IMG/VR virus record: IMGVR_UViG_3300049825_000343
Location: 1-33,166 of that record
Origin: a virus
Length of the DNA stretch: 33,166 nt
Strand: one strand, 5' to 3'
Positions 1 to 33,166 of this stretch are shown here, piece by piece (within the stretch, counting starts at the first letter, position 1; every line of letters starts with the position of its first letter). Below the pieces are notes generated by a model, which ran no database searches, was not told the origin of the DNA, and worked only from the letters and a program-made list of their open reading frames with translations. The position numbers and the translations under genes were made by a program.

Positions 1-13
1 GATAGGGGGTCGT

Positions 14-1351
14 TTGAACACTGATTGGCCAGCCGCTTCTGTCGAAATGCGGGCGATCTCGGGGCTCGTGCCTTACGCCAAAAACGCCCGCACACATTCG
101 GCCCAGCAGGTCGAACAGATCGCAGCGTCAATGCGTGAATGGGGCTGGACGAATCCGGTTTTGGTCGATGAGGCCGGAATGATCATTGCCGGGCATGGTC
201 GCATTCTCGCGGCGCAAAAGCTGGGCTATGCGGAAGCGCCGGTTATGACCGCTAAGGGTTGGTCGGAAGACCAGAAGCGGGCCTATGTGCTGGCCGACAA
301 CCAGCTTGCGCTCAATGCCGGCTGGGACATGAAAGCGCTGGCGGTTGAATTGGGCGACCTCAAGGGGGCCGGGTTTGACCTGGCGCTTATGGGGTTCTCG
401 GCAGATGAACTCCTTAAAATTGCCGGTGGCACGGCCGGCTTCACCGACCCGGACGATGTTCCGCCGGAACCGGCCCGCGCCGTAACACAGGCGGGCGACG
501 TGTGGCTTCTCGGGGCTCACCGCCTGGTGTGTGGCGACTCGACCGACGCTGCCGCCGTGGCGGCCTGTTTGGGGCAGGAAAAGCCCCACCTGATGGTTAC
601 GGATCCGCCCTATGGGGTGAACTACGAGCCCAACTGGCGAAATGAAGCTGACCGGGCCAATGGCAAGTCCTACGGCGCTCGCGCCGTAGGAAAGGTTTCA
701 AACGACGCCAAGGCGGACTGGCGCGAAGCATGGGCGCTGTTTCCGGGCGACGTGGCCTATGTCTGGCATGCCGACCGGCATGCCAGCACCGTGCAGTTGT
801 CCTTGGAAAGTTGCAACTTCGAGGTGCGCTCGCAAATCATCTGGGCAAAGACGCGGCTTATCATCTCGCGGGGTGACTATCACTGGCAGCACGAGCCATG
901 CTGGTATGCCGTTCGAAAGGGTGCCAAGGGGCATTGGCATGGCGACCGCTCGCAAACCACGCTCTGGAGTATCAACCATCCCAAATCCGAAACCGGTCAC
1001 GGCACTCAAAAGCCAGTCGAGTGCATGCGCCGCCCCATCGAAAACAATTCGAAGGCAGGCAACACGGTTTACGAACCATTCTCCGGCTCCGGCACCACCA
1101 TCATTGCCGCCGAACAGACCGGCCGCCGGTGTCTAGCGATAGAACTGAGCCCGATCTATGTCGACGTTGCCATACAGCGCTGGCAGAATTTCACCGGCAA
1201 GCTGGCAACGCTGCAGGCGACTGGCCAAACCTTCGAGGACGCCGCCGACGAGCGCTACGACTACCGCAACGACGGCTTTGCTTCATACCAACTCTGGTGC
1301 GCGCACAAGCGCGAGGAACTCAACAATGCGCGGGCGCAAGCCGCTTCCTAG
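14..1351 (+). CDS. ParB-like nuclease domain / DNA methyltransferase fusion
   Basis: Probably modifies adenine or cytosine amino groups in DNA, perhaps to protect phage DNA from host restriction. The first ~100 residues look like a ParB/sulfiredoxin-like domain (GHGRILAAQKLGY near residue 60). The rest is a methyltransferase with the catalytic motif DPPYG at about residues 197-201 and the AdoMet-binding FSGSGTT motif near residue 356. This order, catalytic motif before AdoMet motif, is that of beta-class N4/N6 methyltransferases. This two-domain fusion is common just upstream of phage terminase genes. The start is a TTG with a GGGGG stretch four bases before it, but the frame is open to the left edge, so the true start could lie outside the window. 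No partner restriction enzyme is seen. The last 26 bases overlap the small terminase gene. Confidence 0.9.
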   Translation: MNTDWPAASVEMRAISGLVPYAKNARTHSAQQVEQIAASMREWGWTNPVLVDEAGMIIAGHGRILAAQKLGYAEAPVMTAKGWSEDQKRAYVLADNQLALNAGWDMKALAVELGDLKGAGFDLALMGFSADELLKIAGGTAGFTDPDDVPPEPARAVTQAGDVWLLGAHRLVCGDSTDAAAVAACLGQEKPHLMVTDPPYGVNYEPNWRNEADRANGKSYGARAVGKVSNDAKADWREAWALFPGDVAYVWHADRHASTVQLSLESCNFEVRSQIIWAKTRLIISRGDYHWQHEPCWYAVRKGAKGHWHGDRSQTTLWSINHPKSETGHGTQKPVECMRRPIENNSKAGNTVYEPFSGSGTTIIAAEQTGRRCLAIELSPIYVDVAIQRWQNFTGKLATLQATGQTFEDAADERYDYRNDGFASYQLWCAHKREELNNARAQAAS

Positions 1352-1814
1352 TCATCTCAAACTTATCACCGGCAATCCCGGCAAACGCCCGCTGCGCGAC
1401 GACGACATAAAACCGGCCATCGCATTTCCGATGCCGCCGCCGTTTTTGTGCGACGACGCCAAGGTTGAGTGGGGCCGGATCGGCGGCGAACTCTATGCGC
1501 TGCAAATCCTGTCGAATATCGACACCGCGGCGCTGGGTGCTTACTGCCAGTCGTTTGCCATGTGGAAGCAGGCCAATGAAGCGCTCAACCAGATGGCGCA
1601 GCACGACCAGTTGACCAGGGGCCTGATGATCAAGACCAGCAATGGCAACGCTATTCAGAATCCGATGGTGGGAACCATCAACAAGGCTGCGGCCGACATG
1701 GTGCGATATGCCGCCGAGTTCGGCATGACGCCATCGGCTCGGGCGAGACTCACTGGCGGCATGCAGCAGAAGCGCAGCAAGTTCGACGGGTTGATCGGTG
1801 CCAGAAAGGCTTAA
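1326..1814 (+). CDS. terS: Terminase small subunit (P27-like)
   Basis: A 162-residue protein resembling the P27 family of small terminase subunits, which recognise phage DNA and start packaging with the large subunit. The N-terminus is typical of the family: MRGRKPLPSHLKLITGNPG. It is followed by proline-rich and helical segments. The ATG at 1326 is preceded by GAGGAA at a 7-base spacing and lies inside the end of the methyltransferase gene. A frame open further upstream is only overlap with the methyltransferase. Its 3' end overlaps the large terminase start by 17 bases, which fits translational coupling. Confidence 0.9.
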   Translation: MRGRKPLPSHLKLITGNPGKRPLRDDDIKPAIAFPMPPPFLCDDAKVEWGRIGGELYALQILSNIDTAALGAYCQSFAMWKQANEALNQMAQHDQLTRGLMIKTSNGNAIQNPMVGTINKAAADMVRYAAEFGMTPSARARLTGGMQQKRSKFDGLIGARKA

Positions 1815-3384
1815 GCGGGTGCCCGGCCGGGCGGCCAGGGTGATCAACTTCATCGAGAAGCTGATCGTTCCTTCCGGCACTGGTGCTGGAAAGCCGTTCA
1901 GGTTGCGGGCGTTTCAGAAGAAATTCATCAAGGCCATTTACGAGCCGCACCTGTTCGAGGCCAATGAATGGCGCCGGGCGGTGCGGCGGGCAATCCTGTC
2001 GCTGGCCCGCAAAAATGGCAAGACAGCGCTGATCGCAGCGCTGGTGCTGGCACATCTGGTGGGACCGGAAGCGATACCGAACGGAGAACTTTACTCGGCC
2101 GCGAACGACCGCGATCAGGCGGCGATTATTTTCAAGTTCGCCCGGCAGATGATCGAACTCGATGCCGAACTGGCCGATATGATCATTGTGGTGCCGTCGA
2201 CCAAGACCATGGTGTCGAAGCGCGACGGCTCGGTGTTCCGGGCAATTTCGGCGGAGGCCGGCACGAAGCACGGCTACATTCCGGCATTCGTCGTCTATGA
2301 CGAGCTGGCGCAAGCCAAAAGCCGCGAACTCTACGACGTGCTCGATACTTCGTTCGGCGCCATGGCAGAGCCGCTGTTCGTGGTGATCAGCACACAGAGC
2401 AACGATCCGCAGCACATACTGTCGAAATTGATCGATGACGGACTGACGGCGAACGATCCGACCATCGTGGCGCATCTCTACGCAGTTCCTGATGACTGCA
2501 AAAATATCTTCGACCCGAAAGTGTGGAAGCTGGCCAACCCGGCGCTTGGCGATTTCCGGGGCATGGCGGACTTCAAGGCGCTGGCCAACAAGGCCAAACG
2601 CTCACCAGCGGAAGAACCGAAATTCCGCAACCTCTTTTTGAACCAGCGCTATTCGCCGGTGTCGTCGCTGATATCGCGGCAAGAGTGGTTCGCCTGCCAG
2701 GGCAACGCCGAAATTAAAGAAGGCAGCGAAGTCTATCTGGCGCTCGACATGTCAGCCATCGTCGATTTGACGGCGCTGGTGATGGCAACCGCTGACGATC
2801 CGACGCTGATCAAGCCGTTTTTCTGGAAGCCGCAAGACTTGCTTGAAGAACATTCCGACCGCGACTTCGGCAACGCATCACGGCGATACGTCGAATGGCA
2901 CCGGGACGGCTGGTTGGAAGTTTCTCCGGGCAAGTCGATAGACCCGGCGGTGGTGGCCACGACGATCGCAGAACTGCAAGCCCGCTACAACGTGGTTGGC
3001 CTCGCCTATGACCGCTGGCGCATTGCTGATCTGCTCAGGGAATTTGATCGCATCGGGCTTGAGGCGTTCGAAGACAAGGGCGAGACCAGAGGGTCCGGCC
3101 TGCGCCTGGTGCCATGGGGACAAGGGTTCCGCGACATGGCTCCGGCGATAGACGCACTCGAATTCGCCGTGCTCGAACGCAAACTGGTTCATCCGATGAG
3201 TCCGACTCTCAACTGGAACATGGCAAACGCAGTGGCATCAATGGACCCCGCAGGAAATCGCAAGATCGATAAGGAAAAGGCGAAGTTCCGCATCGACGGC
3301 GCGGTGGCGCTGGCCATGGCGGTGGGACTCAAGGCGCGCGACCGCAAGGTGAGCGCAAAATCGTTTTGGGAAACGGCGGCCTGA
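1798..3384 (+). CDS. terL: Terminase large subunit
   Basis: The packaging motor, an ATPase plus nuclease of the Terminase_1 family that pumps DNA into the prohead through the portal. A Walker A-like segment LARKNGKT lies near residues 70-77 and a Walker B VVYDEL near 165, followed by a coupling segment VVISTQSN. The C-terminal half carries the acidic residues expected of an RNase H-fold nuclease: LALDMS near 314, AYDRW near 402 and DGAVALAMA near 500. The 528-residue length is normal. It starts at GTG 1798 within the end of the small-subunit gene and is followed after one base by the portal gene. Confidence 0.95.
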   Translation: MPERLKRVPGRAARVINFIEKLIVPSGTGAGKPFRLRAFQKKFIKAIYEPHLFEANEWRRAVRRAILSLARKNGKTALIAALVLAHLVGPEAIPNGELYSAANDRDQAAIIFKFARQMIELDAELADMIIVVPSTKTMVSKRDGSVFRAISAEAGTKHGYIPAFVVYDELAQAKSRELYDVLDTSFGAMAEPLFVVISTQSNDPQHILSKLIDDGLTANDPTIVAHLYAVPDDCKNIFDPKVWKLANPALGDFRGMADFKALANKAKRSPAEEPKFRNLFLNQRYSPVSSLISRQEWFACQGNAEIKEGSEVYLALDMSAIVDLTALVMATADDPTLIKPFFWKPQDLLEEHSDRDFGNASRRYVEWHRDGWLEVSPGKSIDPAVVATTIAELQARYNVVGLAYDRWRIADLLREFDRIGLEAFEDKGETRGSGLRLVPWGQGFRDMAPAIDALEFAVLERKLVHPMSPTLNWNMANAVASMDPAGNRKIDKEKAKFRIDGAVALAMAVGLKARDRKVSAKSFWETAA

Positions 3385-3385
3385 T

Positions 3386-4606
3386 ATGGCCTCCTGGTTA
3401 TACTGGCTCCGTCGTCCAGACCGAAAGCTTACATCGCTCGATCTGTTCCGGGAAATCTATGGCGGCCGCACGTCGGCCACCGGCCAGGTCATCACCTATC
3501 AGCGGGCACTGGAATGCTCCACGGTGCTGGCGTGCTGCAAGGTGATCGCCGAGGGCCTGGCGCAGGTTCCATGGAAGCTGTTTGTCGACAAGGGCAAGGA
3601 TATCCGCAATGCGCAAAACGATCACTCACTCTATTGGCTGATCTACAGGCGGCCCAATCGCTGGCAAAACAGCTTCGAATTCCGTGAGACCATCGCCTTT
3701 CACCTGGTGCTGACCGGCAACGCCTATGTCTTCGCGGGCCGGGTGGGCTCCAAGCGGGAAATCCGCGAGCTGGTGCCGCTGGAGCCGCAGAGCATCACGG
3801 TTGAACGCCTCGATGATGGTGCGCTGCGCTACCATTACCGGCCATTGCAGGGGCAGGCCGTGACTTTCTCGGCCGACAGCATCTGGCATATCCGCGGACC
3901 ATCGTGGAATACATGGATGGGCCTCGACGGCACTAAGCTTGCGCGCGAGGCCATCGGGCTCGCCATCGCGGCTGAGTCGGCCCACGCCGATTTCCACAAG
4001 AGCGGCGCGCGAGTGGCCGGAACCTATTCGGTCGACGGCCCGCTGAGCGCCGAGAAATACAAATTTCTTTCGGACTGGCTCGATAAATACGCCATGGGCG
4101 GCGAGCGCGCCGGCAGGCCGATGATTCTGGACATGGGGGCCAAATGGCTGGCCCAGCAGATGACCGGGGTGGATGCCCAGCATCTCGAAACGCGCAAGCA
4201 CCAGATCGAGGAAATCTGCCGGGCCTTCCGTGTCATGCCGATCATGATCGGGTTTTCCGACAAAACCGCCACCTACGCCAGCGCCGAACAGATGTTCATC
4301 GCCCATGTCGTGCATACCCTGTCGCCCTGGTATGAACGCATAGAACAGTCGGCCGATGTCAATCTTCTCAGCGAGGAAGAGCAGGCGGCCGGCTATTACA
4401 CGAAATTCATTCCCAACGCCCTGATGCGCGGCGCAGCCAAGGATCGCGCCGAATATTACGCCAAAGCGCTCGGCTCGGGCGGCTCACAGGGATGGATGAC
4501 GGCAAACGAAGTACGCGCTCTCGAAGAGATGAACAGCCATTCCGACGGCGATAAGCTTCCGGCACCTTCGGGTGCGGCAGTGCCGAAAAAACAGGAGTCC
4601 GAATGA
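3386..4606 (+). CDS. Portal protein (HK97 family)
   Basis: Forms the dodecameric ring at the head vertex through which DNA enters and to which the connector and tail attach. The 406-residue sequence matches HK97-type portals in its opening (WLYWLRRP, then ALECSTVLACCKVIAEGLAQVPW near residues 45-65) and its central RRPNRWQNSFEFRE segment. The polar C-terminal tail is usual. It begins one base after the terminase stop, and its stop overlaps the protease start as ATGA at 4603-4606. Confidence 0.93.
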   Translation: MASWLYWLRRPDRKLTSLDLFREIYGGRTSATGQVITYQRALECSTVLACCKVIAEGLAQVPWKLFVDKGKDIRNAQNDHSLYWLIYRRPNRWQNSFEFRETIAFHLVLTGNAYVFAGRVGSKREIRELVPLEPQSITVERLDDGALRYHYRPLQGQAVTFSADSIWHIRGPSWNTWMGLDGTKLAREAIGLAIAAESAHADFHKSGARVAGTYSVDGPLSAEKYKFLSDWLDKYAMGGERAGRPMILDMGAKWLAQQMTGVDAQHLETRKHQIEEICRAFRVMPIMIGFSDKTATYASAEQMFIAHVVHTLSPWYERIEQSADVNLLSEEEQAAGYYTKFIPNALMRGAAKDRAEYYAKALGSGGSQGWMTANEVRALEEMNSHSDGDKLPAPSGAAVPKKQESE

Positions 4607-5277
4607 TGGACAGAATGGACTTTGCCAGCGAATTCAAACTGGCCGACGACGGCGAGGCAACCGGTACGATCAGCGGCTATGCCTCGGTGTTCAATCTGCT
4701 CGACCGCGGTGGCGATATCGTTCTGCCCGGCGCCTTCAAGGCATCGCTGGCGGAATCGAAGCGAGCGAAACGGCGGGTTCCTATGCTGTGGCAGCACTCA
4801 TCCGACCAGCCTGTTGGAATATGGGACGAACTCACCGAGGATGATCGCGGGCTCAAGGTCAGGGGCACGCTGCTGATGGACGTGCCCCAAGCGGTCACCG
4901 CGCGGGCGCTCATCAAAGGTGGTGCGGTCAGTGGCTTGTCGATAGGGTTTCGCACCAAGGAAGCCGAGATCGACCGGACAACGGGCGCGCGGAAGCTCAA
5001 GAAGATCGATCTCTGGGAGATTTCTCTTGTGACCTTCCCGATGCTGCCGGAAGCCCAGGTATCCGGCGTCAAGAATTCCCACGCCTTCGATGCGTCGGCA
5101 TGGGAACAAGCCTTTCGCGACGAAGGGCTTTCCAACCGCGAGGCAAAGATCGCGACGAGCGTTGCCCGCAAACTGTCCCTCCGTGACGAAGGGATTTCCG
5201 AGCCATCATCTCGCCGGGACGGTGTAGCTGACGTGCTCATGGCCCTGCGCAAGGCGACAGTCGCCGCGCGCTCTTAA
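4603..5277 (+). CDS. Prohead protease (HK97 family, peptidase S78)
   Basis: Serine protease that cleaves the scaffold-like N-terminal region of the capsid protein during head maturation. Visible family features are the early SGYASVFNLLDRGGDIVLPG motif, the WQHSSDQPVG segment carrying the likely catalytic His near residue 65, and SGLSIGF near residue 110 carrying the nucleophile Ser. At 224 residues it is a stand-alone protease, not fused to the capsid. The start overlaps the portal stop by four bases and the capsid gene follows after 15 bases, the standard portal-protease-capsid order. Confidence 0.93.
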   Translation: MMDRMDFASEFKLADDGEATGTISGYASVFNLLDRGGDIVLPGAFKASLAESKRAKRRVPMLWQHSSDQPVGIWDELTEDDRGLKVRGTLLMDVPQAVTARALIKGGAVSGLSIGFRTKEAEIDRTTGARKLKKIDLWEISLVTFPMLPEAQVSGVKNSHAFDASAWEQAFRDEGLSNREAKIATSVARKLSLRDEGISEPSSRRDGVADVLMALRKATVAARS

Positions 5278-5292
5278 CGAAGGACAGACACC

Positions 5293-6714
5293 ATGTTTCA
5301 CTATCGCAACGTGTTGGCGGATGACGCCGCACACAAGGCCATTCCGCTTGAGATCGAGCGCAAGGAAGACAGCTCGGCCGCCCTCATGGCCGAGATCAAG
5401 AAGGCCATCGACGGCCTCGGCGAGGCCCATGAGGAATTCAAGAAGGTCAATGACGAGCGTCTGAAGAAGGTCGAGAAAAAGCTTCCGGTGGATGGGATTC
5501 TCGAACAGAAGCTCGCCAAGATCGGCGAGGACCTCGACAAGCTGAGCGAGGCCAAGTCGGCTCTGGAAAAGCGGCTGGATACCGAAAAGAAGGAGCGTGA
5601 GGAACTCGAACTCCGGCTGCAGCGGGCCGGAACTGGCGCCACAGCCGAAGCTGCCGAAGTCGAGTTGAAGTCGTTCAATGTGATGCTCGAAAGCCACTGC
5701 GCCGAGCGCAAGCAGAAATTCGAGCCTTTGAACGCCGACGGGTATGCGCAATACAAGGGGGCCTTCCGCAACTTCATGCGCAAGGACAATCGCATGCTGA
5801 CAAACGATGAGATCAAGACTCTCTCGGTCGGCTCGGACCCCGATGGCGGCTATCTGGTGACGCCGGACACCGGCGGACGCATTGTCACCAAGGTTTTTGA
5901 AACCTCCGAAATGCGCCAGATTGCCTCGATTCAGGCAATCGGGACAGACAAGCTGGAAGGCATCGAAGACCTCGGCGAGGCCGGGGCAGGATATGCCGGC
6001 GAGCACAGCCAGGGCAGCGATACGACTACGCCGCAGATCGGCAAGTGGTCAATCCCGGTGTGGAATATCGACACCGAGCCCAAGGCCACGCAGAACATTC
6101 TCGATGACGCCAATATCGACATCGAGGCCTGGCTGACCGCCAAGGTGGCGGACAAGTTCGCCCGCTTCGAAAATGCTGAGTTCGTGACCGGCGCCAGCAA
6201 GATTCGCGGCTTCACGTCCTACACGACGGCCGCCGATTCCGGCTCAGGCGTCACCTGGGGCAGCCTTGGCCATGTGGTCACGGGCGTCAACGGCGCTTTT
6301 GCGGCATCGACGCCCTCAGACATCCTGTTCGATGTGGTGGGCCTTCTCAAGAATGCCTATCTCTCAAACGCTCGCTGGGTGACCCGCCGGTCGGTCATCA
6401 CGGCCATTCGCAAGTTCAAGGAATCGACAACCAACGCCTATATCTGGCAGCCGGGCTTGCAGAACGGCGTGCCGGAAAGCCTGCTGTCCTATCCGGTTTC
6501 GCGCATGGAGGACATGCCTGCGCTTGCCGCAAACTCGCTGTCGCTGGCCTTTGGCGATTTCAAGACAGGCTATCAGATCGTTGATCGGATGGGTATCCGC
6601 GTGATCCGCGATCCCCTCACCTCCAAGCCTTACGTGAAGTTCTACACCACCAAGCGCACGGGCGGCGGTGTGGTGAACTTCGAGGCCATCAAGTTCGTGA
6701 AGTTCTCCACCTAA
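5293..6714 (+). CDS. Major capsid protein (HK97 fold)
   Basis: Main shell protein, 473 residues. The first ~120 residues are charged and strongly helical (KKAIDGLGEAHEEFKKVNDE onward), matching the delta/scaffold domain removed by the protease. The mature domain follows, with the family hallmark SDPDGGYLVTPD near residue 180 and a C-terminal half typical of HK97-like capsids (ARWVTRRSVITAIRKFK, then RDPLTSKPYVKFYTTKR). AAGGA lies 8 bases before the ATG. The gene is followed by a strong hairpin, which fits a capsid gene transcribed to a higher level than its downstream neighbours. Confidence 0.95.
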   Translation: MFHYRNVLADDAAHKAIPLEIERKEDSSAALMAEIKKAIDGLGEAHEEFKKVNDERLKKVEKKLPVDGILEQKLAKIGEDLDKLSEAKSALEKRLDTEKKEREELELRLQRAGTGATAEAAEVELKSFNVMLESHCAERKQKFEPLNADGYAQYKGAFRNFMRKDNRMLTNDEIKTLSVGSDPDGGYLVTPDTGGRIVTKVFETSEMRQIASIQAIGTDKLEGIEDLGEAGAGYAGEHSQGSDTTTPQIGKWSIPVWNIDTEPKATQNILDDANIDIEAWLTAKVADKFARFENAEFVTGASKIRGFTSYTTAADSGSGVTWGSLGHVVTGVNGAFAASTPSDILFDVVGLLKNAYLSNARWVTRRSVITAIRKFKESTTNAYIWQPGLQNGVPESLLSYPVSRMEDMPALAANSLSLAFGDFKTGYQIVDRMGIRVIRDPLTSKPYVKFYTTKRTGGGVVNFEAIKFVKFST

Positions 6715-6720
6715 ACCAGG

Positions 6721-6741
6721 GAGGCGCCAGGCTGGCGCCTC
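6721..6741 (+). terminator. Hairpin after capsid gene, likely partial terminator
   Basis: GAGGCGCCA at 6721-6729 and TGGCGCCTC at 6733-6741 form a perfect 9-bp stem with a 3-base loop (GGC), directly after the capsid stop at 6712-6714. It is followed by TTT and CCCC, a weak T tract, so partial termination or protection of the capsid mRNA 3' end is more likely than a full stop, because the structural genes continue downstream. Confidence 0.75.
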
Positions 6742-6774
6742 TTTCCCCTCACTTCCAAACAAGGAATCACTGAA

Positions 6775-7197
6775 ATGCTTCGCGATATCACAAACAATCT
6801 CGACCTGAAGCGGGCTTTGTCCCCGGTATCGGTCGGCGACAACACCGCACAGGTCACGCAAATCCTCGACACTCGAGACTATGGCGCCGTCATGCTGGCG
6901 GTGGCCATCGGCTCGGTTGCCGATGCAGACGCCACCTTCGCCGTCACCTTCGAAGACGGAGACGCGGCCAACCTTTCCGACGCTGCCGCTGTGGCCGCAG
7001 CTTATCTGAACGGAACCACGGCACTTGCCGGATTCCAGTTCGATGACGACAACGAGGCGCGCAAGATCGGCTACACCGGCAACAAACGATATATTCGCGC
7101 CACCATCACACCGTCGGCCAACGCCTCGGCGGCTCTGCTGTCGGCGCTGTGGATTGGAATGCCGTATCGGATGCCGGCCGCGAACCCGCCGGCCTAA
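6775..7197 (+). CDS. Hypothetical head-region structural protein
   Basis: A 140-residue protein that I cannot assign to a named family. It opens with MLRDITNNLDLKRALSP, then has alternating beta-like segments (YGAVMLAVAIGSVADADATF, RYIRATITPSANAS), consistent with a small beta-rich virion protein such as a decoration or capsid-associated factor. There is no signal peptide or membrane segment. It lies between two hairpins (6721-6741 and 7215-7241), and AAGGAATCACTGAA precedes the ATG. A head-associated role is inferred from position only. Confidence 0.75.
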   Translation: MLRDITNNLDLKRALSPVSVGDNTAQVTQILDTRDYGAVMLAVAIGSVADADATFAVTFEDGDAANLSDAAAVAAAYLNGTTALAGFQFDDDNEARKIGYTGNKRYIRATITPSANASAALLSALWIGMPYRMPAANPPA

Positions 7198-7214
7198 GTC
7201 CTCATCATTTCTGG

Positions 7215-7241
7215 GCGCGGCTGATATCAATTCGGCCGCGC
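7215..7241 (+). terminator. GC-rich hairpin between head-region genes
   Basis: GCGCGGC at 7215-7221 pairs with GCCGCGC at 7235-7241 across a 13-base loop, and GG at 7213-7214 can add a G-T and a G-C pair. It is followed by TTAACC, so the T tract is poor. It lies in the 69-base gap between two genes and is the second hairpin in this part of the operon. It may be a processing site or weak attenuator. Confidence 0.5.
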
Positions 7242-7266
7242 TCTTAACCTCTCGAGGAAGTCTGAC

Positions 7267-7683
7267 ATGGCATCATATGTGAAATACGAGGTCTTTGTCG
7301 AAGACCTGATGAACAAACTTCACGACCTATTCGGCACCACCGACACGGTGAAGGTTGCGTTCCATTCGGACGCGCCCGTGGTGGCTTCCGATGTTTCGCT
7401 TGCCGACTGGACGCAAGTCACCGGCACCGGCTACACGGCGGGCGGCGGTGATACCCAGAACGATTCCACCCGCACCGGCGGCACGGTGACCGTGACCGCG
7501 GTTGATTTCACATGGACCGCGACCGCTGCCGACTGGACAGCGGGGCGCTATGTCTCGATGTACAACGACACTTCGGTCACCGACAGGGCAATCGCCTATT
7601 GGGATTATGGCAGCTCCATCACGCTTGGAAATGGCGAGACATTCACCGTCGATTTCGGCGCTTCCGTGCTGGCGTTGACCTAA
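7267..7683 (+). CDS. Hypothetical structural protein, beta-rich
   Basis: A 138-residue protein with no family that I recognise. It starts MASYVKYEVFVEDLMNKLHD and continues into a Thr/Gly/Asp-rich stretch of probable beta strands (TGTGYTAGGGDTQNDS, GGTVTVTAVDFTW) ending ETFTVDFGASVLALT. The composition resembles phage virion surface or fibre-like proteins. GAGGAA lies 7 bases before the ATG. It abuts the next gene with no gap (stop 7681-7683, start 7684). A role on the capsid surface is inferred from its location in the capsid-to-connector cassette. Confidence 0.75.
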   Translation: MASYVKYEVFVEDLMNKLHDLFGTTDTVKVAFHSDAPVVASDVSLADWTQVTGTGYTAGGGDTQNDSTRTGGTVTVTAVDFTWTATAADWTAGRYVSMYNDTSVTDRAIAYWDYGSSITLGNGETFTVDFGASVLALT

Positions 7684-7947
7684 ATGCAAGTTCAAGCCTG
7701 TCCGCGCATCCCGGTCGCCAAACTGCCACCGGGGCTGATCCCGCTCAAGTTCATCGAAGCGCTGGAGCAAAACCAGCAGATTGCCTCGTGCTGCCGCCAC
7801 CCGGAAAATCACGAAATCGAAGCGCTCAAGAGCAACGAAACCGAAACCGCGCCCGACATCTACATTTTTCACTGCACCTGCGGGCGTAAGCATCGCCGCT
7901 TCATGTGCGGCGGCGGCGACATCAGGCCGATTTGGGAGGTGCGCTGA
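7684..7947 (+). CDS. Small Cys/His-rich hypothetical protein
   Basis: An 87-residue protein with a helical N-terminal half and clustered Cys and His residues: a CCRH segment near residues 37-40, then HCTCGRKHRRFMCGGG near 65-80. This arrangement could bind a metal such as zinc, but no named zinc-finger family is recognised. It starts directly after the previous stop with no clear ribosome binding site, and its stop overlaps the next start (TGATG at 7945-7949), so it is probably translated by coupling. Confidence 0.7.
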   Translation: MQVQACPRIPVAKLPPGLIPLKFIEALEQNQQIASCCRHPENHEIEALKSNETETAPDIYIFHCTCGRKHRRFMCGGGDIRPIWEVR

Positions 7948-8261
7948 TGGCCGAGGGCTATATTCAGGTTCCCACGGACGGAAGCGGCAAGAAAGTCGAC
8001 GTGAACGCCGTCTTCGTTCCGGCTGGAACCGTCATCACAAATTCTGACGGTACGACGACGACACTCAGCGTTGACGCAATTTATTACCGACAGGTGACGG
8101 CCATCGGCGACGGCTCGGCCTTCGGCCTCGTCGCCTCGGTGCGCGGCGAAGCTGGCAAGGCTTCGCTCGAAATATCCAGCGACGCACTGCGGGTGCTTGA
8201 AAGAATCGATCAGCACCTGGAAGAAATTCACGATCTCCTCGAACTCACCGTTAGCAAATAG
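7947..8261 (+). CDS. Hypothetical structural protein with C-terminal helix
   Basis: A 104-residue protein. The first ~75 residues look beta-rich (GYIQVPTDGSGKKVDVNAVF, then YYRQVTAIGDGSAFGLVASV). The last ~28 form a probable amphipathic helix or coiled coil (ALRVLERIDQHLEEIHDLLE). The ATG at 7947 was chosen because it overlaps the previous stop and is preceded by GGGAGG; an upstream in-frame ATG lies inside the previous gene. The helix suggests oligomerisation. The function is unknown. Confidence 0.75.
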   Translation: MAEGYIQVPTDGSGKKVDVNAVFVPAGTVITNSDGTTTTLSVDAIYYRQVTAIGDGSAFGLVASVRGEAGKASLEISSDALRVLERIDQHLEEIHDLLELTVSK

Positions 8262-8272
8262 GGAACACGCAC

Positions 8273-8947
8273 ATGCTCATCAAAATCGCCGGCCGGGTCC
8301 GCGGACTCTTCGCCGGAAACTATCCCGAAAATCGCGAGGACGAACAACTCCATCTCAACACGCGCGGCGATCAGATCATAGCTCAGGGCCTGCCCGAACT
8401 CACCGAACTGGTACGGCTCGGTGACAGCTGGCAGATCAACTGCACCACCGGCCAGGCGGCGCTCACGGCGCTTCCCACCACCACCTCCGGATTCACGCTC
8501 ATCAACAATGAGCCGGCCACCGGCAAATGTTATGCGATTGACTCATTCGGCTCCGCCGAGGAAGTCATCGACGCCACCCAGACCAATGTGACGGCGCTGT
8601 TCGCGATGATTAACAAGCGCACCTCGACGGCGCCCTCCGCCGGCACGCTGGAAACCACGTGGATTTCTCTCAGCGGTCGTCCGAACTATGCGGGCGCTGC
8701 CACCGCCCGCCGTGGCGCCACGGTGACCAATGACGGCTGGACGCCGCACGGCACTCCCGGCGCGCAGATGGCACCGGTTGCTGCGGGTGCCAACTGGAAA
8801 GTCAACGAGGCGCTGGTGCGTGGCCTTTACCTGGTGCCGCCCGGCGGAGCCTTTTCGGTGCAGGCTGTCAAGGCCGCCGCCGCCGCCGCCGCGCAGCAGT
8901 TCTTCTTCATCCGCTTCCATGAAGTGCTGATCGCATTCAAGTCATAA
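8273..8947 (+). CDS. Hypothetical virion protein, beta-rich with polyalanine stretch
   Basis: A 224-residue protein with no confident family. It opens MLIKIAGRVRGLFAGNYP, has a Thr-rich middle with probable beta strands (TTTSGFTLINNEPATGKCYA), and ends with a run of alanines (VKAAAAAAAQQFFFIRFHE) encoded by six GCC codons at 8873-8890. The fold could be a jelly roll, but this is a guess. It sits immediately before the repeat-built protein, so the two may form one surface structure. Confidence 0.7.
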   Translation: MLIKIAGRVRGLFAGNYPENREDEQLHLNTRGDQIIAQGLPELTELVRLGDSWQINCTTGQAALTALPTTTSGFTLINNEPATGKCYAIDSFGSAEEVIDATQTNVTALFAMINKRTSTAPSAGTLETTWISLSGRPNYAGAATARRGATVTNDGWTPHGTPGAQMAPVAAGANWKVNEALVRGLYLVPPGGAFSVQAVKAAAAAAAQQFFFIRFHEVLIAFKS

Positions 8948-8967
8948 TCAACTAGGGAGGCCGTGCC

Positions 8968-10392
8968 GTGTCTCTCGGCCTCTGGAGTTTCTTCTGGAAT
9001 CGCAGCGATTGGCAAGTCGTCAGCGCTGATTCCGGTTCCTATTCGGTCACCGGCTCCCATGCCTCGCTGACGTCGGGGCTGCTGATATCTGGGCAGCCAG
9101 GTTCCTACAGCGTTTCCGGACAATCCGCCGGTCTGCTGCGGGGGGGCACCGTCGCGGCGGGCAGCGGTTCCTATTCGGCCACCGGCGCAACCGCCGCCCT
9201 CAAAGTGGCGCATGTCGTCTCGGCGGCTGCCGGTTCTTACGCGCTGACCGGCACCGCCGTTTCACTCAAAAGAAGTTTCAGTCTTTCAGCCGCGGCGGGC
9301 TCCTATGCGGTCACCGGCGCTGCGGCCACTCTGAAACTTGGCCGAGCTTTGTCCGCGGTGGCGGGAAGTTACACGGTCACCGGAACTGCAATAACGCTCA
9401 GGCGGGCGCTGCTGACACTGGCATCCGCCGGGGCCTATACGGTCACCGGTTCGACGGCGGCGCTGAAACGCAACCCCGTCATCGGCGCAGCCGCCGGTTC
9501 TTATGCCGTCACCGGCAGCGCGGCGGCGCTCAAAGCGGCACGTGTCGTCGCGGCCTCGGCTGGATCGTACAATGTCGCCGGGGGCGCCGCCGCGCTCAAA
9601 CATGGCTGGGCTGTTACGGCGCAGCCAGGTTCCTATGCCGTCACCGGTTCTGGCGCATCGCTCAAGGTCGGTCATGCGATATCTGCTGGTGCCGGAACAT
9701 ATGGCATAACAGGTTCGCCGGCGGCGCTGAGCCGGGCGGTCGTGCTCTCCGCTTCTGCAGGGAGTTACACGATTACCGGCCTCTCGGCCTCGCTTCTGGG
9801 CACGCGCCGCATCTCTGCAGAACCCGGTTCCTACGGAATCGCCGGATCATCCGCTGGCCTGAAATCAGGCCGATTGCTGAGCGCATCCGGTGGGTCATAT
9901 GCCGTCACCGGACAGCCGGTGACACTCACCTACACGCCGGCGGCTGGCAGTACCTACACGCTGACGGCGGCACCCGGTTCCTATCAGATCATCGGCGGCG
10001 CAGCCGGTCTGTTGACCGCGCGGCTTCTCAGTGCCGGGGCCGCAAGCTACAGCATCAGCGGATCTTCGGCGGCGCTCGTTCTTGGGCGTCATGTCGTCAT
10101 CGAGGCGGCGGCCTACAGCATCGCCGGCGCGCCGTCCGGGTTTATCTTCACCCGCGTGGTCAACGCGGAATCGGGCACTGTCTATATCGTCGGAACGGCG
10201 GTGGCGCTGCATTACAGCGGCGAACGCAAGATCACTGGGGTCCGGAGCGAGTTTGCCGCCCCGACATCCACTCGCCCGGTCACCGATAGCAGCATCCGAC
10301 CTTCCGGCGGAGCTCCCGGCGCGTCACGCCAGATGACCGAAAACAGTACACGGACGAACAGTCAGGATAAATCGGCATGGCGCTCAAACTGA
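8968..10392 (+). CDS. Repeat-built virion protein (GSYxVTG repeats)
   Basis: A 474-residue protein made almost entirely of about 18 tandem repeats of roughly 22 residues with the core pattern AGSYxVTGxxAxLK. An 18-residue N-terminal segment rich in Trp/Phe (LWSFFWNRSDW) precedes the repeats. A polar ~50-residue tail rich in Ser, Thr and Arg follows. The pattern suggests a beta-solenoid or rod, possibly a fibre or adhesin on the head; this is inferred. The GTG start has AGGGAGG 7 bases upstream. The 3' end overlaps the connector gene by 16 bases. Its position between capsid and connector is unusual for a fibre gene. Confidence 0.85.
   Translation: MSLGLWSFFWNRSDWQVVSADSGSYSVTGSHASLTSGLLISGQPGSYSVSGQSAGLLRGGTVAAGSGSYSATGATAALKVAHVVSAAAGSYALTGTAVSLKRSFSLSAAAGSYAVTGAAATLKLGRALSAVAGSYTVTGTAITLRRALLTLASAGAYTVTGSTAALKRNPVIGAAAGSYAVTGSAAALKAARVVAASAGSYNVAGGAAALKHGWAVTAQPGSYAVTGSGASLKVGHAISAGAGTYGITGSPAALSRAVVLSASAGSYTITGLSASLLGTRRISAEPGSYGIAGSSAGLKSGRLLSASGGSYAVTGQPVTLTYTPAAGSTYTLTAAPGSYQIIGGAAGLLTARLLSAGAASYSISGSSAALVLGRHVVIEAAAYSIAGAPSGFIFTRVVNAESGTVYIVGTAVALHYSGERKITGVRSEFAAPTSTRPVTDSSIRPSGGAPGASRQMTENSTRTNSQDKSAWRSN
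9022..10227 (+). repeat. About 18 tandem coding repeats of ~66 bases
   Basis: Successive ~66-base units encode the GSYxVTG repeats. Units are diverged at the DNA level but keep a recurring core such as GGTTCCTATGCCGTCACCGG (for example near 9628). By eye most units are exactly 22 codons; the first two are 21 and 23, and unit 14 carries about six extra residues (TPAAGSTYTL region). The period stays in frame throughout, so selection acts on the protein. Confidence 0.85.
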
Positions 10393-10958
10393 AAACCGCA
10401 CCGGCTATTGCCCCGCTCACTTTGGTCGAGGCCAAGGCGCATTGCCGAGTTGACCACAGCGACGATGACGCCATGATCTCTGGCCTGATCGATGCCGCGG
10501 TCTCGCATCTCGATGGGCACTCCGGCGTTCTTGGCCGCTGCATGATCGAGCAGACATGGGAACTCTATTACGACAACTTTCCCAGCGGGCCGCTCCGCAT
10601 CCCTCTCGGCAATTTAATGGCGATCACAACTGTTGAATATGTCGATCCAATCTCGGCAATTTATGTGACGTGGGACGCGGCAAATTATGAGGTGGACAGC
10701 GTCAGCGTCGACGGCTGGGTGATTCCGGTCGATGTCTGGCCGACGCCGATGGACACTTCAAACGCCATCCGGGTGACCTTCACCGCCGGTTATGGTGCCG
10801 CCGCCGCCGATGTTCCGGCCGCCATCCGTGCTGCCATGCTTCTGCTCATCGGTCACTGGTATGCCAATCGCGAGGCCGTGGTGATCGGCGAAACTCCCAC
10901 GCCGCTTCCAATGGCGGCCAATGCACTGATCACCCCGTTCCGCCGAGTCGGAACTTAA
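10377..10958 (+). CDS. Head-tail connector protein (gp6-like)
   Basis: A 193-residue protein resembling the phage connector family (HK97 gp6-like / phiE125 gp8-like), which extends the portal ring and joins head to tail. Diagnostic features are the N-terminal PLTLVEAKAHCRVDHSDDD segment, the conserved WELYYDNFPSGPLRIPLGN stretch near residue 60 and the ending IRVTFTAGYG plus helical VPAAIRAAMLLLIGHWYANR. AGGA lies before the ATG, which is inside the end of the repeat-protein gene. Confidence 0.88.
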   Translation: MALKLKTAPAIAPLTLVEAKAHCRVDHSDDDAMISGLIDAAVSHLDGHSGVLGRCMIEQTWELYYDNFPSGPLRIPLGNLMAITTVEYVDPISAIYVTWDAANYEVDSVSVDGWVIPVDVWPTPMDTSNAIRVTFTAGYGAAAADVPAAIRAAMLLLIGHWYANREAVVIGETPTPLPMAANALITPFRRVGT

Positions 10959-10975
10959 CACGAAAGGAAAACACA

Positions 10976-11386
10976 ATGGCCGACCTTACCATCACTGCAG
11001 CAAGCGTTCTCGCCGGAAGCGGATCGACAACCGTCAGCGGAACGCTCGGTGAAACCGTCACCGCCGGACAAGCGGTCTATAAGAGTTCGACCACCAACAA
11101 ATGGCTCAAGGCCGACAGCAATTCGGCCACGGCGGAAGTCCGCCGGGCAGGCGGCATCGCCCTCAACGGGGGTGCCGTCGATCAGCCGGTCAAGGTGCTG
11201 ACCGCCGGCCTCATCACCATCGGCGCCACCGTCACTGCCGGCACCGCCTATTATCTCTCGGACACGCCCGGCGGCATCTGCCCGGTGGCTGACGTGGGGT
11301 CTGGCGAATATGTCTGCCAGCTCGGCATTTCCACCAGCACCACAGTGCTCAACGTCGATATTCAGTTCCCCAACGTCGCGCTCTAG
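10976..11386 (+). CDS. Putative capsid decoration/cement protein
   Basis: A 136-residue Gly/Thr/Ala-rich protein with beta-strand patterns: ETVTAGQAVYKSSTTNKWLK near residues 27-46 and AGLITIGATVTAGTAYYLSD near 77-96. This resembles DUF2190-like capsid cement or decoration proteins, which bind the outside of the mature head. The assignment is tentative. GAAAGGAAAACACA precedes the ATG. It lies among head-completion genes, after the connector. Confidence 0.65.
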   Translation: MADLTITAASVLAGSGSTTVSGTLGETVTAGQAVYKSSTTNKWLKADSNSATAEVRRAGGIALNGGAVDQPVKVLTAGLITIGATVTAGTAYYLSDTPGGICPVADVGSGEYVCQLGISTSTTVLNVDIQFPNVAL

Positions 11387-11388
11387 CC

Positions 11389-11577
11389 GTGCCATGGGTG
11401 CGCTTCCTGAGACGCTTCGACTGGCGGTGCCATCCCGGCCAGGTGAAGGTGTTTCAGGAAGGATGCACAATGCTGGTAACCACGCCATGCGCGGCCGAGG
11501 CCGTGGCGGCGGGTGCGGCGGAACGGACGGCACGACCACAACGGGACGACAGTGATGCAGGCCGGGAAACTCCGTGA
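11389..11577 (+). CDS. Small conserved phage protein in head-completion cluster
   Basis: A 62-residue protein starting at GTG 11389, two bases after the previous stop. The sequence VRFLRRFDWRCHPGQVKVFQ followed by VTTPCAAEAVAAGAAE resembles small proteins found between capsid and connector genes in alphaproteobacterial prophages, which typically begin with VRFLRDFD and end with an Ala-rich CADAAIAAGAA-like segment. The function is unknown. It overlaps the start of the head-closure gene by 23 bases in another frame. Without it the 168-base gap would be unexplained. Confidence 0.7.
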   Translation: MPWVRFLRRFDWRCHPGQVKVFQEGCTMLVTTPCAAEAVAAGAAERTARPQRDDSDAGRETP

Positions 11578-11890
11578 GAGTGTGACCTTCTCAAAACGGT
11601 CCGACAGCGACGACGGGTTCGGCAACCTCGAGGCCGGATGGGGATCGGAATTCAGCGTGGCGGCTCGCATCGCGCCGCTGCGCGGCGGCGAAGATGTCAT
11701 GGCTTCCAGGCTCACCGGCAAGCAACCGGTGCTTGTCACGGTCAGGCGCTGCCGGGCCACTCTCGAGGTCACGCCAGACTGGCGGCTCACCGATGCGCGC
11801 ACCGGGACAGTCTACAATATCCGCACCGCCAGCCCTTCCGAGGACAAGACGGTGATCGACATGATCTGCGAAACGGGGGTGGCGGTATGA
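11555..11890 (+). CDS. Head-tail joining / head closure protein
   Basis: A 111-residue protein resembling the phage head-tail joining family (Phage_H_T_join), which plugs the connector after packaging. Family-like features are the MQAGKLRESVTFSKR start, the DDGFGNLEAGW segment near residue 22, and the ending TDARTGTVYNIRTASPSEDK. The ATG at 11555 was preferred to a frame extended upstream because the family N-terminus begins here. Its stop overlaps the next start (ATGA at 11887-11890). Confidence 0.88.
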   Translation: MQAGKLRESVTFSKRSDSDDGFGNLEAGWGSEFSVAARIAPLRGGEDVMASRLTGKQPVLVTVRRCRATLEVTPDWRLTDARTGTVYNIRTASPSEDKTVIDMICETGVAV

Positions 11891-12294
11891 CCATCAAGGG
11901 TCTGGCGAGCCTCAATCGCAAATTTGAGCGACTGCCCAAGTCGGCAGAAGACGCCGCGCGCAAGGCGATAGCCATCAGTGCCGACGAGATCGTCGCCATG
12001 GCCAAGCGCCTGGTGCCGGTTGACGAGGGCGATCTCCGCGCGTCCATCGGTTGGACATGGGGCGAGGCGCCTGAGGGCACCAAGGTTCTCGGCTCGGCGC
12101 GCGGCGGCGCGGCGCTCACCGCCACCATTTTCGCCGGCGACCACAAAGCCTTCTATGCCCGCTGGATCGAATTTGGCACCGTCAAAATGTCGGCCCATCC
12201 CTACTTCTTTCCGAGCTACCGGGCCAACGCCAAACGCGCCAAGTCGCGGATCAAGCGGGCCATCAATAAAGCCGCGAAAGCCAACGCGGCATGA
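11887..12294 (+). CDS. HK97 gp10-like tail completion protein
   Basis: A 135-residue protein of the HK97 gp10 type, which helps attach or terminate the tail. It shows an N-terminal helix (LNRKFERLPKSAEDAARKA), the conserved AKRLVPVDEGDLRASIG near residue 40, then YARWIEFGTVKMSAHPYF near 95, with a basic C-terminus. It starts in the ATGA overlap with the head-closure gene, and its stop overlaps the next start at 12291-12294. Confidence 0.9.
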   Translation: MTIKGLASLNRKFERLPKSAEDAARKAIAISADEIVAMAKRLVPVDEGDLRASIGWTWGEAPEGTKVLGSARGGAALTATIFAGDHKAFYARWIEFGTVKMSAHPYFFPSYRANAKRAKSRIKRAINKAAKANAA

Positions 12295-12707
12295 GCGAAC
12301 CATCCCTTGCCATTCAAGCCGCTATCGTGGCGGCGCTCAAGAACGCCGCGGCGGTCACGGCAATCGCCGACGAGCGTGTCTATGACAAGGTGCCGGCGGG
12401 CGCGCAGTTTCCCTATGTGCATTATGGCGAAGACCAGGTGCAGGCCGACGACTACGATTCGGACGACTGCCTGAGCAAGGGCTTCGAGGTCTTCGTGACG
12501 CTGCACGTATGGAGCCGGGCCAATGGCAAGGTGGAATGCAAGCGTCTCGGCGCGGCGGTCCACCAGGCCATCGACAACGCCGATCTGACCGTCAATGGCT
12601 TCACGGTGTTCGCGTTCGAACACCAGAGCACCAATTATCTCACCGATCCCGATGGACTGACCACGCATGGGGTCTGCCAGTTCCGGGTGCTTCTCGACCC
12701 CGCTTAA
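12291..12707 (+). CDS. Tail completion/terminator protein (DUF3168)
   Basis: A 138-residue protein matching the DUF3168 type (HK97 gp11-like / lambda gpU-like), which caps the head-proximal end of the tail tube. The arrangement PSLAIQAAIVAALKNAAAVT, then VYDKVPAGAQFPYVHYG, then FEVFVTLHVWSR and the ending HGVCQFRVLLDPA is characteristic. It is coupled to the gp10-like gene by an ATGA overlap and precedes the tail tube gene by 24 bases. Confidence 0.9.
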   Translation: MSEPSLAIQAAIVAALKNAAAVTAIADERVYDKVPAGAQFPYVHYGEDQVQADDYDSDDCLSKGFEVFVTLHVWSRANGKVECKRLGAAVHQAIDNADLTVNGFTVFAFEHQSTNYLTDPDGLTTHGVCQFRVLLDPA

Positions 12708-12731
12708 CCCCAGCCTCACAGGAGACCACCC

Positions 12732-13172
12732 ATGGCACAAGCCACCGCGATTGCCTTTTCTAAATTCCGCATCCTTCTCGGCGACGGCGCCACGCCGGTC
12801 GAGACATTCGACCGGCCGTGCGGCCTCAATTCGCGCTCGCTTGATCGCACGAAGGCCACCAATGAAATTGACATTCCCGACTGCGACGACGAGGATGCGC
12901 CCGCCTGGGTGGGCCGCGAGGTGAAGTCGCTGGACTGGACGGTGTCGGGCGAGGGCATCATGGCCGAGGAATCAGTGGAAGCCTGGGAGGATTTTTTCAA
13001 CTCGACGGCATCCAAGCATGTCCGCATCGAACGGGTGTTTCCGGGCGGCGTCGGCACAATCACGCAAAATGGCTCGGCCCACCTGACCAAGTTCACCATC
13101 TCCGGCGAACGCGGCGACAAGGTGAAGGTTTCCATCGAACTGTCAGGTGACGGCGAGCTGGTGACCGCCTGA
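12732..13172 (+). CDS. Major tail tube protein
   Basis: A 146-residue protein resembling TP901-1-like major tail proteins, which stack as hexameric rings to form the tail tube. Features are a beta-rich body (FRILLGDGATPVETFDRPCG), the central DWTVSGEGIMAEESVEAWED segment and the ending TKFTISGERGDKVKVSIELS. AGGAG precedes the ATG by 7 bases. The stop shares a base with the next start (TGATG at 13170-13174). Confidence 0.88.
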   Translation: MAQATAIAFSKFRILLGDGATPVETFDRPCGLNSRSLDRTKATNEIDIPDCDDEDAPAWVGREVKSLDWTVSGEGIMAEESVEAWEDFFNSTASKHVRIERVFPGGVGTITQNGSAHLTKFTISGERGDKVKVSIELSGDGELVTA

Positions 13173-13579
13173 TGAGCCGTGACGCGGCGGTCGCCTTCGA
13201 TTGGGCGGACGGCGAGCACAGGTTCCGCCTTGGCATCAAGGAATTGCGCGAGCTTCAGGAAAAATGCGATGCCGGTCCCGCCTTCATCCTGGGCCGGCTG
13301 GTCGACGGATCCTGGCGGGTGGACGACATCCTGCAGACCATCCGTCTCGGCCTGATCGGCGGCGGCCTGACGCCGGTGACGGCGCTGCCCCTGGTCAAGC
13401 TCTATGTCGAGCAGCGCCCGCTGTTCGAAAGCATTCCGGCAGCCCAGGCCATCCTGAGTGCTGCCCTTGTCGGCGCCCCGGATGAACCGCTGGGAAAAGC
13501 GCCGGCGGCGACGGATCAGCCGACAGCCTCCCCAGAGGAAAGCTCCGCTTCGCCGCCATCTACGGCTCAGCCCGCCTGA
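13172..13579 (+). CDS. Tail assembly chaperone (GTA-type, first frame)
   Basis: A 135-residue protein resembling gene transfer agent tail chaperones (Phage_TAC_11 type), the functional equivalent of lambda gpG. It binds the tape measure during tail assembly. Family features are AVAFDWADGEHRFRLGIKEL at the start and LQEKCDAGPAFILGRL near residue 30. The last ~25 residues are Pro/Ser/Ala-rich linker. A slippery heptamer at 13492-13498, at codons 107-109, should divert some ribosomes into the -1 frame and make a longer protein. Confidence 0.88.
   Translation: MSRDAAVAFDWADGEHRFRLGIKELRELQEKCDAGPAFILGRLVDGSWRVDDILQTIRLGLIGGGLTPVTALPLVKLYVEQRPLFESIPAAQAILSAALVGAPDEPLGKAPAATDQPTASPEESSASPPSTAQPA
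13492..13557 (+). promoter_or_regulatory. Programmed -1 ribosomal frameshift signal
   Basis: G GGA AAA (13492-13498) fits the X XXY YYZ slippery rule in the zero frame. Five bases later GGCGGCGA (13504-13511) pairs perfectly with TCGCCGCC (13550-13557), and CGGA (13512-13515) pairs with TCCG (13544-13547) next to a two-base bulge, giving a long GC-rich stem. The -1 frame has a stop at 13483-13485, just before the site, and is open from there to 13722, so slippage at the heptamer gives a productive fusion. Confidence 0.9.
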
Positions 13580-13722
13580 TCGGCATTCCCGATGCCGACC
13601 GGCTGAGCCTGTGGCAGTTCATGGCCGAAGTCGAGGCCTATGCCGACGCCCACACACCGGAAGATCAGAAGATCGCAACGCTGTCCGACGCCGAGGCCGA
13701 CGCCCTGGCCGAATTGGTCTGA
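13498..13722 (+). CDS. Tail chaperone frameshift extension (gpT-like)
   Basis: About 74 residues in the -1 frame, expressed as the C-terminal part of a 183-residue fusion with the first chaperone frame. The sequence includes FAAIYGSARLIGIPDADRLS then LWQFMAEVEAYADAH, a pattern like short tail chaperones in GTA-like clusters. It has no convincing start of its own: the only in-frame ATG (13621) would give 33 residues with no good ribosome binding site. By analogy with lambda gpGT, the extension would contact the tail tube protein while the first domain binds the tape measure. It ends 28 bases before the tape measure gene. Confidence 0.85.
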   Translation, partial: SAGGDGSADSLPRGKLRFAAIYGSARLIGIPDADRLSLWQFMAEVEAYADAHTPEDQKIATLSDAEADALAELV

Positions 13723-13750
13723 CCGCAGGCAACAGGGTTTCATGTGAAAC

Positions 13751-16285
13751 ATGCCCACCGACATTGAAAAACTCGTCGTGCAACTGTCTGCGGACGTCAG
13801 GCAGTACAAAAAAGCGCTGGACAGAGCCCAAGCCGATACCAACCGCGCGGCGGCTGGCATCGAGGGCCGGTTCCGCAAGATGAACGCCACAGTCGGCAAG
13901 ACGTTCCAGGGCTTCGGCAAGAACTTCGGCGGCGGGCTGCTGGCCGGCGGCATCGCCGGGCTGGTGAGCGCCCAGACGGTGCGCCAGATCGGCGATGCCA
14001 TCAAGAGCGTGGCGGATCTCGGCGACGAGGCCGAGCGCCTGGGCGTCAAGGCGTCGGACCTGCAGGCCATCGAATTCATCGGTCGGCAGAACGGGGTGGA
14101 AGCCGACAAGCTGACCACCGCCCTGCAGAAGCTCAATCTGGAAGTGGGCGAGGCGCGCTCCAAGGGCAATGACCTCAAGAAGATTTTCGACGCCAACAAT
14201 CTGACATTCAGCAATGACCCGCTGGAGAATTTCCGCCGGGTGGCTGAGCTGATCCGCAATGCCAAAACCGAGCAGGATAAGGCGCTGATCGGCGCTGCGG
14301 CCTTCGGCAAGGCCTATGCCGATTTGATCCCGCTGCTCAACCTCGGCGCCGATGCTATCCGCAAGGGCGAACAGGCGGCGCGCGATACCGGCGCGGTGAT
14401 CAGCGACGAGCTGGTGGCCAAGGCGCAGGAATTCGATGATGCCTGGCAAGCTAAGTGGGATGCCTTTTCTGCCACCGGCAAGGGCGCCATTCTCGCCGTA
14501 GCGAGTGCAATTGAAGAATTTCTTGTCAACCATCCTGGTTTTGCCGAGTTTCTCCGAAAACTTGAGTCCCTGACGCCCGGTGGAGTGATTATCGACGACC
14601 TGAAAAAAGGCCGAAATCCGCTACTTAATTTCGGGGGAACAACGGAGCAGGAACAGCTCCTCGAACTCACCGAGCGCCGCGCCACGTTGGAGCGCGAGAT
14701 CGCCGAATTGACGGCTGCCGGTGCTGACCCGCGCCTCTTCGAGCCGTGGAAGGCCGAGCTGGCTTTCATCCTCAAACAGATCGCCGAATTGCAGGCAAGG
14801 ATCAAAGCGACCCAGATTACTGTTGGCCCCGGCGCCGGCTTGAGTGCAGTTCCGCTGCCGGGTTCGGGCTCGACTCAGGGGCCCACCGGGAATGGCACAA
14901 CCGTAGTTCCGCCCGGGGCCGCTGACAAACTGGAAAGGGCAGCGGGCCACCTTGAGTCGGTGATCGACGAGTTTGCCCGTGACGTCGCGCAGGCTGAGAG
15001 CGGCGGCAATGCTTCCGCCAAAAACCCACTATCCTCGGCAACCGGGATCGGCCAGTTCATCGAATCGACCTGGCTCCGCCTGTTCCGCGAGAACTTCCCC
15101 GACCGCGCCGCCAGTCTATCGCGGGAAGGCATTCTGGCGCTGCGCAACAACGCTCAGGTGTCCTTCGATCTGATCAAGGCTTACGCGCGCGAGAATGCGG
15201 CGGTACTGCAAAAAGCAGGGGTCTCCGTTACCGAAGCAAATCTGCAGCTCGCCCATTTTCTCGGGCCGGGCGGGGCGATCGACGTGCTCAAGGCAGCGCC
15301 CGGAACGCCGGTCAATCAGGTCCTTCCGCAGAACGTTATCGCGGCCAATCAGAGCGTGCTGGGCGGCAACAAAACGGTTGACGACGTGATTGCCTATGCC
15401 GAGGCGAGAACCCGCGCCACGGAAGCCGACAGGGCGGCCAAGGAGGCCCTGGACGGGCTAAGCCAGTCGCACAACGACGACGCCGAGGCGCAGCGCCTGG
15501 AAAACCAGTTGTTCGGCGATCAATCGTTGGCGGCAACCAAGCTTCGCCTCGAGTACCAGTTTTTGACCGAGGCAAAACGGGCGCTGGGCCGCGAGCTGCT
15601 GCCTGACGAGGTGGCCAAGATCAAGGCGCAAGCCGACGCCATGGCTGAGCTTAGCTTCGAAAACCAGCAACTGGCGGAAAAGCAGAAGGAAACGGCGCGC
15701 ACCGCCGAGGAGTTGCAGCGGGCCGAGGCGCAGGCACAACAGACCATTCAGGCTATCGGTGGTGCGCTAAAGGGTGCGCTTCAGGGCTTCATCAACGACC
15801 TGATTCAGGGCAAATCGCTGACCGACGCGCTGCGCGATGCCTTGATCAACTTAGGCCAATCACTGCTCAACATTGCGCTCGACAATCTTTTCTCGGGACT
15901 GTTCTCCGGCGGCGGCGGTGTCCTCGGCGGGATTTTCCATGCCGGGTCGCCATCGGCGGGGGCTACGGGCACGTCGCGCAGGATATCGCCGGCGCTCTAT
16001 CGCGGTGCACCACGCTATCATAGCGGTGGCATCGCTGGTCTCAAACCGGGCGAAATCCCGGCCATTCTGAAACGGGGCGAACCCATCGGTCCCGCCGCCG
16101 TCAATGCCGCGGCGCGGCGGCTCATCGCCCTTGGCGGGTCGAAGCTGACCAACCGCAACGCCGGCGGCAGCTACGCGGTGAGCAACACCTTTATCATTCC
16201 GACTGAGCGAGCCGCTTTGCTCAGCCAGAATCAGATTGCCCGGAAATCAGCCGAGGCGCTGGAGCGAGCACGGAGGACCACGTAG
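13751..16285 (+). CDS. Tail tape measure protein with transglycosylase-like domain
   Basis: An 844-residue protein that sets tail length and is ejected during infection. The N-terminal ~300 residues are helical (VQLSADVRQYKKALDRAQAD) with a Gly-rich hydrophobic segment GGGLLAGGIAGLVSAQTV near 57-75. Residues ~405-545 resemble a soluble lytic transglycosylase domain: AQAESGGNASAKNPLSSATG with candidate catalytic Glu416, then GIGQFIESTW. A long coiled coil follows (~560-670), and the C-terminal ~150 residues are Gly-rich (FSGLFSGGGGVLGGIFHAG). The enzyme domain would open peptidoglycan for DNA entry. The next gene starts directly after the stop. Confidence 0.93.
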   Translation: MPTDIEKLVVQLSADVRQYKKALDRAQADTNRAAAGIEGRFRKMNATVGKTFQGFGKNFGGGLLAGGIAGLVSAQTVRQIGDAIKSVADLGDEAERLGVKASDLQAIEFIGRQNGVEADKLTTALQKLNLEVGEARSKGNDLKKIFDANNLTFSNDPLENFRRVAELIRNAKTEQDKALIGAAAFGKAYADLIPLLNLGADAIRKGEQAARDTGAVISDELVAKAQEFDDAWQAKWDAFSATGKGAILAVASAIEEFLVNHPGFAEFLRKLESLTPGGVIIDDLKKGRNPLLNFGGTTEQEQLLELTERRATLEREIAELTAAGADPRLFEPWKAELAFILKQIAELQARIKATQITVGPGAGLSAVPLPGSGSTQGPTGNGTTVVPPGAADKLERAAGHLESVIDEFARDVAQAESGGNASAKNPLSSATGIGQFIESTWLRLFRENFPDRAASLSREGILALRNNAQVSFDLIKAYARENAAVLQKAGVSVTEANLQLAHFLGPGGAIDVLKAAPGTPVNQVLPQNVIAANQSVLGGNKTVDDVIAYAEARTRATEADRAAKEALDGLSQSHNDDAEAQRLENQLFGDQSLAATKLRLEYQFLTEAKRALGRELLPDEVAKIKAQADAMAELSFENQQLAEKQKETARTAEELQRAEAQAQQTIQAIGGALKGALQGFINDLIQGKSLTDALRDALINLGQSLLNIALDNLFSGLFSGGGGVLGGIFHAGSPSAGATGTSRRISPALYRGAPRYHSGGIAGLKPGEIPAILKRGEPIGPAAVNAAARRLIALGGSKLTNRNAGGSYAVSNTFIIPTERAALLSQNQIARKSAEALERARRTT

Positions 16286-16942
16286 GTGACGCATATCTCG
16301 GCTACGCTGCCGCAGTGCATTTCGGCGGGCTCCGAAGGAATCACGTCGTCGGCTGTTGATATCATCACCAATCCGGCGGGCTTCGACGTGCGCGTTCAGC
16401 GCCGGGCTGGCATGCGGCGTAAGTTCACGCCGACGTTTTCGCTCAGGTTGCAGGACGGCACGCCCGATACCGGCACGCTCTACGATCTCATGCGCTTCTG
16501 GGAAATCTGCGAGGGACCCCTGCATTCCTTTGCTTATCACGACCGGCTCGACCACAAGTCTTGCGCGCCGCGCGCCACGCCCTCGATGCTTGATTGCCTG
16601 ATCGGCACCGGCGACGGCGCGACCGCGACATTTCAGATGCGCAAGAGCTACACCCTCGCCGCCACGACGCGCTACCGCACCATTCTCCTGCCCAAATCCG
16701 GCACGGTGCTGATCTCGGTTGATGGCGTGCTCAAGACCGAGACGACACATTACACCGTGAATTACCTCACCGGCATCGTCACCTTCACTGGCGGCAACAT
16801 TCCAGCGGCTGGCAAGTTGGTGAAGGCGGGCTTCTGGTTCTATTGCAAGGTGCGATTCGACAGCAACGATTTGTCGCAGACCTATGAGGGGTTCAAAACT
16901 GGCGCAATGGGGAGCATTCCCCTGATCGAGGTCTTGACGTGA
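16286..16942 (+). CDS. DUF2460 tail protein (distal tail, GTA gp12-like)
   Basis: A 218-residue protein matching the DUF2460 / TIGR02217 family found in gene transfer agents and alphaproteobacterial prophages; it acts as a distal tail component at the tube tip. Recognisable parts are the early FDVRVQRRAGMRRKFTPTFS segment, DLMRFWEICEGPLHSFAYHD near residue 70, and CLIGTGDGATATFQMRKSYT near 110. The GTG start immediately follows the tape measure stop. The 3' end overlaps the next gene at 16939-16942 (GTGA). Confidence 0.9.
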   Translation: MTHISATLPQCISAGSEGITSSAVDIITNPAGFDVRVQRRAGMRRKFTPTFSLRLQDGTPDTGTLYDLMRFWEICEGPLHSFAYHDRLDHKSCAPRATPSMLDCLIGTGDGATATFQMRKSYTLAATTRYRTILLPKSGTVLISVDGVLKTETTHYTVNYLTGIVTFTGGNIPAAGKLVKAGFWFYCKVRFDSNDLSQTYEGFKTGAMGSIPLIEVLT

Positions 16943-17988
16943 CCCGCACGGTTCCATCGGCGTTGCAGGCCAGCATTGCCAGCGGCGTGTTCGCGCTGGC
17001 CGTCTTGGTCAAGATTGTGCGGCAAGACGGTGCGATTGACGCATTGACCAGCTGGAACGAGCCGCTCTACGCCGATTTGGACGGCGAAGGTCCGCTGTTT
17101 TTCTCGCCGGTTGACCTCACCGAAGTTGCTGAATTCTCGGCTCAGATCAACACGGCGATTGACGACAGTGAAATCAAAGTGCCGCTCAATACGGTATTCA
17201 CTGGCGATGACGTGCGGCGCGGGTTCCTGGCACAGGCCGAGGTTCGAATCGGGTACGTCGATCCGAACGATCTGGCCAATCCCTGGCTGCACCGGGTCTA
17301 TAAGGTGGGTCAGATCGGCATTGACGGAGCCGAGTGCCGGCTCGAGCTTATGGGCATCGAAAAGGCTTTGGAGGTTCCGGTAGGCCGGCCGCTCACTGCC
17401 AACTGCCAGTTTGAATTCGGCTCGGCGCTGTGTGGAATTCCCATCGCGGTTGACGCTTGGCAGGGCGCACAGACCTATGTGGTTGGCGATCAGGTGAAGC
17501 CCACGGCGGGTGGCAGCCTGTGGTTCATCTGCACCGTGGCCGGAACGGCTGGCGTGTCCGAGCCAACTTGGGCGTCTGGCACAGTGGTTGACAACACGGT
17601 GACATGGGCATCGATGCGGGCGCGGGTGTTTGCCGGAACTGTTTCCTCGGTTGCGACCGACCGGAGTTTCACTGCGACCGGCATTTCGGTGGTGGCTGAC
17701 TATTTCGGCGAGGGCATGCTGACCTGGTTGACCGGCGACAATGCGGGCCAGCGCATGCGGGTGAGAAGCGACAATGGCTCGGGGACCATCGTGCAGCACG
17801 ATCCTTGTCTTGATCCGATCCTGGCGGGCGACACCTTCGAAATCAGCGTGGGGTGCCGGCACCGCTACCAGCAGGACTGCATCGACAAGCATGACAACCA
17901 GCACCGCTCGTCGAGTCGAACTCTGAGGTTTGGCGGTGACCCGTTCCTGGCTCCTGAAAACGTCACCATTTCGGCACCGACAGAATGA
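16939..17988 (+). CDS. DUF2163 tail hub protein with inserted domain
   Basis: A 349-residue protein matching DUF2163 / TIGR02218, related to lambda gpL, forming the hub at the tail tip. Four cysteines are placed as expected for a gpL-type iron-sulfur cluster: C156 and C165 (NCQFEFGSALCG) and C306 and C314 (GCRHRYQQDC). Between them, residues ~172-226 form an extra module (WQGAQTYVVGDQVKPTAGGS to TVTWASM) resembling small carbohydrate-binding-like domains of phage tails. It starts at GTG 16939 within the DUF2460 gene and overlaps the peptidase start at 17985-17988. Confidence 0.9.
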   Translation: MTRTVPSALQASIASGVFALAVLVKIVRQDGAIDALTSWNEPLYADLDGEGPLFFSPVDLTEVAEFSAQINTAIDDSEIKVPLNTVFTGDDVRRGFLAQAEVRIGYVDPNDLANPWLHRVYKVGQIGIDGAECRLELMGIEKALEVPVGRPLTANCQFEFGSALCGIPIAVDAWQGAQTYVVGDQVKPTAGGSLWFICTVAGTAGVSEPTWASGTVVDNTVTWASMRARVFAGTVSSVATDRSFTATGISVVADYFGEGMLTWLTGDNAGQRMRVRSDNGSGTIVQHDPCLDPILAGDTFEISVGCRHRYQQDCIDKHDNQHRSSSRTLRFGGDPFLAPENVTISAPTE

Positions 17989-18377
17989 ACGATCTGGCCT
18001 TTGTTTCCGCCGCCCGCCAGTTGATTGGGACGCCATGGCGCGATCGCGGTCGTTCTCTGGCGGGGGTTGACTGTCTGGGCCTGATAGCTCTTAGCGCCAG
18101 ACAGTGCGGTCACGACGAAGCGTTCGCGGCTCTCGTCGGATCGCCACGCGACTATCATGCGCTCAAGCCGGTGATGTGCCGGTTCGCCCAACGCGTCGCT
18201 GATGTGAGGCCCGGAGCTTTGCTGATCTATCGCCGCGAAGAACTTGGCATTGTGCATGTCGGTATAGCTTCCATGGCCGGTCAAGTAATCCACATACCCG
18301 GCCCCGGCCATGTTGTTTCTGAAGCGCCGCTCGGGTTCGCGCCCCGCCAGATATGGGGACTGACATGGCCTTCCTAG
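17985..18377 (+). CDS. NlpC/P60 family tail peptidase (GTA gp14-like)
   Basis: A 130-residue cysteine peptidase that probably cuts peptide cross-links in the host cell wall during infection. The catalytic Cys30 lies in GVDCLGLIALSA and the likely His91 in IVHVGIASM; the final catalytic position should fall near HIPGPGHV. The compact size is typical of tail-associated NlpC/P60 peptidases. It starts in an ATGA overlap with the hub gene, and its 3' end overlaps the large tail-tip gene by 13 bases. Confidence 0.92.
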   Translation: MNDLAFVSAARQLIGTPWRDRGRSLAGVDCLGLIALSARQCGHDEAFAALVGSPRDYHALKPVMCRFAQRVADVRPGALLIYRREELGIVHVGIASMAGQVIHIPGPGHVVSEAPLGFAPRQIWGLTWPS

Positions 18378-21300
18378 CTCCACTGGTGGCCGGCCCGCTC
18401 GGCAATCTTGGCCTTGCCGCAATCGGCATCGGATTGCAGCTGCTCGCGGCCTATTTCTTTCCCCAGAAAGTTAAGGGTCCGCGGCTCGAAGACCTGAAAC
18501 AGCAGACGTCGCGCTATGGCGATGAGCCAGCGCGGCTCTATGGTTCAGCGCGTGTGGCAGCGGCGGTGATCTGGCTCAAGAACAATCAGCTCGACGAGCA
18601 CAAGGATACCCACCGCAAGGGCTCCATTGGTCCGGTCATCACCGAATTCACCTACACCGCCGACGTGGCCTTGGCCTTCTGCTGGAACGGCCCGGTCGCC
18701 GGGGTTCCCCGCATGTGGGCAGACGACAAACTCTGCTACGACAACTCGGCCGAAACCCTAGAGAAGATCATCAATGGCGATCCGGTGGCCGGGACTGGGG
18801 CGGCGGAGGGAGCCACGTTCCGGTTCTATCTTGGCAGCCAGACGCAAGGCAGTGACCCCGACATCATTGCCGACCGGGGCTCGGCCCCAGCTTGGCCGGG
18901 CCGCTGCTACGTGGTCATCACCAATTTTCCATGTGACGAGTTTGGCCGACGGCTGCCGAACTTCGAGGCTGAAGTGGTGCGGGCGGGGAGTGACGCCACG
19001 CTGAGCGTTACTCCGCCTGGAATGTTTCCCGCCTTTGACACGCAGGGCAATTTCGTCGTCAGCAGCAACGGGTCCGACACGGTCAAGATTCATAATCTGC
19101 CTAGCGGCACATTGCGATTTACCATAACGCTTCCCGCGGCGCTGGGTGGGGCGATATGGATCACCAAGCGTGGCAAATTGGCGCTGGCCTCGCTACTGCC
19201 TGGAACTCTGTGGATTTACAACTTGGAGACCGGCGTCCTTGAATTTGAAGTGACATGGACGGGCGCGGGATATCCGTTCAACACACCAACCCAATCGTTC
19301 GGTGACATCATCGTCGATGGGGATGATTATCTATTTCTGCAGGTCGGCGTCGATGTGGTGTGTTTCAAGGAATCTGCGGGTCAAACCGGATGGACGCAAA
19401 TCGCGCTGGCCTCCATTGGCGTCTCGGTCATCACAGGGATACTGGTGTTCTCAGTAGGGCTCGAATTGCTCTACATGATTAAGAACGATAGCGGCACCTA
19501 CAGATTGATGACGTCAGCCATATCTGGCGGAGTTGCCTCAACCGCGATAGTTCGGACACCGCCGAGCCTGTCAGGCACTCCTAAGGGCATCTTTTACGAT
19601 AGAGACTCCGACAGCGTCTTAATCGTCACCCACACCGGGCTCTATGTTTACGACGCCACGCTCGACACCTTGCTCGGCTCGCGCTCCGGCGATTGGACGC
19701 TGCTCGATTATCCGAACATGTCGCAGCGCATATGGTCGGGAGCCGGAACATTCATCGTCCGCGATGACGGCTCGAATAATGTCTATGAGTATCAGCTCTC
19801 GGGTCTTGGCTTGGTGCAAACCATCCTGGCCGCCACAACAACATGGACCGACAAGTCCAATGCGAACGTGGGACTTACTGCGGTCAATTTGCTTTGGCGC
19901 GCGCTGGCTGTCTATGGCTCCACGGCTGGACCCCATGTCTGGTTCCTGCCCAGATTGGCTCGTGGATCTGTCACCCTCGCATCGGTGCTGGCCGAGGAAT
20001 GCGCCCTGGCCGGAGTGGCGTGCGATGTCAGCGCGGTCACCGGCACCGTGCGGGGCTATGCCGCGCGTGGTGGCGAGACACCGCGCGGTGTTATCGAGGA
20101 CCTGGCGCGGGTGAAGTTTTTCGACTTTGCCCAGGACGCCGGAGTATTGAAATTCTTCATGCGGTCGGCCACGCCGGTGCGGTCGATCATTCTCAATGAC
20201 ATGGGATTTTCGCGCGACACGCCGGAACCGCGTCTGGTGCGGGAGGACTACGGTGATGCTTCAGAGACGCCGGCACGGGTGATCATCGACTATGGCTCGC
20301 TCAATGGCGATTATCGCAAGGGATCGCAGTCCATCGCCAAACCCGATGGTCTCGACGCCGGGGCCACGACAATAAAGTTTCAGACCAATTTGGTGCTGAC
20401 AGACGACGAGGCCGCGAAGGTGGCCGACATCTTCCTGAATGACTCGCGCGCCGCGACAACAACCTACCGGACGTCGGTGCATCCCAAGTTCCTCGAAACC
20501 CATCCCGGCGATGTGGTGACGCTTGAGCTGGATTCCAATCGCGACATAACCGCGGTGATCACCAAGCAGCAGGGGGAATTGCCACTGTCGCTTGAGTTGC
20601 GCAAACGCATTACGGTCTATACGTCGGACGCTGTTGGCAACCCGGTTGATCCTAATCCTGACGGACTTCTCGGGAGAGCACGATCCGACTCTGTTTTGAT
20701 CGACGGCCACCTTATGCGCCGTGAGGATAATGACGACAGTTTCTATCTCACCATTTATCCGGCGGAGCGCGGAAAGCTGCCGAGCGCCACGGTCTACAAA
20801 TCGAACGATGCCATCAACTATGGTGCGCTGATCGGCTTCCGCAGTGCATCGCTTGTCGGCAACGCGACTTCGGCACTGCCTGACCGGCCAAATCCATGGG
20901 CCATCGACCGGGCTTCCATCCTCACCTTCGCGGTGGCCTCTGTAGTCGGCGTGGAGAACTTTCCAGTTGCGGTGACCGAGGCTCAACTGCTGGCGGACGG
21001 TACCCTCAACGCCTTTGCGCTGCGCTCAGGATCGGAGTGGGAATACTTGAGGGCAGCTTCGGTGGTCGATAACAACGACGGAACCTGGACTATTTCGACG
21101 CTGATTCGTGGCCGGCGTGGCACTGAATTCGCCATGGCAGGACACGCCACCGGCGACACCATCGTTTATCTCGACCCGCTGGTGCTGGCGCGGGCGCCGG
21201 AAGCCGACAGAGATTTGCTGCGGTATTTCGTTACGCTCACCAGCGGCAAGGCGTTCTCCACCACCTATGCGAAATCCTTCACCAATCAGGGCCGGGGCTT

Positions 21301-21628
21301 GCGGCCATGGGCACCGGTTGCGGTGATGGGCAGTCGCAATGGTTCCGGGGACTTGGTGGTCACGGCGGTGCGCCGTGACCGGCTCGGTGAAAGCGAACTT
21401 GTCACCAGTCCGCCGATGAGCGAAGCGAGCGAACTTTATCACATGCGTGTCTACGACGGCGTTGATGTGGTGCGCTCGTTCAGCAATTCGGTTTTGAGTT
21501 TCTCCTACGACGCTGCAAATCAGACTTCCGACTTCGGTTCGCCGCAAGCGTCGGTTGACGTTCAGATCGTACAAATCAGCGCGACATTTACAGGTGGCGA
21601 CGGCGTTCCCGCCATAGCCACCGTCTAA
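18365..21628 (+). CDS. Large tail-tip / host-specificity protein with beta-propeller-like insert
   Basis: A 1087-residue protein in the position of the GTA megatron and lambda gpJ, expected to form the central tip and contact the host. The N-terminus has a hydrophobic segment (MAFLAPLVAGPLGNLGLAAI), then a family region with YGDEPARLYGSARVAAAVIW. Residues ~220-530 look like a beta-propeller (FVVSSNGSDTVKIHNLPSGT, LWIYNLETGVLEFEV). After that come phage tail domains including GVIEDLARVKFFDFAQDAGV near 575 and an ending similar to gpJ-like fibronectin regions. ATG 18365 was chosen because GGGGA lies 5 bases upstream; an in-frame ATG at 18353 would add four residues. Confidence 0.88.
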   Translation: MAFLAPLVAGPLGNLGLAAIGIGLQLLAAYFFPQKVKGPRLEDLKQQTSRYGDEPARLYGSARVAAAVIWLKNNQLDEHKDTHRKGSIGPVITEFTYTADVALAFCWNGPVAGVPRMWADDKLCYDNSAETLEKIINGDPVAGTGAAEGATFRFYLGSQTQGSDPDIIADRGSAPAWPGRCYVVITNFPCDEFGRRLPNFEAEVVRAGSDATLSVTPPGMFPAFDTQGNFVVSSNGSDTVKIHNLPSGTLRFTITLPAALGGAIWITKRGKLALASLLPGTLWIYNLETGVLEFEVTWTGAGYPFNTPTQSFGDIIVDGDDYLFLQVGVDVVCFKESAGQTGWTQIALASIGVSVITGILVFSVGLELLYMIKNDSGTYRLMTSAISGGVASTAIVRTPPSLSGTPKGIFYDRDSDSVLIVTHTGLYVYDATLDTLLGSRSGDWTLLDYPNMSQRIWSGAGTFIVRDDGSNNVYEYQLSGLGLVQTILAATTTWTDKSNANVGLTAVNLLWRALAVYGSTAGPHVWFLPRLARGSVTLASVLAEECALAGVACDVSAVTGTVRGYAARGGETPRGVIEDLARVKFFDFAQDAGVLKFFMRSATPVRSIILNDMGFSRDTPEPRLVREDYGDASETPARVIIDYGSLNGDYRKGSQSIAKPDGLDAGATTIKFQTNLVLTDDEAAKVADIFLNDSRAATTTYRTSVHPKFLETHPGDVVTLELDSNRDITAVITKQQGELPLSLELRKRITVYTSDAVGNPVDPNPDGLLGRARSDSVLIDGHLMRREDNDDSFYLTIYPAERGKLPSATVYKSNDAINYGALIGFRSASLVGNATSALPDRPNPWAIDRASILTFAVASVVGVENFPVAVTEAQLLADGTLNAFALRSGSEWEYLRAASVVDNNDGTWTISTLIRGRRGTEFAMAGHATGDTIVYLDPLVLARAPEADRDLLRYFVTLTSGKAFSTTYAKSFTNQGRGLRPWAPVAVMGSRNGSGDLVVTAVRRDRLGESELVTSPPMSEASELYHMRVYDGVDVVRSFSNSVLSFSYDAANQTSDFGSPQASVDVQIVQISATFTGGDGVPAIATV

Positions 21629-21649
21629 CACTTCAAAGGAAAAACCCAG

Positions 21650-22717
21650 ATGACCACAACACGCCTCGGTGCCGCCGAGTTGGCGCCCGGCCAGAGCGAC
21701 CCCGACGTTACGGTGAATGAAGCTCTGGCCTATGCCATGACGCTGGCAAACGATGCGATCTGCGTTCAAGTCTCACTCAATACCCCGCCAGGTTCGCCTG
21801 CGCAGTTTGATACTTATGTCTGCGGCGCGTCACCAACTGGGGCTTGGAGCGGCAAGGCTAAGAACATCGCCTTCTATTATAACTCTACGTGGAAATTCAT
21901 CGCGCCGGTTGAAGGTATGGAAGCCTACGACCAGGGCAGCAATGACAAGTACGTCTATGATGGGTCATCGTGGAGTGTGTCGATACCATCCGGCGGCGGA
22001 GCGCCGTCTGTAGCGGATTATTTGGTCAAGACCGCCAATGGCTCGCTCTCGGCGGAACGTGTGGTGACCGACACCAGTGAAGTGACTTGGGATTGGGCGA
22101 CGGCGGGGCAGGCCAAGGCGCAACTCGGTTTTACCGTCACCACTTTCGCCAAGACATTTCTCGATGACACAAACGCTTCCGGCGTCAGGACCACGCTCGG
22201 TCTGGTAATCGGCACTGACATTGAGGCCCACGACGCTGACCTGACAACCATCGCGGGCTTGTCGCCAAGCAACGACGACATTCTCCAGCGCAAGTCAGGC
22301 GCATGGGCAAACCGCACGATGGCGCAACTGGCCACCGATCTTGGCCAATTGGTGATGCCCACCGAATCCTTCGTCATCGCCTGCTCCGATGAAACCACCG
22401 CACTCACCACCGGCACGGCGAAAGTCACCTTCCGGATGCCCTACGCTTTCACTCTCACCGACGTGCGGGCTAGCGTCACCACGGCACCGACCGGTGGCAC
22501 GCTGCTGACTGTTGACGTGAATGAAAGCGGGACCACAATTCTATCAACGAAGCTTACTTTTGATGCTTCGGAAAAAACCACAACAACGGCCGCAACGCCA
22601 CGAGTGATTTCGGACAGCGCCCTGGCCGACGACGCGGAAATCACTATTGACATCGACGCGGTGGGTTCCACCGTGGCCGGCGCCGGGCTCAAGGTCTATC
22701 TGATTGGGCATCAGTAA
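21650..22717 (+). CDS. Tail fibre protein with DUF2793 N-terminal domain
   Basis: A 355-residue protein. Residues 1-~115 match the DUF2793 pattern of alphaproteobacterial phage tail proteins: TTRLGAAELAPGQSDPDVTV, then VNEALAYAM, GAWSGKAKNIAFYYNSTWKF and YVYDGSSWS. The middle (~165-235) has phage-fibre signatures (TTFAKTFLDDTNASGVRTTL, HDADLTTIAGLSPSNDDILQ), and the C-terminal ~120 residues are Thr-rich and beta-like. It probably binds the host surface. AAAGGA precedes the ATG. Confidence 0.85.
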   Translation: MTTTRLGAAELAPGQSDPDVTVNEALAYAMTLANDAICVQVSLNTPPGSPAQFDTYVCGASPTGAWSGKAKNIAFYYNSTWKFIAPVEGMEAYDQGSNDKYVYDGSSWSVSIPSGGGAPSVADYLVKTANGSLSAERVVTDTSEVTWDWATAGQAKAQLGFTVTTFAKTFLDDTNASGVRTTLGLVIGTDIEAHDADLTTIAGLSPSNDDILQRKSGAWANRTMAQLATDLGQLVMPTESFVIACSDETTALTTGTAKVTFRMPYAFTLTDVRASVTTAPTGGTLLTVDVNESGTTILSTKLTFDASEKTTTTAATPRVISDSALADDAEITIDIDAVGSTVAGAGLKVYLIGHQ

Positions 22718-22718
22718 A

Positions 22719-23402
22719 ATGGGGATGGTGATCAATCCGTTTTGGGCCACTGTTGCCGCTAAGGTTCTAACATTTCAGACCCATGCCGAGGATACTTCCA
22801 ACGCCACTACATATACATTTGCTGGCAAGGCCATTGGCACCGCCGCCGCTGACCGCCGCGTGCATGTGGCGGTGGCGGGCACGCAAGGCACCCGGACGGT
22901 TTCCAGCGTCAAGGTTCACGTTCCCGATGTGGCGACCGATCCGACCGGCACGACGCTGACCCAGAATGTCAGCCGCCAGGATGGCGTCACCACGGTGGCT
23001 CTCTATGTCGGCGTAATTGCGTCCGGCACCACCGCCGATATTGTTGTCACCTGGTCGGCTGGACAAGACCGCTGCGGCATTGGCATCTGGTCATCAACCG
23101 GTCTCACCAGCAATAGCGCGGTTGATACCAAGGCCGGCCTTGCCACCGATGGCGCGGGCCTGAATCTCACGCCGACGACTGTTGCCGGTGGCTTCCTGAT
23201 TGGCGTGGTGTGCGATCACAGTTCAGGCTCGGGACTTTCGACCTGGACCACCGCTACCGAACGCTATGACGTGGTGCTTGAAGGCGCGACGCCGGTGCAT
23301 TCGGGTGCTGACTATGCGACGCCGGGCAGCAGCGTGACCATCAATATCAACACCGCCACCAATGGCAACGGCAATGCGTCGGCGGCGATGGCTTCGTTCT
23401 GA
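22719..23402 (+). CDS. Thr/Gly/Ala-rich tail or fibre-associated protein
   Basis: A 227-residue beta-rich protein (RRVHVAVAGTQGTRTVSSVK, TTADIVVTWSAGQDRCGIGI, SSVTININTATNGNGNASAA) resembling galactose-binding-like or fibre-distal proteins that follow fibre genes in such phages. No named family is certain. The ATG at 22719 begins one base after the fibre stop; an in-frame TTG at 22704 would overlap the fibre gene. Its stop shares a base with a possible start of the next gene. Confidence 0.75.
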   Translation: MGMVINPFWATVAAKVLTFQTHAEDTSNATTYTFAGKAIGTAAADRRVHVAVAGTQGTRTVSSVKVHVPDVATDPTGTTLTQNVSRQDGVTTVALYVGVIASGTTADIVVTWSAGQDRCGIGIWSSTGLTSNSAVDTKAGLATDGAGLNLTPTTVAGGFLIGVVCDHSSGSGLSTWTTATERYDVVLEGATPVHSGADYATPGSSVTININTATNGNGNASAAMASF

Positions 23403-23416
23403 TGGGAGTTCTAACA

Positions 23417-23749
23417 ATGGGGAGAAACGATGGATCTGAACTCGTCAAGAAGGTGCTGGCCGAACTGGCCCGCGTCGGTGCGGCCATGATGGCGCTGTTC
23501 ACCGCCCTGTGGTTCTTCGCAGCGCCCGCCGCGCAGCAGTTCGTGGTGCAGGTGATCGAGGGGCAGCACCTCGCCGCGCAGCGCGACGTGAGCGAGCTGC
23601 AGAACGACGTGAGCGAAATGAGGAAAGATCAGCTCGGGCTCGACAAGAAGCTGGAGCACTTGAACGCCCAAGTCGATTCCATCGAGCAGCTGGCGCGCGA
23701 ACAGCGGGCGCTGGCCAACACCATCCTGCTCGAATTGAAGAAGCCCTGA
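23417..23749 (+). CDS. Membrane-anchored coiled-coil protein
   Basis: A 110-residue protein with one likely membrane segment (VGAAMMALFTALWFFAAPAA, residues ~20-40) followed by a long coiled coil (LAAQRDVSELQNDVSEMRKD onward). ATG 23417 has GGGAG 8 bases upstream; an ATG at 23402 in the TGATG overlap would add five residues. At the head of the lysis region it could be a holin accessory or spanin-like component, but no spanin signature is visible and the role is unproven. Confidence 0.75.
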   Translation: MGRNDGSELVKKVLAELARVGAAMMALFTALWFFAAPAAQQFVVQVIEGQHLAAQRDVSELQNDVSEMRKDQLGLDKKLEHLNAQVDSIEQLAREQRALANTILLELKKP

Positions 23750-23762
23750 GCGGAGCCATCCT

Positions 23763-24095
23763 ATGTCCCGTGGACTTATCGCGACCGCCATCCTGGTGGC
23801 GCTTGCGCTGGCGTGCCTGACGGTAATAGCGCTGCTACTGCCGGTGCCGGCCAACGCACATTCCTGGTATCCCACGTCGTGCTGCTCTGGCATCGACTGC
23901 GAGCCGATCGACAGCGACTTTGTGGTTGAGCGCTGGGACGGATGGCATATCGACTATTGCTCCGTCACCCGCCCCGGCCTGTGCATTTCGGGCTTTGTCA
24001 AGCGCGGCACCGAAAAGGTGAGCCAGGACGGCGGCTATCACGCCTGCTTCAACGCATCGCGCATCATCTGCTTTTTCGTGCCGGTGAACGCCTAG
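23763..24095 (+). CDS. Exported cysteine-rich protein
   Basis: A 110-residue protein with an N-terminal signal sequence (TAILVALALACLTVIALLLP, then ANAHS as a likely cleavage site near residue 32). The mature part has seven cysteines: HSWYPTSCCSGIDCEPID, then WHIDYCSV, GLCIS, HACFN and IICFF. This HSWYP-CC pattern recurs in exported proteins of alphaproteobacteria and their phages. The role is unknown; disulfide-stabilised action in the periplasm during lysis or exclusion is possible. GGAG precedes the ATG. Confidence 0.8.
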   Translation: MSRGLIATAILVALALACLTVIALLLPVPANAHSWYPTSCCSGIDCEPIDSDFVVERWDGWHIDYCSVTRPGLCISGFVKRGTEKVSQDGGYHACFNASRIICFFVPVNA

Positions 24096-24104
24096 GCGGC
24101 GGCC

Positions 24105-24482
24105 ATGCAACAGCAGTCGGTCTATGACGAATTGGCTTTCCTGCGCGACCGGGTGGCCGCACTCGAATACGAGATTGCGCGCCGGGACCGGGATGCCATT
24201 TCCGACATTGCCGCCATCATGTCGGCCACCGGCCTGGCGGTCGGGCTGGCACGGATGCTCAAGGCACTGGCCACCGGGCAAGTGATGAGCCGCGACCGCC
24301 TGGCGGTGCTGTGCTGCCACAGCGAGAACGGCGATATCCGGCTGGTTGACAGCCAGATCAAGCGGCTGCGCCAGCAACTTCCCTCCGGCGTTCACATCAA
24401 GAGCCTGTACGGCATCGGCTACTGCATTGCTCAAGACGACCTCGATCATGCGCGCAAATTCATGAAAGGCGAGAAGTCATGA
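24105..24482 (+). CDS. OmpR/PhoB-type winged-helix protein with N-terminal coiled coil
   Basis: A 125-residue protein. Residues 1-~30 form a likely short coiled coil (YDELAFLRDRVAALEYEIAR). Residues ~40-108 match the C-terminal DNA-binding domain of OmpR/PhoB response regulators: a helix ending LATGQVMSRDRLAVL, the recognition-helix region RLVDSQIKRLRQQLP, and the wing VHIKSLYGIGYCI, compare the usual VDVHISRLRKKL and VRGVGYRL. No receiver domain is present, so control would not be by phosphorylation of this protein. It may regulate lysis or late genes; unproven. Its stop overlaps the next start. Confidence 0.82.
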   Translation: MQQQSVYDELAFLRDRVAALEYEIARRDRDAISDIAAIMSATGLAVGLARMLKALATGQVMSRDRLAVLCCHSENGDIRLVDSQIKRLRQQLPSGVHIKSLYGIGYCIAQDDLDHARKFMKGEKS

Positions 24483-24622
24483 CACTCCCCGCTGCCTATG
24501 CGTGGCTCGGAAATGAGCCGGGCCCACGCATGATCATCGAGGCCCGCAGGCTGCACGGCCTGCGCGAGACCATGGAAAAAATTCTGATGGGCAACAGCAG
24601 CAAGCCGGTGCGGCGAAAATGA
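24479..24622 (+). CDS. Short protein resembling the N-terminus of a phage cell-wall hydrolase
   Basis: A 47-residue protein starting in an ATGA overlap at 24479-24482 and ending in an ATGA overlap (24619-24622) with a possible start of the lysozyme frame. The start MTLPAAYAWLGNEPGPRMI resembles, from memory, the N-terminal segment of TIGR02594-type phage peptidoglycan hydrolases, but the catalytic part is missing; instead it ends in a basic tail (SSKPVRRK). It is either a relic or a small protein that kept this module. Both couplings suggest it is translated. Confidence 0.65.
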   Translation: MTLPAAYAWLGNEPGPRMIIEARRLHGLRETMEKILMGNSSKPVRRK

Positions 24623-24648
24623 TCAGAAACAGCGAGGGCCACGACGTC

Positions 24649-25269
24649 ATGAAAATCAATCGCGCCGGATTTGACCTGATCAAGCGATTTGAGGGCTGCA
24701 AACTGAAGGCCTATCAGGACGTGGCCGGCGTGTGGACGATCGGCTACGGCCACACGGCGGCGGCGGGCGGCCCTTCGCCCATGAGAGGCATGAAGATCAG
24801 CCAGATAGAGGCGGATTACATTCTTGAGGGCGACCTCATGAAGTTCGAGGCCGCCGTTTCCAGGGCGCTCACCCGCCCCGCCAATGAAAACCAGTTCGCC
24901 GCCATGGTGAGCCTGTGTTTCAACATCGGCGATGGCGCGTTTGCCAAGTCCAGCGTGTTCAAGTTCTTCAATGCAGGGGAAATGGCCAAGGCGGCGAACA
25001 GCTTTTTGCTGTGGAACAGGGCGGGCGGCATGGTGGTACCCGGACTGGTCAAGCGCCGGGCGGCTGAAATGGCCCTGTTCCTTGCTCCTGTAAAGGCCAA
25101 GGAGGCCCCTTCCCCGGTTCCGCCGCCATCTTCACCCCCCAGCCAGGAAACGCCGCCCACGGCTCCCGTTTCGCCCTCCAGAAGATCCCTGACGCTTGGC
25201 CAGGCGGCGGCCGGGCTGGTCGCCGCCATTGTGGCGGCGATTGCCTATCTGCTGTCGAAAGGAAGCTGA
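24649..25269 (+). CDS. Endolysin, GH24 lysozyme with C-terminal membrane anchor
   Basis: Muramidase that cuts the glycan strands of peptidoglycan at lysis. The T4-type catalytic triad is visible: Glu15 in RFEGC, Asp24 in YQDVAG and Thr30 in WTIGYGHT. The enzyme covers residues 1-~150. A Pro/Ser-rich linker follows (PSPVPPPSSPPSQETPPTAP), then a hydrophobic C-terminal segment (AAAGLVAAIVAAIAYLL, ~183-203), an unusual tail anchor. ATG 24649 fits the family start and has GAGGG 10 bases upstream; an in-frame ATG at 24619 overlaps the previous stop and would add ten residues. Confidence 0.9.
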   Translation: MKINRAGFDLIKRFEGCKLKAYQDVAGVWTIGYGHTAAAGGPSPMRGMKISQIEADYILEGDLMKFEAAVSRALTRPANENQFAAMVSLCFNIGDGAFAKSSVFKFFNAGEMAKAANSFLLWNRAGGMVVPGLVKRRAAEMALFLAPVKAKEAPSPVPPPSSPPSQETPPTAPVSPSRRSLTLGQAAAGLVAAIVAAIAYLLSKGS

Positions 25270-25271
25270 CC

Positions 25272-25541
25272 ATGTGGATTGTCCTGCCTCTCGTCATTCT
25301 GGCCATTCTGGCCATTCTGTTCCTGCCCCGGCTCAAGGGCTGGCGGACGCAGTTCTTCGGCGCCGCGTCTGTCGTTGTGTCCGCCGCAATGCCCCTGCTG
25401 GCGGAAATCACCGGGTATCTGAAAGACCTGGACTGGCGGGAATACGTCGGCATGGCATATGCACCCTACGCGGTTGCCGGCATGGCGGTGGTGTTCATGG
25501 TGCTGCGCTATGTCACCACTGGCCCGGTGGGGCAGAAGTAA
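25272..25541 (+). CDS. Putative holin, small membrane protein
   Basis: An 89-residue protein with two to three hydrophobic segments: MWIVLPLVILAILAILFLP (1-19), FFGAASVVVSAAMPLLAEIT (~28-47) and YAPYAVAGMAVVFMVLRYV (~63-81), between the endolysin and a second holin-like gene. This position and topology suggest a holin or antiholin that controls pore formation. No named family is certain. Its stop overlaps the next start (TAATG at 25539-25543). Confidence 0.72.
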   Translation: MWIVLPLVILAILAILFLPRLKGWRTQFFGAASVVVSAAMPLLAEITGYLKDLDWREYVGMAYAPYAVAGMAVVFMVLRYVTTGPVGQK

Positions 25542-25936
25542 TGTTCGCCGCCATCCTGTCATGGCTGTTGGGCGGTGGCGTGGCCGCCATCGGCAAGCAG
25601 CTCAACGCCGCCTATCAGGCCAGGCTCAAGGCGCAGAATGAGCATGAGCGGGTGGAGGCCGAACGCCTGATCGCCAGCCTCGAGGCTGACCTTGCCTTCA
25701 AGAAGGAACAGGCGGCCATCGTGCGGGCGCAGCTGGGGCACCCGGTCGCCTGGATGCCGCGCTTCATCATCGAGATGTTCACGGCGCTTTATTTCGCGGT
25801 GTGGGTCATTGACCTGATCTGGCAGCTGCCGGGCGATATGGCGAACCCGCCGGACAATGTGGTTCAGATCATGTCTATTGCGGTGGGCGGCATGTTTGCA
25901 CTTGGAACTGCAACGGCTTGGACTGGAAGGAAGTAA
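25541..25936 (+). CDS. Holin, 3TM GTA-type
   Basis: A 131-residue protein resembling the GTA_holin_3TM family: N-terminal hydrophobic segment (FAAILSWLLGGGVAAIGKQL), a charged helix (LKAQNEHERVEAERLIASLE), then two more membrane segments (FIIEMFTALYFAVWVIDLIW and VVQIMSIAVGGMFALGTATA). It would make the membrane lesion that releases or activates the endolysin. The ATG at 25541 overlaps the preceding stop; an open frame extends upstream but only through other genes. It is the last gene of the late operon. Confidence 0.85.
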   Translation: MFAAILSWLLGGGVAAIGKQLNAAYQARLKAQNEHERVEAERLIASLEADLAFKKEQAAIVRAQLGHPVAWMPRFIIEMFTALYFAVWVIDLIWQLPGDMANPPDNVVQIMSIAVGGMFALGTATAWTGRK

Positions 25937-26125
25937 TTCCGGCACAAGCCGGATGCGCGCCAGCCGCTCGCTGGTTTTCTTCATGGAGTTGCCCGCAAAC
26001 AACGTCACACCTGCGTTTTGCCGCCGTCGCCCCGTCAGCGCCGCAAGCTCCGACTGCTTCAAACCAGCCATGACGCGAGCCGCTGCAAGATGGCGCCCGC
26101 TGGCAAATAGCGATTTGGAGGTCAT
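25559..26125 (-). CDS. XRE-like helix-turn-helix frame, 3' end uncertain
   Basis: The start is coupled to the upstream minus-strand gene (ATGA at 26122-26125). The first ~35 residues look like an XRE-type DNA-binding domain: LAAARVMAGLKQSELAALTG, with the QSELAALTG helix typical of phage regulators. After that the sequence (RRRQNAGVTLFAGNSMKKTS) fits the family poorly. The frame stays open to 25559, opposite the whole holin gene for 378 bases. The real product is probably short and its 3' part replaced or frameshifted, or this is a decayed gene. As the last gene of the early operon it could have been a regulator. Confidence 0.4.
   Translation of the reverse strand: MTSKSLFASGRHLAAARVMAGLKQSELAALTGRRRQNAGVTLFAGNSMKKTSERLARIRLVPELLPSSPSRCSSKCKHAAHRNRHDLNHIVRRVRHIARQLPDQVNDPHREIKRREHLDDEARHPGDRVPQLRPHDGRLFLLEGKVSLEAGDQAFGLHPLMLILRLEPGLIGGVELLADGGHATAQQP
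25938..25953. terminator. Short hairpin at the convergence point
   Basis: TCCGGC (25938-25943) pairs with GCCGGA (25948-25953) across ACAA, starting two bases after the last late-gene stop at 25936. There is no T tract on either strand, so a bidirectional terminator between the two converging operons is only suggested by position. Confidence 0.35.
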
Positions 26126-26403
26126 AGGTCGGTTAACTCCTGTTGGATTTCGCTCGGCAAAGATGCAGGTCCGGACTGGGCAGCAACATCGGCGAACTTG
26201 CCGGTCTGCTTTGCGCCATGTTTAGGCTTGGCGATCTGGGCCGCCACCCAAGCCCACCGTCCTTCGTTCAACTGCCGACACCGAAGGTTGGGGCTCACGC
26301 GAACCGCCGTCTGGGTGATAACGCGGCGCATGTCGCGAGCCTGTTGCTCTATGCTGTTGCCCGCGGTGAGGGGGAACATGAGGTGGGCTGCGATGGGGCT
26401 CAT
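26122..26403 (-). CDS. Hypothetical early-region protein
   Basis: A 93-residue protein if the ATG at 26403 is used (MSPIAAHLMFPLTAGNSIEQ). The central part, VITQTAVRVSPNLRCRQLNE then GRWAWVAAQIAKPKHGAKQT, looks like a genuine soluble protein, but I do not recognise a family. The frame is open to an ATG at 26496; the extra 31 codons fall mostly in a long inverted repeat, so the shorter form is preferred. Neither start has a clear ribosome binding site. Its stop overlaps the HTH start by four bases. Confidence 0.6.
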   Translation of the reverse strand: MSPIAAHLMFPLTAGNSIEQQARDMRRVITQTAVRVSPNLRCRQLNEGRWAWVAAQIAKPKHGAKQTGKFADVAAQSGPASLPSEIQQELTDL

Positions 26404-26426
26404 AGTCGTCAGTCGGGCCACGGACA

Positions 26427-26509
26427 ACGGACGACACGGACGACTTTCCTTCCTAGTTCCAACTTTGTAGGGAGTAGGCTCATATGGGAAAGTCATCCGT
26501 GTCGTCCGT
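26427..26509. repeat. Long inverted repeat beside the vapE-like gene
   Basis: The arm at 26427-26449 (ACGGACGACACGGACGACTT plus TCC) is the reverse complement of 26487-26509 with 22 of 23 bases matching. The spacer is 37 bases. The arms themselves contain short direct repeats of the type GGACGAC and CATCCGT, which continue a few bases on both sides. It lies between the end of the vapE-like gene and the preferred start of the next gene. It could be a terminator or attenuator, a protein-binding site, or a replication origin element next to a replication-type gene. Confidence 0.75.
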
Positions 26510-27711
26510 CATCCGTAGATTCCTCCGGGCTTCCAGGCGATGTTGCCGCGCCCATCCTTACGCTGGCGGACCCAACCGCGTCGCTGAAGAACAGCTGTTA
26601 TGCGGTTTTGCTCGGTTCGGCCGATGCGTTCGGTCTTAATGTCGAGCGCGTCCCTGGCGATGCTTCCCACCAGCACGCTGTCGTGCGTGGCCAGGTAGTT
26701 GCCGATGGCCTCCTCCCAGACATCTGCGTCGAAGCGCGCGTCCTGTTCGCGGAGAATATGTTTGTGCTCGAATTGGGGATCAGGCCACCAGGGTATGCCA
26801 CCGTCGTAGACGCGCTTGGCTTCAGCGAACAACTGGTCCCTATCGGCAGCCAGGGCGCCGGCGTCGATCCTGCCGACTTTCACCGGCCAGAACCGGCGTC
26901 CGCCCGTTTCATCCCGCAAGTAGGCGGACTTGTTGGTGGTGCCGATGAAGCAGCATTGCCGAGGCTGGATCACCTCCAGGCGGCCATAGGGGGGTCGGTA
27001 GCGCTCGACCTGGCGGGTAAAAAATGCCTTGAGGACCGCCGCCTCGGCCCTGCGCAGGGCAGACAGTTCGGCGACTTCGACAAGCCATTTCCCCCGAAGG
27101 TGCTGTGAGACGTCTTTACCACTGGTGACGTCCGGCAAGGCATCGGAGTAGTAGTCGCCGCCGATAATCGCGCAGGCCGAGGACTTTCCGCAGCCCTGCG
27201 GCCCCTCGAAAACCGGCATGTAGTCGACCTTGCACCCGGGTTGGATGATGCGCGCGCACATTGCTATCATGAACATGCGGCCGATACCCTGCACATAGGG
27301 CGAAGGTTCAGCCCCGAGATATGTCTCGAGCCAATGAGTGAGCCGCGGCGTCTCGTCCCACACCAGACCTTCAAGGTAGTCGCGCACCGGATGAAATGAT
27401 AGTTCGCGGGCTCTCATGTCGACGGCTTGATGCACGACGTCCCGGCTGATACGGCAGAGGCCCGCATGCTGCAGGTAGGTCTGGACAATGCTGACGTCGT
27501 TGTCGGTGACCGGCTTGCGAAAGGAATGCGGCTGCCCCGGCAGCGGAAACATCAGCATTGCGGCTTCCTGCATCTCATCAAAGGCGAAACAGGTCGACAG
27601 CGGGGGTTCGGAACGAAGGGCAATCAAGGATGTCAAGGTCCGCTTGCCGCAGCCCAGAGCGGCGGCAGCTTCGCCCATGCCGAGCGGGGGGGTGATTGCG
27701 GTTGTGCCCAT
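26509..27711 (-). CDS. VapE/VirE-family P-loop protein
   Basis: A 400-residue protein resembling the virulence-associated E family, a superfamily 3 helicase-like ATPase found in phages and satellite elements, probably for DNA replication. A Walker A motif FEGPQGCGKSS lies near residues 168-176, a Walker B-like KWLVEVAELSAL follows ~50 residues later, then the family signature CFIGTTNKSAYLRDETGGRR. The C-terminal ~60 residues look like a winged helix (NRITAVLQRRGWVRQRKDGR). No primase domain precedes it. The ATG at 27711 is supported by AGGAGG upstream and the TGATG overlap with the previous gene; the frame upstream of it is overlap with that gene. Confidence 0.88.
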   Translation of the reverse strand: MGTTAITPPLGMGEAAAALGCGKRTLTSLIALRSEPPLSTCFAFDEMQEAAMLMFPLPGQPHSFRKPVTDNDVSIVQTYLQHAGLCRISRDVVHQAVDMRARELSFHPVRDYLEGLVWDETPRLTHWLETYLGAEPSPYVQGIGRMFMIAMCARIIQPGCKVDYMPVFEGPQGCGKSSACAIIGGDYYSDALPDVTSGKDVSQHLRGKWLVEVAELSALRRAEAAVLKAFFTRQVERYRPPYGRLEVIQPRQCCFIGTTNKSAYLRDETGGRRFWPVKVGRIDAGALAADRDQLFAEAKRVYDGGIPWWPDPQFEHKHILREQDARFDADVWEEAIGNYLATHDSVLVGSIARDALDIKTERIGRTEQNRITAVLQRRGWVRQRKDGRGNIAWKPGGIYG

Positions 27712-27890
27712 CACTTCACCCTCCTGACGGCGTAGCGGCTGGTGACGACGCGGTGGCCGTCCGCGAACTCGACCAGCGCGCTGTTGAGCTTGCCGGTGCA
27801 GATCACCCGGCAGGGATGACCCTTGCGCTCGGGCAGCCAGCAGCGCCAGTGCCAGATGTGGGTCATGAACCAATCGGGTCCAGAAGCCAT
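27711..27890 (-). CDS. Small Trp/Cys-rich phage protein
   Basis: A 59-residue protein: MASGPDWFMTHIWHWRCWLP, then ERKGHPCRVICTGKLNSALV and EFADGHRVVTSRYAVRRVK. The compact beta-rich ending and the conserved-looking WHWRCWLPERKG segment are like small proteins that precede replication genes in alphaproteobacterial phages. The function is unknown; nucleic acid binding is possible. It overlaps the previous gene by 28 bases and the vapE-like start by one base (TGATG). Confidence 0.75.
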   Translation of the reverse strand: MASGPDWFMTHIWHWRCWLPERKGHPCRVICTGKLNSALVEFADGHRVVTSRYAVRRVK

Positions 27891-28105
27891 TTCACGCTCT
27901 CATCAATGCTCTTCTCGAAGCGGTCGAACTCGTCAAGCAGTGGCGCTAGATTGGATTCGACGGAGTTGTCGATCTCGTCCCATGGCATCGCCAATTTCTC
28001 CAAGATGATTCTGGCAGCCTTAAGGGAACGCCTGGTGCGGGAGGCCAATGTCTTTGGGCTTATACCCAGAGCCTTTGCGCGTGACTGAAACAAATCTTCA
28101 CTCAT
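27863..28105 (-). CDS. Hypothetical small helical protein
   Basis: An 80-residue, mostly helical protein. It begins MSEDLFQSRAKALGISPKTL and then has basic residues (ASRTRRSLKAARIILEKLAM), followed by an acidic helix (PLLDEFDRFEKSIDESVKWL). The basic-acidic arrangement could mean DNA or protein binding, but no family is recognised. GAGGG precedes the ATG, which overlaps the upstream stop (ATGA at 28102-28105). Confidence 0.72.
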   Translation of the reverse strand: MSEDLFQSRAKALGISPKTLASRTRRSLKAARIILEKLAMPWDEIDNSVESNLAPLLDEFDRFEKSIDESVKWLLDPIGS

Positions 28106-28416
28106 GCGGAACCCTCGGTGCGGATATTGCGGCGGGCGTAATCGGTGATGAAGCGCTGCAGTTCGTCATTGATCTGGTCGAGCCGCCGCATGTCGGCCTC
28201 GGTTGGTTCTTCGCCAGGATCGAGGGTTCGCATGATGGTGGCATAGAGATGCCGGGCGCCAAAGAAGAAGGCGTTGCGCATTTCATCGATCTGAATGGCC
28301 GGAGCTGAAGCCGGGATGGCCGCGGCGCGCAAGGATTGAAAGCCCGCTTCGATCAGCAGCCCCTTGGCAATCAGGACTTTTGAAACCGCATCGATCATCG
28401 CATCGTGATTGTTCAT
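28102..28416 (-). CDS. Hypothetical early-region protein
   Basis: A 104-residue helical protein beginning MNNHDAMIDAVSKVLIAKGL, with IQIDEMRNAFFFGARHLYAT in the middle and an acidic stretch LDPGEEPTEADMRRLDQIND near the end. It is typical of small conserved phage early proteins; no family is recognised. The ATG at 28416 has AGGTGAGG directly upstream and overlaps the preceding stop by four bases; an in-frame ATG 33 bases upstream lies inside the DUF5131 gene. Confidence 0.75.
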   Translation of the reverse strand: MNNHDAMIDAVSKVLIAKGLLIEAGFQSLRAAAIPASAPAIQIDEMRNAFFFGARHLYATIMRTLDPGEEPTEADMRRLDQINDELQRFITDYARRNIRTEGSA

Positions 28417-29378
28417 CGCCTCACCTGCGGAAACTGCTTTGTGTCCCACAACTCATCGCTGGCGCGGCCTCGCAAGCCGGACTGCGCGCCGCTGTCCTGC
28501 TTGAAGAAGAACGCCGTTCCCGACGACTGGCACTGCTGGCGGATCGCCTCTGCCCACTCGATCTGCATAGGGCGGTGGCCAGAGCCAGATTCGCCGCCGC
28601 AGATGATCCAGTCGATTTTCGCGACGTGCTCGCAATTGATTCTGCAGGGTGTCTCCCATGGCGGGCACCGGTCGCAGGTGGGCCGCAGCGAAGATCCAAA
28701 ATCAATCGGCCCCAGCGCCGGTTCATAGCTTACGAACCGCACGGCGGCATGCGTGTCCAGCAGATCGGGAATGCGCTCGTCGGCGCGGGCCTGGTCTTCG
28801 CAGGACACGCCAAGCCAGACGTTCGTAAGGGGCCATAATGGGTCCTTGGCTCTATAAAGCCGACGATGCTCTGGCGAAACGTAGGGATGCAGATGCGCCT
28901 CGATTTCGTGTTGTGTCATCGGGAAAGTACCCGGCGGAAAGGCATGAGCGATAGACAACAATCGGTCTTCTGCCTTTCCACTGCAATACTCTCGCATCCG
29001 CTTCGCCCGCTTGGTCAGCACCTGAAACGTGTGCTGCGGGGCGAGCGCCATGACGGCGAACACTTGGTCGATCCATTCGTCGGGCGCGTCCTCGTGAAAC
29101 AGGTCTCCCATGGAATTGACGAATATGCGGCACGGCTTTTTCCAGCGCAGCGGCGCGGTGAGGATATGATCCGGCGCCAGTGCCAGCTTGCCGGTCCACA
29201 CCGCGTTGCCCTTCACCTTTCTGACCGTTCCGGCATAGTGTGAGGCGGGCTGCATCGCGACAATGCGCGCTGCCTGTTTCATGGCGTAGCAGTTGGTGCA
29301 GCCCGGCGAGACGATGGAGCAGCCGACAATCGGATTCCACGTGGCATCGGTCCATTCGATGTTCGATTTTCCGGCCAT
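28413..29378 (-). CDS. DUF5131 / phage Gp37-Gp68 family protein
   Basis: A 321-residue protein of the phage Gp37/Gp68 (DUF5131) family. The N-terminus KSNIEWTDATWNPIVGCSIV is the family signature, followed by SPGCTNCYA; Cys20, Cys27 and Cys30 form a C-x6-C-x2-C cluster suggestive of a radical SAM-like iron-sulfur site. Further conserved parts are RIFVNSMGDLFHEDAPDEWI, FQVLTKRAKRM, NVWLGVSCEDQ, RFVSYEPALGPIDFG and WIICGGESGSGHRPMQIEWA. The substrate is not established. The ATG at 29378 was chosen from the family start and the TGATG overlap; the frame continues upstream without function. Confidence 0.92.
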   Translation of the reverse strand: MAGKSNIEWTDATWNPIVGCSIVSPGCTNCYAMKQAARIVAMQPASHYAGTVRKVKGNAVWTGKLALAPDHILTAPLRWKKPCRIFVNSMGDLFHEDAPDEWIDQVFAVMALAPQHTFQVLTKRAKRMREYCSGKAEDRLLSIAHAFPPGTFPMTQHEIEAHLHPYVSPEHRRLYRAKDPLWPLTNVWLGVSCEDQARADERIPDLLDTHAAVRFVSYEPALGPIDFGSSLRPTCDRCPPWETPCRINCEHVAKIDWIICGGESGSGHRPMQIEWAEAIRQQCQSSGTAFFFKQDSGAQSGLRGRASDELWDTKQFPQVRR

Positions 29379-29617
29379 CACTGACACTCCGGTTTTATGT
29401 AGCTTTTGGTTCGCACACTCATGTACTGCGAGGATTGAGAGCATTCCGCGACAACTTCACTCCAGTCATTGTAGTCGGTGAACTGTGGGCCTGCCGGAAG
29501 TTCAGCCAGGCATTCCTTGAAGACTTCCCGCCGGAGGCACTGGTCAACTGCTTTGAAGTCCTCGCATCCCGAAAGGGTCAGCGCGCTGGCAAGGAAAAGT
29601 ATGCGTCGATTAATCAT
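29378..29617 (-). CDS. Small predicted lipoprotein
   Basis: A 79-residue protein with a lipoprotein signal: basic start MINRR, hydrophobic core ILFLASALT and lipobox LSGC at Cys18. The mature part contains further cysteines (VDQCLRREVFKEC, ECSQSSQ, KPEC). Phage lipoproteins can alter the cell surface, for example in superinfection exclusion, or act as Rz1-like outer-membrane spanins; it lies among early genes and not next to the endolysin, which favours a surface role. This is inferred. It is coupled to both neighbours. Confidence 0.78.
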   Translation of the reverse strand: MINRRILFLASALTLSGCEDFKAVDQCLRREVFKECLAELPAGPQFTDYNDWSEVVAECSQSSQYMSVRTKSYIKPECQ

Positions 29618-30081
29618 CCCTTTGGCCCTTCCAGCAGCGGCGTGACTTTCCCCGATGCGTAGGCATCGGCAATGCGCGGACGGACGTGATCACCGACCGT
29701 CAGACCGTCCGGCATGACGATGTGCGCCATGAACTCATTCTCAAACGTCGTGATGCCGACCGCCACGGCTTCAAGCTTGGCCTTGATCGCGAGTGCCAGA
29801 GCCCGCCAGCGCGAGCGGCAGGCCTGTTCCCATTCGCCGTGAGCGTCGGCAGGATGGCGCGGGGTATTCCTGCTCGGCGTGTGGGTGAATCGGCGATCAG
29901 CCTTGTTGGGAAGCGTCAGCCGGAACATGATCTTGCGGGCTGACATTTCGAAGGCGATGATTGCCTCGGTCTGGTTCGTGCCAGACATGAATGCTGTTGC
30001 GCCATACTTGGACAGCATCGCCTCAATCTCGGCCTTCGACTTCTCGACCGAAACGCTGGTCTCTTGAGCGAAGCGCCTCAT
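29614..30081 (-). CDS. Conserved phage hypothetical protein
   Basis: A 155-residue protein. It contains SKAEIEAMLSKYGATAFMSG near the start, EAIIAFEMSARKIMFRLTLP, then WEQACRSRWRALALAIKAKL and ITTFENEFMAHIVMPDG near the end. This is a familiar conserved protein of many phages, without known function as far as I know. The ATG at 30081 has GGAG 8 bases upstream; a GTG at 30090 overlapping the upstream stop would add three residues. The stop overlaps the lipoprotein start (ATGA). Confidence 0.82.
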   Translation of the reverse strand: MRRFAQETSVSVEKSKAEIEAMLSKYGATAFMSGTNQTEAIIAFEMSARKIMFRLTLPNKADRRFTHTPSRNTPRHPADAHGEWEQACRSRWRALALAIKAKLEAVAVGITTFENEFMAHIVMPDGLTVGDHVRPRIADAYASGKVTPLLEGPKG

Positions 30082-30086
30082 CCCCC

Positions 30087-30611
30087 TCACTCCGCCGCCT
30101 GCTGCATCGGCGCGGGCTCTCCCAGCAGCTCGTCGATTGCAGCGATCTGTGTGTCGAGTTCGATAAGTGCCAATCGCAGTCGCTCGCCGATGAAATCGAC
30201 TGTGTCCTTATAGTTGGTTTGCAATTGAAGCTTGAGGGCTTCAAGCTCGGCCCGGCGGGCAATCTGGTTGTCCTGGACTGCGGAGAGGGCATTGCCGATT
30301 GAGGTTATGGTGGTCATGGGGCTGTTCCTTTCACTTGCTGCGATGAATGCCAATTGCGCGTAGCTCGCGTTCGATAATTTCCAAGTCTTGACGACATCGA
30401 CTGACTCGTTATTCTCCATTAGGTCGCACATCAAATCCCATTCGTCACCGGCGCATGAGTGTTTTGCAAATAGTTCAAGCGTTGCATTGGGGAAGTTGGC
30501 TACCGTACTGCCACCAAACTCTCCCATCTCCGGATGAAACACATGAACACCATTGGCGCATGGATGGTACTCCGCCAGCCATTGGCGTATTTTATCTTGG
30601 CTCATCGACAT
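30087..30611 (-). CDS. Hypothetical protein, possibly two joined units
   Basis: A 174-residue protein whose halves differ. The first ~97 residues (MSMSQDKIRQWLAEYHPCAN, then SVDVVKTWKLSNASYAQLAF) look like a small soluble early protein. The last ~76 start at an internal Met (30317), MTTITSIGNALSAVQDNQIA, and are a long charged helix (ALKLQLQTNYKDTVDFIGER). AAAGGAACA lies upstream of that Met, so the C-terminal half may also be made alone. ATG 30611 was chosen because AGGAG lies 6 bases upstream; ATG 30605 overlaps the preceding stop. No family is recognised. Confidence 0.7.
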   Translation of the reverse strand: MSMSQDKIRQWLAEYHPCANGVHVFHPEMGEFGGSTVANFPNATLELFAKHSCAGDEWDLMCDLMENNESVDVVKTWKLSNASYAQLAFIAASERNSPMTTITSIGNALSAVQDNQIARRAELEALKLQLQTNYKDTVDFIGERLRLALIELDTQIAAIDELLGEPAPMQQAAE

Positions 30612-30910
30612 TTGTATCTCCTGTGTCCGTTCTTCGCAGTGTACCAATGCGCCGTCATCGAGCCGCAGCGATCACGCCTCTTGCCGACCATTTTGCCGGC
30701 GCCGGCAATATGGTGCTTGCCCGCCTTGCGCTTCGCCTTGACCCGTGCGGCGGCGGGCCGCGTCTCAACAGTGTGCCGCACAATGATCGGCAGCGCCTCG
30801 CGGTCAACCTTTTCCATTCTCGCAACCACCGTTCCAGCCGGTGCGCCGACGTGGATAGCTGTGCAGTTCGTGGCGAGATAGAAGCATGTGAGCAGGACAG
30901 TGCGGGTCAT
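30602..30910 (-). CDS. Basic protein with N-terminal signal-like segment
   Basis: A 102-residue protein. The first ~22 residues (MTRTVLLTCFYLATNCTAIH) could be a signal peptide or lipoprotein-like leader, although the two cysteines do not make a clean lipobox. The rest is very basic (ARVKAKRKAGKHHIAGAGKM, VGKRRDRCGSMTAHWYTAKN, HRRYKCR). The function is unknown. The start and stop both lie in ATGA-type overlaps with the neighbouring genes. Confidence 0.65.
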   Translation of the reverse strand: MTRTVLLTCFYLATNCTAIHVGAPAGTVVARMEKVDREALPIIVRHTVETRPAAARVKAKRKAGKHHIAGAGKMVGKRRDRCGSMTAHWYTAKNGHRRYKCR

Positions 30911-31161
30911 TCATATTCACGCGCGGGGATGGACGCTACATAGACTTCAAGCTGTTTTATTCTGTCCTCCGCCTCTCCCAGCAAAGCATTTAGTGTTTTT
31001 GCGTGAGTATATTCGGCAGCGACTTGTAATTCCAATGTGTCGCAATGCTTTGCTAACGTCTCCAGTTGTTCTGCCGTATGAAGGATCATCGCGTCAGGTG
31101 TTTCTGTTCGCCAGTTCCTAAGCGTTGACACAAGTTCGGCAATGTGTTTTTGCCACCTCAT
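30907..31161 (-). CDS. Small coiled-coil hypothetical protein
   Basis: An 84-residue, largely helical protein: MRWQKHIAELVSTLRNWRTE followed by heptad-like stretches HTAEQLETLAKHCDTLELQV and LLGEAEDRIKQLEVYVA. No membrane segment or signal peptide is visible. Coiled coils of this size often mediate partner binding. It is coupled to both neighbours by ATGA overlaps (31158-31161 and 30907-30910). Confidence 0.7.
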   Translation of the reverse strand: MRWQKHIAELVSTLRNWRTETPDAMILHTAEQLETLAKHCDTLELQVAAEYTHAKTLNALLGEAEDRIKQLEVYVASIPAREYE

Positions 31162-31427
31162 GAAAAATAATCCCTTTTTGGAAACCTGCCTGTCCGAATG
31201 TCTGCCGCAATCAACTCCGATGTTCGCATTGGGCCATACTTTTCAATCACCCATGCAATGGCGGCCTTTCGTTCTTCCTGTGACAGGCCATTCAGTAGCC
31301 ATTGCCGCGCCTCACATACATGATGTTCTGTGGAGTTCGACCGCCACAAAAGACCGTAAGCGATCTGGCAAAGAGAAACCGGTTCGTCTTTCAGACTCAT
31401 GGCAGCTTCTGTGACATTGTTTTTCAT
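31158..31427 (-). CDS. Hypothetical early-region protein
   Basis: An 89-residue soluble protein: MKNNVTEAAMSLKDEPVSLC, ARQWLLNGLSQEERKAAIAW, VIEKYGPMRTSELIAADIRT. The helical pattern is suggestive of a small DNA- or protein-binding domain, but no family is recognised. GGAGG lies 5 bases before the ATG, which directly follows the stop of the upstream gene. Its stop overlaps the coiled-coil gene. Confidence 0.72.
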   Translation of the reverse strand: MKNNVTEAAMSLKDEPVSLCQIAYGLLWRSNSTEHHVCEARQWLLNGLSQEERKAAIAWVIEKYGPMRTSELIAADIRTGRFPKRDYFS

Positions 31428-31592
31428 TCAATCCTCCCTCAAGTGAGGCGCACCCGGAATTTCATATTCTGGCTTCGGGCGTTTCGACAGTTCATCGAGC
31501 CTCTTTTTTCTCAATCTCGCATTTCGTTCTTCTGGCGTTTCCGCAAACTGATCGTCAAATCGCGCTGTGCTTTCGTCGGGGTAACGGCTCAT
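31428..31592 (-). CDS. Small charged hypothetical protein
   Basis: A 54-residue protein, highly charged: MSRYPDESTARFDDQFAETP, then EERNARLRKKRLDELSKRPK. It is likely to be helical or disordered. The ATG at 31592 overlaps the stop of the small membrane protein (ATGA) and has AAGGAGG upstream, inside that gene. The open frame further upstream is overlap only. Confidence 0.65.
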   Translation of the reverse strand: MSRYPDESTARFDDQFAETPEERNARLRKKRLDELSKRPKPEYEIPGAPHLRED

Positions 31593-31765
31593 TCTCCCAA
31601 CCTCCTTCCATCCTCGATATTGCCGCCCCAAAATAAAGTTCGCACAGGCGGCTCATGCTCAATCGGCTGGTAGTCGTCACGCCGTCCAGCAGCCCGGCAC
31701 AGCACCCATGCCAGCGCGGCGGCGGCACAGGTCACAAGCGCGGTGGCGATGATGGCGGGGGTCAT
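31589..31765 (-). CDS. Small single-pass membrane protein, copy A
   Basis: A 58-residue protein with one membrane segment (AIIATALVTCAAAALAWVL, ~4-22), a basic flank (CRAAGRRDD) and a cytoplasmic or periplasmic tail YQPIEHEPPVRT then WGGNIEDGRRLGE. It matches the protein at 32730-32906 at 49 of 58 positions by eye. The start overlaps the DHH gene stop (ATGA at 31762-31765), so it is probably translated together with it. A longer open frame upstream is a shadow of the DHH gene. Function unknown. Confidence 0.78.
   Translation of the reverse strand: MTPAIIATALVTCAAAALAWVLCRAAGRRDDYQPIEHEPPVRTLFWGGNIEDGRRLGE
31589..31765 (-). repeat. Direct repeat, copy A (with 32730-32906)
   Basis: This segment and 32730-32906 are direct repeats of the same gene. 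The longest shared stretches at the DNA level are around GGCTGGTAGTCGTCACGCCG and GGCACAGGTCACAAGCGCGG. The similarity goes on past the stop into CTCCCAACCTCC, which in copy A also serves as the ribosome binding site of the next gene. Confidence 0.8.
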
Positions 31766-32658
31766 GGCACTCGAAAACCTGCAGCATTGCGATGGCCGCC
31801 GCCGCCAAATGTCTTGGCGACCTCGCTCACGTCCTGGCGGGAATCTTCGGATCGCAATGAGTAGGTGCGCCCGCCATAGGCATCGACCACCACCGCCGCG
31901 AACGGCGCTGCGGGATGCGCCTTGAGCATTTCGTGTGCGAGATCGCTCGCAAAGGCATAGGGCGCATGAGCGACCGGAACGCCATCCCATTTTCCGATTT
32001 TCTTCAGAACGGCTGTTGGCAGCATTTCCGCGAGCTTCTGGTCATAGAAGCGCTCGATTGCGTGCGCCTCGGCCAGCATGTAGCCGCGCGTGTTGCCAAT
32101 GTCATCGAAGGTAACCATGAGGTCATTCCAGACAGCGAGGTCGTATGGATAGGAGCGGAGCAGCAGAGACAAGCAGCGAGTGTTCTCATGTTTCATGAGC
32201 CATAGATCGCGATCTTCAATGTGCCTGATGAGCCGTGGTTGTTCTGCATCTGGATAACAGAATGACCAAGCGAGACTGGCTCCCGAGCGGGCCATATCGA
32301 ACTCAGCAAGGACGTTCATGCCCGGTCCCGCTACGCGGTCGAAAAGGCGCTGGATATTCTCACAACTGCCACCGACAACCCGGTTCACGTCCCTCAGGTC
32401 GGCCTCAGCCGTCTTGTGATGATCCAGAATGACGATTGACTTCGCGCGCGCCGACAATCCAGCCAACACTTCTGGTTTGTAGGAGAAATCGGCAATCAGA
32501 ATATTTTTGCCGTCGATATCAACATTCGGCAGTGGCTGGCCGTAGTTGGTGCCGTGCAGCGCCGTATCCGGCCACTTCCTGTTCACCACCCAAGCGGCGG
32601 CAAATCCGTCGTCACACGGAAAATGGTAGAGGCAAATATCAGGTTTCCAGTTCTTCAT
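31762..32658 (-). CDS. DHH/DHHA1-family phosphoesterase
   Basis: A 298-residue protein with the DHH signature LDHHKTAE (Asp79-His80-His81), the earlier acidic pair in FPCDDGFAAAW (Asp16-Asp17), ADFSYKP near 56-62, and the DHHA1 substrate-binding motif GGGGHRNAAGF at 285-295. These enzymes use manganese to cleave phosphodiester bonds in short oligonucleotides, cyclic dinucleotides or 3'-phosphoadenosine 5'-phosphate; the substrate cannot be told here. ATG 32658 is chosen because AAGGAG lies about 8-9 bases upstream; the longer frame to 32772 overlaps the membrane-protein gene. Possible roles are nucleotide salvage or removal of a defence signal. Confidence 0.9.
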   Translation of the reverse strand: MKNWKPDICLYHFPCDDGFAAAWVVNRKWPDTALHGTNYGQPLPNVDIDGKNILIADFSYKPEVLAGLSARAKSIVILDHHKTAEADLRDVNRVVGGSCENIQRLFDRVAGPGMNVLAEFDMARSGASLAWSFCYPDAEQPRLIRHIEDRDLWLMKHENTRCLSLLLRSYPYDLAVWNDLMVTFDDIGNTRGYMLAEAHAIERFYDQKLAEMLPTAVLKKIGKWDGVPVAHAPYAFASDLAHEMLKAHPAAPFAAVVVDAYGGRTYSLRSEDSRQDVSEVAKTFGGGGHRNAAGFRVP

Positions 32659-32729
32659 AACGTCAACTCCTTCTTGATTGGCATGGGTCTGGCCGCTGTC
32701 TCGATATTGATCGAGCGCGTGTAGGTCTC
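32659..32729. other. Intergenic gap upstream of the DHH gene
   Basis: A 71-base gap, the largest clear break in the coupled minus-strand chain apart from the inverted-repeat region. No hairpin or clear promoter was seen. It could hold a secondary promoter. Confidence 0.4.
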
Positions 32730-32906
32730 TCACTCTCCCAACCTCCTGCCATCCTCGATATTGCCACCCCATACGCGCGTTCTCACGGGCGGCTCGTGCT
32801 CAACCGGCTGGTAGTCGTCACGCCGTCCAGCGGCCCGGCACAGCGCCCAGGCGAGCACAGTGGCGGCACAGGTCACAAGCGCGGTGGCGGTGATGATTGT
32901 GGTCAT
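32730..32906 (-). CDS. Small single-pass membrane protein, copy B
   Basis: A 58-residue protein: MTTIITATALVTCAATVLAW, then ALCRAAGRRDDYQPVEHEPP and VRTRVWGGNIEDGRRLGE. It has the same single membrane segment and tail as the protein at 31589-31765, with nine differences of 58. The start overlaps the preceding stop (ATGA at 32903-32906). It lies just upstream of the DHH gene, so the two copies flank that gene. Function unknown. Confidence 0.78.
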   Translation of the reverse strand: MTTIITATALVTCAATVLAWALCRAAGRRDDYQPVEHEPPVRTRVWGGNIEDGRRLGE

Positions 32907-33157
32907 TGATTTTCCTTTTCCAGCTCGGCGCAGCGTTTCATGTCGGCCAGCGCGTCGGCGTTTTTCACGTCGCCGGAAAAATCAGGATAACCCCTGCGCC
33001 ACAGATCGGGATCGCTCTTGAGATAGATCAGCATCGCGGCGGCGGGCCAACCGACCCGGGCTTTCAAATCAAACCCCGCCTGGCCCGCCAGGTTGACGAC
33101 GTGCCCGCCTCGGCACCGGCCGCTGCCGCAAGCGGTGGCGCTGCCCCAGCCGTGCAT
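32903..33157 (-). CDS. Hypothetical protein, possibly cut by the window edge
   Basis: An 84-residue frame: MHGWGSATACGSGRCRGGHV, FDLKARVGWPAAAMLIYLKS, then DPDLWRRGYPDFSGDVKNAD and a helical charged end. The N-terminal cysteines (ACGSGRCRGG) may bind metal. No family is recognised. The frame stays open to the right edge (33166) and no ribosome binding site precedes the ATG, so the true start may be outside. Its stop overlaps the membrane-peptide start (ATGA). Confidence 0.6.
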   Translation of the reverse strand: MHGWGSATACGSGRCRGGHVVNLAGQAGFDLKARVGWPAAAMLIYLKSDPDLWRRGYPDFSGDVKNADALADMKRCAELEKENQ

Positions 33158-33166
33158 GTCGAATTC

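Follow-up and report, generated by a model that had tools for sequence, protein, structure and literature searches.

A probable −1 programmed frameshift in a tail gene of the TAC_11 family, with a slip site that keeps its position while its sequence turns over

In the lambda G/GT system, GGGAAAG is the site of a −1 frameshift (Xu et al. 2004; Atkins et al. 2016, PMC5009743), and frameshifting between G and T has been retained across a wide range of long-tailed phages (PMC5009743). Heptamers of the G_GGA_AAG type are known to be highly prone to shifting in E. coli, and shifting is also known at sites of the C_CCA_AAG and A_AAG types (PMC5009743). In the SEA-PHAGES chaperone annotations, GGGGGAA is the sole 'fivetwo' motif, with the same G:U re-pairing argument that is made below for a related heptamer (PMC10274946, PMC10885494). 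Two genes of the gene transfer agent (GTA) RcGTA, g10 and g10.5, are called tail chaperones 1 and 2; in the same paper a downstream gene of phage 16-3 is noted as possibly g10.5-like, and frameshifting is not mentioned (PMC11409702). While −1 frameshifted tail chaperones are known in phages, the new elements here are a family-wide demonstration, a slip site whose sequence turns over, GGGGGAG as the predominant heptamer, and a second domain truncated in databases.

The locus belongs to a viral record of 33,166 nucleotides (IMG/VR IMGVR_UViG_3300049825_000343), the whole of which is referred to here as the window. This is apparently a genome of the siphophage type, and its relatives are mainly phages and prophages of Alphaproteobacteria. 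The gene order is tail terminator, tail tube protein, recoded ORF and tape measure, and the recoded ORF thus lies between the tube and tape-measure genes, as in the lambda G/GT type. The tail terminator gene (12291-12707) is followed by the gene for the tail tube, or major tail, protein (12732-13172; Pfam PF06199, E 1.2e-18; phrog_13196, major tail protein), whose stop overlaps the ATG of the next gene (TGATG). The tape-measure gene (13751-16285) matches several PHROG tape-measure families, e.g., phrog_10574 (E 1.4e-34). The tail tube and tape-measure genes and all features of the recoded gene described below are on the plus strand. As side observations, the tail tube gene contains TTTTTTC at 12992-12998 followed by 52 open −1 codons, probably by chance, and a weak lytic transglycosylase-like match (PF06737, PF01464; below cut-off) falls at 14957-15127, within the tape-measure protein.

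The gene in question begins with ORF0 (13172-13579), which starts with ATG and encodes a G-like short product of 135 aa from the TAC_11/GTA-gp10 family (PF11836, Phage_TAC_11, E 2.4e-24, 85.7 bits versus a curated cut-off of 27.8; also phrog_8985). Judged from the sequence and its relatives, it is very likely that 13172-13722 constitutes one recoded gene with a −1 programmed frameshift, giving this short product and a fusion product of 183 aa. The AlphaFold model of the first domain consists of a beta-hairpin plus five helices (about 97 pLDDT at residues 11-100) and its ordered part ends near residue 101, only a few residues short of the slip codons. In our judgement this mostly helical model appears unlike a tail-tube fold, and therefore the Pfam name of PF11836, 'tail tube protein', is doubtful. 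Neither domain model had a significant match in searches of solved structures and folds, and a literature search on GTA-gp10/TAC_11 gave nothing relevant.

The slippery heptamer G_GGA_AAA occupies 13492-13498 in the X_XXY_YYZ phase of ORF0; its coordinates and phase had been reported in the first-pass annotation of this DNA and agree with the sequence. Only two in-phase XXXYYYZ heptamers (Y = A/T) were identified in the 7,226 codons of the 24 likely genes of the window, and GGGAAAA at 13492-13498 is the only in-phase heptamer of the GGGAAAR, AAAAAAR or CCCAAAR kinds in those genes; the second of the two is the TTTTTTC of the tail tube gene. The −1 frame is open over 13486-13722, its part read after the slip being 13498-13722, and the previously given end of this frame and length of the predicted fusion, 183 residues, proved correct in the sequence. 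All four parts of a lambda-like signal had been claimed for the locus; the heptamer, the stem and the −1 ORF stand, but the fourth, the TGA at 13483-13485 that bounds the −1 ORF upstream, is correctly placed and not functional. It is a by-product of the Asp-Glu codons GAT-GAA, and an upstream −1 stop is no required part of a frameshift signal. Many relatives carry GGAGGAG 5-6 nt upstream of the slip site, a spacing shorter than the roughly 10 nt of the dnaX Shine-Dalgarno sequence; the window has only GGATGA, and Shine-Dalgarno-type stimulation is not claimed.

The slip site was compared across 106 homologous loci, window included, from phage records, viral contigs and genomes, with loci under 85% identity serving as 52 representatives. 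An in-phase slip-type heptamer equivalent to that of the window was identified near the end of ORF0 in 105 of the 106 loci, mostly in the same alignment column. By locus, these are G_GGG_GAR (64), G_GGA_AAR (20), A_AAA_AAR (10), G_GAA_AAR (10) and C_CCA_AAG (1), and the corresponding counts by representative are 23, 13, 9, 6 and 1. The five kinds were picked after the loci had been inspected, and were then tested on new loci: with the kinds fixed beforehand, an in-phase heptamer was present in the expected place in all of 29 additional distinct loci that had been retrieved through the second domain only, several of them near-copies of one another. From amino acids and codon usage, 4.1 heptamers were expected versus 52 observed, again for kinds picked after inspection. 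No canonical heptamer was found in phase upstream within the 52 representative genes (5,480 sites), and upstream control windows were almost heptamer-free, except for G_GAA_AAR at a conserved QEK motif in about 13 of the 52; as this motif also encodes G_GAA_AAR, that kind alone is weak evidence, the weakest of the five.

When mapped on the tree of the upstream protein, heptamer identity switches about 20 times among the five kinds, the position of the slip site being kept while its sequence turns over. The −1 frame continues through the conserved domain in 104 of the 105 heptamer loci. Altogether, the 106 homologous and 29 independent loci strongly support the original proposal of a −1 frameshift that joins a chaperone-like ORF to a second domain. 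For G_GGG_GAR, the majority kind in the relatives, re-pairing in the A site would need a G:U pair at the middle position; GGGGGAG was not found as a phage slip site in the literature searched. Two individual loci deserve mention. In the one heptamer locus where the −1 frame does not continue, L049 (IMGVR_UViG_3300022226_000028, around position 2327), a run of ten A at the slip site is followed by an immediate −1 stop, which looks like an assembly indel or else transcriptional slippage. In Sinorhizobium phage HMSP1-Susan (L007:1848-1857), a frame-0 TAG directly follows the slip codons GGG-GAG, so that the short form ends at the slip site.

The stem of 8 + 4 bp (13504-13557, with 13504-13511 paired to 13550-13557 and 13512-13515 to 13544-13547), which had been noticed after a 5-nt spacer (13499-13503), is present in the MFE fold of 13499-13575, and its 3' arm sits within the −1-frame codons for RFAA. 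Taken by itself, the stem of the window does not stand out from what its composition would give (z −0.7; −1.7 over a 60-nt stretch), and its significance derives from covariation in the relatives, not from the window fold alone. Across the 52 representatives, the mean folding z has its minimum exactly at the slip site (−1.1 versus about −0.3 elsewhere, Wilcoxon p 3e-4), with a weaker signal in the A_AAA_AAR class. The 5' arm pairs better with the 3' arm of its own locus than with those of other loci (swapped-arm permutation z −7.3, versus |z| < 1.6 for four control arm placements). In a single register, +6 after the heptamer and with the RFAA codons, 59% of cells pair, versus 26-47% when slid, and at least 7 of the 8 pairs form in 20 of the 52 representatives, versus 5.3 after arm swapping. 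In a 15-sequence alignment, 6 of 10 stem pairs have changes on both sides and the covariation score is 0.283, versus 0.152 shuffled and at most 0.135 slid; these values, like the other stem statistics, are inflated by kinship of the sequences, a kinship that the controls share. The stem shows compensatory changes across relatives, and in the comparison of related phages, which the first-pass annotation had suggested as a check, an in-phase heptamer is kept at the slip position and the stem covaries.

The frame entered by the predicted slip is under selection. For the region past the stop of frame 0, the −1 frame has a dN/dS of 0.07-0.10, whereas values exceed 2 when the other frames are read. 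In the overlap region, dN/dS is 0.33 in the −1 frame versus 1.45 in frame 0. The end of the short product can thus change freely, whereas the start of the second domain is constrained. In a 34-row alignment the second, T-like domain has the consensus LPxGKxRFAAIYGxGAAxGxxPxxVxxxSxWxFxAAxxGW. As in lambda G/GT, the −1 frame runs into a conserved coding domain without a start of its own: in the window, no −1-frame ATG, GTG or TTG precedes the conserved core. The domain is matched by phrog_18467 (function unknown) in the window (E 2.6e-6 at 13611-13719) and in 32 of 34 relatives. The profile of this family is limited to the C-terminal part of the T-like domain; gene calls truncated to an internal start appear to have been its source. 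Public annotation of the domain amounts to a 38-aa fragment in locus L001, 54 aa in L002 and nothing in L009; the expectation that gene callers will miss the second frame is thus borne out in L009 but not always, several records annotating a truncated fragment from an internal ATG.

The model of the T-like domain has three helices (pLDDT 80), and searches with this domain gave no significant match among named chaperone families, known T proteins or solved folds. PF09550 (Phage_TAC_6), the family of the second RcGTA protein, has no match in the window and weak matches in 2 of 34 relatives (best E 0.075), and hhalign of the T-like domain with TAC_6 gave a probability of 10% and E 0.003. The resemblance to TAC_6, and with it to the second gene of GTAs, is weak and only suggestive, and homology is not claimed. 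What was earlier termed a chaperone-like domain is indeed a conserved coding domain, but one that matches phrog_18467 only and no chaperone family; we infer the chaperone label from its position, the lambda analogy and the GTA sister gene.

The arrangement in GTAs was surveyed by running PF11836 and PF09550 against the genomes of five hosts plus a sample from one order. RcGTA g10/g10.5 are like the recoded gene in that the first protein belongs to the same Pfam family, PF11836, and the gene order is the same. They differ in that the second gene of GTAs mostly has its own start: in most resolved pairs the start of the TAC_6 gene and the stop of the PF11836 gene share 4 bases, ATGA or GTGA, and no in-phase slip heptamer was detected in the resolved pairs examined. 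The overlapping layout prevails at loci L107, L109, L118 and L119-L146, and a few loci are arranged otherwise (L108/L121 in the +1 frame; L127 and L129 in other frame relations). By this precedent, the second frame of the phages might be a separate gene that starts on its own and is translationally coupled to the first, and several phage records do list a short second CDS that begins at an internal start. We nevertheless regard a separate gene as improbable, since 48 of the 52 phage representatives have no −1-frame ATG, GTG or TTG before the core, the first −1-frame ATG of the window (13621) is inside the domain, selection on the −1 frame is already apparent upstream of such internal starts, and the heptamer and stem would be left unexplained. 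The window, with its heptamer and with no start before the core, is not a split pair of the GTA style.

Still less probable is a change of frame during transcription, by stuttering of the RNA polymerase rather than by the ribosome. Runs of 7-10 A in some relatives (loci L009, L049 and L066) would favor such slippage, but in the window and most relatives the site is no more than GGGAAAA or GGGGGAG, in which the runs are too short for efficient polymerase slippage, and the heptamer phase and downstream stem are features of ribosomal frameshifting.

The one locus without any of the five heptamers is that of Rhizobium phage RHph_X2_26 (L003), where both parts are in one continuous ORF (L003:1498-2070; MW960037.1 12360-12932) annotated as a 190-aa tail tube protein. 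This ORF aligns in two pieces to both parts of several other phages and looks like a natural in-frame fusion; no relatives of the fusion were found in viral contigs. Homologues lacking the heptamer had been named in advance as evidence against frameshifting, yet in this single case the ORF is continuous and therefore supports the model. RHph_X2_26 would make the long form only, and the ratio of short to long form may thus perhaps not be essential everywhere. A lost base could give such a picture of both halves in one frame, but decay, or a sequencing error that shifted the frame within a single gene, is hardly credible as a general explanation of the −1 ORF, as more than 100 loci have the two parts in this −1 relation, under strong purifying selection.

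Under −1 programmed ribosomal frameshifting, most ribosomes would read ORF0 to its stop at 13579 and produce the 135-aa TAC_11 protein. A minority would pause at the stem that starts 5 nt beyond the heptamer, their P and A sites holding tRNA-Gly and tRNA-Lys, respectively, on G_GGA_AAA; a slip back by one base, from GGA-AAA to GGG-AAA, would then let them read the −1 frame as far as 13722. The resulting GT-like fusion would combine the folded TAC_11 domain, a flexible linker and the three-helix T-like domain. By analogy to lambda gpG/gpGT, the abundant short form may bind and coat the tape-measure protein, whereas the long form, made rarely, may recruit tail-tube subunits through its T part; neither form would be present in the virion. 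The occurrence of slippage, its efficiency and the chaperone role are what we infer for this locus.

By this analogy the gene would be functionally a chaperone system of the lambda G/GT type, which it resembles in its place between tube and tape-measure genes, in a −1 shift late in the first ORF, in the heptamer type of the window, and in its predicted short and long products. In contrast to lambda, a covarying stem follows the site and the slip heptamer varies within the family, and neither part of the window gene has detected sequence homology to lambda G or T. With the actinobacteriophage chaperones that use GGGGGAA (PRFect, PMC10885494; PMC10274946), the family shares a non-canonical heptamer of the GGGGGAR type in a tail chaperone gene; however, here it is GGGGGAG that predominates, in mostly alphaproteobacterial phages, and the window itself has the canonical GGGAAAA. 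A plausible account, which we favor with some reservation, is that the position and function of the slip site are fixed while its sequence is free among at least four heptamer types, the commonest being the non-canonical G_GGG_GAG, where tRNA-Glu would re-pair with GGA through a middle G:U; GTAs would use two start/stop-coupled genes instead, and RHph_X2_26 a permanent in-frame fusion.

The interest of the locus lies in this slip-site turnover, the natural fusion and the GTA alternative. For PF11836, now named tail tube protein, it would mean a defined function as the first part of a frameshifted chaperone, and the second half, truncated or omitted in databases (e.g., phage 16-3 p015/p016), is now supplied. 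In addition, the interchangeable slip sites of the family form a natural series in which heptamer function in alphaproteobacteria can be tested.
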